DNA of 64,000 nucleotides from Mycolicibacterium sp. MU0053 (lineage in GTDB: Bacteria > Actinomycetota > Actinomycetes > Mycobacteriales > Mycobacteriaceae): positions 868,001 to 932,000 of the forward strand of contig NZ_OY726397.1 in the NCBI RefSeq assembly GCF_963378095.1, in the 5' to 3' direction. Under the pieces are notes generated by a model that was given only the letters and a program-made list of their open reading frames with translations, was not told where the DNA came from and ran no database searches. The translations under genes were made by a program, and so were the position numbers. Below are positions 1 to 64,000 of this stretch, one piece after another (position 1 is the stretch's first letter; each line of letters starts with the position of its first letter).

Positions 1-64
1 GGCCCAGGCGGACATTTGTGTGACCTCGGCAACCATGACCCTGACCCTAGTGAATGATGGAGGG

Positions 65-1513
65 ATGGACATCACCAAGCTGCTGTCATCGGTACCGACC
101 GGCCTGTGGATCGGCGGGGTCGAACGCGAAGCCTCTGCCCAGTTCGACGTGCTCAACCCGGCCACCGGTGAGCTGATCACCAAGGTCGCCGACGCCGCCC
201 CGGCCGACGGCATCGCCGCCGTCGAGGCCGCGATGGCCGTGCAGGACGCGTGGGCCGCGACCGCGCCGCGCGAGCGCGGCGAGATCCTGCGTTCGGTCTT
301 CGAGACCATCACCGCCCACGCCGACGACATCGCCGCGCTGATGACCCTCGAGATGGGCAAGGTGCTTGCGGAGAGCAAGGGCGAGGTCAAGTACGGCGCC
401 GAGTTCTTCCGCTGGTTCGCCGAGGAGGCCGTCCGCATCGACGGCCGTTACACCGGCAGCCCCGCGGGCACCGGCCGCATCCTGGTCAGCAAGGCCCCGG
501 TCGGGTTGTGCTACGCGATCACGCCGTGGAACTTCCCGCTGGCCATGGGAACCCGCAAGATCGGCCCGGCCGTCGCCGCCGGCTGCACCATGATCGTCAA
601 GCCGGCTCAGGAGACCCCGCTGACCATGCTGTTGCTGGCCAAGTTGATGGACGAGGCCGGGCTGCCCAAGGGGGTGTTGTCGGTGCTGCCGACGTCGGAG
701 CCCGGGGTCCTGACGAGCGCCCTGGTCGATGACGGTCGGTTGCGCAAGCTGACGTTCACAGGCTCCACCGGGGTGGGCAAGGCGCTGGTCAAGCAGTCGG
801 CGGACCGGCTGCTGCGGACCTCCATGGAATTGGGCGGCAACGCCCCGTTCATCGTGTTCGACGACGCCGACATCGACGCCGCCGTCGACGGCGCGATCCT
901 GGCCAAGATGCGCAACGGCGGCGAGGCGTGCACGGCCGCCAACCGGTTCCATGTCGCCAACGCGGTGCGAGCGGAGTTCACCGACAAGCTGATCAAGCGG
1001 ATGAGCGAGTTCACCCTCGGCGACGGCCTGGACGACGCGTCGACGCTGGGCCCGCTGATCAACACCAAGCAGGTCAAGACGGTCGAGGACCTGGTGGCCG
1101 ACGCGGTGGCCAAGGGCGCGACGGTCGCGGTGGGCGGCGTGGCCCCGGGCGGCCCCGGCAACTTCTACCCGGCAACCGTGCTCACCGACGTCGCCCCCGG
1201 ATCCCGCATCCTCTCCGAGGAGGTGTTCGGTCCCGTCGCTCCGATCGTCGGATTCGACACCGAGGACGAGGCCATCAAGGTGGCCAACGACACCAAGTAC
1301 GGCCTGGCGGCCTACATCTACACCCAATCGTTGGACCGGGCACTGCGGGTGGCCGAGGCCATCGAATCGGGGATGGTCGGCGTCAACCGGGGCGTGATCT
1401 CCGATGCGGCGGCACCGTTCGGCGGCATCAAGGAGTCCGGCTTCGGGCGCGAGGGCGGTACCGAGGGCATCGAGGAGTACCTCGACACCAAGTACATCGC
1501 GTTCACGCAGTAG
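65..1513 (+). CDS. NAD(P)-dependent aldehyde dehydrogenase, succinate-semialdehyde dehydrogenase type
   Basis: This 482-residue protein is a full-length aldehyde dehydrogenase that most likely oxidises succinate semialdehyde to succinate (the GABA shunt or a related route). The cofactor-binding PWNFP motif follows the N-terminal third. The general base is Glu255 (MELGGNAP) and the catalytic thiol is Cys289 (GGEACTAANRF). The C-terminal PFGGIKESGFGREGG signature is intact. I prefer ATG 65, where family homology begins (MDITKLL), although in-frame GTG 20 and ATG 35 lie upstream and the purine run GGAGGG sits almost against ATG 65. The exact semialdehyde substrate is inferred from family resemblance. 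The gene is convergent with the chorismate mutase and ends 3 bp before its stop. Confidence 0.85.
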   Translation: MDITKLLSSVPTGLWIGGVEREASAQFDVLNPATGELITKVADAAPADGIAAVEAAMAVQDAWAATAPRERGEILRSVFETITAHADDIAALMTLEMGKVLAESKGEVKYGAEFFRWFAEEAVRIDGRYTGSPAGTGRILVSKAPVGLCYAITPWNFPLAMGTRKIGPAVAAGCTMIVKPAQETPLTMLLLAKLMDEAGLPKGVLSVLPTSEPGVLTSALVDDGRLRKLTFTGSTGVGKALVKQSADRLLRTSMELGGNAPFIVFDDADIDAAVDGAILAKMRNGGEACTAANRFHVANAVRAEFTDKLIKRMSEFTLGDGLDDASTLGPLINTKQVKTVEDLVADAVAKGATVAVGGVAPGGPGNFYPATVLTDVAPGSRILSEEVFGPVAPIVGFDTEDEAIKVANDTKYGLAAYIYTQSLDRALRVAEAIESGMVGVNRGVISDAAAPFGGIKESGFGREGGTEGIEEYLDTKYIAFTQ

Positions 1514-1516
1514 TGG

Positions 1517-1834
1517 TCAGTGGCCGAGGCGGCCGCGGCCCATCCGCAGGAGCAGCATCGCCAGGTCTTTGCCTTCGGGGCCGAGCGCGCTGTAGCGCTC
1601 GATGACCTTCATCTCGCGGCTGTGCACCAGTCGGGTGCCGCCGGAGGCCATCCGAGCCTTGCCGATCCGCTTGGACACCTCGGTGCGGCGCTGCACAGCG
1701 GCCAGGATCTCGGCGTCCAGGCGGTCGATCTCGCCGCGCAGGTCGTCGACCTCGGCGGCTTTCGGGGTTTCGGTGCTGTCCACGCTCATCGGGTCATCCT
1801 CTGCGTTCTCGCCGTTGGTGGGTTCTGGTCTCAT
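1517..1834 (-). CDS. Intracellular chorismate mutase (AroQ class)
   Basis: This 105-residue protein has the length and character of the M. tuberculosis intracellular chorismate mutase Rv0948c. It converts chorismate to prephenate for Phe and Tyr synthesis, and in that family it gains activity in a complex with DAHP synthase (AroG). The AroQ helical core starts near residue 30 (LRGEIDRLDAEIL), with active-site candidates in RRTEVSKRIGKARMASGG. The short C-terminal RMGRGRLGH matches the segment that contacts AroG in the characterised enzyme. The first 28 residues look disordered and the start could be the internal ATG at residue 16 (MSVDST). The order chorismate mutase then divergent uvrD1 is the standard mycobacterial arrangement. 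Confidence 0.92.
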   Translation of the reverse strand: MRPEPTNGENAEDDPMSVDSTETPKAAEVDDLRGEIDRLDAEILAAVQRRTEVSKRIGKARMASGGTRLVHSREMKVIERYSALGPEGKDLAMLLLRMGRGRLGH

Positions 1835-1973
1835 TCGGAGTATCCGGCCTCACACACCAGAGAAGCAGCAGCTGAGCACGAATCGAGTGTGCCACTAAGG
1901 GCCGGGCCAGCGCAAAGTGCTGTTCGGGCGGGGTGGGGCGGTGTCGGGGTGGAGCGGTAGGTTTACAGGCGAT

Positions 1974-4307
1974 ATGACTTCGTTTTCACCGTCCGCGGCC
2001 ACCGACACAGATCAACTTCTCGACGGCCTCAACCCGCAGCAGCGCCAAGCCGTCCTGCACGCGGGTGCGCCCCTGTTGATCGTGGCCGGCGCGGGCTCGG
2101 GGAAGACGGCCGTGCTGACCCGGCGGATCGCCTACCTGTTGGCCGCCCGCGACGCCGGGGTCGGGCAGATCCTGGCGATCACGTTCACCAACAAAGCCGC
2201 CGCGGAGATGCGGGAGCGGGTCGAACAGTTGGTCGGGCCGCGGGCCCGCGCCATGTGGGTCTCGACGTTCCACTCCACCTGCGTGCGGATCCTGCGCAAC
2301 CAGGCCTCGCTGGTGCCCGGGCTCAACTCGAACTTCTCGATCTACGACGCCGACGACTCGCGCCGCCTGCTGATGATGATCGCCAAGGACATGGGCCTCG
2401 ACGTCAAGCGCTACTCGCCGCGCCTGCTGGCCAACTCGATCTCCAACCTGAAGAACGAGTTGATCGACCCCGAGCAGGCCGTCGCCGAACTCAGCGACGT
2501 GTCCGACGATCTGCACCGCACGGTCGCCGCGGTCTACGGCGAGTACCAGCGGCGCTTGCGGACGGCCAACGCGCTGGACTTCGACGACCTGATCGGCGAG
2601 ACCGTCGGCATTCTGCAGGCCTTCCCGCAGATCGCGCAGTACTACCGCCGCCGGTTCCGGCACATCCTGGTCGACGAGTACCAGGACACCAACCACGCGC
2701 AGTACGCGCTGGTGCGCGAACTCGTCGGCACCGAGGCGACGCAGGACGGGATCGAGCCGGGCGAACTGTGCGTGGTCGGTGACGCGGATCAGTCCATCTA
2801 TGCCTTCCGCGGCGCGACGATCCGCAACATCGAGGACTTCGAACGCGACTTCCCCAACGCCACCACGATCCTGCTCGAACAGAACTACCGATCCACGCAG
2901 AACATCCTGACCGCGGCCAACGCCGTCATCTCCCGGAACTCGGGGCGACGGGAGAAGCGGCTGTGGACCGAGGAAGGCGAGGGTGAGCTGATCGTCGGCT
3001 ACGTCGCCGACAACGAGCACGACGAGGCGCGCTTCGTCGCCGAGGAGATCGACGCCCTGGCCGACAAGGGTGCGATCAGCTATAACGACGTCGCGGTTTT
3101 CTACCGCACCAACAACTCTTCGCGCGCGCTGGAAGAAGTCTTCATCCGTGCCGGGATTCCGTACAAAGTGGTTGGGGGAGTGCGCTTTTACGAGCGCAAG
3201 GAGATTCGCGACATCGTCGCCTACCTGCGGGTGCTGGACAACCCGGGCGACTCGGTGAGCATGCGACGGATTCTCAACACCCCCCGGCGCGGCATCGGTG
3301 ACCGGGCCGAGGCCTGCGTCGCGGTCTATGCCGAGAACACCGGCGCGAGCTTCAACGAGGCCCTGCAGGCCGCCGCCGCGGGCAAGGTGCCGATGCTCAA
3401 CAGCCGTTCGGAGAAGGCGATCGCGGCGTTCGTGGAGTTGCTCGACAGTCTGCGCGGCAAGCTCGGCGACGCACTCGGCGACCTGGTGGAGGCCGTGCTC
3501 GACCGCACCGGGTACCGGCAGACGCTGGAATCCTCGTCCGACCCGCAGGATCTGGCGCGGCTGGACAACCTGAACGAACTCGTCAGCGTGGCACACGAAT
3601 TCAGCATCGACCGGGCGAACGCGGCCGCCCTCGCCGAGGACACCGGGCCCGTCGACGAGGACGTTCCCGACATCGGCATCCTCGCCGAGTTCCTCGAGCG
3701 GGTTTCGCTTGTCGCCGACACCGACGAGATCCCCGAGCACGGTTCGGGAGTGGTGACGATGATGACGCTGCACACCGCCAAGGGCCTGGAATTCCCGGTC
3801 GTGTTCGTCACCGGCTGGGAGGACGGCATGTTCCCCCACATGCGGGCCTTGGGCGACCCGGCCGAACTCTCCGAGGAACGCCGACTCGCCTACGTCGGGA
3901 TCACCCGGGCCCGGCAGCGCCTTTACCTGAGCCGCGCCAAGGTGCGCTCGTCGTGGGGCCAGCCGATGCTCAACCCGGAGTCGCGCTTCCTGCGCGAGAT
4001 CCCGGAGGAATTGATCGACTGGCGACGTACCGAGCAGAGCTCGGGATTCAGTGCGCCGGGCCGACTTTCGGGAAGCGGAGGCGCCTCATTCGGTGGCCCG
4101 GCGCGCCCGGCCCCGAACCGGTCGGCCGCCCGCAACCGCCCGCTGGTGGTGCTGGAACCGGGCGACCGGGTCACCCACGACAAGTACGGCCTGGGTCGGG
4201 TCGAGGAGGTCAGCGGGGCCGGCGAGTCGGCGATGTCGTTGATCGACTTCGGCAGCGCCGGACGGGTCAAGCTGATGCACAACCACGCCCCGATCAGCAA
4301 GCTGTAG
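1974..4307 (+). CDS. uvrD1: ATP-dependent DNA helicase UvrD1/PcrA
   Basis: This 777-residue superfamily 1A helicase unwinds DNA 3' to 5' in nucleotide excision repair. In mycobacteria the orthologue partners with Ku. Walker A (AGAGSGKT) lies near residue 40, followed by TFTNKAAAEM (Ia), DEYQDTN (Walker B), QNYRS (IV) and VTMMTLHTAKGLEF (V). After a glycine/serine linker the C-terminus carries the Tudor-like module of PcrA-type helicases (about residues 725-777, LEPGDRVTHDKYGLGRV). I chose ATG 1974 because the conserved QLLDGLNPQQRQAV begins a few residues later. The in-frame GTG-type extension from 1917 is low-complexity. It is divergent from the chorismate mutase and ends 1 bp from the convergent membrane-protein gene. 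Confidence 0.95.
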   Translation: MTSFSPSAATDTDQLLDGLNPQQRQAVLHAGAPLLIVAGAGSGKTAVLTRRIAYLLAARDAGVGQILAITFTNKAAAEMRERVEQLVGPRARAMWVSTFHSTCVRILRNQASLVPGLNSNFSIYDADDSRRLLMMIAKDMGLDVKRYSPRLLANSISNLKNELIDPEQAVAELSDVSDDLHRTVAAVYGEYQRRLRTANALDFDDLIGETVGILQAFPQIAQYYRRRFRHILVDEYQDTNHAQYALVRELVGTEATQDGIEPGELCVVGDADQSIYAFRGATIRNIEDFERDFPNATTILLEQNYRSTQNILTAANAVISRNSGRREKRLWTEEGEGELIVGYVADNEHDEARFVAEEIDALADKGAISYNDVAVFYRTNNSSRALEEVFIRAGIPYKVVGGVRFYERKEIRDIVAYLRVLDNPGDSVSMRRILNTPRRGIGDRAEACVAVYAENTGASFNEALQAAAAGKVPMLNSRSEKAIAAFVELLDSLRGKLGDALGDLVEAVLDRTGYRQTLESSSDPQDLARLDNLNELVSVAHEFSIDRANAAALAEDTGPVDEDVPDIGILAEFLERVSLVADTDEIPEHGSGVVTMMTLHTAKGLEFPVVFVTGWEDGMFPHMRALGDPAELSEERRLAYVGITRARQRLYLSRAKVRSSWGQPMLNPESRFLREIPEELIDWRRTEQSSGFSAPGRLSGSGGASFGGPARPAPNRSAARNRPLVVLEPGDRVTHDKYGLGRVEEVSGAGESAMSLIDFGSAGRVKLMHNHAPISKL

Positions 4308-4308
4308 G

Positions 4309-4890
4309 TCAGCTCGGATCGTTGGCCCAGCGCTTGGTCGCGGGCAGCAGGGCCAGGACGGCGCTGGCGATCGGTAGCGCCGGAATGGCGTACACCACCC
4401 ACGGTATCTGCGCGCCCGCAATGAACACGCCGCCGAAACCCAACAGTGCGACCACCGCCCCGACGGCGATCAAGTAGCGACCCACCGCGCGGCGCATGAG
4501 CAGCAGCACAACGCCCGTCGTGGTGGCCGCGGCGAACACGAACGCCAGGAAAGCGACTGCGGCACAGAACAATCGGTCGGTGCTCCACCAGCCCGTGATG
4601 AGACTGGTCGCCAGCACCAGGGTGGCCCAACCGCTGACCATGGCGGTCACACACGCGGCCACCGCGGTGCTGGGTCGCGGCGTTTTGGGCTCGGCGTCCG
4701 GCAGCGCCGGGAAAGCGCCGGTGGGGGCGCGTCGGATGATGCCGGTTCGGGTGTCGTCGGTGTGACCGGTGGGCGCGCGCCGGATGATCCGGGTTTCGGC
4801 ACCCGAGGGATGTTCTGGTGGAGCAGGAGTGGGCGGTTCGGCCACCGGCTCAGCCGGCGTAGCCGCCGACGCTGATGCCTCGCTGGGCAA
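4309..4890 (-). CDS. Proline-rich membrane protein of unknown function
   Basis: I do not recognise a named family. The N-terminal 75 residues are Pro/Ala/Glu-rich and contain two copies of IIRRAPTG. The C-terminal half has about four hydrophobic segments (VAACVTAMVSGWATLVLATSL, LFCAAVAFLAFVFAAATTTG, YLIAVGAVVALLGFGGVFI, VVYAIPALPIASAVLALL). It overlaps the 3' end of the M23 peptidase gene by 41 bp if TTG 4890 is the start. GTG 4845, just past the peptidase stop, is an equally plausible start (178 aa), and neither has a clear ribosome-binding site. It probably forms an operon with the peptidase. The repeated RRAPTG tract could be a cytoplasmic docking motif, which is inference only. Confidence 0.65.
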   Translation of the reverse strand: MPSEASASAATPAEPVAEPPTPAPPEHPSGAETRIIRRAPTGHTDDTRTGIIRRAPTGAFPALPDAEPKTPRPSTAVAACVTAMVSGWATLVLATSLITGWWSTDRLFCAAVAFLAFVFAAATTTGVVLLLMRRAVGRYLIAVGAVVALLGFGGVFIAGAQIPWVVYAIPALPIASAVLALLPATKRWANDPS

Positions 4891-5809
4891 GCCACGGCAC
4901 AGGGTCGATGCGGTCGGTGCCGTTGGGCATGACCTCGAAGTGGCAGTGCGGCCCGGTCGAGAAGCCGCGGTTGCCGATGGTGGCGATCTGGTCGCCGGCC
5001 ATGACGGCTTGGCCGACGCTGACGGTCCAGGTGTTCACGTGTCCGTAGAGCGTCACGGTGCCGTCGCGGTGACGCAGTTTCACCAGCGCGCCGTAACCGG
5101 CGGTCGGGCCGGCCTCGATGACCACGCCGTCGCTCACCGCGTAGATCGGGGTGCCGATGGGGCCGGCGATGTCGACGCCGGCGTGCAGGGCACCCCAGCG
5201 GTAACCGAAGCCCGAGGTGAAGATCCCGTTGGTCGGCTTGACGAACAGGGGGGCGGCCAGCCGGGCCTCGCGCTCGGCGCGCTCCTGCGCGTACGCGACG
5301 CCCTTGGCGAGTTCCTCCGAGTGCACGCTGCTGTGCGCCGCCGGGGTCACGCTGACGACCTGCATGCCGCGCGGGGTTTCGCCGGCGTTGGCGCTGGGTA
5401 CTGTCACGTCCGAGGACAGCACGGCCGTCGCGGAGGCCTCGTCGGACGGGTTGATGGCGGTGTGGGCTGCGGCCGCGGCGGCCCCGGCGGCCATCGCGGC
5501 GATCATCACGCGGCCCTTCAGGGCGCTGGCGGCGGGCTTGCGGTGCAGGCCGCCGCCACTCACGCGGGGAATGATGTCGGTGGCGTCGGGATCGTGGATG
5601 ACGTTCAGATCCATCCGGCGCATCAGCGTCAACGGCATCTCGTCGGTGTCGACGACGTCGTCGAGTTCGGGTGCGCGCAGGATTTCGGCCGCGGAGTCGA
5701 AGGCGCCGGCGTGAAAGTCGAGGTCATCGAGGCTGCCGAACTCATTGAACGGCAGGATGTCCGTTACTTCGGTCGCGTGGAGATCCACCTTGCTTTGGGG
5801 GGCGTTCAT
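4850..5809 (-). CDS. M23-family (LytM) peptidase, Rv0950c-like
   Basis: This 319-residue protein is a membrane-anchored zinc metallopeptidase-fold protein that acts on, or senses, peptidoglycan. Residues 1-90 are acidic and cytoplasmic in character, a hydrophobic Ala-rich segment follows (MIAAMAAGAAAAAAHTAI), and the LytM domain fills the C-terminal 130 residues. Zinc ligands are visible in HAGVDIAG (HxxxD) and HCHFEV (HxH), and YGHV is also present, so the active site looks complete. I chose ATG 5809 because the extension upstream to 5974 covers intergenic sequence containing Crp-like sites. It is divergent from sucC and may share regulation with it. Confidence 0.88.
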   Translation of the reverse strand: MNAPQSKVDLHATEVTDILPFNEFGSLDDLDFHAGAFDSAAEILRAPELDDVVDTDEMPLTLMRRMDLNVIHDPDATDIIPRVSGGGLHRKPAASALKGRVMIAAMAAGAAAAAAHTAINPSDEASATAVLSSDVTVPSANAGETPRGMQVVSVTPAAHSSVHSEELAKGVAYAQERAEREARLAAPLFVKPTNGIFTSGFGYRWGALHAGVDIAGPIGTPIYAVSDGVVIEAGPTAGYGALVKLRHRDGTVTLYGHVNTWTVSVGQAVMAGDQIATIGNRGFSTGPHCHFEVMPNGTDRIDPVPWLAQRGISVGGYAG

Positions 5810-5959
5810 CGCGGTTCCCGCACGTGAGCGCGGTGCCGAGCGATGCGTTGCCAACCTGAAACGTCCCTTGCGTCGTGACCAAAGCGTTATCGAAGCCGAG
5901 AGAGACGTTAACCAAATTCCAATGGAGGTGGCAACCCAAGAAGGTATTCCGCCGCAGAA

Positions 5960-6001
5960 TGTGACTTGTATCACGAATGCCGGGCGGTGACATGTACCAC
6001 A
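5960..6001. promoter_or_regulatory. Two tandem Crp-like sites between the M23 peptidase gene and sucC
   Basis: TGTGACTTGTATCACG (5960-5975) matches the mycobacterial Crp consensus TGTGA-N6-TCACA at all but the last base. A second, weaker copy, GGTGACATGTACCACA, lies at 5986-6001. The centres are 26 bp apart. They stand 116-157 bp before sucC and about 150-190 bp before the divergent peptidase start, in a 307-bp gap with no other gene. cAMP-Crp control of one or both genes is inferred from the motif. Confidence 0.6.
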
Positions 6002-6116
6002 AGAGCGGTGGGCGGTGCGAGTCTGTCGCAGCCGTGTCGATAAAGTTCCCCGAGGCTTTGCGCCTCAAACGTCATCGCCGTCAAGCCGGCAGCGACTGTG
6101 CCCCAGTTAGGAAGCT

Positions 6117-7280
6117 ATGGATCTTTTCGAATACCAGGCGAAGGAACTGTTCGCCAAGCACAACGTCCCGACCACACCCGGTCGCGTCACCGATTCTGCC
6201 GACGAGGCCAAGGCGATCGCCGAGGAGATCGGCAAGCCCGTGATGGTCAAGGCGCAGGTCAAGGTCGGCGGCCGCGGTAAGGCCGGCGGCGTGAAGTTCG
6301 CTGCCACCCCCGACGACGCGCTCACGCATGCCGGCAACATCCTCGGCCTGGACATCAAGGGCCACGTCGTGAAGAAGCTCCTGGTCGCCGAGGCCAGCGA
6401 CATCGCCGAGGAGTACTACATCTCCTTCCTGCTCGATCGGGCCAACCGCACCTACCTGGCGATGTGCTCGGTCGAGGGCGGCATGGAGATCGAAGAGGTT
6501 GCCGCCACCAAGCCCGAGCGGCTTGCCAAGGTTGCCGTCGACGCCGTCAAGGGTGTCGACCTCGCCACCGCGCGCTCGATCGCCGAGCAGGGGCACCTGC
6601 CCGCCGAGGTGCTCGACGCCGCTGCGGTGACGATCCAGAAGCTGTGGGAGGTCTTCGTCGCCGAGGACGCCACGCTGGTTGAGGTCAACCCGTTGGTGCG
6701 CACGCCGGACGACAAGATCCTGGCGCTCGACGGCAAGGTGACCCTCGACGCCAACGCCGACTTCCGGCAGCCCGGTCACGCCGAGTTCGAGGACAAGGAC
6801 GCCGCGGACCCGCTGGAGCAGAAGGCCAAGGAGAACGACCTCAACTACGTCAAGCTCGACGGGCAGGTCGGCATCATCGGCAACGGTGCCGGGCTGGTCA
6901 TGTCGACGCTGGACGTCGTGGCCTACGCCGGGGAGAACCACGGCGGGGTCAAGCCGGCCAACTTCCTGGACATCGGTGGTGGCGCCTCGGCCGAGGTGAT
7001 GGCCGCCGGCCTCGACGTCATCCTGAACGACTCACAGGTCAAGAGCGTGTTCGTCAACGTCTTCGGGGGCATCACCGCGTGCGACGCGGTGGCCAACGGA
7101 ATCGTCCAGGCGCTGCAGATCCTCGGCGACGAGGCCAACAAGCCGCTCGTGGTGCGGTTGGACGGCAACAACGTCGAGGAGGGTCGCCGCATCCTGTCCG
7201 AGGCCAATCACCCGCTGGTGATCCAGGCCGACACGATGGACTCGGGTGCCGACAAGGCCGCCGAGCTGGCGAGCAAGTAA
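6117..7280 (+). CDS. sucC: Succinyl-CoA synthetase beta subunit (ADP-forming)
   Basis: This is a full-length 387-residue beta subunit with an ATP-grasp N-terminal domain ([12 protein letters not shown]) and a C-terminal CoA-ligase-type domain ([41 protein letters not shown]). With SucD it interconverts succinyl-CoA and succinate with substrate-level phosphorylation in the TCA cycle. It is translated just ahead of sucD, 12 bp away. The start ATG follows GGAAG closely. Two Crp-like sites upstream suggest cAMP-responsive transcription. Confidence 0.97.
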
Positions 7281-7292
7281 GGGAGGGTTGCA

Positions 7293-8195
<903 letters not shown>

Positions 8196-8207
8196 TTTCC
8201 CGCCCCC

Positions 8208-8301
8208 TTGCGCAACCCCCTCTTGCGCAACCCCCTCTTGCGCGAGCGTGCGTGTCCCCGCGGCGACACACCGTCGTTGTCGCGGGACCACGCACGCTCG
8301 C
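8208..8301. terminator. Bidirectional hairpin region with short direct repeats after sucD
   Basis: A 15-bp unit TTGCGCAACCCCCTC occurs at 8208-8222 and 8223-8237 and begins a third time. It runs into an inverted repeat whose outer arms are GCGAGCGTGCGTG (8242-8254) and CACGCACGCTCGC (8289-8301). The inner stem is imperfect. The element lies between convergent sucD and the S9 peptidase gene and most likely terminates both. A related hairpin stands at 25920-25964. Confidence 0.6.
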
Positions 8302-8324
8302 CGAGATGGGGCCGGGCTCGGATG

Positions 8325-10208
8325 TCAGACCCGGCCGCCCAGCTGCTGGGCCAGAAACCGCTCGACCGCGTGGTACATGTCGATTTGGTTGTCCGGGTTG
8401 AGGAATCCGTGCCCCTCGTCCTGCTTGACCAGGTACTCGACCTCCACGCCGCGGGCACGCAGGGCCTCGACCATGTTGTCCGATTCGGCTTGCACCACCC
8501 GAGAGTCGTTGGCGCCCTGCACCACCAGCAGCGGCGTGCGGATCTTCTCGACGTAGCTGATCGGTGAACGGGCCAGCATGTCGGCTTCCTGCTCCGGGTC
8601 CGACGGGTCGCCGACATACCGGTGCCAGTTGTTGGCCAGGAAGCGCCGGCCGACGTTCGGCAGGGTTCGCATGAAGTTGGCGAGATTCGACACCCCGACA
8701 TAGTCGATGGCCGCGGCGAACACCTCCGGGGTGAATGTCACCCCCACCAGCGCCGCGTAGCCGCCGTAGGAACCGCCGAAGATCGCCACCCGGTCGCGGT
8801 CGGTGTAACCGCGCTCGACGGCCCAGTCCACGGCGTCGATAAGGTCGTCGTGCATCCGGCCGGCGAACTCGCCGACCGCCGCCTTCGTGAAGGCCTTGCC
8901 GTAGCCGGTCGAGCCGCGAAAGTTGACCTGCAGCACCGCGTATCCGCGGTTGGCCAGCAGCTGCACCTCCGGCTGGAAACTCCAGGCGTCGCGAGCCCAC
9001 GGCCCGCCATGGACCAACAACACCGTCGGCAACCCCGCCGGGTCGATCCCGACCGGCAGTGTCAGATACCCGTGCAGTTCCAGCCCGTCGCGCGCAGGAA
9101 TGGTGACCGGTGTCATCGGGGCCAGCGCATCGGGGTCCAGGCGCGGATAGGGTCGGAACAGCAGCCGGCTCGCGCCGGTGGCGTGGTTGTAGAAGTAGGT
9201 GACGGCGGGGTCGCGGTCGTGGGTGAAGCTCACCACCCAGTGCTGCCCGCTGTCGTCGGACGAGATCCCCGCCAGGTCACCGTCCGACAACTTGGACAGA
9301 TTGTCCAGTACCGCAGCGAAATTCGCGTCCAGCGGGTGGATGACCTGACGTTCGCCGTAGTAGCGTGCGCCGAGCAGTTCTCCGGTGCGCGCACCGAGGA
9401 TCAGCGGCGTGGGCAGGCCCAACTGGACGGACAGTTCGAGGGTGGGATGGCTGTCGATCTCGGTCTCCGCGCCCGACTCGACGTCGACGCGGACCAACCG
9501 GGTGCGGTCGCTGCCCTTGTTGGACCCGACCCAGATGCCGGTGCCGTCGGGGGTGATCTCGGTGGGGTAGACGCCCACCGGGTAGTCGACGCCCGCATAG
9601 CGCGCGATGGGCCGCAGCGTCCCGGATGCCTTGTCCCAGTGCGACAGTTCGATGTCACCGTCGGCAGTCATGGCCGAGTTGAACAGTTCGCCGTTGCGAC
9701 TGCACAGCCACTCCATGATGTTGCCGGGGTTCTCCGCCAGCAGCGTGAGTTCGCCGGTGGCGATGTCGAGTTCGTAGGGGTCGAACAGTTCGGGGTTGCG
9801 CTTGTTGAGTTGGACGATCGCCTTGCCGGGCCGGCCCTTGGGCAGCGTGAGCATGGAGCGCACCCCGGGAAACGGGGTGAGGTCGACGGCGGGCGCGTCG
9901 GGGTCCTCGAGGTCGACGCGGTAGACATGCCAGTTCTCGTTGCCACCGCCGTCTTGCAGATAGAGCAGCCAGCGTGGGTCATCGGTCCAGTGGTAGACGA
10001 CTACGCTACGGGTCGCGTCGGCCGTGACACAGCGCGCGGGACCCGCCAATTCACCTGCTGCACTGATGTTTTGCACCCACACGTTGAGGCGGTCGTTGCG
10101 CCACGGCGCGAGATAGGCGATGCGGTTCCCGTCCGGAGACATGGTGGCCAGGAAGCGCTCTGGTGGGCTGAAGAAGTCCTCGACCGAGATGAGTTCGGGG
10201 AGGGCCAT
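8325..10208 (-). CDS. S9-family prolyl oligopeptidase-type serine peptidase
   Basis: This 627-residue protein pairs an N-terminal beta-propeller-like region (about residues 15-370) with a C-terminal alpha/beta-hydrolase domain. The nucleophile Ser lies in FGGSYGGYAAL, and the acid and base are likely the Asp of VQGANDSRV and the His of DEGHGFLN. It probably cleaves small peptides or acyl-amino acids. It has no signal peptide. It starts 19 bp downstream of the TetR gene on the same strand, so the two form an operon. TetR autoregulation through the twin operators at 10862-10901 would then control this peptidase as well. Confidence 0.88.
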   Translation of the reverse strand: MALPELISVEDFFSPPERFLATMSPDGNRIAYLAPWRNDRLNVWVQNISAAGELAGPARCVTADATRSVVVYHWTDDPRWLLYLQDGGGNENWHVYRVDLEDPDAPAVDLTPFPGVRSMLTLPKGRPGKAIVQLNKRNPELFDPYELDIATGELTLLAENPGNIMEWLCSRNGELFNSAMTADGDIELSHWDKASGTLRPIARYAGVDYPVGVYPTEITPDGTGIWVGSNKGSDRTRLVRVDVESGAETEIDSHPTLELSVQLGLPTPLILGARTGELLGARYYGERQVIHPLDANFAAVLDNLSKLSDGDLAGISSDDSGQHWVVSFTHDRDPAVTYFYNHATGASRLLFRPYPRLDPDALAPMTPVTIPARDGLELHGYLTLPVGIDPAGLPTVLLVHGGPWARDAWSFQPEVQLLANRGYAVLQVNFRGSTGYGKAFTKAAVGEFAGRMHDDLIDAVDWAVERGYTDRDRVAIFGGSYGGYAALVGVTFTPEVFAAAIDYVGVSNLANFMRTLPNVGRRFLANNWHRYVGDPSDPEQEADMLARSPISYVEKIRTPLLVVQGANDSRVVQAESDNMVEALRARGVEVEYLVKQDEGHGFLNPDNQIDMYHAVERFLAQQLGGRV

Positions 10209-10227
10209 GGTGAGTCCTTTCGGTGGA

Positions 10228-10842
10228 TTACGCAGAGACGGGGCCGCCGAGGCGTCCGTTGGTGGCTTCCCGGATGGCGCGGTCGATGAGCGACAGCGCC
10301 TCCTGCTGGCTCACCGTCTGCTTGTCGACGATCACCGCCCGGCTGACGTCCTCGTCGACCACCCGGAACGCCGCGGTTACGGCCGCGGCGCAGAGTCGAA
10401 CCGTCAGGTCGGAGTCGTCGAGCCGCAGACGATCGGCGATCACGGGGATGAACCCGCGTTCCATCTGGTCGTGCACCATCAGGTACGCGGTACGCAGGGC
10501 GGGGTCGGACGAGGACATGGCGGCGATGCGCATAGCGCTGATCTCGTCCTCGACCTCCTGGGGGGTGAGCGGATGCGCAACGGCGTCGGCGGCCAGGTGA
10601 TCGGCGAGCGACAACTCCAGCGGCCAGCGCTGCAGCATCCCGATGAAGCGGTCCACCGTCCGGGCGAGCACGGGTTCCACGCAACTCTCCTTGGTGCGGA
10701 AGTAGCGCCAGATCGTGCGGGTGGAAAGGCCCGCGGCCGCGGCGATGTCGTCCCCACTGGTGCCGGCCACTCCGCGCTCCCAGAACAACGCGCAGGCATG
10801 CCGCGAGACCGCCAGGCGAGCCTGAGCCTGCTTGTCGTTCAC
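10228..10842 (-). CDS. TetR-family transcriptional regulator
   Basis: This 204-residue protein has an N-terminal TetR helix-turn-helix at about residues 12-58 (ALFWERGVAGTSGDDIAAAAGLS ... TIWRYFRTKESC, split here by a short omission) and a divergent ligand-binding C-terminal domain. It is divergent from the thiolase-like gene and upstream of the S9 peptidase gene on its own strand. Two perfect 15-bp palindromes lie 20-59 bp upstream of its start, which strongly suggests autoregulation and control of the divergent gene. The ligand is unknown, and an acyl-CoA or lipid is plausible from the neighbours. Confidence 0.88.
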   Translation of the reverse strand: MNDKQAQARLAVSRHACALFWERGVAGTSGDDIAAAAGLSTRTIWRYFRTKESCVEPVLARTVDRFIGMLQRWPLELSLADHLAADAVAHPLTPQEVEDEISAMRIAAMSSSDPALRTAYLMVHDQMERGFIPVIADRLRLDDSDLTVRLCAAAVTAAFRVVDEDVSRAVIVDKQTVSQQEALSLIDRAIREATNGRLGGPVSA

Positions 10843-10861
10843 GGGACCACCCCTCCGGTCG

Positions 10862-10901
10862 TGTCACTTAGTGACAGCTACGACTGTGTCACTAAGTGAC
10901 A
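10862..10901. promoter_or_regulatory. Twin TetR-type operators
   Basis: TGTCACTTAGTGACA (10862-10876) and its exact reverse complement TGTCACTAAGTGACA (10887-10901) are 15-bp palindromes with centres 25 bp apart. They lie between the TetR gene and the divergent thiolase-like gene. Their symmetry, spacing and position are typical of a TetR regulator that binds as two dimers. Confidence 0.8.
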
Positions 10902-11090
10902 ACTGCTGTCAAGGTCGAGCAGATATCGCGTCGATTTCAGCTCACTGCGGGCCATCGGTTAGCCTGACGAACTAGTTGCTTCGTGTAACCGTGAGGGTGC
11001 GCAAACCCGGTCTGATTGCGGCGTGTCGGGCCGGGGACGCGCCCGCTCGCGGGAAGTGGGGAGCGCCCGGTGGGAAAGAAGGAGTTGAAC

Positions 11091-12614
11091 ATGGTCGATC
11101 CGCGCACGCCCGTTGTTGTCGGGGTCGGTCAGTTCACCGAGCGCATCGACGACCCCGACTATCGCGGCATGTCCTCGGTGGAGCTCGCGACCGAGGCGGT
11201 GCGCACCGCGCTGGGCGACACCGGCGTCGACCCGACTGCCGTCGCGGCGGCCATCGAGGTGTTCGCCGGTCTGCGGCAGTTCGAGATCTGCACCCCGGCG
11301 CCGGCGCCGCTGGGCGCCTCGGACAACTATGTGCGGTCGGTGGCCGCACGGGTGGGCGCGAACCCGGCGCGCGCGGTGCTCGAGCCAATCGGTGGCAACG
11401 GTCCGCAGAAGTTGATGACCGAGTTTGCCGGCGAGATCGCGGCGGGCGCCATCGAGGTCGCGCTGGTCCTGGGCTCCGAAAACGGCTCCACGCTACGAAC
11501 TTTCGCGAAGCGGGCCGACAAGCCCGACTTCACCGAGAGTGTCGGCGGTCAGCTGGAGGATCGCGGTTACGGCTACGAGCAGTACATGAGCGAGTACACC
11601 GTCAACCATGGTCTGACGGGCGCGCCGGTGCAGTACGGCCTGCTGGACAATGCCCGGCGCGCGCGGCTGGGTCTCGGGGTTGCCGAGTACCGCCGACAGA
11701 TGGCCGAGCTGTTCGCTCCGTTCACCAAAGTCGCTGCCAAGAACCCATTTTCGGCTTCCCCGGTGGAGCGGTCGGTCGAGGAGCTGGCGACGGTCACCGC
11801 CGAGAACCGGATGATCTGCGACCCCTACCCCCGGCTGCTGGTCGCGCGGGATCAGGTCAACCAGGGCGCGGCCGCGGTGCTGATGTCGGTGGCCGCCGCG
11901 CGTCGCCTCGGCGTCCCCGAGGAGAAGTGGGTGTACCTGCGCGGGCATGCCGACCTCATCGAGCAGGACCTGCTGGTGCGCGAGTACCTCGGTACCAGCG
12001 TGTCGGCGGAAATGGCCGTCACGGAGGCCCTTCGGACCGCCGGTATCGACCTCGAGGACGTCGCGACCTTCGACCTGTACAGCTGCTTCCCGTTTCCGGT
12101 GTTCACCGTGTGCGACACCGCCGGCGTGGCGACCGACGATCCCCGCGGCCTGACGCTGACCGGGGGGCTGCCCTTCTTCGGCGGCCCGGGCAACAGTTAC
12201 TCCCTGCACGGGATCGCCGAGACGGTCTGCGAGATGCGGGACAAGCCAGGGCAATTCGGACTGGTCGGCGCCAACGGTGGCGTCATGACCAAGTACTCGG
12301 CGGGTGTCTACTCCACCGAACCCGCCGACTGGGTTCCCGATCGCAGCAAGGATCTGCAGTCGCGGATCGCGGCGCTGCCGGAGGTCGCCGTCACGCGCGA
12401 CGTCAACGAAACCGGGATCATCGAAACCTATTCGGTGCGCTACGACTGGCCGGTACGCACCGGCATCATCATCGGCCGCCTCGACGACGGCAGCCGGTTC
12501 ATGGCGACCAGCACGGATGCCGATCTGGTGGCGCTGTTGAGCGACGGGGATCCGTTGGGGCAGCGGATCGCGGTGACGGCGAACGACGGCACGAATCAGG
12601 CGCGGCTGGCCTAA
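11091..12614 (+). CDS. Thiolase-like acetyl-CoA acetyltransferase family protein
   Basis: This 507-residue protein belongs to the atypical thiolase family annotated as acetyl-CoA acetyltransferase in mycobacteria. Family features include VGVGQFTER near the N-terminus, ATFDLYSCFPFPV, GGLPFFGGPGNSY and a C-terminal region after residue 400 that resembles the family's nucleic-acid-binding-like extension. The usual thiolase cysteine is not obvious, so catalysis cannot be assumed. ATG 11091 has a strong GAAGGAG site upstream, whereas earlier in-frame starts do not. It is divergent from the TetR gene and likely under the same twin operators. It overlaps the convergent monooxygenase gene by 4 bp. 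Confidence 0.8.
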   Translation: MVDPRTPVVVGVGQFTERIDDPDYRGMSSVELATEAVRTALGDTGVDPTAVAAAIEVFAGLRQFEICTPAPAPLGASDNYVRSVAARVGANPARAVLEPIGGNGPQKLMTEFAGEIAAGAIEVALVLGSENGSTLRTFAKRADKPDFTESVGGQLEDRGYGYEQYMSEYTVNHGLTGAPVQYGLLDNARRARLGLGVAEYRRQMAELFAPFTKVAAKNPFSASPVERSVEELATVTAENRMICDPYPRLLVARDQVNQGAAAVLMSVAAARRLGVPEEKWVYLRGHADLIEQDLLVREYLGTSVSAEMAVTEALRTAGIDLEDVATFDLYSCFPFPVFTVCDTAGVATDDPRGLTLTGGLPFFGGPGNSYSLHGIAETVCEMRDKPGQFGLVGANGGVMTKYSAGVYSTEPADWVPDRSKDLQSRIAALPEVAVTRDVNETGIIETYSVRYDWPVRTGIIIGRLDDGSRFMATSTDADLVALLSDGDPLGQRIAVTANDGTNQARLA

Positions 12615-13462
12615 AGGTCAAGCGCCGAAAGCTTTCCGGCCAACCGCTCCACATACGCGGCCACCTCGGCCTCGGGCTTGTCCGGCAGGCCGAACAGCAC
12701 CTCGGTGACGCCGAGCTGCTTCCAGTGTGCGAGCTTGTCGGGGTCGGGCTTGAAGTCCAGCGCCACGATCTGCGGGGCGCCGTCCCGGTCGGCGGCGGCC
12801 CAGGTGTCCTGCAGCAGCTGCACCGGTTCGTCGATGTTGAAGTCGCGCGGGGTGGTGATCCAGCCGTCGGCCGAGCGGGCGATCCACTTGAAGTTCTTCT
12901 CGGTGCCTGCGGCGCCCACCAGCACCGGGATATGGGACTGGATCGGCTTGGGCCAGGCCCAGGACGGCCCGAAGTTCACGAACTCGCCCTCGTAGGACGC
13001 CTCTTCCTCGGTCCACAGCGCACGCATGGCCTCGAGGTACTCGCGCAGCATCGTGCGTCGCCGCGCGGGCGGGACGTTGTGGTCGGCGAGTTCGTCGGTG
13101 TTCCAACCGAATCCGACGCCGAGGGACACCCGGCCGCCGGAGAGGTGATCGAGGGTGGCGATGGTCTTGGCCAGGCTGATGGGGTCGTGCTCGACGGGCA
13201 GCGCCACCGCGGTGGACAGTCGCACCCGGGTGGTCAGGGCGCTGGCGGTGGCCAACGACACCCAGGGATCCAGGGTGCGCATGTAGCGGTCGTCGGGCAG
13301 GGTCTCGTCGCCGGTGGTGGGGTGGGCGGCCTGCCGCTTGATCGGGATGTGGGTGTGCTCGGGCACATAGAACGTGGTGAAGCCGTGCTCATCGGCCAGT
13401 TTGGCCGCCGCCGCCGGGGTGATACCGCGATCGCTGGTGAACAGCACAAGCCCAAAGTCCAT
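12611..13462 (-). CDS. LLM-class F420-dependent oxidoreductase (Rv0953c-like)
   Basis: This 283-residue luciferase-like TIM-barrel protein has the F420-family layout (MDFGLVLFTSDRG at the N-terminus, FYVPEHTHIP, GRVSLGVGFGWNTDEL). In M. tuberculosis the equivalent gene also follows sucCD. Its substrate is unknown. ATG 13462 is preceded by a weak CGGGG. A 14-bp KstR-type operator ends only 9 nt upstream of the start codon, so transcription is likely repressed by KstR. The extended reading frame beyond 13462 is not coding. Confidence 0.87.
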   Translation of the reverse strand: MDFGLVLFTSDRGITPAAAAKLADEHGFTTFYVPEHTHIPIKRQAAHPTTGDETLPDDRYMRTLDPWVSLATASALTTRVRLSTAVALPVEHDPISLAKTIATLDHLSGGRVSLGVGFGWNTDELADHNVPPARRRTMLREYLEAMRALWTEEEASYEGEFVNFGPSWAWPKPIQSHIPVLVGAAGTEKNFKWIARSADGWITTPRDFNIDEPVQLLQDTWAAADRDGAPQIVALDFKPDPDKLAHWKQLGVTEVLFGLPDKPEAEVAAYVERLAGKLSALDL

Positions 13463-13471
13463 GCCCCGAAT

Positions 13472-13485
13472 TAGAACGTGTTCTA
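13472..13485. promoter_or_regulatory. KstR-type operator between divergent monooxygenases
   Basis: TAGAACGTGTTCTA fits the KstR motif TnnAACnnGTTnnA at every defined position and is a palindrome with a GT centre. It lies between the LLM oxidoreductase (start 13462, minus) and the SfnG-like gene (start 13574, plus). KstR is the mycobacterial TetR repressor of cholesterol catabolism genes. That it binds here is inferred from the motif. Confidence 0.65.
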
Positions 13486-13573
13486 GTCCGGATGGCAAGG
13501 ACCCGTCCCACGGGTGCATTCTCGGCGATTTAAATGCGTGACGAGCCGGGCCGGAGGCGGTGTCATCGAAACC

Positions 13574-14704
13574 ATGACCACCGAACGCATCGCCGACCAC
13601 GTCAAGTTCGCCTATTGGGTTCCCAATGTCAGCGGCGGCCTGGTCACCAGCGATATCGAGCAGCGCACCGACTGGAACTACGACTACAACGTCAAGTTGG
13701 CCCAGACCGCGGAGAACAGCGGTTTCGAATACGCGCTGAGCCAGGTGCGGTACGAGGCCAGCTACGGCGCCGAGTACCAGCACGAATCCACCAGCTTCAG
13801 CCTGGCGTTGCTGCTGGCCACCCAGCGCCTCAAGGTCATCGCCGCGGTCCACCCGGGCCTATGGCAGCCGGGCGTGCTGGCCAAACTCGGGGCCACCGCC
13901 GATCAGCTGAGCAAGGGCCGCTTCGCCGTCAACGTCGTCTCGGGGTGGTTCAAGGACGAATTCACCCACCTCGGCGAGCCGTGGCTCGAGCACGACGAGC
14001 GCTACCGCCGCACCGCCGAATTCCTGCAGGTGTTGCGCAAGATCTGGACCGAGGACGACGTGGATTTTCGCGGCGACTTCTACCGCATCCACGACTTCAC
14101 GCTCAAGCCCAAGCCGCTCAACACCGCCGAGCGGCCCAACCCGGAACTGTTCCAGGGCGGCAATTCCACCGCGGCGCGGCGCAACGGCGGCTACTACGCC
14201 GACTGGTACTTCTCCAACGGTAAGGACTACGACGGACTGACCGAACAGCTCGTCGAGGTCCGCGGCCACGCCCGGGACGCGGACCGCGAGGTCAAGTTCG
14301 GCCTCAACGGCTTCATCATCGCCAGGGACACCGAAAAAGAGGCGAAGGAAGTCCTGAAAGAGATCATCGCCAAGGCCAACAAGCCCGCGGTGGAAGGCTT
14401 CCGCGGCGCGGTGCAACAGGCCGGCAACTCGACGAGCGACCAGAAGGGCATGTGGGCCGACTCGTCATTCGAGGACCTGGTCCAGTACAACGACGGCTTC
14501 CGCACCGGTCTGATCGGAACGCCCGAGCAGATTGCCGAGCGCATTGCCGCCTACCGGAAACGCGGCGTCGACCTGATCCTGGGTGGCTTCCTGCACTTTC
14601 AGGAGGAGGTCGAATATTTCGGCGCGAAGGTCCTGCCCTTGGTCCGCGAAATCGAAGCCGGCGAGCAGGATTCGGTCGACGCCCCGGTGTTGATCCCGGC
14701 CTGA
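13574..14704 (+). CDS. sfnG: FMNH2-dependent dimethylsulfone monooxygenase (SfnG-like)
   Basis: This 376-residue luciferase-like monooxygenase matches the SfnG/SsuD group. Typical features are FAYWVPNVSGGLV, the TIM-barrel substrate stretch NVVSGWFKDEF and PELFQGGNSTAARR. SfnG converts dimethylsulfone to methanesulfinate to recover sulfur, using FMNH2 from a separate reductase that is not encoded nearby. ATG 13574 begins the conserved region, while the upstream extension to 13514 is unlike the family. Its divergent partner is another LLM enzyme with a KstR-type operator between them, which is unexpected for a sulfur-scavenging gene. Confidence 0.82.
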   Translation: MTTERIADHVKFAYWVPNVSGGLVTSDIEQRTDWNYDYNVKLAQTAENSGFEYALSQVRYEASYGAEYQHESTSFSLALLLATQRLKVIAAVHPGLWQPGVLAKLGATADQLSKGRFAVNVVSGWFKDEFTHLGEPWLEHDERYRRTAEFLQVLRKIWTEDDVDFRGDFYRIHDFTLKPKPLNTAERPNPELFQGGNSTAARRNGGYYADWYFSNGKDYDGLTEQLVEVRGHARDADREVKFGLNGFIIARDTEKEAKEVLKEIIAKANKPAVEGFRGAVQQAGNSTSDQKGMWADSSFEDLVQYNDGFRTGLIGTPEQIAERIAAYRKRGVDLILGGFLHFQEEVEYFGAKVLPLVREIEAGEQDSVDAPVLIPA

Positions 14705-14867
14705 GCGCACAGACACGGGGGATTGGCGCGTGTTGCGGGCCGCAACGTGCGCTAGCGTGGGTGGTCGAATCGTGGTCAGGGCGCCGGCGCAATCGTGTGT
14801 GGCGACCATCGACCGCGGTCCCACGTAAGCGTCGCGGGGAGTGACGTTCAACGAAACAGGAGAGGTC

Positions 14868-15725
14868 ATGACCTACTCACCAGGCTCACCTGGTAGCTCC
14901 GGCTACCCATCCGCGCAGCCGCCCGGCTCGTACGGCGCACCGGCACCGTTCGGCCAGGCTGCCGAGTCCGGACCGAGCAAGCTGCCGCTGTACCTCTCGG
15001 TCGCGGTTGCCGTGCTCGGTCTCATTGCGTACCTGCTGACCTTCGGCCCGATGTTCACTTTGAGTGCCGAGGTCGGTCCGTTCGTCAGCGAGGTGACCGC
15101 CGGCGGCAGCGGCCTGCCGATTCTGGCGGCGCTGGCCGCGGCGCTGCTGGCCGGCGCCGGCCTGCTGCCGAAGGCGAACAACTACCACGCCGTCGTGGCG
15201 GTGCTGGCCACCCTCGGCGCGCTGCTGGCGCTGTCGGACCTGCTGGGCAAGCCGGACGGCTTCTCGGTCGGCTGGGCCTTCTGGGTCTTCCTGGCCGCCA
15301 CCGTCCTGCAGTCCGTCGCGGCGATCGTCGCGCTGCTGTTCGATTCCGGCCTCATCACCCCACCGGCGCCGCGGCCCCGCTACGACCAGGGCCAGTACGG
15401 CCAGTACGGCCCGCCCGGGGGCTACTACGGCCAGCCCAGCCAGCCGGTCCCCGGCCCCGGCCAGCGGCCCGGCTACCCGTCGCAGTACGGCGGCTACGGT
15501 GGCCCGCAGCAACCGCAGTCGGGCGGCTACGGCGCCCCGCAGGGTGCCCAGCAGCAGGGTGGCTCGCAGCAGGGTTCGCCCACCCCGCCGACCGGATATC
15601 CCACGTTCAGCCCGCCGCCGTCCGTCGGCTCGGGCCCCGCTCAGGGGGGCGGTCCGATCTCGCCGAGCGCCCCCACTCAGCAGGCGCCCACGCAGCCGCC
15701 GTCCAACGGGCCGTCGTCCTCGTAA
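14868..15725 (+). CDS. DUF5336-type proline/glycine-rich membrane protein (Rv0954-like)
   Basis: This 285-residue protein corresponds to the mycobacterial Rv0954 or 34-kDa antigen-like family. A short Gly/Pro/Ser-rich N-terminus precedes four hydrophobic segments between about residues 45 and 170 (YLSVAVAVLGLIAYLLTF, GLPILAALAAALLAGAGLL, AVVAVLATLGALLALSDLL, WVFLAATVLQSVAAIVALLF). A long low-complexity C-terminus rich in Gln, Gly, Tyr and Pro follows. ATG 14868 follows AGGAGAGG. It sits upstream of perM on the same strand, separated by a strong hairpin. An envelope or division role is inferred from its neighbour. Confidence 0.85.
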   Translation: MTYSPGSPGSSGYPSAQPPGSYGAPAPFGQAAESGPSKLPLYLSVAVAVLGLIAYLLTFGPMFTLSAEVGPFVSEVTAGGSGLPILAALAAALLAGAGLLPKANNYHAVVAVLATLGALLALSDLLGKPDGFSVGWAFWVFLAATVLQSVAAIVALLFDSGLITPPAPRPRYDQGQYGQYGPPGGYYGQPSQPVPGPGQRPGYPSQYGGYGGPQQPQSGGYGAPQGAQQQGGSQQGSPTPPTGYPTFSPPPSVGSGPAQGGGPISPSAPTQQAPTQPPSNGPSSS

Positions 15726-15733
15726 CCAGGATT

Positions 15734-15764
15734 GCCCGCACCTAGCCTCGCGCTGGGTGCGGGC
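15734..15764 (+). terminator. Hairpin between the DUF5336 gene and perM
   Basis: A perfect 9-bp stem, GCCCGCACC (15734-15742) with GGTGCGGGC (15756-15764), and a 13-nt loop. It lies 8 bp after the upstream stop codon and 13 bp before the perM start. It lacks a U tract, so attenuation is as likely as full termination. Confidence 0.55.
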
Positions 15765-15777
15765 ATCGTGGACGTGA

Positions 15778-17229
15778 ATGCACGACAACCCCACGGCGGG
15801 CGCGCGCCAGGCACGTGATCTGGTCCGGGTCGCATTCGGCCCGGCCCTCGTCGCATTGGTCGTCATTGCGGCAGTGGTGCTGCTGCAACTGCTGATCGCC
15901 AACAGCGACATGACCGGCGCCTTCGGCGCCATCGCCAGCATGTGGCTCGGCACCCACGGGGTGCCCATTTCCATCGGCGGCCGCGAACTCGGCGTCATGC
16001 CGTTGCTGCCGTTGCTGCTCATGGTGTGGGGCACCGCGCACACCACGGCCGCGGCCACCCACGCCGGGTCGTCCTGGTTCGTCATCCGCTGGGTGGTGGC
16101 GTCCGCGCTCGGTGGCCCCCTCCTGATCGCGGCGATCGCGCTGGCCGTGATCCATGACGCGGCCTCGGTGCTCACCGAACTGCAAACCCCGAGCGCGCTG
16201 CAGGCGTTCACCTCGGTGCTGGCGGTACACGCCGTCGGCGCGCTGATCGGCGTCGGCTCGAAGGTGGGCCGACGCACGCTGGCGTCCTCGCCGGTGCCCG
16301 CGTGGCTCGGCGGCGCGGTGCGGCCGGCCCTGGCCGGCGTGCTGGCCCTGATCGGGCTGTCCGGAGCGGTCACCGCGGCCTCGCTGGTGGTGCACTGGTC
16401 GACCATGCACGACCTGTACGCGATCACCGACTCGCTGTTCGGTCAGCTGAGCCTGACCCTGCTGTCGATCCTCTACATCCCCAACGTGATCATCGGCACC
16501 TCCGCGATCGCGGTCGGATCCAGCGCCCATATCGGCTTCGCGACGTTCAGTTCGTTCACGGTGTTCGGCGGCGACATCCCGGCCGTACCGGTGTTGGCGG
16601 CCGCCCCGGCCCCGCCGCTGGGCCCGGTGTGGGTCGCGCTGTTGATCGTCGGTGCCGCCTCCGGGGTGGCGCTGGGCCAGCAGTGTGCCCGGCGCCCGCT
16701 GCCGCTGGGGCCCGCGTTGGGCAAGCTCGCGGCGGCCGCGTTGTTGGCCGCCGTGATCATGGTTGCGCTCGGGCACGTCGGCGGCGGCGCGCTGGGCAAC
16801 TTCGGCCCGGTCGGGGTGGACCAGACCACGTTCGGTCCGGGCGTCTTCCTGTGGTTCTTCTGCATCGGTGCGCTCACGGTGGCGATGGCGGGCGGGCTGA
16901 CCCGGCGTCCCAAACCCGCGCCGGTGACCGAACCGCTGGCCGAACTCGAGAGCCGCCGGGCCGACCCGGTGACCGAACCGCTGGACACGACCGTGGAGGA
17001 ACCGTTCGAGGAGGAACTGTTCACCGACGACGTCGAGACCAACGCATTCGAACCGTTGCATCCCGACGACGAGGGCGACGACGTGATCGTCATGCCCGAG
17101 CGCGCGCCGGTGCCGGCCGCGGAGCCGACGGGAACCGAGGACCTCCAGGATCTTCCCGACGCCGAGGATCTGTGGGAAGCCGACAACGACGCACCGACCT
17201 CGCATCAGGACCGCGGACCTGCCGACTAA
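15778..17229 (+). CDS. perM: PerM-type integral membrane protein (DUF6350)
   Basis: This 483-residue polytopic protein has about nine hydrophobic segments up to residue 380, then a long acidic cytoplasmic tail. It corresponds to Rv0955 (PerM), an integral membrane protein needed for cell division and persistence in M. tuberculosis. Position between the Rv0954-like gene and purN is conserved. The tail is rich in Glu and Asp and contains the near-duplicate [20 protein letters not shown]. Confidence 0.87.
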
Positions 17230-17239
17230 GCTTTCGGCC

Positions 17240-17865
17240 GTGCCGCAACCGTCCGCTGTCCCGCCGAACAACCCGTCCCGGCTGGTGGTGTTGGCGTCGG
17301 GCACCGGTTCGCTGCTGGAGGCGCTGCTGCAGGCGGCGACCGGCGACTATCCGGCGCGCGTGGTCGCGGTCGGGGTGGACCGCGAGTGTCGCGCCACCGA
17401 GATCGCGGCCGCCGCCGGCATCCCGACGTTCTCGGCGCGGGTGCGCGACTATCCCGACCGCGGTGCGTGGGACGCGGCGATCACCGCGGCCGTCGAGCGC
17501 CACGATCCGGATCTGGTGGTCTCCGCCGGCTTCATGAAGATTCTCGGGCCGCAGTTCCTCGCCCGGTTCGACGGCCGGGTGATCAACACCCATCCGGCGC
17601 TGCTGCCGTCATTTCCCGGCGCGCATGCCGTGCACGACGCGCTGACCTACGGCGTGCGCGTGACCGGAACCACCGTTCATCTCGTCGACAGCGGCGTGGA
17701 CACCGGACCGATCCTGGCTCAGGAGACGGTCGAGGTGCTCGAGAGCGACGACGAAGAAACCTTGCACGAACGCATCAAGGTGGTCGAACGACGACTGCTG
17801 GTGGACGTGCTGGCCGCGATGGCAACCCGCGGTGTGACCTGGAGCGGACGAAAGGCAGTATTCGG

Positions 17866-17869
<4 letters not shown>
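17240..17869 (+). CDS. purN: Phosphoribosylglycinamide formyltransferase
   Basis: This 209-residue enzyme transfers a formyl group from 10-formyl-THF to GAR in step three of de novo purine synthesis. The catalytic Asn-His-Asp set is visible in [19 protein letters not shown] and [11 protein letters not shown]. Translation starts at GTG 17240, 10 bp after perM, and the stop overlaps the purH start (ATGA), so the two are translationally coupled. Confidence 0.95.
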
Positions 17870-19443
<1,574 letters not shown>

Positions 19444-19716
19444 TTTGCTTTGCGCGGCGGGCCCCGGCACACATTGCCGGGGTGGGCCGGGCCACTTCGG
19501 CGACCAGTTCGGCCACGGTCATCGGGCCATTGCGGGTCAGGGTGAAAGTGCGCACGTAGCGCAATGCGGTACCGCGAAGCAATGTCGTCATGGCCGGACA
19601 ATGCCAGCGGGCGCCGACAACTTTCCGGTGTCGTTCGCAGCCGGGAACGGCGGTGTGGCGCTCCGGATATCGGGGGACCAGGTGCCCCGTTTTGACCTTC
19701 GTCGTAGCGTGGAGTG

Positions 19717-21099
19717 GTGACTCCACCCAGCAATCTGCCTCGTACCGTCGGTGAACTGCGCGCTTCCGGCCATCAGGAACGCAGCGTCAAGCAGGAACTC
19801 CGGGAGAACCTGCTGGTAGCGCTGGCCGACGGCACCGAAATCTGGCCCGGCATCTTCGGCTTCGAGGACACCGTGTTGCCGCAGGTCGAGCGGGCATTGA
19901 TCGCCGGCCACGACTTCGTGCTGCTCGGCGAGCGCGGCCAGGGCAAGACCCGGTTGCTGCGCTCGCTGGCCAACCTGCTCGACGAGTGGACCCCGGTGAT
20001 CGCCGGCTCCGAACTCGGGGAGCACCCGTACAGCCCCATCACCCCGGAATCGCAGCGGCGCGCCGCCGAGTCCGGCGAGGACCTGCCGATCGAGTGGCGA
20101 CACCGCAGCGAGCGGTACACCGAGAAGCTCGCCACCCCGGACACCAGCGTGGCCGACCTGGTCGGCGACATCGACCCGATCAAGGTCGCCGAGGGCCGCA
20201 GCCTGGGTGACCCCGAGACCATCGCCTACGGGCTGATCCCGCGTTCGCATCGCGGCATCGTCGCGGTCAACGAACTGCCGGACCTGGCCGAGCGCATCCA
20301 GGTCTCGATGCTCAACGTCATGGAGGAACGCGACATCCAGGTGCGTGGGTACACGCTGCGGCTGCCGCTGGACGTCCTGGTGGTGGCCAGCGCCAACCCG
20401 GAGGACTACACCAACCGCGGCCGGATCATCACGCCGCTGAAGGACCGCTTCGGCGCCGAGATCCGCACGCACTACCCGCTGGAACTCGACGCCGAGGTGG
20501 GCGTCATCCGCCAGGAGTCGCACCTGTCGGCGGAGGTGCCCGACTATCTGCTGCAGATCGTCGCGCGGTTCGCCCGCGGGCTGCGCGAATCGAACTCGGT
20601 GGACCAGCGCTCCGGCGTCTCGGCCCGCTTCGCCATCGCCGCCGCCGAGACCGTGGCCGCGTCCGCCCGCCACCGCGGTGCGCTGCTGGGCGAGCAGGAC
20701 CCGGTGGCCCGGGTGGTCGATCTGAGCACCATCGTCGACGTGCTGCGGGGCAAGCTGGAGTTCGAATCCGGGGAGGAGGGCCGTGAGCAGGCGGTGCTCG
20801 AACACCTGCTGCGTCGGGCCACCGCCGACACCGCCCAGCGGCTGCTGGGCGGCCTCGACGTCGGACCGCTCGTGGTCGCGGTGGAGGAGGGCTCGCCGGT
20901 GACCACCGGTGAGCGGGTCAGCGCCAAGGATGTGCTGGCCGCGTTGCCGGACCTGCCCGTGCTCGAGGAGATCGCCGAGCGACTCGGCGCGGAGTCCGAC
21001 GGGCAACGGGCCTCGGCCATCGAGCTGGCGCTGGAGGCCCTGTATCTGGCCAAGCGCATCGACAAGGTGTCCGGCGAGGGTGAAACAGTTTATGGCTAA
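19717..21099 (+). CDS. MoxR/Mg-chelatase-type AAA+ ATPase (Rv0958-like)
   Basis: This is a 460-residue AAA+ ATPase of the magnesium-chelatase ChlI/MoxR class. Walker A is GERGQGKTR near residue 70. The sensor/Walker B region is GIVAVNELPDLAERIQ, and RDIQVRGYTLRLPLDVLVVASANPED (shown in the sequence around 20330) contains the sensor 1 Asn. It is encoded directly before a VWA-domain protein with an 8-bp overlap. Such pairs act as chaperone-like complexes that insert metals or remodel partners, and the target is unknown here. GTG 19714 or 19717 is the start. Confidence 0.88.
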   Translation: MTPPSNLPRTVGELRASGHQERSVKQELRENLLVALADGTEIWPGIFGFEDTVLPQVERALIAGHDFVLLGERGQGKTRLLRSLANLLDEWTPVIAGSELGEHPYSPITPESQRRAAESGEDLPIEWRHRSERYTEKLATPDTSVADLVGDIDPIKVAEGRSLGDPETIAYGLIPRSHRGIVAVNELPDLAERIQVSMLNVMEERDIQVRGYTLRLPLDVLVVASANPEDYTNRGRIITPLKDRFGAEIRTHYPLELDAEVGVIRQESHLSAEVPDYLLQIVARFARGLRESNSVDQRSGVSARFAIAAAETVAASARHRGALLGEQDPVARVVDLSTIVDVLRGKLEFESGEEGREQAVLEHLLRRATADTAQRLLGGLDVGPLVVAVEEGSPVTTGERVSAKDVLAALPDLPVLEEIAERLGAESDGQRASAIELALEALYLAKRIDKVSGEGETVYG

Positions 21100-23059
21100 A
21101 GGCTTCTCGCGGTACTCGCGATACACCGGCGGGCCAGACCCGCTGGCGCCGCCCGTCGACTTGCGGGAGGCGCTCGAGGCCATCGGCCAGGACGTCATGG
21201 AGGGTTCTTCGCCGCGGCGGGCGTTGCAGGAGATGCTGCGCCGCGGCACCCAGAGCATGACCGGGGCCGACAAGCTGGCCGCCGAGGCCAACCGTAAGCG
21301 CCGGGAGCTGTTGCAGCGCAACAATCTCGACGGCACCCTGCAGGACATCAAGAAGCTGCTCGACGAGGCCGTGCTGGCCGAGCGCAAGGAACTCGCGCGT
21401 GCCCTCGATGACGACGCCAGGTTCGGCGAGCTGCAGCTGGAGTCGCTGTCCCCGTCGCCGGCCAAGGCGGTGCAGGAACTGGCCGAGTACGACTGGCGCA
21501 GCCCGGAGGCGCGGCAGAAGTACGACGAGATCAAGGATCTGCTCGGCCGCGAGATGCTCGATCAGCGCTTCGCCGGCATGAAGCAGGCCCTGGAGAATGC
21601 CACCGACGAGGACCGTCAGCGCGTCAACGACATGCTCGACGACCTGAACGACCTGCTGGACAAGCACGCCAAGGACGCCGACACCAAGCAGGACTTCGAC
21701 GACTTCATGGCCAAACACGGCGACTTCTTCCCGGAAAACCCGCGCAACATCGACGAGTTGCTCGATGCGTTGGCCAAGCGGGCGGCCGCCGCGCAGCGGT
21801 TCCGCAACAGCCTGTCGGAGTCCCAACGCGCCGAACTCGACGCCCTGGCGCAGCAGGCCTTCGGCTCCCCGTCGCTGATGAATGCCCTGAACCGGTTGGA
21901 TTCGCATCTGCAGGCCGCGCGTCCGGGCGAGGACTGGGACGGCTCGCAGAAGTTCTCCGGTGACGACCCGCTGGGCATGGGGGAGGGCGCCCAAGCCCTG
22001 GCCGACATCGGCGAACTCGAGCAACTGGCCGAACAGCTGTCGCAGAGTTATGCCGGGGCGTCCATGGACGATGTCGACCTGGACATGCTGGCCCGCCAGC
22101 TCGGCGACGAGGCCGCCGTCGATGCGCGCACGCTGGCCGAGCTGGAACGCTCGTTGATGAACCAGGGCTTCCTCGACCGCAGCTCCGACGGCCAGTGGCG
22201 GTTGTCCCCGAAGGCCATGCGGCAGCTCGGTCAGGCCGCGCTGCGCGATGTGGCACAACAGCTTTCGGGCCGCCACGGTGAGCGTCAAACCCGCCGCGCC
22301 GGTGCGGCCGGCGAGCTGACCGGCGCCACCCGTCAGTGGGCGTTCGGGGACACCGAGCCCTGGAACGTCACCCGCACTTTGACCAATGCCGTGCTCCGCA
22401 CGGCGGCGACCGCGGAGGCGGCCACCCCCATCCGGATCACGGTCGACGACGTCGAGATCTCCGAGACCGAAACCCGCACCCAAGCCGCGGTGGCGCTGCT
22501 GGTCGACACGTCGTTCTCGATGGTGATGGAGAACCGGTGGCTGCCGATGAAGCGCACGGCGTTGGCGCTGCACCACCTGGTGAGCACCCGGTTCCGCGCG
22601 GACGACCTGCAGATCGTCGCATTCGGTCGCCACGCCCGCACCGTCACCGCCGCCGAATTGACCGGGCTGGAAGGCGTTTACGAGCAGGGCACCAACCTGC
22701 ATCACGCGCTGGCCTTGGCGGCCCGGCATCTGCGCCGGCATCCCAACGCGCAACCCGTCGTCCTGATCGTCACCGACGGCGAGCCGACCGCGCATCTGGA
22801 GGACTTCGGCGACGGCGCGGAGGTCTTCTTCGATTACCCACCGCATCCGCGCACCATCGGTCTGACGGTGCGCGGCTTCGACGAGATCGCCCGACTTGGC
22901 GCGCAGGTCACCATCTTCCGGCTGGGCACCGATCCCGGGCTGGCGCGGTTCATCGATCAGGTGGCCCGCCGGGTCGAGGGCCGCGTGGTCGAACCCGACC
23001 TCGACGGGTTGGGCGCCGCGGTGGTGGGGGACTATCTGAAGGCGCGGCGGCGGCGCTAG
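21092..23059 (+). CDS. VWA-domain protein partner of the MoxR ATPase (Rv0959-like)
   Basis: This 655-residue protein has a long helical N-terminal region (residues 1-430, rich in Asp, Gln and Leu) and a C-terminal von Willebrand factor A domain. The MIDAS DxSxS motif starts at Asp472 (LVDTSFSM), and the later Thr/Asp positions are in YEQGTNLHHAL and VIVTDGEP, so metal binding looks intact. ATG 21092 overlaps the ATPase gene by 8 bp, indicating translational coupling. The pair probably forms a two-component remodelling machine. Confidence 0.88.
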   Translation: MAKGFSRYSRYTGGPDPLAPPVDLREALEAIGQDVMEGSSPRRALQEMLRRGTQSMTGADKLAAEANRKRRELLQRNNLDGTLQDIKKLLDEAVLAERKELARALDDDARFGELQLESLSPSPAKAVQELAEYDWRSPEARQKYDEIKDLLGREMLDQRFAGMKQALENATDEDRQRVNDMLDDLNDLLDKHAKDADTKQDFDDFMAKHGDFFPENPRNIDELLDALAKRAAAAQRFRNSLSESQRAELDALAQQAFGSPSLMNALNRLDSHLQAARPGEDWDGSQKFSGDDPLGMGEGAQALADIGELEQLAEQLSQSYAGASMDDVDLDMLARQLGDEAAVDARTLAELERSLMNQGFLDRSSDGQWRLSPKAMRQLGQAALRDVAQQLSGRHGERQTRRAGAAGELTGATRQWAFGDTEPWNVTRTLTNAVLRTAATAEAATPIRITVDDVEISETETRTQAAVALLVDTSFSMVMENRWLPMKRTALALHHLVSTRFRADDLQIVAFGRHARTVTAAELTGLEGVYEQGTNLHHALALAARHLRRHPNAQPVVLIVTDGEPTAHLEDFGDGAEVFFDYPPHPRTIGLTVRGFDEIARLGAQVTIFRLGTDPGLARFIDQVARRVEGRVVEPDLDGLGAAVVGDYLKARRRR

Positions 23060-23094
23060 TATCCAACCGGCGGGAATATCGGGGGGAGATCGCC

Positions 23095-23496
23095 ATGGCA
23101 GCCACGTCCAGCTACAAGCTGCTGCAAGTTGCACTCGTCATCGTGGGGGCGGTGATGGTTTTGCTTTATCCGTTGGCTTCGGTGTGGCCGTCGGGATGGG
23201 CATGGCATTCCGGTGCGCCACACCAATCGCAGTACTTCATGATGATCGTCGCCCTGTACGTGACGCTCGGCGCGTTCCTGGTGAACGCGGCCCGCCGCCC
23301 CGAGGCGCATGTGAGCCTGATCTGGTTCGCGGTGGTCTCGAGCGTCGCGCACGCGGCGGTCATGGCGGTGCAGTCCGTCAGCAGCGATCACCATCGAGGG
23401 CATCTGTGGGGCGATGTTCCCGCGCTGCTCATCGCAGCCGTGGTGTTGGCGGTCCTCGTCCGGGCGGCCGGGCCCGGGCAGGGTTCTCGGACCTGA
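23095..23496 (+). CDS. Small membrane protein, DUF6632-like
   Basis: This 133-residue protein has four hydrophobic segments (LLQVALVIVGAVMVLLYPL, YFMMIVALYVTLGAFLV, LIWFAVVSSVAHAAVMAVQ, VPALLIAAVVLAVLVRAAG). WPSGWAWH, NAARRPEAH and SLIWFAVVSSVAHA resemble the DUF6632 family of small actinobacterial membrane proteins. ATG 23095 has a GGGGGGAG ribosome-binding site. No function is known. It lies 35 bp after the VWA gene and is convergent with the next gene. Confidence 0.75.
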   Translation: MAATSSYKLLQVALVIVGAVMVLLYPLASVWPSGWAWHSGAPHQSQYFMMIVALYVTLGAFLVNAARRPEAHVSLIWFAVVSSVAHAAVMAVQSVSSDHHRGHLWGDVPALLIAAVVLAVLVRAAGPGQGSRT

Positions 23497-23517
23497 GTTT
23501 CGGTCGGCCTGAGCGGG

Positions 23518-24372
23518 TCACAGGTACTTGTAGAAGCCCTGCCCGGACTCGAGACCCAGCTTGCCCCTGTCGATGTAGTTCTGCTTCAACCACGCAGCCA
23601 ACTGCTGGGCGTCGGCGTCGCCGTGCGCCATGATGTTGTACGGCGTCCGCAGGCCGATGATGTCGTAGATCTGGAACGGACCGGCCGGCGCCCCGGTGCC
23701 GATGCGCCAGGTGTTGTCCACATCCCCGGGTTCGGCGTAGCCGCCGGCCACCAACTCCAGCGCCGCCCGCAGGAACGGCACCAGCAACGTGTTGAGCACG
23801 TAACCGGCCTTCTCCTGGTGGATTTGGATGGGCACCATGCCTATTGCCTCGGCGAATGCCACGATTTCGTCGAACACCTCGGGGTCGGTGTCGGGGGTGC
23901 CCATGACTTCGGCGATGTTGGAGAACCAGATCTTGTTGGCGAAGTGCAGCGCCAGAAATCGGTCCGGGCGCCCGGTGGAATCCTTGAGGTCGCTCGGCAG
24001 CAGCGTCGAGGAGTTGGTGGCAAATATGGTCTTCGCCGGGGCGAGGCTGCCGAGTTTCTCGTAGGTCTGCCGTTTGAGGTCCAGGATTTCCGGGATGGCT
24101 TCGATGATCAGGTCGGCGTCGGCGGCGGCCTGAGCGAGGTTGGTGGTCAGGACAATTCGGTCCAGGGCGGCCTCTGCGCCGTCCTCACCGCCGGGCACCT
24201 CCGCCCGATACGTGTCGACCAGCTTGCGAAAGCGCTGCCGCGCCAGCGCCACCGCGGCGTCGTCGATGTCGTAGGCGATGACCGGGAAACCCTGGAACGC
24301 GCTCTGATAGGCAATTTGGGAGCCCAGGACTCCGGTGCCGAGCACCGTGACATTGCGGATCTTGGTGGTCAT
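23518..24372 (-). CDS. 3-hydroxyacyl-CoA dehydrogenase
   Basis: This 284-residue NAD-dependent enzyme oxidises 3-hydroxyacyl-CoA. The N-terminal Rossmann motif is LGTGVLGSQIAYQSA, Asp in AYDIDD would bind the NAD ribose, and the catalytic His is in LALHFANKIW. The C-terminal dimerisation domain contains KAGYVLNTLLVPFL. It is a stand-alone single-function enzyme. Unlike typical FadB2 proteins, HF is followed by A rather than the usual N/P pattern, so substrate preference is uncertain. Confidence 0.88.
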   Translation of the reverse strand: MTTKIRNVTVLGTGVLGSQIAYQSAFQGFPVIAYDIDDAAVALARQRFRKLVDTYRAEVPGGEDGAEAALDRIVLTTNLAQAAADADLIIEAIPEILDLKRQTYEKLGSLAPAKTIFATNSSTLLPSDLKDSTGRPDRFLALHFANKIWFSNIAEVMGTPDTDPEVFDEIVAFAEAIGMVPIQIHQEKAGYVLNTLLVPFLRAALELVAGGYAEPGDVDNTWRIGTGAPAGPFQIYDIIGLRTPYNIMAHGDADAQQLAAWLKQNYIDRGKLGLESGQGFYKYL

Positions 24373-24712
24373 GAAGCTCCAATCTAGGGGATAGGAATCC
24401 CCATTCGCAGCAATCTTGCTTCAGCGCAAAAGAGCCGTCCAATGTGGGGGGTGCCGGTTCCGGGTATCCCGGACCCTCGATTCAGCGCGCCGGAAAGACA
24501 AGACATTTCGCGCGCCCCTCGACACCGGGCCCGCGATCGAGGATCGGGCGACTGCGGCGACAGCCGCCCGTGGTGAGCCCGGGGATGAAGCGGTCGAAAC
24601 CGCTGCAGTCGAGCAGATCGCCACTTAGCATCCATTCAGGATTCTCCAAGTTTCCCGCAGGGAACGCGGTGAGTCCTGGTCACAGAACCTATTCAGATCG
24701 GGGACCCACTAC
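24373..24712. other. 340-bp intergenic region with a palindrome and a probable promoter
   Basis: No credible gene is present. A 15-bp palindrome, TCCGGGTATCCCGGA, lies at 24459-24473. CACTTAGCATCCATTCAGG (24622-24640) contains a -10-like TAGCAT (24626-24631) and recurs almost unchanged upstream of the next paralogous gene at 26091. This makes it the likely promoter of the gene at 24713. Confidence 0.5.
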
Positions 24713-25897
24713 ATGGCAGCCAAGCCACTTCTGACCGCCGGCGTCGCACTCGCGGGTGCGGCCGCGATTGTCGCTGCCACACCGGCGATCATGCCGACCG
24801 CGGCCGACAAGTCATATATCACAACGGCTTCGACACCGACGGAACTTGCGCCGAAACAGCTGACGGTGCCTGACTACCAGCTGATGGCCGTCACGCTGCC
24901 GGGGCTGTTGCACGCCTTTTTCAACGGCTACGGCGGACTGGTCAGTGGCGACGGATCCGGTGATTGCGGGCTCCGAACGGCCTCGTGCGTGACGGGCCCG
25001 CTGGGGGCGCTGTACTACCTCGGCGAAGAGACGGTTCTGGCCGGCGTCGCGGTGGACAACCACCTCTTCGAGTTCGGGCCGTTTGGTGCCGCCGAGCATC
25101 TGGCCGAAACCGCCGGGCTGTCCGACGACATCGTCGAGTTCGTCGCCGCACCGTGGGCCAAGACGCGCGCCACCGTGGTCGACGTGGTCAACGGCCTCAC
25201 CGGAGGCACGGCGACCGAGTATTCGCTCCCGGCGCTCCTGGTCCACGAGTTCTTGCACAACGGCGGGCCGCTCGCGATTGCGCAGATCGCCGTCGAACTG
25301 ATCAAGGAGATCTTCGACCCGACGCCGCCGCCGGCCACGGAGGAACCCGACCCCGAGGCTCCCGAGGCTCCCGAGGAGCCCGCGGAACCCGAGGAACCCG
25401 AGGACCCCACGCCTGCCCCCGGTGCCGGCGCGCAGGGCGGTGACGGGTCCTCGCTCGGCGGTCTCGTGCAGCGCGGGCCGGCAGCGCCGACCGCGACCAA
25501 GGTTTCGCTACCGGCCGACGACGTCGACACCGACGCGGCCGAGTCCACGGCGCTCGCCGGCGCCATCAAGAGCGTCAAGCCCGCTCCCGCGCCGGCCGCC
25601 GACGAAGCCGATCCGGGCCAGGCCGACCAGGCCGCCGAGGCCGAGGTCGACGCCACCGCGGCGCTCGGTGACTCCGGGGTGGAGGCCAAGACCAACGCCG
25701 AGTTGCGTCGCGAGGCCGCCAAGAATCGGGCCGAGGAGCGCCGGGCGGCCGCCAAGGAGCGCGCGCAGGAACGCCGGGCGGCGGCCAAGGAGCGCATCAA
25801 CAACGTGCGCGGCAAGGTCAAGGACACCATCAAGCGCGCCACGGGCGGCGGCAACAAAGGGGACGACAACAAAGGCAGCAAGGACAACGACGGCTGA
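24713..25897 (+). CDS. Secreted protein with acidic linker and basic tail, paralogue 1
   Basis: I do not recognise a named family. The 394 residues begin with a probable signal peptide (LLTAGVALAGAAAIVAATPA). A conserved globular region follows (residues 45-205: QLTVPDYQLMAVTLPGLLHA, GPLGALYYLG, HEFLHNGGPLAI). Residues 207-240 form a Pro/Glu-rich linker and 240-325 an Ala/Asp-rich linker. The last 70 residues are strongly basic with RRAAAKERAQE repeats that should form helices. The gene at 26166 encodes a clear paralogue with the same layout. An envelope-associated structural role is possible, but no catalytic motif is visible. Confidence 0.72.
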   Translation: MAAKPLLTAGVALAGAAAIVAATPAIMPTAADKSYITTASTPTELAPKQLTVPDYQLMAVTLPGLLHAFFNGYGGLVSGDGSGDCGLRTASCVTGPLGALYYLGEETVLAGVAVDNHLFEFGPFGAAEHLAETAGLSDDIVEFVAAPWAKTRATVVDVVNGLTGGTATEYSLPALLVHEFLHNGGPLAIAQIAVELIKEIFDPTPPPATEEPDPEAPEAPEEPAEPEEPEDPTPAPGAGAQGGDGSSLGGLVQRGPAAPTATKVSLPADDVDTDAAESTALAGAIKSVKPAPAPAADEADPGQADQAAEAEVDATAALGDSGVEAKTNAELRREAAKNRAEERRAAAKERAQERRAAAKERINNVRGKVKDTIKRATGGGNKGDDNKGSKDNDG

Positions 25898-25919
25898 GCC
25901 GCACTGACCGAGAACACCA

Positions 25920-25964
25920 ACTCACGCTCGCCGATGCCCCGAACCGGGGCCGGCGAGCGTGAGT
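25920..25964 (+). terminator. Strong hairpin with T-rich tail after paralogue 1
   Basis: Arms CTCACGCTCGCCG (25921-25933) and CGGCGAGCGTGAG (25951-25963) pair perfectly over 13 bp, extended by the flanking A-T pair. GCCCCG pairs inside with CGGGGC. The sequence TCATTTT follows. It shares the GCGAGCGTG word with the hairpin after sucD. Confidence 0.75.
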
Positions 25965-26165
25965 CATTTTCGCGGCGCATAAGCCCTGCAGACCGCTCCC
26001 AGCTAACACACAGGAATAACACGATCAACGGTACAAAATGGGCCCGCAAAATGAACAAATTCGCATTCGAGTTGCCGCCGAGATAACCCTCACTTAGCAT
26101 TCACTCAGGGGTTTATCAGTTCTCGAATAAGTTCGTCGAACTTGAAAAGAATCGGGGGATTCTTG

Positions 26166-27338
26166 ATGGTGTCTAGGCCGATCCTGACCACCGGCGTCGC
26201 GCTCGCGGGGGCCGCCGCGATTGTCGCCGCCACCCCGGCGATCATCCCGAACGAAACCGAAAAGACTTACGTCACAACGGCTTCGGTGCCCGAGTGTCCA
26301 ATGGGGCAGCTGTCCGTCGCCGACTATCAGTTGATGGCGGTGACGCTGCCAGGCCTGTTGCAGGCATTCTTCAACGGATACGGCCAGGAAGTCACCGAAG
26401 ACACCCTCGTGCTGGGACCCTTGGGTGCGTTGTACTACCTCTTGGACCAGGGCGTACTGGCCGAGGTCGACGTCGACGACCACTTCTTCGAGGAGGGGCC
26501 GTACGCGGCCGCCGGCCATTTGGCCAGGCAGGCCGGACTGCCGGAACTGGCGGAGTTCCTCGAGGGGCCCTGGGTGGACTTGCGGGAGAGCATCGTCGAA
26601 TTGGCGCACGCGCTGACCGGGGGCGGTCTCGTGGATCTCGACGACATCGACCCCGACGAGGACCTGACGTTCCCGGCGCGGCTGGTACACGCGTTTCTGC
26701 ACAACGGCGGTCCCCTGGGGGTGATCCGGGTGATCGTCGACGAGATCAACGACGCGTTCAACCCAGAGGAGACCGAGGCCGTCGTCACCGAGCACCAGGC
26801 AGCGGGGGAGGGCCAGGGTCTGCCTGGGACCGAGGGGCCGGACACCAACCGGCTCGATCCGGGGCCGGTCGAGCAATTCGTCCAGCGCGACGACGAGCCG
26901 GTGGCAGCCGGCGCGCCCTCGTTCAATCCGGCTGCCGGGCTGAAGATCACGTCGTTCCTCCCGAAGAAGCCCGCCGGCTCGGGACTCGAGGGTCTCGCCG
27001 GGGCGATCAAGCACTTCGACAGCGGTACCCCGCAGCAGACCCCCGCGCCGCAGGTCGAAATTCCGGAACCGGAGGTCGAGCCCCCGGTCGCGGCCGAGGA
27101 CTCCGGGGAGCCGACCAAGACCAAGGCGCAGCTGCGTCACGAGGTCTTCCAGGAGCGGTGGCAGGAACGGCGCGAAGCGGCCAAGGAGCGCGCACAGGAA
27201 CGCCGGGAAGCAATCAAAGATCGGGTCAACGACGCCGTGCAGCGGGTCACCGGTCGCGACAGCCAAACCGACGACACCCAAACCGGTGACGACGGCGGCG
27301 CCGACAACAAGAATGACGGTGCCGATCCCGGGGAATGA
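26166..27338 (+). CDS. Secreted protein with acidic linker and basic tail, paralogue 2
   Basis: This 390-residue protein is a tandem paralogue of the one at 24713. It shares the signal-peptide region (TTGVALAGAAAIVAATPAII), the core (QLSVADYQLMAVTLPGLLQA, GPLGALYYLLDQ, HAFLHNGGPLGVIR) and the basic C-terminal KERAQERREAIKDR helices. The linker between core and tail has diverged almost completely. ATG 26166 has GGGGG seven bases upstream; a TTG at 26142 would add 8 residues. The shared promoter element at 26091 suggests both copies respond to the same signal. Confidence 0.72.
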   Translation: MVSRPILTTGVALAGAAAIVAATPAIIPNETEKTYVTTASVPECPMGQLSVADYQLMAVTLPGLLQAFFNGYGQEVTEDTLVLGPLGALYYLLDQGVLAEVDVDDHFFEEGPYAAAGHLARQAGLPELAEFLEGPWVDLRESIVELAHALTGGGLVDLDDIDPDEDLTFPARLVHAFLHNGGPLGVIRVIVDEINDAFNPEETEAVVTEHQAAGEGQGLPGTEGPDTNRLDPGPVEQFVQRDDEPVAAGAPSFNPAAGLKITSFLPKKPAGSGLEGLAGAIKHFDSGTPQQTPAPQVEIPEPEVEPPVAAEDSGEPTKTKAQLRHEVFQERWQERREAAKERAQERREAIKDRVNDAVQRVTGRDSQTDDTQTGDDGGADNKNDGADPGE

Positions 27339-27350
27339 CCCCGCGGAAAG

Positions 27351-27941
27351 TCAGAGGGTGTTGTCGGGACCGTGCGGTCGACGGTTCTTGCGCTTGATGC
27401 CGACGTTGCCCCAGAAGGCGAAGCCGCGGATCTTGATCCGCGGGGCGCCGGGCGACCCCTGCCCCTCGAGGTGCTCGAAACCGCCCATCACGCCGTTCCC
27501 GTCGACCTCGACGTTTACCTCCGGGGGCAGCAGGATGGTCTGGCCGCCCAGGATGGAGTACGCGCGGATGTTGACCACCGGCGAAGTGAAGTCCGCGTAG
27601 CGCAGGTCGATGACGCCGCCGCCGCAGAACGTGAAGGTCGTCAGCTTGTGCGGGACATTCCAGCGGCCTCGACGTTGGAATCCGCTGAGGATCGCCAGCA
27701 GCACAGTCGACGGCGCCGGCTTGCAGGCCCCGCGCCGGATATTGGCGATTCCGGGCAGGTCGGCCGAGAGTTGGTCCAGCTCACCGTAGGTTTCCGCGGC
27801 GTAGGCCTTGTTGAGCCGGGACTCGTATTCCGACAGGTCCAGATGGCCCTGCGCTGCCGCATCGGTCAGCAGTTGGGCGGTCTGTATCCGGTCGGTGTCC
27901 GCGGCTCGTAGTGATGAGTCGCGCTGCGCTGAATCGCTCAT
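27351..27941 (-). CDS. DUF1707 and LiaF-like domain protein (Rv0966c-like)
   Basis: This 196-residue protein has an N-terminal DUF1707 domain (about residues 10-62: LRAADTDRIQTAQLLTDA, then LDLSEYESRLNKAYAA). A C-terminal beta-helical LiaF/cell-wall-active-antibiotic-response domain follows (LTTFTFCGGGVIDLRYADF, GGQTILLPPEVNVEVDGNG). Such proteins sense or respond to envelope stress, and in mycobacteria this gene lies near mprAB and the acc operon as here. No transmembrane segment is evident. ATG 27941 opens the conserved domain; the longer frame upstream to 28400 is antisense to echA. Confidence 0.85.
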   Translation of the reverse strand: MSDSAQRDSSLRAADTDRIQTAQLLTDAAAQGHLDLSEYESRLNKAYAAETYGELDQLSADLPGIANIRRGACKPAPSTVLLAILSGFQRRGRWNVPHKLTTFTFCGGGVIDLRYADFTSPVVNIRAYSILGGQTILLPPEVNVEVDGNGVMGGFEHLEGQGSPGAPRIKIRGFAFWGNVGIKRKNRRPHGPDNTL

Positions 27942-27988
27942 CGCAGACGAGCCTACGACGCGTGTTGTCAACCGCAAAGCGGGGCGGG

Positions 27989-28798
27989 CTAATCGCTGAC
28001 TTCCGTGGCCGATTCGGACCATTCCGGTGGCCGCTTCTGCAAGAACGCGAGCATGCCTTCGCGGGCCTCCGCCGAGATGAACAGCCGTGCCGATTCCTGG
28101 GTGAGCCGTTCGGCAGCGCGATCGAAATCGGCCAGAATGGGTGCCGTGGTCAGGCGCTTTGATGCCGCCAACCCCTGCGGCGAACCCTTTGCCAACGCCT
28201 CGACGAGGCACGACAGTTCGGTCTCGACGTCCTTGGCCGCGATGGTCACCATGCCGAGTTCGACGGCGGTGGGCGCGGTGAAGGTCTCTCCGGTGAGAAA
28301 ATAGCGACCTGCACCACGCGGGGTCATTTTCGGCAGCAAGACCAGCGAGATGATCGCCGGTGCCACCCCGATGCGCGCCTCGGTGAGTGCGAACGTGCAC
28401 TTGGGGCCGGCGACCACCATGTCGCAGGCGCCCACCAGGCCCATCCCGCCGGCGCGCACATGCCCGTCGATCGCCCCGATCACCGGAAGCGGGGATTCGA
28501 GCAGCGCCCGCAGCAGCGCCGCCATCTCGCGGCCCCGCTGCGCGGCGAGCGTCTCAGGGTCGGCCGCCGGTTCGTCGGAGGCCTGGGTCAGATCGGCGCC
28601 CGCGCAGAAGGTGCCGCCGGTGTGGCCGAGCACCACCATCCGGACCCGCGGGTGGGCGACCGCGTCGCGCAAGCCCTGATGCAACTGTGCGATCAGGGCC
28701 GTCGACAACGCGTTGCGGTTGTGCGGCGAGTTCAGCGTGAGCCGGGCCGCGGGTCCTTCGACGCGGTAGTCGACCTGGCGATCCGGATGCGCGTCCAT
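27989..28798 (-). CDS. echA7: Enoyl-CoA hydratase/isomerase family protein (EchA7-like)
   Basis: This 269-residue crotonase-fold enzyme is the last gene of the acyl-CoA operon. Oxyanion-hole segments are GTFCAGADLTQ and DGHVRAGGMGLVGACDMV. A Glu in LTEARIGVAPA fits one of the usual catalytic positions, while the first catalytic Glu appears replaced by the HVRAGG segment, so lyase or hydratase activity on unusual substrates is possible. Its ATG overlaps the upstream fadE stop by 1 nt (TGATG), showing translational coupling. A role with the acyl-CoA carboxylase in branched-chain or leucine-type catabolism is likely from context. Confidence 0.85.
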   Translation of the reverse strand: MDAHPDRQVDYRVEGPAARLTLNSPHNRNALSTALIAQLHQGLRDAVAHPRVRMVVLGHTGGTFCAGADLTQASDEPAADPETLAAQRGREMAALLRALLESPLPVIGAIDGHVRAGGMGLVGACDMVVAGPKCTFALTEARIGVAPAIISLVLLPKMTPRGAGRYFLTGETFTAPTAVELGMVTIAAKDVETELSCLVEALAKGSPQGLAASKRLTTAPILADFDRAAERLTQESARLFISAEAREGMLAFLQKRPPEWSESATEVSD

Positions 28799-29964
28799 CA
28801 GTACGACCGGGGCAGGCCGAGCGAGGTCTGGGCGACGAAGTTCAGGATCATCTCCCGGCTGACCGGCGCGATGCGCGCCAACCGGGAGGCGGTCAACACC
28901 GACGCGATGCCGTACTCCTTGGTCAGACCGTTGCCGCCGAGGGACTGCACGGCCTGATCGACCGCGCGGACCGAGGCCTCGCCGGCGGCGTACTTGGCCA
29001 TGTTGGCGGCCTCGGCCGCCCCGAAGTCGTCGCCGCTGTCGTACAGGGCCGCGGCCTTCTGCATCATCAGCTTGGCCAATTCGATCTCGATGTGGTTGGC
29101 GGCCAACGGATGCGAGATGCCCTGATGCGCACCGATCGGCGTCTTCCAGACCTGTCGGGTCTTGACGTAATCGGTGGCCTTGGTCAGCGCGAACCGGCCC
29201 ATTCCCACCGCGCTGGCCGCGCCCATGATCCGTTCCGGGTTCAACCCGGCGAACAACTGCGCGATTGCGGCGTCCTCGGAGCCCACCAGGGCGTCGGCCG
29301 GCAGTCGCACGTCGTCGAGGAACACCTGGAACTGGAATTCGGGGCTGACGATCTCCATTTCGATCTTGGTCCAGGACAGCCCGGGGGTGTCGGTGGGCAC
29401 CACGAACAGCGCGGGCTTGAGGTTCCCGGTTTTGGCTTCCTCCGTGCGGCCCACCACCAGGATCGCCTGAGCCTGGTCGACGCCCGAGATGAACACCTTC
29501 TGTCCGGACAGAATCCAGTCGCTGCCGTCGCGCCGTGCGGTGGTGGTGATCCGGTGCGAGTTGGAACCGGCGTCGGGTTCGGTGATGGCGAAGGCCATGG
29601 TGATGCTGCCGTCGGCGATGCCGGGCAGCCAGCGCTGCTTCTGCTCGTCGGTGCCGAACTTGGCGATGATGGTGCCGTTGATCGCGGGTGAGACCACCAT
29701 CATCAGCAGCGCACATCCCGAGGCCGACATCTCCTCCATCACCAGCGACAGTTCGTACATGCCGGCCCCGCCGCCGCCGTACTGCTCGGGCAGGTTCACC
29801 CCGATGAAGCCGAGCTTGCCTGCCTCGGTCCACAATTCGCTGGTGTGCTCGCCGGCGCGGGCCTTCTCCAGGTAGTACTCGGGCCCGTAGTTCGCCGCCA
29901 TACCGGCGACGGCCGCGCGCAGCGCCTGCCGTTCGGGACTCTCGATGAAACCGGTGTCGCTCAT
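28798..29964 (-). CDS. fadE12: Acyl-CoA dehydrogenase (FadE12-like)
   Basis: This 388-residue FAD-dependent acyl-CoA dehydrogenase introduces an alpha,beta double bond. Signatures are AFAITEPDAGSNSH, the FAD-contact SGQKVFISG and LGGNGLTKEYGIA near the C-terminus. Length is normal for the family. It is the second dehydrogenase of the operon (the other is at 33561), matching the Rv0972c and Rv0975c pair of M. tuberculosis. It is coupled to echA7 downstream and follows accA2 after a 43-bp gap. Confidence 0.9.
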   Translation of the reverse strand: MSDTGFIESPERQALRAAVAGMAANYGPEYYLEKARAGEHTSELWTEAGKLGFIGVNLPEQYGGGGAGMYELSLVMEEMSASGCALLMMVVSPAINGTIIAKFGTDEQKQRWLPGIADGSITMAFAITEPDAGSNSHRITTTARRDGSDWILSGQKVFISGVDQAQAILVVGRTEEAKTGNLKPALFVVPTDTPGLSWTKIEMEIVSPEFQFQVFLDDVRLPADALVGSEDAAIAQLFAGLNPERIMGAASAVGMGRFALTKATDYVKTRQVWKTPIGAHQGISHPLAANHIEIELAKLMMQKAAALYDSGDDFGAAEAANMAKYAAGEASVRAVDQAVQSLGGNGLTKEYGIASVLTASRLARIAPVSREMILNFVAQTSLGLPRSY

Positions 29965-30007
29965 GTGCTGTGTTCCTTCCGTTGTCTGGTCAGGCGGTTG
30001 TCCGCGG

Positions 30008-31957
30008 TCAGGCTTCGGCGACGACGGCCAGCACGGCCCCCATCTCGACCTGCTGTCCGGCGTTGACCTGCAGTTCACTGAGTACGCCGTCGGCCGGCGC
30101 GGTCAGGGTGTGCTCCATCTTCATGGCCTCCAGCCAGACCAGCGGTTGACCAGCCGTCACCGTTTGGCCGACCTCGGCGCCGAGTCGGGTCACCACACCG
30201 GGCATCGGGGCCACCAGCGACCCCGCGGCCACCGCCGACCCCGGTTCGACGAAACGCGGCACCGCGGTGAACTCGACGCTGCCGCGCGGCGAGTCGATGC
30301 AGACGACAGCGCCGTATCGCGCGACGGCGTAGGCGGTTTCGGTCCCGGCGGCCTCGGCGAGCACCACCAGGTCGGGGTCGGCCGACACCAGGCGCAGTCC
30401 GTCGTCGTCCGGCAGGTCCAGCCCGGTGCGGGTGAACCGGTATTCGACGCGGTGTTCGGTGCCGGCGACATCCCGGTATGCCTTGCTCTGATTGCCCGAC
30501 GGTACGTTGCGCCACCCGATCGGGGCTGCCGCGAAACCTGTTGCCGTCAACCGGTTGTGCGCGGCGTCGGCCAGGGTGGCCGCGACCGCCGAGTGTCGGA
30601 CGGCCTCGGCATCGGCCAGCGGCGCCGACAACGCCGCGAGGCCGTGGGTGTCGAAAAACGCGGTGTCGGTATCGCCGTCGAGGAACGCTGCGTGCCGCAG
30701 GACATTGACCAGCAGGTCACGGTTGGTGCGCAGGCCGTGCAGGCGCATCCGGACCAGCGCATCCGCGAGCATCGCGGCGGCCCGGCGCCGGTTCGGGGCA
30801 TAGGAGATGACCTTGGCCAGCATCGGGTCGTAATGAATGGACACCGTCGACCCGTCCACGATGCCGGAATCCACCCGGATCTCGGCGCGCCCCGAACTCT
30901 CGAACTCGGTGCGGGCGGTCGGCACCTCGAAGCGCTGCACCGTGCCGGCCTGCGGTTGCCAATTGTTGGCCGGATCCTCGGCGTAGAGCCGGGCCTCGAT
31001 CGAATGGCCATGTGCGGGTGGAGGTTCGGGGTCCAGCCGCTCGCCCTCGGCGATCCGTAGCTGCAGTTCGACCAGATCGAGACCGGTGGTGGCCTCGGTG
31101 ACCGGATGCTCGACCTGCAGCCTGGTGTTCATCTCCAGAAAGTAGAACTCGCCCGCACCGGAGGCGAGGAATTCGACCGTGCCCGCTCCCGTGTACCCGA
31201 TCGCGGTCGCCGCCAGCCGGGCGGCGTCGTAAAGCTTCGTGCGCATCCCCGCGATGCGCTCGACCAGCGGCGACGGCGATTCCTCGACGACCTTCTGATG
31301 ACGACGCTGGATCGAGCATTCGCGTTCTCCGACCGCCCAGACCGTGCCGTGCGCGTCGGCCAGAATCTGCACCTCGACGTGGTGTCCGGTGGGCAGGTAG
31401 CGCTCGCAGAACACCGTCTCGTCGCCGAAGGCGGACTTGGCTTCCCGGCGCGCCGAGTCGATTTCACTTGCCAGCACGCTCAGGTCGCGCACCACCCGCA
31501 TGCCCCGGCCACCCCCGCCCGCCGAGGCCTTCACCAACACCGGCAGGTCGTGCGTCGTGACCGCCGCGGGGTCGAGTTTGTCGAGGACCGGCACGCCCGC
31601 GGCCGCCATCATCGTCTTGGACTCGACCTTGGACCCCATCGCGGCGATCGCCGCCGCCGGCGGCCCGATCCAGGTCAACCCGGCGGCCGGCACCGCCGCG
31701 GCGAATTCCGCATTCTCCGAGAGAAATCCGTATCCGGGATGGACGGCATCGGCACCGGCGACCCGGGCCGCGGCCAGGATGGCGTCGATGTCGAGGTAGC
31801 TGTCCACCCGGACGCGGGCATCGGCGGCCCGCACATGTGCGGCGTGGGCATCGGGATCGGTGTAGATCGCGACGGTGCCGATGCCGAGTCGGCGGCACGT
31901 GGCGAAAACCCGCAGGCTGATCTCGCCGCGATTGGCAACCAGGACCCTGGTGATCAT
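30008..31957 (-). CDS. accA2: Acyl-CoA carboxylase alpha subunit, biotin carboxylase plus BCCP
   Basis: The 649 residues contain a biotin carboxylase domain (residues 1-445: VLVANRGEISLRVF, KASAGGGGRGMRVV, FLEMNTRLQVEHPVTE), a middle linker domain and a C-terminal biotinyl domain. The biotinylated lysine is about Lys613 in EAMKMEH. With the beta subunit encoded 11 bp upstream it carboxylates an acyl- or methylcrotonyl-type CoA. The AtuA-like gene in the same operon points to branched or terpenoid acyl-CoA substrates. ATG 31957 begins the conserved fold. Confidence 0.93.
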   Translation of the reverse strand: MITRVLVANRGEISLRVFATCRRLGIGTVAIYTDPDAHAAHVRAADARVRVDSYLDIDAILAAARVAGADAVHPGYGFLSENAEFAAAVPAAGLTWIGPPAAAIAAMGSKVESKTMMAAAGVPVLDKLDPAAVTTHDLPVLVKASAGGGGRGMRVVRDLSVLASEIDSARREAKSAFGDETVFCERYLPTGHHVEVQILADAHGTVWAVGERECSIQRRHQKVVEESPSPLVERIAGMRTKLYDAARLAATAIGYTGAGTVEFLASGAGEFYFLEMNTRLQVEHPVTEATTGLDLVELQLRIAEGERLDPEPPPAHGHSIEARLYAEDPANNWQPQAGTVQRFEVPTARTEFESSGRAEIRVDSGIVDGSTVSIHYDPMLAKVISYAPNRRRAAAMLADALVRMRLHGLRTNRDLLVNVLRHAAFLDGDTDTAFFDTHGLAALSAPLADAEAVRHSAVAATLADAAHNRLTATGFAAAPIGWRNVPSGNQSKAYRDVAGTEHRVEYRFTRTGLDLPDDDGLRLVSADPDLVVLAEAAGTETAYAVARYGAVVCIDSPRGSVEFTAVPRFVEPGSAVAAGSLVAPMPGVVTRLGAEVGQTVTAGQPLVWLEAMKMEHTLTAPADGVLSELQVNAGQQVEMGAVLAVVAEA

Positions 31958-31968
31958 CGGCCGACTCC

Positions 31969-33564
31969 CTACATCCGGAAGACGCCGAAGTTCGACGTCC
32001 CCTCGATCGGGCCGCTGGCAATCGCGGACAGGCACATTCCGAGCACGGTCCGGGTGTCTCGGGGGTCTATCACCCCGTCGTCATAGAGCCGGCCGGACAG
32101 GAACATCGGCAGCGATTCCGCTTCGATCTGCGCTTCCACGGCCGCCCGCAGCGCGGCGTCGGCATCCTCGTCGACCTGTTGCCCGCGGGCCTGGGCGGCC
32201 GCGCGGCTGACGATCGACAACACGCCGGCAAGCTGAGTGCCGCCCATCACCGCCGACTTCGCCGACGGCCAGGCGAACAGGAAACGCGGATCGTAGGCGC
32301 GCCCGCACATGCCGTAGTGCCCGGCGCCGTAGGACGCCCCGATGAGCAGCGAGATGTGCGGCACCGTCGAGTTGGACACCGCATTGATCATCATCGAACC
32401 GTGCTTGATCATCCCGCCGGCCTCGTAGTCCTTGCCCACCATGTAGCCGGTGGTGTTGTGCAGGAACAGCAGTGGGGTGTTGGAGCGATTCGCCAATTGG
32501 AGGAACTGCGTGGCCTTTTGGGACTCCGCGCTGAACAGCACACCGCGGGCGTTGGCCAGGATGCCCAGCGGGTAGCCGCCCACGGTGGCCCAACCGGTGA
32601 CCAGGGAGCTTCCGTAGAGCGGCTTGAACTCATCGAAATCGGAGTCGTCGACTATGCGGGCGATGACCTCGCGGGGGTCGAACGGGGTCCGCAGGTCGGC
32701 CGGCACGATCCCGATCAGTTCCGCCGCGGACAGCCGGGGTTCGGTGAACGGTTTCGGCCGCGGACCCAGTTTGGTCCAGTTCAGCCGCGTGACGATGCGC
32801 CGGCCGATCCGGATGGCGTCGAGTTCGTCGACCGCGAAGTAATCCGCCAAACCCGAGGTGCGGGCATGCATGTCGGCGCCGCCGAGTTCCTCGTCGTCGG
32901 ACTCTTCGCCGGTGGCCATCTTCACCAAGGGCGGCCCGGCCAGGAACACCTTGGAGCGGTCCCTGATCATCACCACGTGATCGGACATGCCGGGGATATA
33001 TGCGCCGCCGGCGGTCGAATTGCCGAACACCAGCGCGATGGTCGGGATGCCGGCCGCCGACAGCCGGGTGAGGTCGCGGAACAGCCGCCCGCCCGGGATG
33101 AAGATCTCCTTCTGGGTGGGCAGATCCGCGCCGCCCGACTCCACCAGCGAGATCAGCGGGAGTCGGTTCTCCAGGGCGATCTGGTTGACCCGCAGGTTCT
33201 TTCGCAGCGTCCAGGGGTTGCTGGTGCCGCCCTTGACCGTCGGATCGTTGGCCACGATCATGCATTCGACGCCCTCGACCACCCCGATGCCGGTGACCAC
33301 GCTGGCGCCGACCTGGAATTCACTGCCGTAGGCGGCCAGCGCGCACAGTTCCAGGAAGGGGGAGTCCGGGTCGATCAGCGCCTCGACGCGTTCACGCGCC
33401 GTCAGCTTCCCGCGGGACCGGTGTCGGTCGACGTACTTGGCCCCGCCGCCGGCCACCGCCTTCGCCAGTTCGGCGTCGAGTTCGTGGAGTTTGGCGGTCA
33501 GCGCCTCGGAGGCATCGGCGTAGGCCGGCGAGGCGGTGTCGAGGCTGGATTGCAGGACCGTCAT
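31969..33564 (-). CDS. accD2: Acyl-CoA carboxylase beta subunit (carboxyltransferase)
   Basis: This 531-residue carboxyltransferase moves CO2 from biotin to an acyl-CoA. Both half-domains are present, with VANDPTVKGGTSNPWTLRKN, GGRLFRDLTRLSAAG and PLLFLHNTTGYMVGKDYE as typical motifs of methylcrotonyl-type beta subunits. Start and stop overlap or abut neighbours (4 bp into fadE13, 11 bp before accA2), so it sits within a single polycistronic unit. Mycobacterial AccD2 substrate choice is not decided by sequence alone. Confidence 0.93.
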   Translation of the reverse strand: MTVLQSSLDTASPAYADASEALTAKLHELDAELAKAVAGGGAKYVDRHRSRGKLTARERVEALIDPDSPFLELCALAAYGSEFQVGASVVTGIGVVEGVECMIVANDPTVKGGTSNPWTLRKNLRVNQIALENRLPLISLVESGGADLPTQKEIFIPGGRLFRDLTRLSAAGIPTIALVFGNSTAGGAYIPGMSDHVVMIRDRSKVFLAGPPLVKMATGEESDDEELGGADMHARTSGLADYFAVDELDAIRIGRRIVTRLNWTKLGPRPKPFTEPRLSAAELIGIVPADLRTPFDPREVIARIVDDSDFDEFKPLYGSSLVTGWATVGGYPLGILANARGVLFSAESQKATQFLQLANRSNTPLLFLHNTTGYMVGKDYEAGGMIKHGSMMINAVSNSTVPHISLLIGASYGAGHYGMCGRAYDPRFLFAWPSAKSAVMGGTQLAGVLSIVSRAAAQARGQQVDEDADAALRAAVEAQIEAESLPMFLSGRLYDDGVIDPRDTRTVLGMCLSAIASGPIEGTSNFGVFRM

Positions 33565-34718
33565 GCCTGGTATCCAAGCGCCTTTGCCGCGAGTCCGGTC
33601 AGGATTTCGGTGGTACCGCCGCCGATTCCCAAGATCCGCATATCGCGGTACTGGCGCTCCACCTCGGATTCGGCCATGTAACCCATCCCGCCGAACAACT
33701 GAACCGCCTGGTGAGCCACCCATTCGCCGGCCTCGACGGCGGTGTTCTTGGCGAAGCACACATCGGCGATCAGGTTCGCATTCTCCGGGCCGCCGGCGAG
33801 CTGCCGCTCCAGGATGTGCCGGGAGTACACCCGCGCGACGTCGATCTTGCGCGCCATCTCGGCCAGCGTGTTCTGCACTGCCTGCCGGGCGATCAGCGGC
33901 TTGCCGAAGGTCTCCCGGTCGCGACACCACGCGACCGAGAGGTCCAGGCAGCGCTGGGCACTCGAATACGCCTGGGTGGCAAGGCCGATGCGCTCGGCGA
34001 CGAAGGCCTGCGCGATCTGCAGGAAGCCGCTGTTCTCGGCGCCGATCAGGTTGGCGACGGGTACCCGGACATCGGTGTAGGACAGTTCGGCGGTGTCACT
34101 GGAGCGCCATCCCATCTTGTCCAGCTTGCGGGACACCTCGAAACCGGGTGTGCCGCTTTCCACCACCAGCAGCGACACGCCGCCGGCGCCGGGCCCGCCG
34201 GTGCGCACCGCGGTCACTACGTAGTCGGCCCGCACACCAGAGGTGATGTAGGTCTTGGCGCCGTTGACGACGTAGCAGTCGCCGTCGCGCACCGCGCGGG
34301 TGGTCAGGTGGCCGACGTCGGAGCCGCCGCCCGGTTCGGTGATGGCCAGCGCGCCGATCTTCTCACCCCGCAGCGTGGGTCTTACGAACTCGTCGATCAG
34401 CCGCTGATCGCCCGCGGCCGCCATGTGCGGGACCGCGATCCCGCAGGTGAACAGGGAAGCGAAAACCCCGCCCGGGCAACCAGACTCGTGCAGTTCCTCG
34501 CAGATGACCAGTGCGTCGGCGCTGTCGCCGCCCTCGCCGCCGACGGACTCCGGGAACGCGGCGCCCAGCAGGCCCGCCTCGGCGGCCTTGCGGTGCAGCT
34601 CGCGGGGGATTTCGCCCGCGCGCTCCCAGTCGTCGGCATAGGGCAGGATCTCGCGCTCGGCGAACGCCCGCACGGTCTTGCGGAGCTGATCGCGCTCGGG
34701 CGTGGTCCACATGCTCAT
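33561..34718 (-). CDS. fadE13: Acyl-CoA dehydrogenase (FadE13-like)
   Basis: This 385-residue acyl-CoA dehydrogenase carries LAITEPGGGSDVGHL, NGAKTYITSGVRAD and FGGMGYMAESEVERQYRD. It overlaps the AtuA-like gene upstream (4 bp) and accD2 downstream (4 bp). Together with the carboxylase and hydratase it would form an isovaleryl- or citronellyl-CoA-like degradation module. In-frame ATGs at residues 1 and 3 leave only a trivial start ambiguity. Confidence 0.92.
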   Translation of the reverse strand: MSMWTTPERDQLRKTVRAFAEREILPYADDWERAGEIPRELHRKAAEAGLLGAAFPESVGGEGGDSADALVICEELHESGCPGGVFASLFTCGIAVPHMAAAGDQRLIDEFVRPTLRGEKIGALAITEPGGGSDVGHLTTRAVRDGDCYVVNGAKTYITSGVRADYVVTAVRTGGPGAGGVSLLVVESGTPGFEVSRKLDKMGWRSSDTAELSYTDVRVPVANLIGAENSGFLQIAQAFVAERIGLATQAYSSAQRCLDLSVAWCRDRETFGKPLIARQAVQNTLAEMARKIDVARVYSRHILERQLAGGPENANLIADVCFAKNTAVEAGEWVAHQAVQLFGGMGYMAESEVERQYRDMRILGIGGGTTEILTGLAAKALGYQA

Positions 34719-36412
34719 TGCAGGAGCCTTTCCGGGATGTCGATATGGCGAGCGCGTAGCCATTCCCCGAGGCCCTTGGCCTGCGGGTCGAAGCGCGCCT
34801 GATAGGCCACGCCCGCGCCGAGGATGCCCTCGATCACGAAGTTGGCCGCGTACAGGTGCGGCAGCAGATGCCGGGTGACGGTGAGTTCGGCGGTCTCCGG
34901 CAGCAACCGCTTGAAGGTGGCAGGCGTCAGGGTGTGGGCCAGCCACCGCCACTGCTCCTCGGTGCGCACCCACACCCCCACGTTGGCGTCGCCGCCCTTG
35001 TCGCCGCTGCGGGCGCCGGCGATGGTCCCCAGCGGCACCCGGCGCGTCCCGCCCCCCGGGGGTGGGGGCGGCAGCGGCGGTCCGTCGGCGGGCCGCAGTT
35101 CCTGGGTGGCGGGGGCCGGCGCGATGGCAACGCGGGTGCCGTCGGGCTGCACCGCGACGTGGCTGACCTCGGTGGCGTCGACGTAGCCCGGCCGGAACAC
35201 ACCGTAGACCTGCCCATCGCCGGGCGGCGCGGTGACATGGAAGCCGGGATAGCTCGCGAGCGCGAGTTCGACTCCGGCGCCGGTGAATTGGCGTCCCACC
35301 TTGGCGGGGTCCGGATCGCGCACCGTGCAGTGCAGCAGCGCGCTCGCGGTTTCCTCGGTGGCCGCGTCGGGGTGGTCGGTGCGCGCCAGCGTCCACTGCA
35401 TTTCGGCCGGCTGCACGGGCAGCAGCGAGTCGAGTTGGCGCCGCACCAACTGGGCCTTGGCCTCGATATCGAGGCCGGTCAGCACGAAGGTCACGGTGTT
35501 GCGGAAGCCACCGATGCTGTTCAGCGACACTTTCAGGGTGGGTGGGGGTGGCTCACCCTTGGCTCCGGTGATCGCGACTCGATCCGGGCCGTCCTGGGTC
35601 AGCCGCACGCTGTCCATCCGGGCGGTCACATCGGGGTTGGCGTAGCGGGCGCCGGTGATCTCGTAGAGCAGTTGGCTGGTGACGGTCCCCACGCTGACCT
35701 GCCCGCCGGTGCCGGGGTGTTTGGTGATCACCGAGGAGCCGTCGCCGCGGATCTCGGCGATGGGGAAGCCGGGGTGGGTCAGATCGTCCACCTCGGTGAA
35801 GAAGGCATAGTTGCCGCCGCAGGCCTGGGCGCCGCATTCGATCACGTGGCCGGCGATCACGGCGCCGGCGAGCCGGTCGTAGTCGTCGTGGCGCCAGCCG
35901 AAGTGCGCGGCGGCCGGCCCGACGATGACCGACGCGTCGGTGACACGACCGGTCACCACGACGTCCGCGCCCGAGGCCAGGCAGTCCACGATGCCCCAGG
36001 CGCCGAGGTAGGCGTTGGCGGTCAAGGGGTCCCCGAGGCCGAGTTCGCCGGCGCGGGGCAGCAGGTCGTCACCCTCGACGTGGGCGACCCGCACCTCGAG
36101 ACCGAGTCGGCCGGCCAGGGTCCGCACCGCGTCGGCCAGTCCGGCCGGGTTCAGGCCACCCGCGTTGGCGACGATCCGCACGCCCTTGTCCTGGGCCAGT
36201 CCGAGGCAGTCCTCGAGCTGGCGCAGGAAGGTCTTCGCGTAGCCGCCGTCGGGATTCTTCATCCGGTCGCGGCCCAGGATGAGCATGGTCAGCTCGGCCA
36301 AGTAGTCGCCGGTCAGATAGTCCAGCTCGCCGCCTTCGAGCATTTCCCGCATGGCGGAGCGGCGATCGCCGTAGAAGCCCGAGCAATTGCCGATGCGCAC
36401 CGCTGATGTCAC
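34715..36412 (-). CDS. AtuA-like acyclic terpene utilisation protein (DUF1446)
   Basis: This 565-residue protein matches the AtuA/DUF1446 family (Rv0976c-like). The main domain spans about residues 5-450 (IGNCSGFYGDRRSAM, YLTGDYLAELTMLIL, VVTGRVTDASVIVGPAAAHF). A C-terminal AtuA-associated domain follows a Pro/Gly linker (GARSGDKGGDANVGVWVR). AtuA is required for acyclic terpene (citronellol) catabolism in Pseudomonas, though its reaction is unclear. It is the first gene of the six-gene operon, and the operon promoter should lie in 36413-36611. Confidence 0.87.
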   Translation of the reverse strand: MTSAVRIGNCSGFYGDRRSAMREMLEGGELDYLTGDYLAELTMLILGRDRMKNPDGGYAKTFLRQLEDCLGLAQDKGVRIVANAGGLNPAGLADAVRTLAGRLGLEVRVAHVEGDDLLPRAGELGLGDPLTANAYLGAWGIVDCLASGADVVVTGRVTDASVIVGPAAAHFGWRHDDYDRLAGAVIAGHVIECGAQACGGNYAFFTEVDDLTHPGFPIAEIRGDGSSVITKHPGTGGQVSVGTVTSQLLYEITGARYANPDVTARMDSVRLTQDGPDRVAITGAKGEPPPPTLKVSLNSIGGFRNTVTFVLTGLDIEAKAQLVRRQLDSLLPVQPAEMQWTLARTDHPDAATEETASALLHCTVRDPDPAKVGRQFTGAGVELALASYPGFHVTAPPGDGQVYGVFRPGYVDATEVSHVAVQPDGTRVAIAPAPATQELRPADGPPLPPPPPGGGTRRVPLGTIAGARSGDKGGDANVGVWVRTEEQWRWLAHTLTPATFKRLLPETAELTVTRHLLPHLYAANFVIEGILGAGVAYQARFDPQAKGLGEWLRARHIDIPERLLQ

Positions 36413-36611
36413 CCGCGCACTCCCGTCCTGGCTCGACCCCCGGGCCGCCCAACCAGTCGGTAGGTTACCGGGTACCGCCGGTCTCGCGTCAAGTGTGCCG
36501 GGCGCGCAATTTGGGGCGGACGCAGGTCAGCAGTTACTCTGGACAACAACTGTCGCCGCCGAGGTCCGCGCGACTGACCTTCGGGTTCCCCAAAGCTAAG
36601 GAGATGCACAC

Positions 36612-36785
36612 ATGGCTGTGCCCAAGCGGAGAATGTCGCGTTCGAATACCCGCAGTCGTCGCGCGCAGTGGAAGGCCGAGGCCCCCGGCCTGGTCACCGT
36701 GACCGTCGCGGGTCAGCAGCACAAGGTGCCACGTCGCCTGCTCAAGGCCGCCCGGCTCGGCCTGGTCGACCTCGACAAGCGCTGA
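36612..36785 (+). CDS. rpmF: 50S ribosomal protein L32, zinc-free form
   Basis: The 57-codon frame reads [20 protein letters not shown] and ends [15 protein letters not shown], which is bacterial L32. It contains no cysteine, so it is the zinc-independent C-minus type. AAGGAG lies 13 bp upstream of the ATG. It precedes mprA as in other mycobacteria. Confidence 0.96.
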
Positions 36786-36807
36786 CCTGAGACCGCTGCG
36801 GCGCGCC

Positions 36808-36824
36808 TCTCAGCCTGGTCTCAG
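36808..36824 (+). promoter_or_regulatory. MprA-type direct repeat upstream of mprA
   Basis: TCTCAG occurs at 36808-36813 and again at 36819-36824, an 11-bp period (one helical turn), 18-34 bp before the mprA start. The same pair with the same period stands upstream of pepD at 39031-39047. MprA is known to bind loosely conserved direct repeats near its own promoter and that of pepD, so autoregulation is likely. Confidence 0.65.
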
Positions 36825-36841
36825 GCGTTGGGATAACACTG

Positions 36842-37534
36842 GTGGCCGTGCGGATTCTTGTCGTTGATGATGATCGCGCCGTTCGCGAGTCGCTGCGCAG
36901 GTCCCTAACTTTCAACGGGTACTCAGTCAGCCTCGCCGAGGATGGCGTCGAGGCCCTGACGGCCATTGACGAGGATCGACCCGATGCGGTGATCCTCGAC
37001 GTGATGATGCCGAGGCTGGACGGACTCGAAGTCTGCCGACAGTTGCGCAGCGCCGGCGACGACCTGCCGATCCTGGTTTTGACCGCGCGGGACTCGGTGT
37101 CCGAGCGTGTCGCCGGGCTCGACGCCGGTGCCGACGACTACCTGCCCAAGCCGTTCGCGTTGGAGGAACTGCTCGCGCGGATGCGCGCGTTGTTGCGCCG
37201 CAGCACCCTCGATGACCACGCCGATTCGATGGCGATGACTTTCGCCGACCTCACCCTCGATCCCGCGACCCGAGAAGTCACCCGCGGCGAGCGGCACATC
37301 AGCCTGACCCGCACCGAGTTCGCGCTGCTGGAGATGCTGATCGCCAACCCGCGGCGGGTGCTGACCCGCAGTCGCATCCTCGAAGAGGTGTGGGGGTTCG
37401 ACTTCCCGACCTCCGGCAACGCGCTCGAGGTGTATGTCGGCTATCTGCGCCGCAAGACCGAAGCGGAGGGGGAACCTCGGCTGATTCACACCGTCCGCGG
37501 CGTGGGTTACGTGCTGCGCGAGACACCGCCGTGA
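36842..37534 (+). CDS. mprA: Response regulator MprA
   Basis: This 230-residue OmpR/PhoB-type regulator has a receiver domain with acidic pocket Asp9-Asp11, phospho-acceptor Asp53 (ILDVMMP), Thr81 and Lys103. A winged-helix DNA-binding domain (from about residue 130) contains [21 protein letters not shown] (abbreviated in places). It is extremely close to M. tuberculosis MprA, a regulator of envelope stress and persistence that controls sigB, sigE and pepD. Start is GTG 36842. The kinase gene mprB follows after 13 bp. Confidence 0.97.
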
Positions 37535-37547
37535 CGCTGGGGCCCTG

Positions 37548-39065
37548 ATGTCGCTGCTGCACCCCCAACCGCTGAAACGGCCCCCATTGCGGGCCACGAC
37601 CTCGCTGTCGCTGCGGTGGCGGGTGATGTTGCTCGCCATGTCGATGGTCGCCATGGTGGTGGTGTTGATGGCGGTCGCGGTGTACGCGGTGGTCGCCGCC
37701 GCCCTGTACGACGACATCGACAACCAATTGCAGAGTCGCGCGCAGCTGTTGATCGCCAGCGGATCCCTGGCCGCCGACCCCGGCAAGGCCATCGAGGGCA
37801 CCGCCTATTCCGATGTCAACGCGATGCTGATCAACCCCGGTCGCTCGATCTACACCGCGAACCAAGAGGGTCAGACCCTGCCGATCGGGGCCACCGAGAA
37901 GGCCGTGATCCGCGGCGAGCTGTTCATGTCGCGGCGCACCGCGGCCGACCAACGCGTGCTCGCGGTGCATCTGCCCAACGGCAGCACCCTGCTGATCTCC
38001 AAGAGTCTCGCCCCCACCGATGCGGTGATGAGCAAGCTGCGCTGGGTGTTGCTGGCCGTGGGTGGCATCGGCGTCGCGGTCGCCGCGATTGCCGGGGGCC
38101 TCGTCATCCGAACCGGATTACGCCCGGTCGCCCGCCTGACCGAGGCCGCCGAGCGGGTGGCCCGCACCGACGATCTGCGGCCCATCCCGGTGTTCGGTAG
38201 CGATGAACTCGCGCGGCTGACCGAGGCGTTCAACACGATGCTGCGCGCGCTGACCGAATCCCGGGAACGGCAAGCCCGCCTGGTGGCCGACGCGGGCCAC
38301 GAGTTGCGTACCCCGTTGACCTCTTTGCGGACCAACGTCGAGTTGCTGATCGCCGCACAGCAGCCGGGCGCGCCGCCGCTGCCGGATTCCGAAATGGCGG
38401 ACCTGCGCGTCGATGTGGTCGGTCAGATCGAGGAATTGTCGACCCTGGTCGGTGACCTGGTGGACCTCACCCGCGACGACGCCGGCGGCGTCGTTCACGA
38501 GGCCGTCGACATGACCGAGGTGGTCGATCGTTGTCTGGAACGAGTTCGCAGGCGTCGCAACGACATCGAGTTCGACGTCAACGTCGCGCCGTGGCAGGTC
38601 TATGGCGATGCCGCCGGGCTGTCCCGCGCGGTCCTCAACCTGCTCGACAACGCGGCCAAGTGGAGCCCGTCGGGCAGCCGGGTCGGGCTGACGTTGACCC
38701 AGCTCGACCAGGCGCACGCCGAACTCGTGGTCTCGGACCGCGGCCCGGGGATTCCGGTGGCCGACCGACATCTGGTGTTCGAACGGTTCTACCGCTCGCC
38801 GGAGGCGCGGGCGATGCCCGGCTCCGGGCTGGGGTTGGCCATCGTCAAACACGTTGTGCTCAAACACGGCGGTGCCATCCGGGTCGAGGACACCGTGCCG
38901 GGCGGCGATCCGCCGGGTACCTCTATATATGTGCTGTTGCCGGGCGCGCCGCTGCCGGCCGTGTCGCACCTCGGCGTTGATGATGACGACGGTCACAATG
39001 GGGGGAACCCATCGGCGCAGCAGAGCGTTATCTCAGTGGATTCTCAGTCGACGCGGGCAAGGTAG
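37548..39065 (+). CDS. mprB: Sensor histidine kinase MprB
   Basis: This 505-residue kinase has a first membrane segment near residues 24-50, an extracytoplasmic sensor loop to about residue 160 and a second membrane segment (WVLLAVGGIGVAVAAIAGGLV). HAMP, the dimerisation domain with His251 (ADAGHELRTPLTSL) and an HATPase domain (NLLDNAAKWSP, GPGIPVADRHLVFERFYR, GSGLGLAIVKHV) follow. It phosphorylates MprA and in M. tuberculosis binds DnaK through its extracytoplasmic loop. The MprA-type repeat for pepD lies inside its last 12 codons. Confidence 0.96.
   Translation: MSLLHPQPLKRPPLRATTSLSLRWRVMLLAMSMVAMVVVLMAVAVYAVVAAALYDDIDNQLQSRAQLLIASGSLAADPGKAIEGTAYSDVNAMLINPGRSIYTANQEGQTLPIGATEKAVIRGELFMSRRTAADQRVLAVHLPNGSTLLISKSLAPTDAVMSKLRWVLLAVGGIGVAVAAIAGGLVIRTGLRPVARLTEAAERVARTDDLRPIPVFGSDELARLTEAFNTMLRALTESRERQARLVADAGHELRTPLTSLRTNVELLIAAQQPGAPPLPDSEMADLRVDVVGQIEELSTLVGDLVDLTRDDAGGVVHEAVDMTEVVDRCLERVRRRRNDIEFDVNVAPWQVYGDAAGLSRAVLNLLDNAAKWSPSGSRVGLTLTQLDQAHAELVVSDRGPGIPVADRHLVFERFYRSPEARAMPGSGLGLAIVKHVVLKHGGAIRVEDTVPGGDPPGTSIYVLLPGAPLPAVSHLGVDDDDGHNGGNPSAQQSVISVDSQSTRAR
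39031..39047 (+). promoter_or_regulatory. MprA-type direct repeat upstream of pepD, inside mprB
   Basis: TCTCAG at 39031-39036 and 39042-39047 repeats with the 11-bp period seen before mprA. It lies 72-88 bp upstream of the pepD start and within the last codons of mprB, so pepD probably has its own MprA-dependent promoter in addition to read-through. Confidence 0.65.
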
Positions 39066-39118
39066 AGATATCACGGTCGCTGCGACCGCTACGAGCTTGA
39101 AGGACGAACACAAGGCAC

Positions 39119-40495
39119 ATGACCAACTACCCCAGGTATTCGCCGCAACAGCACGGCCCGCACGGCGATCAGCGTGCCGGTTCGGATCAGCATGCGCCGC
39201 AACCGTATCCGGGCCCCTACCAACCGGGCTTCGACTGGCGTTACGCCACTGCGCAAAGCGTGCAGCAGCCGCGCCCGCCGTACGGCCCCTACCGCCCCGG
39301 CCCGCAGCCGGCGTCCGCACCCAAGCGTCGGACCGGCTCTCGGACAGCGGCTTTGACGGTGGGCGCGCTGGCGATCGCGGCGGTATCGGCCGGCATCGGC
39401 GGCGGGGTCGCGCTGCTGGCCCAGCCTGACAGTCAGACGCCGTCGCCCATGACCACGGCCACCGGGGCCGCACCCAGCGTGCCCGCGGCCAATGTCCCCA
39501 TCGGTTCCATCGAACAGGTTGCGGCCAAGGTGGTTCCCAGTGTGGTCAAGCTGGAGACCACGCTCGGCCGCGCCAACGAGGAGGGTTCGGGAGTCATCCT
39601 GACCTCCGACGGACTGATCCTGACGAACAACCACGTGGTCTCGGCCGCGGCCGGCAGCCCCGTACCCGGTGGCGCGTCGCCGCAGGATCCCGATCGGCCG
39701 CAGATCCCACGCGAACGCGGAAACGCCAAGCCCACCACCACCATCACCTTCGCCGACGGCAGTACCGCGCCGTTCACGGTGGTCGGCACCGATCCGTTGA
39801 GTGACATCGCGGTGGTGCGGGCCGAAGGGGTTTCGGGCCTGACGCCGATCACCATCGGCTCCTCGGCCGACCTGCGGGTCGGACAGAACGTCGTCGCGAT
39901 CGGCTCCCCGCTGGGCCTCGAGGGCACCGTCACCACCGGGATCGTCAGCGCGCTCAATCGCCCGGTGTCGACGGCCGGCGACACCAACAATCAGAACACC
40001 GTGCTCGATGCGATCCAGACCGACGCAGCGATCAACCCGGGTAACTCCGGCGGCGCACTGGTCAACATGAACGGCGAGTTGGTGGGCGTCAACTCGGCGA
40101 TCGCGACGCTCGGCGGCGACGCCATGGGCGGACCCAAGGGTGGCTCGATAGGTCTGGGCTTCGCCATTCCGGTGGATCAAGCCAAACGCATTGCCGACGA
40201 GCTGATCTCGTCCGGGAAGGCCTCCCGCGCCTCGCTGGGCGTGCAGGTGAGCAACGACCCCAGTGCCAACGGCGCCAAGATCGTGGAGGTGAACGAGGGC
40301 GGTGCCGCGGCAAGCGCGGGCCTGCCCAGTGGCGCCATCGTGGTCAAGGTCGACGACCGCGTGATCGCCAGCGCCGATGCGCTGGTGGCGGCCGTGCGGT
40401 CGAAGGCACCCGGCGACACGATCACGCTGAGTTATCTGGACGAGGCCGGAAAGCCCGGTTCGGTGCAGGTCAGACTCGGGCAGGCGGGCGAGTGA
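39119..40495 (+). CDS. pepD: HtrA-like serine protease PepD with PDZ domain
   Basis: This 458-residue membrane-anchored protease has a cytoplasmic Gln/Pro/Tyr-rich N-terminus (1-75), one transmembrane helix (about 77-101), a trypsin-like domain and a C-terminal PDZ domain (about 365-450). The catalytic triad is His172 (LTNNHVV), Asp229 (LSDIAVV) and Ser310 (NPGNSGGAL), all present. It acts in envelope protein quality control under MprAB. The stop codon overlaps a possible GTG start for moaB2. Confidence 0.96.
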   Translation: MTNYPRYSPQQHGPHGDQRAGSDQHAPQPYPGPYQPGFDWRYATAQSVQQPRPPYGPYRPGPQPASAPKRRTGSRTAALTVGALAIAAVSAGIGGGVALLAQPDSQTPSPMTTATGAAPSVPAANVPIGSIEQVAAKVVPSVVKLETTLGRANEEGSGVILTSDGLILTNNHVVSAAAGSPVPGGASPQDPDRPQIPRERGNAKPTTTITFADGSTAPFTVVGTDPLSDIAVVRAEGVSGLTPITIGSSADLRVGQNVVAIGSPLGLEGTVTTGIVSALNRPVSTAGDTNNQNTVLDAIQTDAAINPGNSGGALVNMNGELVGVNSAIATLGGDAMGGPKGGSIGLGFAIPVDQAKRIADELISSGKASRASLGVQVSNDPSANGAKIVEVNEGGAAASAGLPSGAIVVKVDDRVIASADALVAAVRSKAPGDTITLSYLDEAGKPGSVQVRLGQAGE

Positions 40496-40566
40496 CCACC
40501 GAGCTTCCACCCCCATTGACCCTGCCCGTGACCGTGTTGTCCGTGGACGGATATACGGTGGCATCC

Positions 40567-41061
40567 ATGGAACAGCCTGTGGAGCTGGTGGGTAGAGCAC
40601 TCGTTGTCGTCGTGGACGACCGCACCGCGCATGGCGAGGAAGACCACAGTGGACCCTTGGTCACTGAGTTGCTCAACGAGGCGGGCTTCGTCGTCGACGG
40701 TGTCGTGGTGGTGGCCGCCGACGAAGTCGAGATCAGAAACGCCCTGAACACCGCCGTGATCGGCGGGGTGGACCTGGTGATCTCGGTCGGTGGTACCGGC
40801 GTCACGCCGCGCGATGTCACGCCGGAGGCCACCCTGGACATCCTGGATCGTGAGCTGCTGGGCATCGCCGAGGCCTTGCGTGGCTCGGGGTTGTCGGCCG
40901 GTGTCGCTGATGCCGGGTTGTCGCGCGGCCTGGCCGGCATCTCAGGGAGCACTCTGGTGGTGAATCTGCCGGGTTCGCGGGCCGCGGTACGCGACGGGAT
41001 GGCCACGCTCACGCCGATGGCCGCGCACGTCATCGCGCAGCTGTCGAGCCTGGAGATCTGA
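40567..41061 (+). CDS. moaB2: MoaB/MogA-family molybdopterin protein MoaB2
   Basis: This 164-residue protein has the MoaB/MogA fold with VISVGGTGVTPRDVTPEAT (molybdopterin-binding TGGTG-type loop) and GSTLVVNLPGS. The family adenylylates molybdopterin or acts as a pterin-binding protein. ATG 40567 with GGTGG upstream matches the start of conservation (MEQPVELVGRALVVVVDD). A longer version from GTG 40492 would overlap the pepD stop by 4 bp. Linkage to pepD is conserved in mycobacteria without known functional reason. Confidence 0.88.
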   Translation: MEQPVELVGRALVVVVDDRTAHGEEDHSGPLVTELLNEAGFVVDGVVVVAADEVEIRNALNTAVIGGVDLVISVGGTGVTPRDVTPEATLDILDRELLGIAEALRGSGLSAGVADAGLSRGLAGISGSTLVVNLPGSRAAVRDGMATLTPMAAHVIAQLSSLEI

Positions 41062-41202
41062 CCGCGGCCGGTGCCGTTCACAGCGAACGCTTTCGGGTGC
41101 CGGGCGAGCGGAACGCCAAGGCGTTTACGGTGCCGAAGATTCTTTTGCGTCGGGCTGGCGACCGTTGCGTTACAGCCGCGTGAACAGGGAAAAGGGCGTT
41201 AG

Positions 41203-41218
41203 TGTGATCTTAATCACA
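41203..41218. promoter_or_regulatory. Perfect Crp-type site
   Basis: TGTGATCTTAATCACA matches TGTGA-N6-TCACA at all ten defined positions and has six-base symmetric arms. It ends 14 bp upstream of the GTG start of the 52-residue protein at 41233. The close spacing would favour repression by Crp if a leaderless or short-leader transcript is used. Confidence 0.75.
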
Positions 41219-41232
41219 ACCAGGAGCGCAGC

Positions 41233-41391
41233 GTGACGGATTCATCGCCTCGGGACCGGAGTGCAGTTAACAAGATCTTCGGTGCGGAAATTCCCCAGGA
41301 GTCTGCCGATGAGCGGGATCCGGATGCCTCGCGGGCGGACCGGGACCGCGAAGATTGGCTCCGGGACAACGTCCCGCCGCACCATTCCTGA
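41233..41391 (+). CDS. Small acidic protein of 52 residues
   Basis: This short frame begins MTDSSPRDRSAVNKIFGAEI and ends DWLRDNVPPHHS. It is highly charged with many Asp/Arg pairs and has no signal or membrane segment. AGGAG stands six bases upstream of the GTG start. A perfect Crp-type site lies just before it, supporting real expression. I believe similar small proteins with the WLRxNxPPHH ending occur in other actinobacteria, but I cannot verify that here. Function is unknown. Confidence 0.7.
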   Translation: MTDSSPRDRSAVNKIFGAEIPQESADERDPDASRADRDREDWLRDNVPPHHS

Positions 41392-41762
41392 CCCGATGAC
41401 CCCGCTTTACTAGGCGCGAAGGGTCGCCTAACTGAAAGCTGGCGAACAAACTCACGATCGCGGGACCGCATAACACAGGTGCGAAGTCCATGCAGGTCGG
41501 AGCATATATTGTCAATTCGCCTGAAATCTCCAGCAAACTTTCGGCAGGCTGTGCCGCGGTATGAGGGCCGGTGCGTTCGCGTTGCCGGGTAGTGCCCACC
41601 CCGTTATGTTCCTGGTGTCGCAAACGATGAGCGAAACGTAAGAGTGGCGTGTGAGACATCTCATTAGCCCACTCTCACGAAGGTGTCTGGTGCCAGCATG
41701 TGGCCAGCGCGAACACCCCTTGGTGAGCCCCCCGGATCACCGCTGACAGAGCTAGGGAGAAC
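41392..41762 (+). promoter_or_regulatory. Long leader region of the porin gene
   Basis: This 371-bp gap has no credible gene. It contains GTGAGA (41651-41656) paired with TCTCAC (41673-41678), flanked by GAGTGG and CCACTC, giving a possible hairpin in the leader. AGGGAGA lies just before the porin ATG. The related mspA of M. smegmatis is known for a distant promoter and long untranslated leader, which would fit this gap. Confidence 0.45.
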
Positions 41763-42395
41763 ATGAAGGTAATCAGTCGGGTGCTGGTGGCGATGCTCGC
41801 CGCGTTCGCCACGATGTTCGTAAGCACGGGCACTTCACATGCGGGCTTGGACAATGAGCTGAGCCTGGTGGACGGGCAGGGCCGCACCCTGACAATCCAG
41901 CAGTGGGACACCTTCTTGCACGGTGTGTTCCCCCTTGACCGCAACCGGCTGACCCGCGAGTGGTTCCACTCGGGCAAGGCCAGCTACAACGTCGCCGGCG
42001 AAGGCGCCGACGACTTCGAAGGTGTTCTGGAACTCGGCTACCAGGTGGGCTTCCCCTGGTCGCTGGGTGTGGGCATCAACTTCAGCTACACCACTCCCAA
42101 CATCGCCTTCGACGGCCTCGAGGGCAGTGGCCCGCTGGGCTTCGACGGCATCGTGACCCCGCCGCTGTTCCCGGGTGTCTCGATCAGCGCTGACCTGGGT
42201 AACGGCCCCGGCATCCAGGAAGTCGCCACCTTCTCGGTGGACGTCGCGGGCGGCGCCGGTTCGGTGGCCGTTTCCAACGCCCACGGCACTGTCACCGGTG
42301 CTGCCGGCGGTGTGCTGCTGCGCCCGTTCGCTCGGTTGATCTCCGCAAGTGGTGACAGCGTCACCACCTACGGCGAGCCTTGGAACATGAACTAA
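41763..42395 (+). CDS. mspA: MspA-family porin
   Basis: This 210-residue precursor is very close to M. smegmatis MspA, the octameric outer-membrane porin for hydrophilic solutes. A signal peptide ends at ...TGTSHA before GLDNELS (cleavage after residue 27). The rim and strands are nearly unchanged (DTFLHGVFPLDRNRLTREWF, GYQVGFPWSLGVGINF). The constriction loop differs: MspA has Asp at mature positions 90, 91 and 93, while here the loop reads DGLE, keeping D90, replacing D91 by Gly and D93 by Glu, and it is one residue shorter. Pore charge and conductance should therefore differ. Confidence 0.96.
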   Translation: MKVISRVLVAMLAAFATMFVSTGTSHAGLDNELSLVDGQGRTLTIQQWDTFLHGVFPLDRNRLTREWFHSGKASYNVAGEGADDFEGVLELGYQVGFPWSLGVGINFSYTTPNIAFDGLEGSGPLGFDGIVTPPLFPGVSISADLGNGPGIQEVATFSVDVAGGAGSVAVSNAHGTVTGAAGGVLLRPFARLISASGDSVTTYGEPWNMN

Positions 42396-42410
42396 AAGAT
42401 TCGCTCACGG

Positions 42411-42446
42411 AAATCGCCCCTCGGCCTGCGCGCCGGGGGGCGATTT
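42411..42446 (+). terminator. Intrinsic terminator after mspA
   Basis: A perfect 10-bp stem, AAATCGCCCC (42411-42420) with GGGGCGATTT (42437-42446), followed by T residues. It lies 15 bp after the porin stop and is also between convergent genes, so it may serve both. Such T-tailed terminators are uncommon in mycobacteria and suit a very highly expressed gene. Confidence 0.85.
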
Positions 42447-42470
42447 TCGTTGTGGTCAGCCGGCTGACCC

Positions 42471-43370
42471 TCAGCGGTAGCCGAAATGCCCCAGTGTGAG
42501 CCGGACGGTGTCGGCGATCGCCTCGTTCAGGGGGTCGGCGTCCTTGCGGTCCTCGCTTGAGTGGGTGAGCACCACCATGACGACGCGCTGCCCGGTCGGT
42601 CCGTACAGCACGCCGGCGTCGTTGGTGGACCCGTAATCGCCGGCACCGGTCTTGTCTGCGCTGGTCCAGCCGGGCGGGATCCCGGCCCGGAAGCGCTTGG
42701 CGGATGTCACGTTGGCCCGCATCCAGTCCAGCAGCCGATCACTAGACACCGGTGTCAGGGCGTCCCCGGTGAGCAGCCGCCGGTAGCCCGCGCCCAATCC
42801 ACCCGGTGTGGTGGTGTCACGCGGATCGCCGGGGGTGGCCGCATTCAGTTCGGGCTCCCAGCGGTCGAGGCGGGTGTCCTGGTCGCCGAGGGTGCGTGCG
42901 AAGGCCGTGACCGCCGGCGGTCCGCCGATGATGCGCAGCAACAGGTTTCCCGCGGTGTTGTCGCTCTGGGTCAGGGCGGCGTCGCAGATCTCGTCGACTG
43001 TCATCGAGGCTCCGGCCCGAGTGCTGGTCACGGGCGAGTTCACCACGATGTCGGTCGCCGAAACAGCAATCGGCTCAGTCATATTCAGTTGCCCGTCAGC
43101 GGCGAGTTGCAGGGCTCGCGCGGCCGCGTAGGTCTTGAACGTCGAGCACATCGCAAAGCGCTCGGTGGCGCGATGCTCCGCTGCGGCGCCGGTGTGCAGA
43201 TCCACCGCCCACAGCCCTATCCGAGCGCGGTGACGCTGCTCGAGTTCGGCGATGTCGGAGTCGATGGCCGATTGCGGTGCGGCGCTGGCGGATTGGCTAC
43301 CGACTGCGAAGGCGCCCCCGAGGGCGAGGAAGCCCAGCAGCGCTTCGCGGCGATTCAGTTGTGAGTTCAT
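42471..43370 (-). CDS. Class A beta-lactamase, Tat-exported
   Basis: The 299-residue precursor has a twin-arginine signal (NRREALLGFLALGG) ending near residue 31. Class A motifs are complete: Ser76-x-x-Lys79 (STFK), Ser136-Asp-Asn (SDN), Glu172 in EPELN and Lys240-Thr-Gly (KTG). It hydrolyses beta-lactams in the periplasm, as BlaC/BlaS do in mycobacteria. ATG 43370 is preferred. GTG 43385 would add five residues and places GGGGGG inside the coding part. It is convergent with mspA. Confidence 0.94.
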   Translation of the reverse strand: MNSQLNRREALLGFLALGGAFAVGSQSASAAPQSAIDSDIAELEQRHRARIGLWAVDLHTGAAAEHRATERFAMCSTFKTYAAARALQLAADGQLNMTEPIAVSATDIVVNSPVTSTRAGASMTVDEICDAALTQSDNTAGNLLLRIIGGPPAVTAFARTLGDQDTRLDRWEPELNAATPGDPRDTTTPGGLGAGYRRLLTGDALTPVSSDRLLDWMRANVTSAKRFRAGIPPGWTSADKTGAGDYGSTNDAGVLYGPTGQRVVMVVLTHSSEDRKDADPLNEAIADTVRLTLGHFGYR

Positions 43371-43421
43371 CCCCCCAGATTGCACAAAAACGGCGTCGAT
43401 GGCGAGGGCGCCGCGCGGGAA

Positions 43422-43853
43422 TTACTCGGGCGAACGCGTCTGCGGCGGCGTGCCGTGCCGGCCGACGGTGTCGCCCACGGCATTCTGCTGCAGCAGGTCG
43501 CGGATTTCGGTGAGCAGGGTCAGCTCGGTGTCTTCCTCTTCGACCTTGGTGTCACGCTCCTTGAGCTTCTTGTACGGCACCACGATGACGAAATAGAGCA
43601 CCAGCGCCACCAGCAAGAAGTTGATGATCGCCGCCAACACGGTGTTCAGGTCGATGAACTGCTCGCCGCCGATCGGAATCCGAAGGATGCCGTACTGCTC
43701 GTCCTGTCCGGCGCCGATCCGATCGATGAGCGGTTGGACCACGCTGTCGGTGAACGCGGTCACCAACGCGGTGAATGCCGCGCCGATGACGACGGCGACG
43801 GCCAGGTCGATCACATTGCCGCGCGAAATGAACTCTTTGAATCCCTTCAACAT
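43422..43853 (-). CDS. mscL: Large-conductance mechanosensitive channel
   Basis: This 143-residue protein is the pentameric osmotic safety valve Msc[25 protein letters not shown] is the conserved N-terminal helix and TM1 (written here in part: [20 protein letters not shown]). TM2 is [20 protein letters not shown] and the C-terminal helical bundle follows. Start ATG 43853 fits the family, and AGGAG lies upstream on the minus strand. Length compares with about 150 in M. tuberculosis. Confidence 0.96.
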
Positions 43854-43946
43854 GGGACTGACCTTTCTCCTCACGGTGGCGTGCTGGGCAAGGCAAAAGG
43901 TTAGTCCTGTTAGCCACGCGAAATGAGGGCAACGGCGTCAAGAAGG

Positions 43947-44612
43947 TCAATGCAGCGTCAGCGTCAGCGCCTGCACGAGCGCGGCACCCGCGACGGTGTT
44001 TGCCGCTGGGGCCGGCAGCGCCACCAGCACCACGCGGTCGTGGGCCGCGGGGGCGCCCTTTTGCGGGCCGGAGACCAGCACCACCACGGCATCGGTGGCG
44101 ATGACCCGTGCCGTGGCGTCGGGTTCGGAATCGGGGGCCGCCAGGATGTCGACGATGTCGCCGCCGCGGATCACGTCGAGCACGGCGCTGTCGGCCAGCT
44201 GGACCGGCACCATGCGGGCCCCCGGGCCGGCGGTGGCCTCGACCAACCGGGGACCGAGCACTCGCACGTCGGTCAGCACCTCCCCCCGCCGCACCGGGCC
44301 CGCCAGCGTCGCGCCCTCGATCGTCGCGAGATCCGATTGGGCGCCGTCGGGAACGGTGGCGGCCAATTGGCCCTCGATCCGGACGTCGGCGGCCGTCAGC
44401 GCCACGCCGGGGGCCAGGTCGCGGACCGCGACGAGCACCGAAGCGCGGTCACCGTCGGGATTGGCACGCACGGCGGCCACGCCCGCCAGCACCACCAGGG
44501 CGGCGGCCGCAATGCGACGGGCCCGCACGGTGTGCACCCAATCGGGTTGCAGCACCTGCCGTAGCCGGGTCAGCGCGGTCGGGTTCAACGAGGACGCGCG
44601 GCCGGTGGGCAT
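43947..44612 (-). CDS. SAF-domain protein (CpaB/RcpC-like)
   Basis: This 221-residue protein has one N-terminal membrane helix (RIAAAALVVLAGVAAVRA) and an extracytoplasmic SAF domain (LVAVRDLAPGVALTAADVRIEGQL, quoted in part) followed by a DUF192/RcpC-like region (VIRGGDIVDILAAP). SAF proteins bind glycan or assemble pili and flagella. No pilus genes are nearby, so its role is unclear. It lies between mscL and the zinc-ribbon gene as in other mycobacteria. Confidence 0.82.
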   Translation of the reverse strand: MPTGRASSLNPTALTRLRQVLQPDWVHTVRARRIAAAALVVLAGVAAVRANPDGDRASVLVAVRDLAPGVALTAADVRIEGQLAATVPDGAQSDLATIEGATLAGPVRRGEVLTDVRVLGPRLVEATAGPGARMVPVQLADSAVLDVIRGGDIVDILAAPDSEPDATARVIATDAVVVLVSGPQKGAPAAHDRVVLVALPAPAANTVAGAALVQALTLTLH

Positions 44613-44774
44613 GGCCGCACAGTAGGGAACGGACGTGCCCGTGGTGTGCTCGCCCGATCCGTACCTGTGGATAGCCCGCGAGGTTGCGTACAGAGTGCTT
44701 GCCCGGCGAGCGTGCCGGCGCCGGCGGTCTTAGCGTCGGAAGAAGCGGCTGATTACACGGGCTTAGGGGCGACG

Positions 44775-45005
44775 ATGCGAACTAGAGAAAAGGTTGGGGC
44801 GGTGGCATTGGCGGCCGCGGCGATCGTAGGGCTGGGCGGCATGGGACCCATCGACACCGGCCGGGTGCACAAGGATCCGAGGGTGATCACGTCGACGCAG
44901 GGAATTGTCCGCGGCTCGTTCAAGGCGGTCCCGCACGATTCGGCGCTGGCGCACCTCAATGGCAGTGCCCGGGCCGGGGAAATGTGCACCGACTCGGCCT
45001 GTTGA
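44775..45005 (+). CDS. Small exported protein of 76 residues
   Basis: The protein begins MRTREKVGAVALAAAAIVGL, a short signal-like segment, and ends with two cysteines (GEMCTDSAC) that could form a disulfide after export. ATG 44775 has AGGGG upstream; the frame extends to 44646 but that part lacks coding character. It is divergent from the SAF-domain gene and convergent with the zinc-ribbon gene. I recognise no family. Confidence 0.55.
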   Translation: MRTREKVGAVALAAAAIVGLGGMGPIDTGRVHKDPRVITSTQGIVRGSFKAVPHDSALAHLNGSARAGEMCTDSAC

Positions 45006-45024
45006 GCCAGCTGTCAGAGGGGTG

Positions 45025-45345
45025 TCAGCTGGCGGCGGGAGCCGGTGTGGAGGACGAGGTCTTGTCGCCGGAACCGCTCGAGGACTTCTCCGACGACGAT
45101 GACGAAGAAGATGACGACGAGTCGCTCGACTTCTCGCTCTTGGTCGCCGCGGCCGTGCTCTTGCTCGCCTCGCGACTGTCGGTGCGGTAGAAGCCGCTGC
45201 CCTTGAAGACCACGCCGACGGAGCTGAACAGCTTCCGCAGCCGACCCTGGCATTTGGTGCAGCTGGTCAGGGCGTCATCCGTGAAGGCCTGCACAGCGTC
45301 GAAACGATCGCCGCAGTCGGTACACGCGTAGCTGTAGGTGGGCAC
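45025..45345 (-). CDS. ruc: FmdB-type zinc-ribbon protein, Rv0991c-like redox chaperone
   Basis: This 106-residue protein starts MPTYSYACTDCG and has a four-cysteine zinc ribbon (two CxxC pairs in ACTDC and SCTKC), followed by a long Ser-rich disordered tail with a run of ten serines. The M. tuberculosis orthologue Rv0991c is reported as a redox-regulated chaperone (Ruc) that becomes active when the zinc cysteines are oxidised. GTG 45345 has GGAGG five bases upstream; a TTG one codon earlier is too close to that site. Confidence 0.88.
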   Translation of the reverse strand: MPTYSYACTDCGDRFDAVQAFTDDALTSCTKCQGRLRKLFSSVGVVFKGSGFYRTDSREASKSTAAATKSEKSSDSSSSSSSSSSEKSSSGSGDKTSSSTPAPAAS

Positions 45346-45444
45346 CAATACCTCCAGGAAATGTTCAGGACCGTTAGCACTCTACCGTCTCAAGTGCTAG
45401 AACCGCCATGTGGCGTTGCCCATTCCCGCACAGGCGAGCGGAAG

Positions 45445-46029
45445 CTAGAGCTGCTGCACCCCGCGCGCGGGGGTGAGCACGTGGCTGACCGGCACATCGT
45501 GCGGACACGCGGGTAGCTCGTCGACGACCTCGTCGTCGCGAACGACGGCGATCAGGACCGCTGCCGGATCGCGCAACGGCAGCGAGCGGTCGTAGAACCC
45601 CGCGCCGCGGCCCAGCCGGGTCCCGCGCCGGTCCACCGCGAGCGCGGGCACGACCAGAACGGCGGCCTCCGCAATTGCCGCGGCCGGCAGGCGGGGCCCG
45701 GCCGGTTCCCACAAGCCGAATTCGGCCTTCGTCAATTCGCCGGGGACGTACTGCGCCCACAGCAAGGGCTGGGGCGTGGGATCGGGCACCACCGGCAACA
45801 ACACCCGGATGCCCGCCGCATGCAGGGCATCGAGCATGGCGGGTGATCCGGGTTCGGCGCCCACCGGGACGTACGCGGCCACCGTCGCGGCCCGGCCCCG
45901 AACCCAACTGACCAGGGCGGACCCGATGGCCGCGGCCTCGTCGGCCCGGACCTGCTCGGGCACCGCCCGTCGCGCCGTGAGCAACTTTGCCCGCAATGGG
46001 GACTTTTCGGGGCTGGGCACAGCGTCCAC
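45445..46029 (-). CDS. 5-formyltetrahydrofolate cyclo-ligase
   Basis: This enzyme converts 5-formyl-THF to 5,10-methenyl-THF with ATP. Family motifs include LRAKLLTARRAVP at the N-terminus, the folate/ATP segment LVVPALAVDRRGTRLGRGAGFYDRSLP and the C-terminal VPVSHVLTP. The protein is 194 residues from GTG 46029, which has AGGTG upstream; TTG 46047 would add six residues. It is divergent from galU, as in M. tuberculosis (Rv0992c/Rv0993). Confidence 0.92.
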   Translation of the reverse strand: MDAVPSPEKSPLRAKLLTARRAVPEQVRADEAAAIGSALVSWVRGRAATVAAYVPVGAEPGSPAMLDALHAAGIRVLLPVVPDPTPQPLLWAQYVPGELTKAEFGLWEPAGPRLPAAAIAEAAVLVVPALAVDRRGTRLGRGAGFYDRSLPLRDPAAVLIAVVRDDEVVDELPACPHDVPVSHVLTPARGVQQL

Positions 46030-46104
46030 AATTGCAGCACCTGTCAAATCAGGGGGAGCGCCGCCGAACGAGCGGTGAACTGGTATTTGGTTAGGGTGAT
46101 GTCC

Positions 46105-47019
46105 ATGTCTCAGGCACCAGACGTACCGATCCCGTATACGGCGATCGTGCCTGCGGCGGGTTTGGGCACCCGCTTCCTGCCCGCCACCAAGACCGTCCCC
46201 AAAGAATTGTTGCCGGTCGTCGACACGCCGGGCATTGAATTGGTGGCCGCCGAGGCCGCCTCAGCCGGTGCCGGACGACTGGTGATCGTCACCTCCGAGG
46301 GTAAAGACAGCGTGGTCGCGCACTTCGTCGAGGACCTGGTCCTCGAGGGCACGCTCGCCGCGCGCGGTAAGCACGTGATGCTGGCGAAGGTGCGTCGCGC
46401 GCCCGCTTTGATCAAGGTCGAATCAGTGGTGCAGGCCGAACCCCTGGGACTCGGACACGCCGTGGCGTGCGTCGAGAAGGTACTGCTGCCGCACGAGGAC
46501 GCCGTCGCGGTGCTGCTGCCCGACGATCTGGTGTTGCCCACCGGCGTGCTGGAGATCATGTCGAAGGTGCGGGCCAAGCGCGGCGGTTCGGTGTTGTGCG
46601 CCATCGAAGTTCCGCCCGAGGAGATCAGCGCCTACGGCGTCTTCGACGTGGAGACCGTTCCCGACGCCAACAATCCCAACGTGTTGCGGGTCAAGGGCAT
46701 GGTCGAAAAGCCCGACGCCGCCGATGCGCCCTCGCCGTATGCCGCCGCCGGCCGCTACGTGCTGGACCGGGCGATATTCGATGCCCTGCGCCGGATCGAC
46801 CGCGGGGTAGGCGGCGAGATTCAGCTCACCGATGCGATCTCGCTGTTGATCGACGAGGGTCATCCGGTGCATGTCGTGGTGCACCGCGGCTCTCGACACG
46901 ACTTGGGAAATCCCGGCGGCTACCTCAAGGCTGCGGTTGACTTTGCCTTGGAGCGTGACGACTACGGCCCGGAACTGCGTAGCTGGTTGGTTGAGCGGTT
47001 GGGCCTGACCGAGCAGTAG
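46105..47019 (+). CDS. galU: UTP-glucose-1-phosphate uridylyltransferase
   Basis: This 304-residue nucleotidyltransferase makes UDP-glucose for cell-wall glycans, trehalose and glycolipids. The N-terminal AIVPAAGLGTRFLPATK is the nucleotide-binding loop, and KELLPVVD and LPDDLVL are conserved. ATG 46105 has AGGGTG six bases before it; ATG 46099 is two codons earlier. It heads the galU-moeA-rimJ-glpR cluster. Confidence 0.95.
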   Translation: MSQAPDVPIPYTAIVPAAGLGTRFLPATKTVPKELLPVVDTPGIELVAAEAASAGAGRLVIVTSEGKDSVVAHFVEDLVLEGTLAARGKHVMLAKVRRAPALIKVESVVQAEPLGLGHAVACVEKVLLPHEDAVAVLLPDDLVLPTGVLEIMSKVRAKRGGSVLCAIEVPPEEISAYGVFDVETVPDANNPNVLRVKGMVEKPDAADAPSPYAAAGRYVLDRAIFDALRRIDRGVGGEIQLTDAISLLIDEGHPVHVVVHRGSRHDLGNPGGYLKAAVDFALERDDYGPELRSWLVERLGLTEQ

Positions 47020-47065
47020 TTGACCGTCGGCCCGACATTCGGACATGACGGCGGAAAGGCGCATA

Positions 47066-48322
47066 GTGCGTTCGGTTGAAGAGCAGCAGGCCAAAGTGCA
47101 GGCCGCAGCTATGGCACCCCGACCCGTTCGAGTGGCGATCGCCGAGGCGCAGGGGTTGATGTGCGCCGAGGAGGTCGTCACCGAACGTCCGCTGCCCGGT
47201 TTCGACCAGGCGGCCATCGACGGGTACGCGGTGCGCAGCGTCGACGTCTTGGGTGTGGGTGATGCCGAGACGTCCGGAACGGGCAATGGCCAGCTCATCC
47301 TGCCAGTGATGGGCACGATCACCGCCGGGTCGCGCACGCCGAGTCGGCTCCAGCCGCGGCAGGCCGCCCGGGTGCAGACCGGCGCGCCGATGCCGACGTT
47401 GGCCGATGCGGTGCTTCCGCTGCGCTGGACCGACGGCGGGCAAGCCAAGGTGCGGGTGCTCCGGGCGGTGCGATCTGGCGCCTATGTACGTCGCACCGGC
47501 GACGACGTCCAACCCGGCGACGTTGCGGTGCGCGCCGGAACCATCATCGGGGCGGCGCAGGTCGGGCTGCTCGCGGCGGTCGGCCGGGAACGGGTGTTGG
47601 TGCATCCGCGTCCGCGGCTCACGGTGATCTCGGTGGGCGGCGAGTTGGTCGACATCTCGCGGACCCCCGGCAACGGCCAGGTCTACGACGTCAACTCCTA
47701 CGCGTTGGCCGCGGCCGGCCGCGATGCGGGTGCGGAGGTCAACCGGGTCGGCATCGTCGACAGCGACCCGGACAAGCTGCGCGAGGCCGTCGAAGGTCAA
47801 CTGAGCCGCTCCGAGATCGTGCTGATCGCGGGCGCGGTCGGCGGGGTGGCGGCCGAAAGCGTGCGGGCGGTGCTCTCGGAACTCGGCGAGATGGAGGTGT
47901 CGCGCATCGCGATGCATCCCGGCTCTGTGCAGGGCTTCGGTCAGCTCGGCAACGAGCGTGTCCCGGTGTTCCTGCTGCCCGCCAATCCGGTGTCGGCGCT
48001 GGTGGTTTTCGAGGTGATGGTGCGGCCGCTGATCCGGTTGTCGCTGGGCAAGCGGCAACCGACGCGGCGGGTGGTGCAGGCGCGGACCTTGGCGCCGATC
48101 TCCTCGGTGCCCGGCCGCAAGGGCTTCCTGCGCGGCCAGTTGATGCGCGATCAGGACACCGGCGAGTATCTGGTGCAGGCGCTCGGCGGCGCTCCCGGAG
48201 TGTCCTCACATCTGCTGGCGACGCTCGCCGAGGCCAACTGCCTGGTCTTGGTGCCCAGCGAGGCCGAACAAATCCGCACCGGAGAAATTGTCGACGTCGC
48301 ATTCCTCGCCCAGCGCGGTTGA
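47066..48322 (+). CDS. moeA1: MoeA-like protein, molybdopterin molybdotransferase or Glp divisome protein
   Basis: This 418-residue gephyrin/MoeA protein has the full domain set (RPLPGFDQAAIDGYAVRS, TGAPMPTLADAVLPLRW, NPVSALVVFEVMVRPLI). The usual MoeA catalytic TGDEL-type motif is altered (VISVGGELVDISRTPG), and the GG-based cofactor loop reads IAGAVGGVAAESV, so molybdenum insertion may be lost. In Corynebacterium the gene in this position encodes Glp, a gephyrin-like protein that binds SepF/FtsZ at the septum and has the membrane receptor GlpR. GlpR is encoded two genes downstream here. GTG 47066 follows GGAAAGG; ATG 47045 would add 7 residues. Confidence 0.88.
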   Translation: MRSVEEQQAKVQAAAMAPRPVRVAIAEAQGLMCAEEVVTERPLPGFDQAAIDGYAVRSVDVLGVGDAETSGTGNGQLILPVMGTITAGSRTPSRLQPRQAARVQTGAPMPTLADAVLPLRWTDGGQAKVRVLRAVRSGAYVRRTGDDVQPGDVAVRAGTIIGAAQVGLLAAVGRERVLVHPRPRLTVISVGGELVDISRTPGNGQVYDVNSYALAAAGRDAGAEVNRVGIVDSDPDKLREAVEGQLSRSEIVLIAGAVGGVAAESVRAVLSELGEMEVSRIAMHPGSVQGFGQLGNERVPVFLLPANPVSALVVFEVMVRPLIRLSLGKRQPTRRVVQARTLAPISSVPGRKGFLRGQLMRDQDTGEYLVQALGGAPGVSSHLLATLAEANCLVLVPSEAEQIRTGEIVDVAFLAQRG

Positions 48323-48323
48323 G

Positions 48324-48983
48324 TTGTCCCGCTTCTGGTTCGGGCCCAGTCCCGCGCACCCGGGATGGCCGATGGCGGTCGGACCGCTGCGGGTGCCGGC
48401 CGGGGTGGTGCGACTGCGACCCATCCGGATGCGCGACGCGGCGACCTGGAGCCGCACCCGGATCGACGACCGTGAACTCCTCGAGCCGTGGGAGCCGTCG
48501 GCCGAGGTGGATTGGATTGCCCGGCATGCCCGTTCGGCGTGGCCCACAGTGTGTTCGGCGTTGCGTGCCGAGGCCCGCCGGGGGCGCATCCTGCCCTACG
48601 TCATCGAACTCGATGGCCGTTTCGTGGGGCAGTTGACCATCGGCAACGTCACCCATGGCGCGCTGCGCTCGGCCTGGATCGGGTACTGGGTGCACAGTTC
48701 GGTCACCGGCCGGGGAGTGGCGACGGCCGCCCTGGCCCTCGGGGTCGACCATTGTTTCCACGCGGTGCGTCTGCATCGCGTGGAGGCGACCGTGCGGCCG
48801 GAGAACCACGCGAGTCGCGCGGTGCTGAGCAAGGTGGGTTTCCGGGAAGAGGGCCTGCTGCGCCGTTACCTCGATGTCGATGGCGGCTGGCGCGACCATC
48901 TCCTGGTGGCGATCACGGTCGAGGAGGTCGCCGGTTCGGTGGCCGCAGCGCTGGTGCGGGCGGGCCGGGCGCGCTGGGGCTGA
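48324..48983 (+). CDS. rimJ: GNAT acetyltransferase, RimJ-like
   Basis: This 219-residue GNAT protein resembles ribosomal-protein N-acetyltransferases. Conserved points are RLRPIRMRDAATWSRTR, YVIELDGRFVGQLTIGNVTH (quoted in part), the acetyl-CoA loop SSVTGRGVATAALALG and RPENHASRAVLSKVGFREEG. I place the start at TTG 48324, where orthologues begin SxFWF, directly after the moeA stop; TTG 48288 and ATG 48369 are alternatives. It is kept between moeA1 and glpR in actinobacteria. Confidence 0.88.
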   Translation: MSRFWFGPSPAHPGWPMAVGPLRVPAGVVRLRPIRMRDAATWSRTRIDDRELLEPWEPSAEVDWIARHARSAWPTVCSALRAEARRGRILPYVIELDGRFVGQLTIGNVTHGALRSAWIGYWVHSSVTGRGVATAALALGVDHCFHAVRLHRVEATVRPENHASRAVLSKVGFREEGLLRRYLDVDGGWRDHLLVAITVEEVAGSVAAALVRAGRARWG

Positions 48984-49190
48984 GTTGGGCGGGTTCGGCG
49001 AAATGCGCGCCGGATTCACCCCAGGGCGGTGGCATCGACCTGAAAAGCCAGAGAAACTGTTACTGATGTGACATTTGAGGCTGTTGGTGCTTGTAACCTG
49101 CGAATTACAGGTGTGTAATTGACTTCGGCGCGCCAGCCACGGTTGCGTTGGTCGCACACCTAGCCTGTAGGGGAAAGGAGCACGGCCACC

Positions 49191-50282
49191 ATGCCAAGCA
49201 TCCCCCAATCTCTGCTGTGGATTTCGCTCGTGGTGCTCTGGCTGTTCGTGCTGGTGCCCATGTTGGTCAACAAGCGCGACGCGGTGAAGCGCACGAGTGA
49301 CGTTGCGCTGGCCACCCGAGTGCTCAACACCGGCCGGGCTGCGCGGTTGATCAAACGCGGTCGTCCGGCGGCCGGTCATGCCAGCGATCCCGACTGGCAA
49401 CACGATGCCGACCTCGACGACTACGACGACGACGCGACGGGCCCGGTGGTCGTGACGGCCAAGCCGGCCCGAGCCCGCACCATGGCGGTGGTGACATCGG
49501 TCCCGGCCGAGGACGGGCCGGACTATCTCGACGTCGACGTCGTCGACGAGGACTCCGGGGCGCTGCCGGTCGGCAAGCTCAAGGGCGAAGGACTGCAGGC
49601 CGAGGAGTTGCCGCTCGAATTCGCCGAGACAGCGCAGGTGGACGACGAGGCAGTCCCGGAGCCGGAATCGGAAGAGACCGCCGGCGCCGCGGCAGAAATG
49701 CCCGCCGCGGCAGCAGTCGAATCCGAAGCCGAACCTCAGGCCGAGGAAGAAGAGTTCGGCGAATTCGAAGGCGCCCGAAGCGAATACGAGTACGTCGAGG
49801 ACACTTCCGGGCTGGAGGCCGAGGCCGAGCCGGCGACGTCCGCGATCCCACTGTCGCGGGATCGTCGCTACCACTCCAAGACCGCCGCGGCGGTCAGCGC
49901 CCGCAAGTACCGGTTCCGCAAGAACGTGCTGTCCGGCATGGCCCTCATGCTGGTGGCATCGGCCGGGGCGGCGTTCCTGTTGTCCCCGGTCAATTGGTGG
50001 GTGTGCGGGACCGTCGGCGTGATGACCGTGCTGTACCTGGCCTACCTGCGTCGGCAGACGCGGATTGAGGAGCGGTTGCGGCGGCGGCGGATGCAGCGGA
50101 TGGCGCGCTCGCGACTTGGTGTGGAGAACACCCAGGACCACGATCTCGATGTAGTACCTGCCCGCTTGCGCCAACCCGGGGCGGCGGTGCTGGAAATCGA
50201 CGATGAGGACCCCGAATTCGAGCACCTCGAATATGTGCCGTTCGCCCGGCAATTCGATCTGCCGCGCGCGGCTGGGCAGTGA
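49191..50282 (+). CDS. glpR: Divisome membrane protein GlpR/SepX
   Basis: This 363-residue protein starts with a membrane helix at once (SLLWISLVVLWLFVLVPML), then has a long acidic middle (residues 60-215, rich in Glu and Asp) and two C-terminal membrane helices (GMALMLVASAGAAFLL, WVCGTVGVMTVLYLAYL) with a basic tail. It matches the actinobacterial SepX/GlpR family. SepX organises the Streptomyces divisome, and GlpR is the membrane receptor for the MoeA-like Glp in corynebacteria. Co-occurrence with moeA1 supports the same pairing here. Confidence 0.87.
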   Translation: MPSIPQSLLWISLVVLWLFVLVPMLVNKRDAVKRTSDVALATRVLNTGRAARLIKRGRPAAGHASDPDWQHDADLDDYDDDATGPVVVTAKPARARTMAVVTSVPAEDGPDYLDVDVVDEDSGALPVGKLKGEGLQAEELPLEFAETAQVDDEAVPEPESEETAGAAAEMPAAAAVESEAEPQAEEEEFGEFEGARSEYEYVEDTSGLEAEAEPATSAIPLSRDRRYHSKTAAAVSARKYRFRKNVLSGMALMLVASAGAAFLLSPVNWWVCGTVGVMTVLYLAYLRRQTRIEERLRRRRMQRMARSRLGVENTQDHDLDVVPARLRQPGAAVLEIDDEDPEFEHLEYVPFARQFDLPRAAGQ

Positions 50283-50333
50283 CGAGGCAATTTTCGATCG
50301 GTGCCCGCCGGCTGGTAGCCTGCTAGCGATCAA

Positions 50334-50406
50334 GGGGCTATGGCGCAGTTGGTAGCGCGACTCGTTCGCAACGAGTAGGTCAGGGGTTCGATTCCCCTTA
50401 GCTCCA
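50334..50406 (+). tRNA. tRNA-Ala (anticodon CGC)
   Basis: The 73-nt gene folds as a standard cloverleaf. The acceptor GGGGCTA pairs with TAGCTCC and includes the G3-U70 wobble that identifies alanine tRNA. The anticodon stem ACTCG/CGAGT holds the loop TTCGCAA with anticodon CGC, reading GCG. The T-loop is GTTCGAT and the discriminator base is A; CCA is not encoded. Location after glpR is conserved in mycobacteria. Confidence 0.97.
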
Positions 50407-50564
50407 CAGTTTCTCCACACTTTTCGTTCCAGTAGGACGGCCCGGAAACGGGCCAGATTTTTGGTCCTTGGCTCGCCGCGCGGACCGGCCATTTCGCTGC
50501 TACTCTTAGCGCGGACTTACACCCTCTCAATCGAGATTTCTGCCTACTACAAGGGGAAACGCAC

Positions 50565-50891
50565 ATGAAGAAGCTGGTCACCGTCGGGCTGGGCGCGTTC
50601 GCGCTGGCCGCGGGTCTGGTCACCTTCGGCACCGCAACGGCGAGCGCCGAGGTCGACGAAGTGGCGCCCGGCCCCGAGGTCCGTAGCCGCCAGGCCTCAG
50701 TGGTCTCGGATTCATGGCTTCGCATCGTCGACCCCAGCGTCGCGCGCGGCCTGTCGCAGGCCCGGCTTGCTGACGCCGGCGAGATCAACGCCCAGGGCGA
50801 CACCCGTGACTCGGTCAAGGCCGTCAACGGCACCACCGCGGAATCCTTCCAGGGACCGTGGGCGCCGGGCCCCGCCATCGGCGATTGGTGA
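50565..50891 (+). CDS. Secreted protein of 108 residues
   Basis: The N-terminus MKKLVTVGLGAFALAAGLVT is a Sec signal peptide, with cleavage likely after ATASA near residue 28. The mature 80 residues contain PEVRSRQASVVSDSWLRIVD and end WAPGPAIGDW, with no cysteine or catalytic motif. AAGGGG precedes the ATG by eight bases. A perfect terminator follows, so it is a single-gene unit. The exact family is unknown to me. Confidence 0.75.
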   Translation: MKKLVTVGLGAFALAAGLVTFGTATASAEVDEVAPGPEVRSRQASVVSDSWLRIVDPSVARGLSQARLADAGEINAQGDTRDSVKAVNGTTAESFQGPWAPGPAIGDW

Positions 50892-50909
50892 TCTAGAACC
50901 TAGCTCGAC

Positions 50910-50948
50910 CGACACCGCCCCCAGTGCCTTGCGCTGGGGGCGGTGTCG
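50910..50948. terminator. Perfect 15-bp hairpin terminator
   Basis: CGACACCGCCCCCAG (50910-50924) pairs with CTGGGGGCGGTGTCG (50934-50948) without mismatch around a 9-nt loop. It lies between the convergent secreted-protein gene and the TetR gene and can serve both directions. Confidence 0.85.
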
Positions 50949-50976
50949 TGTCGAAAGGCCCCACCGCCCCTTGCCA

Positions 50977-51564
50977 TCAATCGGGCAGGTTCAGCATTCG
51001 GGTCGTCAGCTGCATCAACGCGGCGCGCAGCGTGTCGTCGTCGATGTCGTCGAGCAGCGGGTTGATGATCGCGCCGCCGATGGCACCGGAGAACAGCGCG
51101 GCCGACACCCGGGCCGTGGTGTCGTCCTCATCGCCCTGCAGGACGCCGTAAAGCTCGCTGATGAACGCCCGGAACGGTTCGTGCTCGCCGAGCAGACGGA
51201 TGATGATCGGGTCGTTCTGCAGCGTCCTGACCCAGCGCCGCCGGGCCACGGCCATGTCGATGACCTGCGTGAGCAGCACCTTGCGCGCGCTGGCCGGGTC
51301 GGACTCCGCCTGGGCGGCGGCCAGCGCGTCCTCCAAGCTCGCCAACTCGAGTTCGGTGACGCCCACGACGATCTCGTCCTTGGTCTTGAACTGGTGGTAG
51401 ACCGCGGCCTTCGTCACGCCGATGGCATCGGCGATCATCTGGAGCGAGGTGCCGCTGACACCGTGGTAGGCGATCAGCTCCAGCGCCGCGTCCAGGACGC
51501 GCATCTGGGCTGGTGTGCGCGCGGCGGTGCCAAGTCGCCGTCGACCCGATTTGGTGATGGTCAC
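50977..51564 (-). CDS. TetR-family transcriptional regulator
   Basis: This 195-residue regulator has an N-terminal helix-turn-helix at about residues 20-67 (VLDAALELIAYHGVSGTSLQ, then IGVTKAAVYHQFKTKDEI) and a helical effector domain. It starts with GTG 51564 and is divergent from the Pat acetyltransferase gene. An inverted repeat TAGCC-ATCC-GGCTA at 51575-51588, just upstream, is a candidate operator. Its ligand and targets are unknown. Confidence 0.88.
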   Translation of the reverse strand: MTITKSGRRRLGTAARTPAQMRVLDAALELIAYHGVSGTSLQMIADAIGVTKAAVYHQFKTKDEIVVGVTELELASLEDALAAAQAESDPASARKVLLTQVIDMAVARRRWVRTLQNDPIIIRLLGEHEPFRAFISELYGVLQGDEDDTTARVSAALFSGAIGGAIINPLLDDIDDDTLRAALMQLTTRMLNLPD

Positions 51565-51574
51565 GCACTCAGGA

Positions 51575-51588
51575 TAGCCATCCGGCTA
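51575..51588. promoter_or_regulatory. Candidate TetR operator
   Basis: TAGCC (51575-51579) and GGCTA (51584-51588) are perfect 5-bp arms around ATCC, 11 bp upstream of the TetR start and 67 bp before the divergent acetyltransferase gene. The repeat is short, so chance occurrence is possible. Confidence 0.35.
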
Positions 51589-51654
51589 GTACGCGGATCG
51601 GCTTCGCGGGCCGACGCTTCCGGTAACCTTACGTCCGATCGGAAGGACGTCGTC

Positions 51655-52650
51655 GTGGCCGAACTGATCACCCAGCGGGCCAGTCATCTTTCGGGCCTGT
51701 CGGTGTTCGCCGACTGCTTCGGCGCCGATCTCTACGGCCTGGCCGCCAGCCTGGAACCGCTGCACCTCGATCCCGGCGAAGTGTTGATGGAACAGGGCGA
51801 CACGTCGCATTTCTTCGCAATCCTCGCCGACGGGTCCGTCGCAATCCGCCATGAGGACGGCAACGGGGCGGCGGTCGAGATGGTGGTGCCCGCCGGTGAG
51901 ATCGTTGGCGAGATCGCCATGCTCAAGAACCAGCCCCGCGTCGCGTCCGTCGTCGCGACCACCGAGGTGACGGGGTGGCGCGGCGGCGACGACGCCTTTG
52001 CCGAGCTGATCCAGTTGCCCGGCGTGCTGCGGAACCTGGTTCGCACCGCCAGACAGCGCCTGGCCGCATTCCTGACCCCGATTCCGGTCCGGATGCGCGA
52101 TGGCTCCGAGATGCAGCTGCGCCCGGCGCTGCCAGGAGACAAAGAAATGGCCTCGCATGGCCACGTGCAGTTCTCCGCGGAGACGTTGTATCGCCGATTC
52201 ATGTCCTTTCGCGAACCGAATCAGCAGTTGATGAGCTATCTGTTCGAGGTCGACTACGTCGATCATTTCGTATGGGTGATCACCGCCGAGGACGACGAGG
52301 TGGTGGCCGATGCCCGGTTCGTTCGGGACGAGAGCAAGGGGACAACTGCCGAGGTCGCCTTCATCGTCGCCGACGCGTATCAGGGCAGGGGTGTCGGTTC
52401 ATTTCTCATGAAGGCAGTGGCGATCGCCGCCGAAGTCGCCGGCGTCGAGCAGTTCACCGCGCGGGTGTTGAGCGAGAACCTGTCGATGCGCAGAATCCTG
52501 GACGGCTACGGAGCGCATTGGGAGCGGGAGGATCTCGGAGTGGTGATGACGGTGCTGCCGGTGCCGGAGCGCAGGCGCATCAAATTGCCCAAAGACCTGG
52601 CGGACCGGATTGCGGGTTTGGCGCGTCAGGCCATCAAGGCGGTGGGATGA
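51655..52650 (+). CDS. pat: cAMP-dependent protein lysine acetyltransferase Pat
   Basis: This 331-residue protein fuses a cyclic-nucleotide-binding domain (residues 10-140) to a GNAT domain (150-310), the layout of mycobacterial Pat (Rv0998, MSMEG_5458). The cAMP pocket GEIAML with Arg95 in PRVASVV is intact. The acetyl-CoA loop is QGRGVGSF (243-250), and Glu233 in TAEVAF matches the proposed general base. It acetylates acyl-CoA synthetases and universal stress proteins, inhibiting propionyl- and acetyl-CoA synthetases when cAMP is high. GTG 51655 has GGAAGGA upstream. The stop overlaps the next gene's start. Confidence 0.95.
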   Translation: MAELITQRASHLSGLSVFADCFGADLYGLAASLEPLHLDPGEVLMEQGDTSHFFAILADGSVAIRHEDGNGAAVEMVVPAGEIVGEIAMLKNQPRVASVVATTEVTGWRGGDDAFAELIQLPGVLRNLVRTARQRLAAFLTPIPVRMRDGSEMQLRPALPGDKEMASHGHVQFSAETLYRRFMSFREPNQQLMSYLFEVDYVDHFVWVITAEDDEVVADARFVRDESKGTTAEVAFIVADAYQGRGVGSFLMKAVAIAAEVAGVEQFTARVLSENLSMRRILDGYGAHWEREDLGVVMTVLPVPERRRIKLPKDLADRIAGLARQAIKAVG

Positions 52651-53474
52651 TGGCGCGCCCGGCGCTGAGCAAGGACACCACGGTGTGCATCTCGTTGGCT
52701 GCGCGTCCGACCAACATCGGTACCCGCTTCCACAACTACCTGTACGAGCAACTCGGGCTCGACTTTCTGTACAAGGCCTTCAGTACCAGCGACATTGCCG
52801 CAGCCATCGGGGGCGTGCGTGCACTGGGCATTCGAGGCGTTTCGGTGTCGATGCCGTTCAAACAGGACGTTCTGGGTCTGGTCGATCACGTGGAGCCCTC
52901 CGCGCGAGCCATCAACGCGGTCAACACCGTAGTCAACGACGCGGGGGTGTTGACGGCCTCGAACACCGACTACCTCGCCATCGAGCAGTTGATCGAATCG
53001 CACGGGCTGGTGCCCGATGCGACCGTGCTGCTCTGCGGTAGCGGCGGAATGGCCAGCGCCGTGGGAACCGCATTTCGGGACAGCGGATTTCAGAGCGGCG
53101 TGGTGATCGCCCGCAACCCGGTCGCCGGGCCGGCGTTGGCCGAACGGCTGGGCTACCGCTGGCGGCCGCACGTCGGCGGGGCCACCGCCTCGATCGTCAT
53201 CAACGCCACGCCCATCGGCATGGCCGGTGCCGCGGAGGAGCGCGACAGCCCCTTCGGCGAGACCGCCATCGCGGCCGCGGACACCGTGTTCGACGTGGTG
53301 GCTGTGCCCGCGGAGACGCCGCTGATCGCTGCCGGGCGGGCGGCAGGCAAACGGGTGATCACCGGTGCCGAAGTCATCGCTCTACAAGCCGCGGAGCAGT
53401 TTGCGCGCTACACCGGTGTGCGGCCCTCCGCGGAACAAGTGGCGGAGGCCGCTGCGTTCTCCCGCGGCACGTAG
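52647..53474 (+). CDS. Shikimate 5-dehydrogenase-like protein
   Basis: This 275-residue AroE-fold protein has the catalytic pair Lys72 (VSMPFKQDV) and Asp108 (SNTDYLA) and a dinucleotide loop LLCGSGGMASAV. The substrate-binding serines normally found near residue 15 (SKSP-like) are replaced by CISLAARPTNIG, so the substrate may not be shikimate. ATG 52647 overlaps the pat stop by 4 bp (ATGA), indicating translational coupling with the acetyltransferase. A strong hairpin follows the stop. Confidence 0.82.
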   Translation: MMARPALSKDTTVCISLAARPTNIGTRFHNYLYEQLGLDFLYKAFSTSDIAAAIGGVRALGIRGVSVSMPFKQDVLGLVDHVEPSARAINAVNTVVNDAGVLTASNTDYLAIEQLIESHGLVPDATVLLCGSGGMASAVGTAFRDSGFQSGVVIARNPVAGPALAERLGYRWRPHVGGATASIVINATPIGMAGAAEERDSPFGETAIAAADTVFDVVAVPAETPLIAAGRAAGKRVITGAEVIALQAAEQFARYTGVRPSAEQVAEAAAFSRGT

Positions 53475-53489
53475 CTGGTCCGGACACTA

Positions 53490-53519
53490 CTGCGGGGCGG
53501 CCGGTGGGCCGCCCCGCAG
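53490..53519. terminator. Hairpin shared by the aroE-like gene and copy 1
   Basis: CTGCGGGGCGGCC (53490-53502) pairs perfectly with GGCCGCCCCGCAG (53507-53519) around GGTG. It is placed to end both the plus-strand aroE-like gene and minus-strand copy 1. The same hairpin is repeated at 56765-56794. Confidence 0.8.
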
Positions 53520-53535
53520 TAGTGGTGGGTGTTGG

Positions 53536-53769
53536 TCAGCGCATGTAGAGCGGGTGGTTCACGGTGGTGTTGAACCGTTGCTTGTCGCGCTTGTCGACCT
53601 TCTCGGTGTTGTTCTGAATGCGGGGGAATTCCTGCGGTGCGGCGCTCAGGGAGATGTCTGCCTGGCTGAGGCTGTCGATGGCCGGGACGGCCAGTGCCGG
53701 TGCGGCCAAACCGATTGTGAGAGCTGCCAATCCGCTGGTGATTGCTGCGGTCAATTGGATCTTCTTCAT
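53536..53769 (-). CDS. Small exported protein, array copy 1 (short form)
   Basis: This 77-residue protein has a Sec signal (MKKIQLTAAITSGLAALTIG, cleaved near ALA at residue 27). The mature part contains the array signature PQEFPRIQNNTEK, then RDKQRFNTTVNHP, ending in LYMR. Compared with copies 3 and 4 it stops right after NHP and lacks the Pro/Gly-rich tail ending in PIVG. It differs from copy 2 by one residue (Leu for Phe). It is expressed away from aroE, with its promoter block at 53827-53904. Confidence 0.8.
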   Translation of the reverse strand: MKKIQLTAAITSGLAALTIGLAAPALAVPAIDSLSQADISLSAAPQEFPRIQNNTEKVDKRDKQRFNTTVNHPLYMR

Positions 53770-53826
53770 GGGATTTCCCGCCTGTTCTCTGTTGCGCTGC
53801 TGGCGTGTTTCGCTTATGCACAATGG

Positions 53827-53904
53827 AACTCGGTGGGGAAGTGTTTTCTTCCCGGTGAATTCAGGGGTGGACGAACTTGGCGGAATGTTGTCGGGGCCTG
53901 GCAG
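53827..53904 (-). promoter_or_regulatory. Promoter block of copy 1 (GGAA-N19-GTT plus upstream element)
   Basis: On the minus strand GGAA (53852-53849) and GTT (53829-53827) are 19 bp apart, an ECF sigma-factor-like arrangement 57 bp before the start codon. Further upstream, 53877-53904 holds TTGGCGGAATGTTGTCG followed by CTGGCAG in plus-strand reading. Both elements recur for copies 2, 3 and 5. Confidence 0.5.
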
Positions 53905-53995
53905 AAAACGATGAAAGCATCGCCGACGAACCCTCCGCATGCCTCGATTACGCCCGGGGCAGGGCATTCTCGGTGTCCGAACGAAGTCGGCCGAC

Positions 53996-55246
53996 CTAAT
54001 TGGTCGTCGGTGGTGCTTGCGGTTGGAAGGGTTGGTACCACCACCATTGGGCGCGTTCGCCGGTGGGTCCGGGGCAGGGTGGGACATCGGGTGGGGGAGT
54101 CTTCGGCGGGCGAGCCAGCGCGCCTGGGTGCAGTGGCTGGCCGTCGCTGTCGGTCACGACGAGTCGGTGGGCGGGTCCGGTGAGGGTGAGCAGGCCGCGG
54201 TGGTGGGCGCGGTGGTGGTAGGGACAGAGCAGGATGAGGTTGTGCAGTTCGGTGGGGCCGCCGTCTTCCCAGTGCACGAGGTGGTGAGCGTGCAGGCCGC
54301 GGGTGGCGCCGCAGCCGGGTACCGCGCAGCAGCGGTCGCGGTGTTCGAGGGCGCGGCGCAGTCGTCGGCTGATGGTGCGGGTGGTGCGGCCGGCGCCGAT
54401 GGGTTGGCCGTCGTGTTCGAACCACACTTCGGCGGTGGCGTCGCAGGTCAGGTAGCGGCGTTCGTGATCGGTGAGCAGCGGTCCCAGGTGCAGGGCGGCC
54501 AGTCGATCCTTGACGTCGAGGTGTACGACCACGGTGGTGTGCTGTCCGTGGGGGCGGCGGGCGACGTCGCAGTCCCAGCCGGCTTCGATGAGGCTCATGA
54601 AGGCATCGACGCCGTCGGGAAACGGTGGCGCCTGTTCGGGGATCGGTCCGTTGGCGTCGTGGTCGCGTTTCCAGTCGGCGATCTGCGCGTCGCGGTGGGA
54701 CTGTAGGGCGGCCTCGAATTTGGCGGCCTCCACCCGTGGCAAGCGGATGCGCCAGGTGGTGTGGTCGTCCTGGACCACCTTGGTGATCGAGCGCTGCACT
54801 TCCGGTCGCGGTTCGGGGTCGGGTCGGGGTTCGAGTTTGACGGCGGTGCGTAGTTGGTTGACGGTGGCGACCTCGGCCAGTTGGGCGTAGTGCTCGTCGG
54901 AGCCGTCGGCGGCGCGTTCGGCGATGACTCCGAGTCGGTCCAGTGACAGTCGACCCTCACGGAGTCCTTGGGCGCAGCGGGGGAATTCGTCGAGGCGCTG
55001 CGCCACCGCGACGATCGTCTCGGCGTTGCGCGGCGAGGTGCCGGTCTTCCAGGCCACCAACGCCGGCACCGACTTCGCGCCGGTGTTGCCCCACAGTCCG
55101 TCGCGGTCCACCTCGGCAACGATCTCCACGATGCGCCCGTCGATCGCATTGCGCTGACCGGTCAATTCGGCAAGTTCGTCGAAAAGTACCTCAAGACGCT
55201 GGTCAGAGCGCCCCGCAGTGATGGCTGAGGTCGCGGCCGGGAACAT
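53996..55246 (-). CDS. HNH endonuclease domain protein of the 13E12/DUF222 family
   Basis: This 416-residue protein has an N-terminal DUF222 helical domain (residues 15-290) and a C-terminal HNH nuclease motif (about 325-370). CAVPGCGATRGLHAHHLVHW and NLILLCPYHHRAHH contain the catalytic His and zinc cysteines. These proteins are numerous in mycobacteria and behave like mobile or selfish elements (REP13E12 type), and their substrate is unknown. The start ATG 55246 faces the IS110-type element. It lies wholly inside the interval bracketed by the 426-bp repeats, so it arrived or was captured with it. Confidence 0.9.
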   Translation of the reverse strand: MFPAATSAITAGRSDQRLEVLFDELAELTGQRNAIDGRIVEIVAEVDRDGLWGNTGAKSVPALVAWKTGTSPRNAETIVAVAQRLDEFPRCAQGLREGRLSLDRLGVIAERAADGSDEHYAQLAEVATVNQLRTAVKLEPRPDPEPRPEVQRSITKVVQDDHTTWRIRLPRVEAAKFEAALQSHRDAQIADWKRDHDANGPIPEQAPPFPDGVDAFMSLIEAGWDCDVARRPHGQHTTVVVHLDVKDRLAALHLGPLLTDHERRYLTCDATAEVWFEHDGQPIGAGRTTRTISRRLRRALEHRDRCCAVPGCGATRGLHAHHLVHWEDGGPTELHNLILLCPYHHRAHHRGLLTLTGPAHRLVVTDSDGQPLHPGALARPPKTPPPDVPPCPGPTGERAQWWWYQPFQPQAPPTTN

Positions 55247-55339
55247 GACCTCAGCATTGCAGGGGGGTCTGACATTGATACTGGAAGAGCGTTACCGCGC
55301 AGGTCGTGACTCTGGGTCTGACTGACGCCCTGCTGGGTT

Positions 55340-55500
55340 GTCCATCAATTGATTTGTCCGGCCTGCGTGGTGCGCGTCTTGTTCACGCCGGACAGGACGG
55401 ACATGACCTAATCAGGAGCCTGGCCGTTCCCTCATCAATGTCTTGTCTGCCCGCCCTGGCCGGTGTGTGCCCTACTCAACGCGAAGTCAGAAGGGACATC
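55340..55500 (+). ncRNA. Possible IS110 bridge RNA region
   Basis: This non-coding stretch directly upstream of the transposase frame has an 8-bp stem (55353-55360 with 55385-55392) and further GC-rich complementarity (CCGCCC/GGC runs near 55447-55465). In IS110 members of this layout the bridge RNA is encoded in the left non-coding end. Assignment is by position and weak structure only. Confidence 0.3.
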
Positions 55501-55506
55501 ACCATC

Positions 55507-56704
55507 TTGGCAGATTCCACGCTCATCGTCGCCGGCGCAGACACCCACGCCGACACCATCCACGTCGCGGCGATCTCGATGACCGGCGCGACGATCGGTG
55601 ACCGGGAGTTCCCGACCACCGCCGCCGGTTACACCGCGGCCATCAGATTTCTGACGTCGTTGGGGCAGGTGGAGTTTGTCGGGGTGGAGGGCACCGCCAG
55701 CTACGGCGCCGGATTCACCCGAGCACTGACCACTGCTGGCATCGAGGTCGCTGAGGTGACCCGCGCGGTCAAGTCCACCCGACGATTGAAAGGAAAATCT
55801 GACCCGCTCGATGCCTATAGCGCCGCCCGCACGGCGTTGGCCGGCGACGGGCTGGCCGCTCCGAAAGATGACGCCACCGCGGGGCTGCGTGCTCTGCACA
55901 TCGCTCGACGCTCGGCGGTCAAGCATCGCACCCGGTGATCAATCAACTCAAGGCCATGTTGGTGTCCGCACCGGATGCGGTACGTGAAAAATACCGAGGG
56001 CTAACGACATTGAAGCTGGTCGAAGCGATCGCCCGCTGCCGACCCGACGCGCAAGCCGAGCCGTGGGCGCAGTCGGTGCTCGTCGCGGCCAAGCTGCTCG
56101 CCCAACGCGTGCAGTTCCTCGAGATCCAAGCTGAGGCCCTCGAAGCTCAGATCGACACTCTCGTGACAGCGGCGAATCCCGGGTTGCGGGCGGCCTACGG
56201 TGTCGGTGCGGACACCGCCGCCCAGTTGTTGATCACGCCGGGGCCAACGCGCACCGGTTGCACAGTGAGGCGGCGTTCGCCGCGCTGTGCGGCGCGGCGC
56301 CCGTCCCCGCGTCTTCGGGCAAGACCAACCGGCACCGACTCTCTCGTGGCGGGGACCGTGCGGCCAACAACGCCCCGTTCCGCATCGCCCTGGTGCGCAT
56401 GTCCCACCACCAGCCGACCAAGAGTTACGTGCAACGACAGCAGGCCCTGGGCCACACCCGGATGGAGATCCTGCGCAAACTCAAACGGGCCATCGCCCGG
56501 GAGATATTCAAGCTCCTGACCCGCCAGATCGCCGTGCCCGACTACGCCGACCTGCGCCCGGCCCGTCAAGCCAAGAACATCACCGTCACCGCCGCTGCCA
56601 ACCACTTCGGGCTCTGGCCCACCGTCATCTCCCGCATCGAACGCGGACTACAACGCGACGATGCCTTCGCAGACACCTACAGAAACTGGCTCCAAGCCGC
56701 TTGA
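55507..56704 (+). pseudogene. IS110-type transposase with two frameshifts
   Basis: Homology runs through three frames. The first part (55507-55938, TTG start) holds the DEDD catalytic residues Asp12 (GADTHADT), Glu60 (VGVEGTASYG) and Asp98/Asp101 (SDPLDAYSAART) and ends at VKHRTR. The next part (55935 to about 56240) continues INQLKAMLVSAPD through AAQLLIT. The last part (from about 56245 to 56704) contains the C-terminal transposase domain (HSEAAFAALCGAAPVPASSG). Each junction needs one missing base, near 55936 and in the GC run near 56240. The protein is therefore not made from a single frame. Confidence 0.85.
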
Positions 56705-56764
56705 AAGAAATAGGAGCATCAATTCCGGGGTACGCGCTGCTCCGGCCACCGTTGCGACGACGAA

Positions 56765-56794
56765 CTGCGGGGCGGCCGGTGGGCCGCCCCGCAG
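56765..56794. terminator. Hairpin after copy 2
   Basis: Same 13-bp perfect stem and GGTG loop as at 53490-53519, placed 16 bp beyond the copy 2 stop on the minus strand. Confidence 0.8.
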
Positions 56795-56810
56795 TAGTGG
56801 TGGGTGTTGG

Positions 56811-57044
56811 TCAGCGCATGTAGAACGGGTGGTTCACGGTGGTGTTGAACCGTTGCTTGTCGCGCTTGTCGACCTTCTCGGTGTTGTTCTGAATGCGGGG
56901 GAATTCCTGCGGTGCGGCGCTCAGGGAGATGTCTGCCTGGCTGAGGCTGTCGATGGCCGGGACGGCCAGTGCCGGTGCGGCCAAACCGATTGTGAGAGCT
57001 GCCAATCCGCTGGTGATTGCTGCGGTCAATTGGATCTTCTTCAT
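56811..57044 (-). CDS. Small exported protein, array copy 2 (short form)
   Basis: This 77-residue protein is the near twin of copy 1, with the same signal peptide and PQEFPRIQNNTEK core and ending NHPFYMR. Its promoter block (GTT 57104-57102, GGAA 57127-57124, upstream element 57152-57179) has the same 19-bp spacing. Because copies 1 and 2 are 99% identical they result from recent duplication. Copies 3-5 are older relatives. Confidence 0.8.
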   Translation of the reverse strand: MKKIQLTAAITSGLAALTIGLAAPALAVPAIDSLSQADISLSAAPQEFPRIQNNTEKVDKRDKQRFNTTVNHPFYMR

Positions 57045-57101
57045 GGGATTTCCCGCCTGTTCTCTGTTGCGCTGCTGGCGTGTTTCGCTTATGCACAATG
57101 G

Positions 57102-57179
57102 AACTCGGCGGGGAAGCGTTTTCTTCCCGTTGAATTCAGGGGTGGACGAACTTGGCGGAATGTTGTCGGGGCCTGGCAG
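57102..57179 (-). promoter_or_regulatory. Promoter block of copy 2
   Basis: GGAA at 57127-57124 and GTT at 57104-57102 on the minus strand, 19 bp apart, 58 bp from the start codon. The upstream element (plus-strand TTGGCGGAATGTTGTCG, then CTGGCAG) is at 57152-57179. Confidence 0.5.
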
Positions 57180-57254
57180 TAAACGATGATTGCGGCGAAT
57201 TCTGGGGACTGGTCCCGCCCGCGAGCACCTCACCCGGCGGCGGCCACCTCAACG

Positions 57255-57290
57255 CCACTGCGGGGCGTCCGTGTGGACGCCCCGCAGTGG
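57255..57290 (-). terminator. Perfect 16-bp hairpin after copy 3
   Basis: CCACTGCGGGGCGTCC (57255-57270) pairs with GGACGCCCCGCAGTGG (57275-57290) around GTGT. It shares the TGCGGGGCG word with the hairpins after copies 1, 2 and 4. Confidence 0.8.
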
Positions 57291-57328
57291 GAGATGTTGG
57301 TGTTCAGTTGTTTCGGTTGTGCTGGCGG

Positions 57329-57649
57329 TCACCGTCGCCCGACGATCGGACCGATCGGCAGCGAACCCGGCAACTGCCCCGCGGTGATCCCGGCACTCTT
57401 GCTTGGGCGCGGGTTCAGCGAGTTGTAGAAGGGGTGTCGGACCTCGGTGTTGAAACGTTGCTTGTCGCGAACGTCGTTCTTTTCGGTGTTGTGCTGAATT
57501 CTGGGGAACTCTTGCGGCGCGGCGACCAACGATGCACCGTTTTGAGCGGGTGTGGTGACGGTGGGTCCCGCCAGTGTCGGTGCGGCCAAACCGGTTGTCA
57601 GAGCGGTCAACCCGCTGATTACGGACGAGGCCAGTAGTGTCTTCTTCAT
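57329..57649 (-). CDS. Small exported protein, array copy 3 (long form)
   Basis: This 106-residue protein has a signal peptide (MKKTLLASSVISGLTALTTG, cleavage near residue 27). The core PQEFPRIQHNTEK, then RDKQRFNTEVRHPFYN is followed by the C-terminal tail LNPRPSKSAGITAGQLPG, ending PIGPIVGRR. No cysteine is present. About 60% of its positions match copy 4 by eye. Its promoter block (57720-57807) resembles those of copies 1, 2 and 5. Confidence 0.8.
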   Translation of the reverse strand: MKKTLLASSVISGLTALTTGLAAPTLAGPTVTTPAQNGASLVAAPQEFPRIQHNTEKNDVRDKQRFNTEVRHPFYNSLNPRPSKSAGITAGQLPGSLPIGPIVGRR

Positions 57650-57719
57650 TGGATCGCCTACCTCTTTTTCGGTTCCGTCTTTGCTCTGACGGTGGAGGAC
57701 TTCGCCTTCTGCACAGTGG

Positions 57720-57807
57720 AACTCAGGGGTGAAGGGTTTTCTTCCCGGTGATTCCGGAGTGACCCGCATTTGGTGAGGTTGGCGGAATGTTGTCGACGAA
57801 CTGGCAG
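57720..57807 (-). promoter_or_regulatory. Promoter block of copy 3
   Basis: GGAA (57745-57742) and GTT (57722-57720) on the minus strand keep the 19-bp spacing, 71 bp from the start codon. The upstream element TTGGCGGAATGTTGTCG followed five bases later by CTGGCAG lies at 57779-57807. Confidence 0.5.
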
Positions 57808-57827
57808 AAATCCCGCCTCGAACGCCA

Positions 57828-57857
57828 ATGCGGGGCGTCCGTGTGGACACCCCGCAT
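57828..57857 (-). terminator. Hairpin after copy 4
   Basis: ATGCGGGGCGTCC (57828-57840) pairs with GGACACCCCGCAT (57845-57857) around GTGT with one mismatch. It belongs to the same hairpin family as those after copies 1-3. Confidence 0.75.
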
Positions 57858-57891
57858 CGGGATCTGTTGCTGTTGAGTTATGTGCTGGGGG

Positions 57892-58212
57892 TCACCGTCT
57901 TCCGACGATCGGGCCCAGCGGGACCGTGCCCGGCGACTGCCCCGGTGTGATCCCGGGGCTCGTGGACGGACGCGGGTTCAGCGAGTTGTAGTACGGGTGG
58001 TTCACTTCGGTGTTGAACCGTTGCTTGTCCCGAATGTTGTTCTTTTCGGTGTTGTGTTGGATTCTGGGGAATTCTTGTTCATCGGCGATTAGTGATCCAC
58101 CGCTCTGAGCGGGAGTGGTGATGGCCGGGGCGGCGATTGCCGGTGCAGCCAAACCAATTGTCAGAGCTACCAACCCGCTGATCGCGGCCGAGCCCAGCAG
58201 TGTCTTCTTCAT
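57892..58212 (-). CDS. Small exported protein, array copy 4 (long form)
   Basis: This 106-residue protein has a signal peptide (MKKTLLGSAAISGLVALTIG), the core EQEFPRIQHNTEK, then RDKQRFNTEVNHPYYN, and the tail [18 protein letters not shown] ending PLGPIVGRR. It is closest to copy 3. Its upstream region differs from the others and lacks the 28-bp element. A degenerate GGAC-N19-GTT (58320-58295) is present farther from the start. Confidence 0.8.
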   Translation of the reverse strand: MKKTLLGSAAISGLVALTIGLAAPAIAAPAITTPAQSGGSLIADEQEFPRIQHNTEKNNIRDKQRFNTEVNHPYYNSLNPRPSTSPGITPGQSPGTVPLGPIVGRR

Positions 58213-58436
58213 CGTAATCTCGCCTCTTCTTTACTTCTTGCCTCTTTCTCCACCGATTATGGGTTGGAGAATTAATTTGTCGTCTATGGGGTAGAACGCT
58301 AAATGCTGGAGAATTAGTCCCGCCGACTGCATTTGGGCGATATCGTCTCCATGTCGGCGTCAATTCGACAGCACCGATCCGCAGGAATAACTCAATTCCG
58401 GTGATCTGTAGTTATATAGCGACTTTTCGCGATCCG
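58213..58436. other. Intergenic region between array copies 4 and 5
   Basis: No gene is seen. On the minus strand GGAC (58320-58317) and GTT (58297-58295) are 19 bp apart, resembling the spacing of the other copies. The stretch 58213-58330 is unusually AT-rich for the window, with GGAGAATTA occurring at 58266-58274 and 58308-58316. No clear terminator for copy 5 is visible. Confidence 0.4.
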
Positions 58437-58754
58437 CTATCTCAGGCCGACGATCGGTCCCAGCGGCACCCGACTCGGTAGCTGTCCGGGCGTGACACCG
58501 GAATGCCCGGCGGGCCGTGGGATCAGGGAGTCGTTGTAGGGATGCTTGGCGATGCCGAAATCGTGGTACGGGTACCGGTCGTCCGTCTCGTAATTGTGCG
58601 GTTCGGTCGGGTTCTTGGGGGCGTTGAGCATCACGGTGTCGCCCGATTGAGCAGGCGCCGTCGATGCCGGCACTGCCATTGCCGGTGTGGCCAAACCGAT
58701 GGTCAGAGCGGCTAATGCAGCTGCACTTGCCGAGCTCAGGAGGATCTTCTTCAT
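58437..58754 (-). CDS. Small exported protein, array copy 5 (divergent form)
   Basis: This 105-residue protein has a signal peptide (MKKILLSSASAAALAALTIG) and the same C-terminal tail (LIPRPAGHSGVTPGQLPS, ending PLGPIVGLR). The core has changed: the EFPRIQ-NTEK motif is replaced by KNPTEPHNYETDDRYPYHDF. Conservation of both ends with a replaced middle suggests the ends are functional. It keeps the complete promoter block (58825-58901). Confidence 0.78.
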   Translation of the reverse strand: MKKILLSSASAAALAALTIGLATPAMAVPASTAPAQSGDTVMLNAPKNPTEPHNYETDDRYPYHDFGIAKHPYNDSLIPRPAGHSGVTPGQLPSRVPLGPIVGLR

Positions 58755-58824
58755 TGGATTTCTCACCTCTTCCTCGGTGCCGTCTGTACTCCGACTGGGG
58801 AGTACTTCGCGGTCTGCACAGTGG

Positions 58825-58901
58825 AACTCGGGGGTGAAGTATTTTCTTCCCCGTGATTTCGGCCACGGCGAGATTGGCGGAATGTTGTCGAAAACTGGCA
58901 G
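58825..58901 (-). promoter_or_regulatory. Promoter block of copy 5
   Basis: GGAA (58850-58847) and GTT (58827-58825) on the minus strand with 19-bp spacing, 71 bp from the start codon, and the TTGGCGGAATGTTGTCG element followed by CTGGCAG at 58874-58901. Since copy 5 protein is quite diverged, retention of this block indicates function. Confidence 0.55.
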
Positions 58902-58951
58902 TAACCAGGGCAATAACGGAGTGTTAACGGCGGAGTGTGGTACCAACGGGC

Positions 58952-59632
58952 ATGCGGCTCCTGCCTGCCCTCGTGGTGACCGTTCTGGTCGCCGGCTGCG
59001 GCGTCCCCGCCGGACAGAACGGCGCCGGAACCGCGACGGAGACCGCCCGAGCCGAGAACGGCCCGGATTCCATCGACCCCGACCGCGTCAAGCGGATCCG
59101 CAAAGACCTTCCGGCCGGGGATGAGGTCGCGGAGGCCCGCGACGTGACCTCCCCGGCGACGTATTGGGGGATGCGGTCGGGTTGGGTCGCCGAGCCACCG
59201 CAGTGCGCGGCACTGGTGAACCCGGCCGACGGGGGCGTAAGTCGGGGGCTGTCGAGTTCCGGCGACGGCGGTCAGATCTATGTCGTCATTGCCGCGGCCC
59301 CCGAGGGGAGGCAGGTGGCCCCAGGCCCCGCGTTGGTGACCGAGTGCCAACAGTGGACCGCCTCCTTCGGGCGCTCGGTCGCCGCCGTCACCCAGGCCCC
59401 CGCGCCTTCGATTGACGGGGCCGACGGCACCGTCGGGATGACGACGTCGATTCGCACCCTCGTCGAGTCGGGAACCGAGACTGATTCCCACGCCCACACC
59501 TATATCGCCTACCTGGATGCGCACCTCATCTTCGTCACCCTCATCGTCGACCCCGGCTCGCCACATCCGCCGCTGCCGCCGCAATACGCCGCCGACCTAT
59601 TGGTCAAAACGGTCGCCGCTGCGCGCGGGTAA
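58952..59632 (+). CDS. Lipoprotein of the DUF5642-like family, first copy
   Basis: This 226-residue protein has a lipoprotein signal peptide (MRLLPALVVTVLVAGC) with Cys16 as the lipidated residue. The mature domain includes WGMRSGWVAEPPQCAALVNP, TECQQWTASFG and a C-terminal half typical of mycobacterial LpqN/DUF5642-like proteins. Two further cysteines (about residues 91 and 132) may pair. The next gene encodes a similar lipoprotein. Function is unknown; such proteins bind small hydrophobic or envelope ligands in some cases. Confidence 0.72.
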   Translation: MRLLPALVVTVLVAGCGVPAGQNGAGTATETARAENGPDSIDPDRVKRIRKDLPAGDEVAEARDVTSPATYWGMRSGWVAEPPQCAALVNPADGGVSRGLSSSGDGGQIYVVIAAAPEGRQVAPGPALVTECQQWTASFGRSVAAVTQAPAPSIDGADGTVGMTTSIRTLVESGTETDSHAHTYIAYLDAHLIFVTLIVDPGSPHPPLPPQYAADLLVKTVAAARG

Positions 59633-59659
59633 GGGCGCGGATGGGTAGATTGGCGCCCG

Positions 59660-60322
59660 ATGTCCACACATAGAGTGCTGGTTTCGGTGGTAAGCGTCGG
59701 CCTGCTCGCTGGGTGCTCGGCGGCAGAAGATCCCGGGACTGCGGAACCGGTCGACATCTCCAAGATTGGCCAACTCACGTCGACGTTCGGTCCCGAGTTC
59801 CAGGTCAGCGAGAAGTCCTCAGGTCTTGACCCCAAGATTCTGGAAAACCAGAAGCCGCCCGAAGGAGTGAAGTTCGAGCCCGCCGAATGCGGAGAGTTCG
59901 CCAGTATGCAAACGCTGCCCCCGGATCTCAAGGGCAACATGTCCGCGGTGATTGCCGAAGGAGCGGGCAACCGGCTGGTGGCAATCGCACTGGAAACTTC
60001 GCAGCGGGTGCCGCTGAACGACCCCTCCGACAACTGCAAGAAATTCTCCTACGCCGCCGGAGCGACGCGGGGCACCATCGAGTCGGTTCCGGCCCCGCAG
60101 ATCGATGGCGTCCAGACGCTGGGCGTGCACCGGGTGGTACAGGCGACCGTGGACGGCAAGATGCAGACCGGCGAGGTGTACAGCTACATCGCACAGCTCG
60201 GTGAGTACCAAGTCATCGTCACCGCCAACCCGTTGGTGACCCCCGACAAGCCGCCGGTGCCCGTGGATACTGCGCGGGCCGAAGGGGTGCTGGTCGACGC
60301 CGTGACCGCAATCCGGAATTAG
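59660..60322 (+). CDS. Lipoprotein of the DUF5642-like family, second copy
   Basis: This 220-residue protein has a lipobox LLAGC (Cys19) and a mature domain with FEPAECGEFASMQTLP, SDNCKKFSYAAG and QIDGVQTLGVHRVVQ. Two cysteines at equivalent spacing to the first copy support a common fold and a disulfide. It follows the first copy by 27 bp, so they are probably cotranscribed. Hairpins at 60464-60478 and 60491-60513 may end the transcript. Confidence 0.74.
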   Translation: MSTHRVLVSVVSVGLLAGCSAAEDPGTAEPVDISKIGQLTSTFGPEFQVSEKSSGLDPKILENQKPPEGVKFEPAECGEFASMQTLPPDLKGNMSAVIAEGAGNRLVAIALETSQRVPLNDPSDNCKKFSYAAGATRGTIESVPAPQIDGVQTLGVHRVVQATVDGKMQTGEVYSYIAQLGEYQVIVTANPLVTPDKPPVPVDTARAEGVLVDAVTAIRN

Positions 60323-60463
60323 CTCCATCGATTCGGCCTGCTTGTCTATCCGAAAACCTATCTAGCGCACCGCGTTTCGCTTCTCCGATCCGTAGGGGGA
60401 CCCCTGCTGGGATGCGTGCACCCAGCTGCACCCAGCTGCGCCTTGATCGCCCAACGCAAATGG

Positions 60464-60513
60464 CCGCCCGTTGGGCGGTCCGTCTCGATCGCGCTTGCCT
60501 GATCGGCAAGCGC
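60464..60513 (+). terminator. Two adjacent hairpins after the lipoprotein genes
   Basis: CCGCCC-GTT-GGGCGG (60464-60478) and a perfect 9-bp stem GCGCTTGCC/GGCAAGCGC (60491-60499 with 60505-60513, loop TGATC). The second is followed by CCCCGTTCTTGTTATT. Upstream, TGCACCCAGC is repeated at 60417-60426 and 60427-60436. Confidence 0.6.
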
Positions 60514-60523
60514 CCCGTTCTTG

Positions 60524-60552
60524 TTATTGATAATGAATCCCATTAGCAATAA
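60524..60552. promoter_or_regulatory. Fur/Zur-like palindrome before the His/Asp-rich protein gene
   Basis: TTATTGATAATG (60524-60535) and CATTAGCAATAA (60541-60552) form 12-bp arms with 11 of 12 positions paired around AATCC. The AT-rich GATAATG half-site resembles Fur-superfamily boxes and stands out in GC-rich DNA. It lies 19-77 bp before the possible starts of the metal-binding-type protein, so metal-dependent repression (Zur or Fur) is the simplest reading. Confidence 0.65.
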
Positions 60553-60600
60553 GGTCACCCTGCTGGGAGCGTGGGTTCGAGGAAAGGCGGGGTCGACGAC

Positions 60601-62316
60601 GTGTACGGATGGTTGGGGCAGATCGGGATCGTTTCATCGACGGCGGTGCTGATCAGCGCCTACGGCATGGCCAGCCCACCGCGCGATCGGGCCGAGGACT
60701 TGCTGACCGCGGTCGCTGCGACACGGGAAATGACTACTGCGCATCTGCCGCTCTACCTAGCCAGCCTGCATCGTCCGCTGCCGCCGATGAGTTCAGGCGC
60801 CGACGGTGGTGATGACGGCAGCAAGAGGCGTGGTGGGGGTGGTGCCGACCGTCGTGGCGCGGAACGCAATTCAGACCCCAGCCGCGACCAGGTTGACGAC
60901 CGCGGTTCACGGAACCGCAGTGGTGGGCGTGATGGTTCAGAGCGTCGCGCCGAGGACCGTCGCGGTTCGGAGATCGGCGCCGAGCGGCGTGGTGGCATGG
61001 AGAACCCCGGTCGCGGGCGCGGTGGTTCGGAGAGTCGTGCCGTGCTGCGTGCTTTCGACGGACGTCGAAAGGGATTGGAGCGAGGGTGGTCCGACCGCGA
61101 AGGTGAGCGTCAGGAGTCGGGCGTGACCAGCGGCTCTGATGGCGCCGGTGCCGTGGGCAGTCGGCGTGCGCTCCTCGGGCTTTTGGACCGACACCGCGGT
61201 AGCGACCGCGGTCTCGGCGCAGACCAAGTCGACGATGACCACGATCACGGCGAGGACGATGATCACGGCGGGGACGATGATCACGACCACGGCCATGATC
61301 ACGACGGGGACGATGGCGACGGCGATGGCGATGATCACGCCGGCGACGATCACGACCATGATCACGATCACGGCGGGGACGATGGCCACGACCATGACCA
61401 CGACCATGACCACGATCACGGCCATGATCATGGCGGGGACGATGGCGACGGCGATGGCGATGATCACGCCGGCGACGACGATCCCGGTCATGATCACGGC
61501 GGGGACGATGATCACGACCATGACCACGATCACGGCGGGGATGATGACCACGACCACAACGATGAGACCCCGGCGCAGCAGCTTGTGCGGAGTTTGCTGA
61601 AGGCTCTGGGGCTAGAAAACCACCCGGCGGTGATTGAGATTCTGCGAGTCCTGTGGGGCGGTAATGGTGGGGGTGGTCACGACCACGGTGGCGGTGGCCA
61701 TGACCACGACCACGGTGGGGGTGGTCACGACCACGACCATGGTGGCGGTGGCCATGACCACGATCACGGTGGGGGTGGTCACGACCATGATCACGGCCAC
61801 GGCGGGGAGGTGCACGGCCATGATCATGGCCACGCTCACGGTCACGGGATCGCTGCGCTTCTGGGTGGACACGCCCATGAACACGGTCACGATCACGTCC
61901 ACGGGGTGGCATTTTCGGACCACGACCACAGTGCCCTCGGCCATGATCACGACCATCGGTCGCACGATCACGAACACGATCCCAGTCATAACCATGAGCA
62001 CGGCCACGACGCCGGCCACGGTCACGGTCACGAACACGATGCCGGACACGACCACGACCACAACCACGGGCACGATCACGGCCACGATCACGGCGAGCAG
62101 GGCGAACACGCCGCTCCCGCGGACGCGGTGAACAATCGCGGAGTACAGACGGCCGCGACGGGGACCCCGTGGACTTCCCCGCTGGTATGGAGCGGCTTGA
62201 TTGCTGTGCTCGGTGCACTGGCGTTGGTCGGCCGGTGGATCGCCGGTGCGCTGGCTGGAAACTCCGGCGCGTCGGGGCGGTGGCAGCGCAGGCGAACCCG
62301 GCGCCCGAAGCCGTAG
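60601..62316 (+). CDS. His/Asp-rich putative metal-binding membrane protein
   Basis: This 571-residue protein has an N-terminal hydrophobic segment (IGIVSSTAVLISAYGMA) and an Arg/Gly/Ser-rich region (75-205). Two huge His/Asp tracts (about 209-320, rich in HD and DD, and 355-500, with tandem GGGGHDHDH units) are separated by a helix (QQLVRSLLKALGLEN, then IEILRVLW). A C-terminal membrane helix (LVWSGLIAVLGALALVGRW) ends in a basic tail (RRRTRR). It likely buffers Zn, Ni or Co outside the membrane. GTG 60601 or 60571 may be the start. Between 60806 and 61225 another frame has more typical codon use, so a sequence error or old frameshift there is possible. Confidence 0.7.
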   Translation: MYGWLGQIGIVSSTAVLISAYGMASPPRDRAEDLLTAVAATREMTTAHLPLYLASLHRPLPPMSSGADGGDDGSKRRGGGGADRRGAERNSDPSRDQVDDRGSRNRSGGRDGSERRAEDRRGSEIGAERRGGMENPGRGRGGSESRAVLRAFDGRRKGLERGWSDREGERQESGVTSGSDGAGAVGSRRALLGLLDRHRGSDRGLGADQVDDDHDHGEDDDHGGDDDHDHGHDHDGDDGDGDGDDHAGDDHDHDHDHGGDDGHDHDHDHDHDHGHDHGGDDGDGDGDDHAGDDDPGHDHGGDDDHDHDHDHGGDDDHDHNDETPAQQLVRSLLKALGLENHPAVIEILRVLWGGNGGGGHDHGGGGHDHDHGGGGHDHDHGGGGHDHDHGGGGHDHDHGHGGEVHGHDHGHAHGHGIAALLGGHAHEHGHDHVHGVAFSDHDHSALGHDHDHRSHDHEHDPSHNHEHGHDAGHGHGHEHDAGHDHDHNHGHDHGHDHGEQGEHAAPADAVNNRGVQTAATGTPWTSPLVWSGLIAVLGALALVGRWIAGALAGNSGASGRWQRRRTRRPKP

Positions 62317-62320
62317 CTGT

Positions 62321-62923
62321 CTAGCGAACGCCCCGCGGACGAAACTGGATGCTGATCCGGGGTCCGACGGGCCGGGCGGTCTTCGGAATCGAGTGCTCCC
62401 AAGTGCGCTGGCATGAGCCGCCCATCACCAGCAGGTCGCCGTGGCCGTGCTTGATGCGCAGCGAGTGGCCGCCGCCCCGCGGGCGCAACGCGAAAGTGCG
62501 GGCGGCGCCGAGGCTCACGATAGCCACCATCGTGTCCTCGGAGCTTCCGCGGCCGATGGTGTCGCCATGCCAGGCCACGCTGTCGTTGCCGTCCCGGTAC
62601 AGACACAGGCCAACGGTGGTGAACGGTTCGCCGAGTTCGCCGGCATAGATGTCGTTGACTCGTCGACGCAGCTGGGTGAGGGCGGGGTGCGGCGCCGGTT
62701 TATCGCTCAGGTCGTGGTAACTGAGTAGCCGCGGCACGTCGAGGGCGCGGTCGTACATCTGTCGGCGCTCGGCCCGCCAAGGAATGGCGGACAGCAACTC
62801 GCTGAACAACCCGTCGGGTGCGTCGAACCAGCCGGCGCGAACGTCGATCCACGCCCCGTGAGCCAGCCGTCGTCGCTCGGCGTGGTCGAACAGGCCTCCC
62901 TGTACCGCCACAGTCACGCACAT
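62321..62923 (-). CDS. AlkB-like Fe(II)/2-oxoglutarate-dependent dioxygenase
   Basis: This 200-residue protein belongs to the AlkB superfamily of demethylases. The iron ligands are His119, Asp121 (AWHGDTIG) and His177 (TWEHSIP), and arginines in PRISIQFRPR would bind 2-oxoglutarate. YRDGNDSVAWHGD and LLVMGG are family signatures. Repair of alkylated DNA or RNA is expected. It lies 23 bp after soxR on the same strand. A -10-like TAGACT lies just upstream of ATG 62923, suggesting a leaderless transcript; GTG 62938 is an alternative start. Confidence 0.88.
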   Translation of the reverse strand: MCVTVAVQGGLFDHAERRRLAHGAWIDVRAGWFDAPDGLFSELLSAIPWRAERRQMYDRALDVPRLLSYHDLSDKPAPHPALTQLRRRVNDIYAGELGEPFTTVGLCLYRDGNDSVAWHGDTIGRGSSEDTMVAIVSLGAARTFALRPRGGGHSLRIKHGHGDLLVMGGSCQRTWEHSIPKTARPVGPRISIQFRPRGVR

Positions 62924-62946
62924 CAGTCTATCGCACACACGTTCGA

Positions 62947-63378
62947 TCAGAGCCGAACTGGGCCAGGTCCTTTTTCCGAAAGCATGTCATCGGGGTTCGA
63001 TAGCGTGCAGCTCTTGAGGCTGAGGCAGCCGCATCCGATGCAATCGGCCAGATTGTCGCGCAGGCGCTGCAGATGCAGGATGCGGTCATCGAGATCCTCG
63101 CGCCACCCGGCCGACAGCCGGGCCCAATCTCGGCTGCTCGGCACCCGGTCGGCCGGCAGCGTCGATAACGCCTGCCGAACCCGCGCCAGCGGTATGCCCA
63201 GCCGCTGTGACATCCGGATGAACGCGACGCGGCGCAGGGTGTCGCGCGTGTAGCGGCGTTGATTGCCCGAGGTCCGCCGAGAGACGATCAGCCCTTCGCG
63301 CTCGTAGAAGTGCAGTGCCGAAATCGCGACGCCCGCACGAGCCGCTAGTTCTCCCGGCGTCAGTTCCTGGGTGCTCAT
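62947..63378 (-). CDS. soxR: Redox-sensing MerR-family regulator SoxR
   Basis: This 143-residue protein has a MerR helix-turn-helix (LTPGELAARAGVAISALHFY) and the [2Fe-2S] cluster cysteines Cys113, Cys116, Cys118 and Cys124 (CIGCGCLSLKSC), all in place. In actinobacteria SoxR responds to redox-active compounds rather than superoxide. A SoxR box overlaps the region right before its ATG, indicating autoregulation. The downstream AlkB-like gene may be part of its regulon. Confidence 0.94.
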   Translation of the reverse strand: MSTQELTPGELAARAGVAISALHFYEREGLIVSRRTSGNQRRYTRDTLRRVAFIRMSQRLGIPLARVRQALSTLPADRVPSSRDWARLSAGWREDLDDRILHLQRLRDNLADCIGCGCLSLKSCTLSNPDDMLSEKGPGPVRL

Positions 63379-63381
63379 ACT

Positions 63382-63399
63382 CCTCAACAATAGTTGAGG
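63382..63399. promoter_or_regulatory. SoxR box
   Basis: CCTCAACAATAGTTGAGG is an 18-bp palindrome with arms CCTCAA and TTGAGG, matching the enterobacterial SoxR box at the outer twelve positions. It ends only 3 bp before the soxR start codon, so binding would sit on the promoter or start site of soxR itself. Confidence 0.85.
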
Positions 63400-63418
63400 T
63401 AGGGTTCGGCGCCCAGGC

Positions 63419-64000
63419 TCACGGCATCGGTTCGGCGGCGACCACGTAGTCATGGCCGTGGCTCAGGCTATCCTCGCGCTCGTTGAGGGCAAGTGCCCGC
63501 GCACGGAGACCGTCGACGTAACCGTGCATCGCCGTGCCCAGTTCTCGTGACGAGAAACGGGCGAGGCGGTTCTGGCACATGTCCAACTGGCTATGGATGT
63601 ATCGCGCGCGGTAGCGGATGGGAAAGCGGCGGCTTTCCACCATCCGAAATCCGGCCCTGCCCAACTGTCGCAACGTCCAATCGAGCGGATACTCGCGGTA
63701 CGGCCGCTCGCCGGCGAGCAGCAGGCACGCATCGCGTACGCGGCCGATCTCCCAAATGATCTTGCCGGCTGGGGATTCGGGCTCGAACTGGACGTACGGT
63801 TCGAGTCCGATGAGGTAAAGCCGGCCATGTTCGGCGACCAGTGGGCGCAGCCGTTCGAACACGCGATCCTGCCAGTACGGCGCGAACCCTTCGATGGCGC
63901 CGACCAAATAGTCGACCAGCACGGTGTCGAAGGTTTCGCCGGTCAGCAGGCTGTCGTTGATCCAATTTCCCACCAGTAGGCGATCCTGAGGCCGAACCCC
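63419..64000 (-). CDS. Class I SAM-dependent methyltransferase-like protein, 5' end beyond window
   Basis: The frame continues past the window edge (..RPQDRLLVGNWIND at the edge), so only the C-terminal 190 residues are seen. YLVGAIEGFAPYWQDRVFER, RLYLIGLEPYVQF and MVESRRFPIRYRARYIHSQL resemble the distal part of a Rossmann methyltransferase in which the SAM-binding loop lies upstream. The stop is 20 bp beyond the SoxR box on the soxR side. Substrate is unknown. Confidence 0.6.
   Translation of the reverse strand, partial: GVRPQDRLLVGNWINDSLLTGETFDTVLVDYLVGAIEGFAPYWQDRVFERLRPLVAEHGRLYLIGLEPYVQFEPESPAGKIIWEIGRVRDACLLLAGERPYREYPLDWTLRQLGRAGFRMVESRRFPIRYRARYIHSQLDMCQNRLARFSSRELGTAMHGYVDGLRARALALNEREDSLSHGHDYVVAAEPMP

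Follow-up and report, generated by a model that had tools for sequence, protein, structure and literature searches.

The array and its chromosomal slot

Five minus-strand genes for small proteins, all predicted to be exported, lie in a row in the 64,000-nucleotide stretch of the Mycolicibacterium sp. MU0053 chromosome that we analysed (the window; Table 1). An aroE-like gene flanks them on the left and a pair of DUF5642 genes on the right. The open reading frames of 77, 77, 106, 106 and 105 residues listed in a first-pass annotation, which had been made from the sequence alone, were all recovered. Read by eye, each leader starts with MKK, continues into a hydrophobic stretch and carries a site of the AxA type, and is a putative signal peptide. 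Alignment of the products gave the core QEFPRIQ.NTEK..RDKQRFNT in copies 1–4 and a tail ending in GPIVG in copies 3–5, as that annotation had described. After removal of the predicted leader the mature peptides have approximately 49–78 residues (5.5–8.5 kDa), are hydrophilic, contain no cysteine and are mostly basic (pI 8.6–10.9 in 9 of 12). AlphaFold, run with 14 sequences, gave no fold for the peptide (mean pLDDT 54, pTM 0.10), a result that a shallow alignment could also explain.

Table 1. Features of the array and its flanks (positions in the window)
Feature	Position	Strand	Basis
Shikimate-dehydrogenase-like gene, left flank of slot	52614..53474	+	
GC-rich hairpin 3' of copy 1	53485..53527	-	Hairpin search, stem alignment
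Duplicated unit, left copy (hairpin, gene, promoter)	53489..53914	-	98.8% to 56764-57189
Copy 1, 77-aa exported protein (predicted), tail-less	53536..53769	-	ORF list, alignment
ECF-type promoter candidate of copy 1, GGAA-N19-GTT	53827..53852	-	Motif scan
Upstream element ACAACATTCCGCCAA, copy 1	53877..53891	-	Genome search
DUF222-HNH gene between copies 1 and 2	53996..55246	-	Family search
Broken IS110-family transposase, split over frames, between copies 1 and 2	55306..56704	+	ORF list, family searches
Duplicated unit, right copy (hairpin, gene, promoter)	56764..57189	-	98.8% to 53489-53914
GC-rich hairpin 3' of copy 2	56764..56797	-	Hairpin search
Copy 2, 77-aa exported protein (predicted), 1 residue off copy 1	56811..57044	-	ORF list, alignment
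ECF-type promoter candidate of copy 2, GGAA-N19-GTT	57102..57127	-	Motif scan
Upstream element ACAACATTCCGCCAA, copy 2	57152..57166	-	Genome search
GC-rich hairpin 3' of copy 3	57255..57290	-	Hairpin search, stem alignment
Copy 3, 106-aa exported protein (predicted), tail present	57329..57649	-	ORF list, alignment
ECF-type promoter candidate of copy 3, GGAA-N19-GTT	57720..57745	-	Motif scan
Upstream element ACAACATTCCGCCAA, copy 3	57779..57793	-	Genome search
GC-rich hairpin 3' of copy 4	57828..57857	-	Hairpin search, stem alignment
Copy 4, 106-aa exported protein (predicted), tail present	57892..58212	-	ORF list, alignment
Diverged ECF-type promoter candidate of copy 4, GGAC-N19-GTT	58295..58320	-	Motif scan
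Copy 5, 105-aa exported protein (predicted), other core subtype, tail present	58437..58754	-	Counterparts We4, Ch3
ECF-type promoter candidate of copy 5, GGAA-N19-GTT	58825..58850	-	Motif scan
Upstream element ACAACATTCCGCCAA, copy 5	58874..58888	-	Genome search
DUF5642 gene, right flank, divergent from copy 5	58937..59632	+	Family search
Second DUF5642 gene	59660..60322	+	

The proteins had been said to belong to no described family, and our searches agreed. For all five copies nothing exceeded the cut-off in Pfam (the best, DUF7327, reached 11.9 bits where 27 is required, with E 0.24, in the leader region) or NCBIfam (the best, NF005513, reached 12.2 bits where 608 is required, with E 0.045), and four copies (copy 2 was left out) had zero matches in PHROGs and PADLOC. 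No article about the family was found in the open-access literature searched. Two homologues carry the database name 'Serine protease', for which our family searches gave no support; other homologues are called hypothetical, uncharacterized or secreted protein. A phage, plasmid or viral origin was rejected because searches of phages, plasmids and viral contigs with copy 4 came back empty, and an alphaproteobacterial match (L039) was set aside as a stretch of a 797-aa ORF resembling a TonB receptor.

Our scan of the genus took in 396 genomes out of a larger set, and 168 of them gave a match (E at most 0.01). Among the matches listed, whole-protein matches occurred only in three genomes (G000, G012 and G286), and full-length relatives only in M. 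wendilense, M. chitae and some further contigs. The genes of these two species (MCHIJ_23840, 23850 and 23860 in M. chitae) are true homologues with the same promoter spacing, and the slot between the aroE-like gene and the two DUF5642 genes is the same in all three species. Copy number differs, with five genes here, four in M. wendilense and three in M. chitae, which has no tail-less copy. Below, copies 1–5 are W1–W5, and those of M. wendilense and M. chitae are We and Ch. Whole-protein dN/dS was 0.17–0.50 in nine cross-species pairs and core dN/dS was 0.11–0.26 in seven of the eight computable pairs (W3–We2 gave 0.70); these ratios are rough, since several pairs have a dS close to 1 or higher. 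The homologues in two species, together with dN/dS, rule out chance ORFs. The array is real and under selection.

Promoter candidates and hairpins

All 12 genes of the three species have GGA[ACT]-N19-GTT 83–108 bp 5' of the ATG, an arrangement found per gene in 0.7–5.7% of shuffles; the 12 promoters are relatives and not independent events. The –35 begins with GGAA in ten and with GGAC or GGAT in two, and N19 and GTT are present in all. This spacing is retained in W4, We3, Ch1 and Ch2 despite diverged flanks. As a comparison, the SigH promoter signature is GGAA and GTT 19 bp apart, with a start-site consensus of GGAAYR-N17-GTT and tolerated variation at positions 2, 5 and 6 of the –35 (PMC4803200). 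The array shares the 19 bp between GGAA and GTT cores with the M. tuberculosis SigH/SigE regulon promoters described there. By contrast, its –35 is GGAAGA in 10 of 12 cases, in which position 6 fits the SigH consensus (R) but position 5 is G where the consensus has C or T, and it has an extra conserved element upstream. That 15-bp element, ACAACATTCCGCCAA, has four exact occurrences in the whole genome, all of them in the array, and two more elsewhere at two mismatches. A conserved promoter block had been reported for four copies; the exact element accompanies copies 1, 2, 3 and 5, and copy 4 also has the promoter spacing in a diverged block. From its sequence, the block looks like a SigH/SigE-type ECF promoter in spacing and is a candidate for one. 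A scan for sigma-70 promoters found one, compared with a shuffle mean of 0.8.

The repeated units of gene, promoter and hairpin noted earlier are present here, and the same units occur in the two sister species. The hairpins of copies 1, 3 and 4 and three from M. wendilense align on one common stem, in which 4 of 16 pairs have a double change that is kept paired and the outer pairs are broken in some sequences. No such hairpin was seen at the M. chitae copies. In the first-pass annotation the hairpins after the first four copies were terminators. They have no T-run, and none is among the five terminators found by a T-run scan (shuffle mean 5.1), so this role is plausible at most. A search of the array against Rfam (E up to 1) gave a single weak match of a microRNA model over the copy 3 hairpin (25.4 bits against a cut-off of 62).

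The best explanation, in which we place moderate confidence, is that the array consists of lineage-specific paralogues encoding ECF-controlled, stress-induced exported peptides, each gene being its own transcription unit and the first four ending in a hairpin. Envelope or thiol stress would free an ECF sigma factor, which would transcribe all the units of a species, three to five in number, from the observed GGA[ACT]-N19-GTT motifs at start sites predicted from them. The products would be exported via Sec and the leader cut at the AxA site. The constrained core and the GPIVG tail may then attach to a partner within the cell wall or beyond it, and several units would raise the dose; what the peptide does we can only infer. 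What is new is an orphan exported family, known to date from three sister species and carrying a candidate ECF promoter signal.

Leader-matched loci in the genus

The leader type, promoter type and slot of the array reappear in an unnamed exported family spread across the genus, here called family-1 (MKKF..LAAPA.AAPTGPGNAQ.TI..L...GY.VIVNR.G..PL). Of 67 loci in the genus that match the leader, 61 belong to family-1 and six to a second family, as assigned by eye (the pattern expression alone caught 20 of 40 in the second set). GGAA-N19-GTT lies 5' of 14 of 27 leader-matched loci (0.25 expected) and 23 of 40 (0.41 expected), compared with 1 of 60 and 0 of 42 control flanks; many of the 67 are relatives and not independent, and the window rate of the motif, 1.5%, includes four array sites. 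Eleven of the first 14 motif-bearing loci are family-1 and three are the second family. In a further set of 20 loci, from which L184 was dropped as misplaced, the motif was present at 8 of 19, or 4 of 13 when six repeats of earlier loci are set aside. The array shares the leader type of family-1 and the promoter motif that stands at about half of its loci, which were themselves picked by leader score. Family-1 proteins are also of similar size and multicopy, with 2–18 matches per genome in 12 genomes when leader-only matches are counted, and family-1 occupies the array slot in 6 of 15 relatives (15 of 18 regions span aroE to DUF5642; L109–L111 do not and served only as tblastn subjects). Unlike the array genes, family-1 copies are mostly scattered in the genomes searched, their –35 is mostly GGAATT and their mature part is unrelated (hhalign probability 0.11 of 100). 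A tblastn search against 105 loci, with composition correction off, gave 760 weak matches (E cut-off 10; the best had E 0.002) and no convincing match that would make the mature part a frameshifted or antisense family-1 sequence.

It is quite possible that this likeness is convergence, in that stress-controlled Sec proteins of mycobacteria tend toward such leaders and promoters. The leaders are short and biased, and their mean identity to the array, 16.2 of 30 positions (9.5 when shuffled), is inflated because the loci were picked by leader score; the difference between GGAAGA and GGAATT also fits convergence. However, the matched loci are not random exported proteins, since nearly all fall into one family and the rest into a second, and family-1 sits in the array's own slot in some relatives. 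Because those relatives hold a different small exported protein with a similar leader and promoter there, the array probably grew from or beside a standing promoter-leader unit. A fuller version, which we regard as somewhat unlikely, is that a genus-wide ECF-controlled promoter-leader cassette has an exchangeable mature part, and that the cassette beside DUF5642 in the M. chitae group acquired a new mature peptide, perhaps itself young, and then expanded into a tandem array in which one copy later took on a different core as well. With no homology between the mature parts, the case for a shared ancestry of promoter and leader depends on short sequences, and no genome with an intermediate state (one promoter-leader with either mature part) was found. 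The family-1 result may matter more than the array itself. A SigE/SigH-type motif at about half of the loci that we looked at points to a stress-induced small secretome in Mycobacterium that has gone unrecognised, and to a way in which new secreted peptides may emerge behind a promoter and leader already in place.

Duplication and variation among the copies

Copies 1 and 2 are a recent duplication. Their 426-bp units are 98.8% identical, with five mismatches, one of them coding. The description of the locus as a tandem array was right in that five units lie in a row, but these two units are 2.85 kb apart, separated by the broken IS110 and the DUF222-HNH gene, which we take to be 13E12-like and which matches two further stretches of the genome at 78 and 81%. 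This duplication, and the variable copy number among the three species, would be expected if a gene of mild function had simply duplicated neutrally, leaving copy number without meaning. We consider that unlikely, because the older copies remain intact, show purifying selection and retain their promoter spacing, and hairpins are present in two of the three species.

Small size, export, a mostly basic charge and several adjacent variants would also suit peptides with a bacteriocin-like or signalling role that are released and affect cells nearby. This is improbable. The peptide is hydrophilic and without cysteine, the PADLOC, PHROG and phage, plasmid and viral searches described above were negative, and no convincing partner gene lies between the units among ORFs of at least 60 aa in the window, 90 aa in M. 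chitae and 40 aa in M. wendilense (the last by coordinates only), although a very small immunity gene could escape such a check. The first-pass annotation had proposed selection for dosage or for antigenic or functional variation, of which dosage is possible. Diversification that lets the copies present different surfaces, whether driven by positive selection or by recombination, is improbable. In its favour, length, tail and the copy 5 core vary, W3–W4 and We1–We2 cluster within species in the tree, as expected from gene conversion, and dN/dS of the linker from leader to core, mixed across pairs, is high in some (W1–We1 0.504/0.385, We3–Ch2 1.006/1.137). On the other side, only this linker is loose, and only in some pairs; the low whole-protein and core ratios do not support variation, the copy 5 subtype is retained in all three species, and 'saprophyte' is the entry given for the M. 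burgundiense and M. wendilense isolates, which had been obtained from gastric lavages (PMC11706282).

That modules vary by part holds for the tail. Its loss in copies 1 and 2 looks like a small frameshift that would place TGA in frame at CGCTGA. In the tree W1 and W2 cluster with We1 and We2 together, although We2 carries the tail, so either the tail was lost twice or gene conversion in M. wendilense has blurred the signal. For copy 5 the core does differ, and the difference is old because the subtype is in all three species (We4 and Ch3 are its counterparts); whether the core was replaced, as first proposed, or diverged in frame, the sequences allow either. When the HPY..SL.P stretch was included, 14 of 24 pairs between the subtypes beat nearly all shuffles in frame, compared with just 2 of 24 for the core alone. 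No out-of-frame pair (24 pairs in two frames) passed 5 of 500 shuffles, and a frameshifted core was rejected. The first M. chitae copy joins the copy 5 subtype with weak support (0.558 for DNA, 0.891 for protein).

Layout of the array in the window

ORF and sequence reading confirmed the five small-protein genes described by the first-pass annotation, which was right in substance but is corrected here in its details. All five lie on the minus strand, bounded by a shikimate-dehydrogenase-like gene and two DUF5642 genes. Copies 1 and 2 each lie, with hairpin and promoter, in a 426-bp unit; the two units agree at 98.8%, with five mismatches, one of them coding. A DUF222-HNH gene, which has two more matching stretches in the genome (78 and 81%), and a broken IS110 transposase sit between these units. 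The transposase, "RNA-guided" by its NCBIfam name, is split over frames and adjoins the DUF222-HNH gene. Beyond the array is a 581-aa ORF with long, metal-binding-looking His/Asp/Gly repeats (HDHDHG), overlapped by weak microRNA-model matches in Rfam.

Features flanking, interrupting or related to the array (window positions unless stated)
Feature	Position	Strand	Remark
Shikimate-dehydrogenase-like gene	52614-53474	+	flank of array
IS110-family transposase	55306-56704		between copies 1 and 2
DUF5642 gene	58937-59632	+	other flank of array
Second DUF5642 gene	59660-60322	+	beyond first DUF5642 gene
581-aa ORF	60571-62316		HDHDHG repeats
M. chitae first copy	7201-7470 of locus L041		starts MSSVAVSG

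Array synteny is kept in three species and its proteins are under selection

DNA synteny was kept across M. burgundiense (the window's species), M. wendilense, and M. chitae. From the aroE side, the M. wendilense copies encode 77, 106, 102, and 105 aa and the M. chitae copies 89, 90, and 100 aa. The first M. chitae copy lacks the MKK residues of the near-identical database protein P0006 and has either a shortened leader or another start. In a tree, copy 5 and its counterparts formed one clade (support 0.999), so the copy-5 subtype predates the species split. Copy 5 has its leader and tail in common with the other copies, and its core is at most a possible homologue of theirs: with the core alone, 2 of 24 pairs of its core with other cores passed 5 of 500 shuffles, and 14 of 24 did when the HPY..SL.P stretch was included. 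Judged from their reading frames, the tail-less copies appear to end at a small frameshift that turned tail codons into TGA.

Whole-protein dN/dS was 0.17 to 0.50 in nine cross-species pairs, rough values since dS was often near or above 1. With the same limit on dS, eight pairs were computable for the core, seven at 0.11-0.26 and the remaining one at 0.70. The leader was about equally constrained, and the linker was loosest in several pairs. The antigenic variation that had been proposed to explain the array is unlikely.

Promoter motif and proposed mechanism

Each of the 12 genes in the three species has GGA[ACT]-N19-GTT at a distance of 83 to 108 bp upstream of its ATG. For a single gene this is expected in 0.7-5.7% of shuffles, and the 12 genes are paralogues rather than independent events. 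The motif is still there in four genes where the sequence around it has diverged (copy 4, the third M. wendilense copy, and the first two M. chitae copies). According to PMC4803200, the SigH signature of M. tuberculosis is GGAA and GTT 19 bp apart, with a start-site consensus of GGAAYR-N17-GTT, and SigE favours a pyrimidine at position 6. By contrast with the GGAAYR of those SigH promoters, the array -35 is mostly GGAAGA (10 of 12 genes).

The extended -35/-10 pattern, with up to two mismatches, was found only in the array. Copies 1, 2, 3, and 5 also carry a second upstream element, ACAACATTCCGCCAA, whose end lies 24-34 bp ahead of the -35 and whose exact occurrences in the genome are confined to the array; the sole explanation we offer is a candidate activator site. 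A hairpin lies 3' of each of the first four genes and is conserved with M. wendilense (kept double changes at 4 of 16 pairs). These four hairpins lack a T-run, and no such hairpin was observed downstream of the listed M. chitae copies.

Most likely, a stress-activated ECF sigma factor would drive the array as several separately transcribed units, which may provide dosage. The product would be exported through Sec and its leader cleaved, leaving a short mature peptide probably without a stable fold alone. This peptide may act in the envelope, presumably with a partner, via its constrained core and GPIVG tail.

Range of the family and the wider class

Protein searches returned 12 proteins for copy 4 (E 0.01 or better), six for copy 5 (E 0.1), and 14 for a mature-only profile (E 1); those named were from M. 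wendilense or M. chitae, and the rest were further contigs or the window's own. Among relatives, 2 of 61 genomes matched, own genome included. In the genus, a profile matched 168 of 396 genomes at E 0.01; among the matches listed, only the genomes of the window, M. wendilense, and M. chitae (G000, G012, and G286) matched over the whole protein, and the others cover the leader, a few reaching residue 57, 64, or 74. Copy 4 had no match in phages, plasmids, or viral contigs. No family matched above cut-off in Pfam or NCBIfam (five copies) or in PHROGs or PADLOC (four copies), and no solved structure was related (best E 0.62). The array family is new to the searched libraries and narrow in range.

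Its promoter type and slot connect it with a larger class of exported mycobacterial proteins that has no name. We read 27 and then, in list order, 40 more leader-matched genus loci; by eye, 61 of the 67 are one family of ~100 aa (family-1) and six a second. GGAA-N19-GTT lay within 220 bp upstream at 14 loci in the batch of 27 (against 0.25 expected) and at 23 in the batch of 40 (against 0.41), that is 34 of 61 family-1 and 3 of 6 second-family loci, some being close relatives of each other. Control flanks, on both strands, had it at 1 of 60 DUF5642 and 0 of 42 aroE loci; the whole-window rate was 1.5% per 220-nt stretch, and four of the nine sites belong to the array. Of 19 loci found by whole family-1 protein, 8 carried the motif; 13 of the 19 were new, and 4 of these had it. 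It was absent from the three M. chitae-group loci found this way. Family-1 gave 2-18 matches in each of twelve genomes searched; in the M. chitae group each genome carries, apart from leader matches to the array, one or two distant members. Of the family-1 proteins tried, five had no Pfam match above cut-off and three no NCBIfam match. In the comparisons made, array and family-1 proteins were unrelated in their mature parts.

In 6 of 15 aroE-DUF5642 intervals of relatives, copy 5's place beside DUF5642 is taken by a divergently oriented gene for a family-1 protein, and three of these six have a GGAAT..-type motif with N19 and GTT; an ORF filter gave none in the other nine. At family-1 loci (among L012-L038 and L131-L170) the motif is mostly GGAATT, and its frequency is far above that in controls. 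The second small exported family (~70 aa, ending VNVNWC) lacks GGAACA-N17-GTT at L018, L155, and L170 and has it at L022, L024, and L031.
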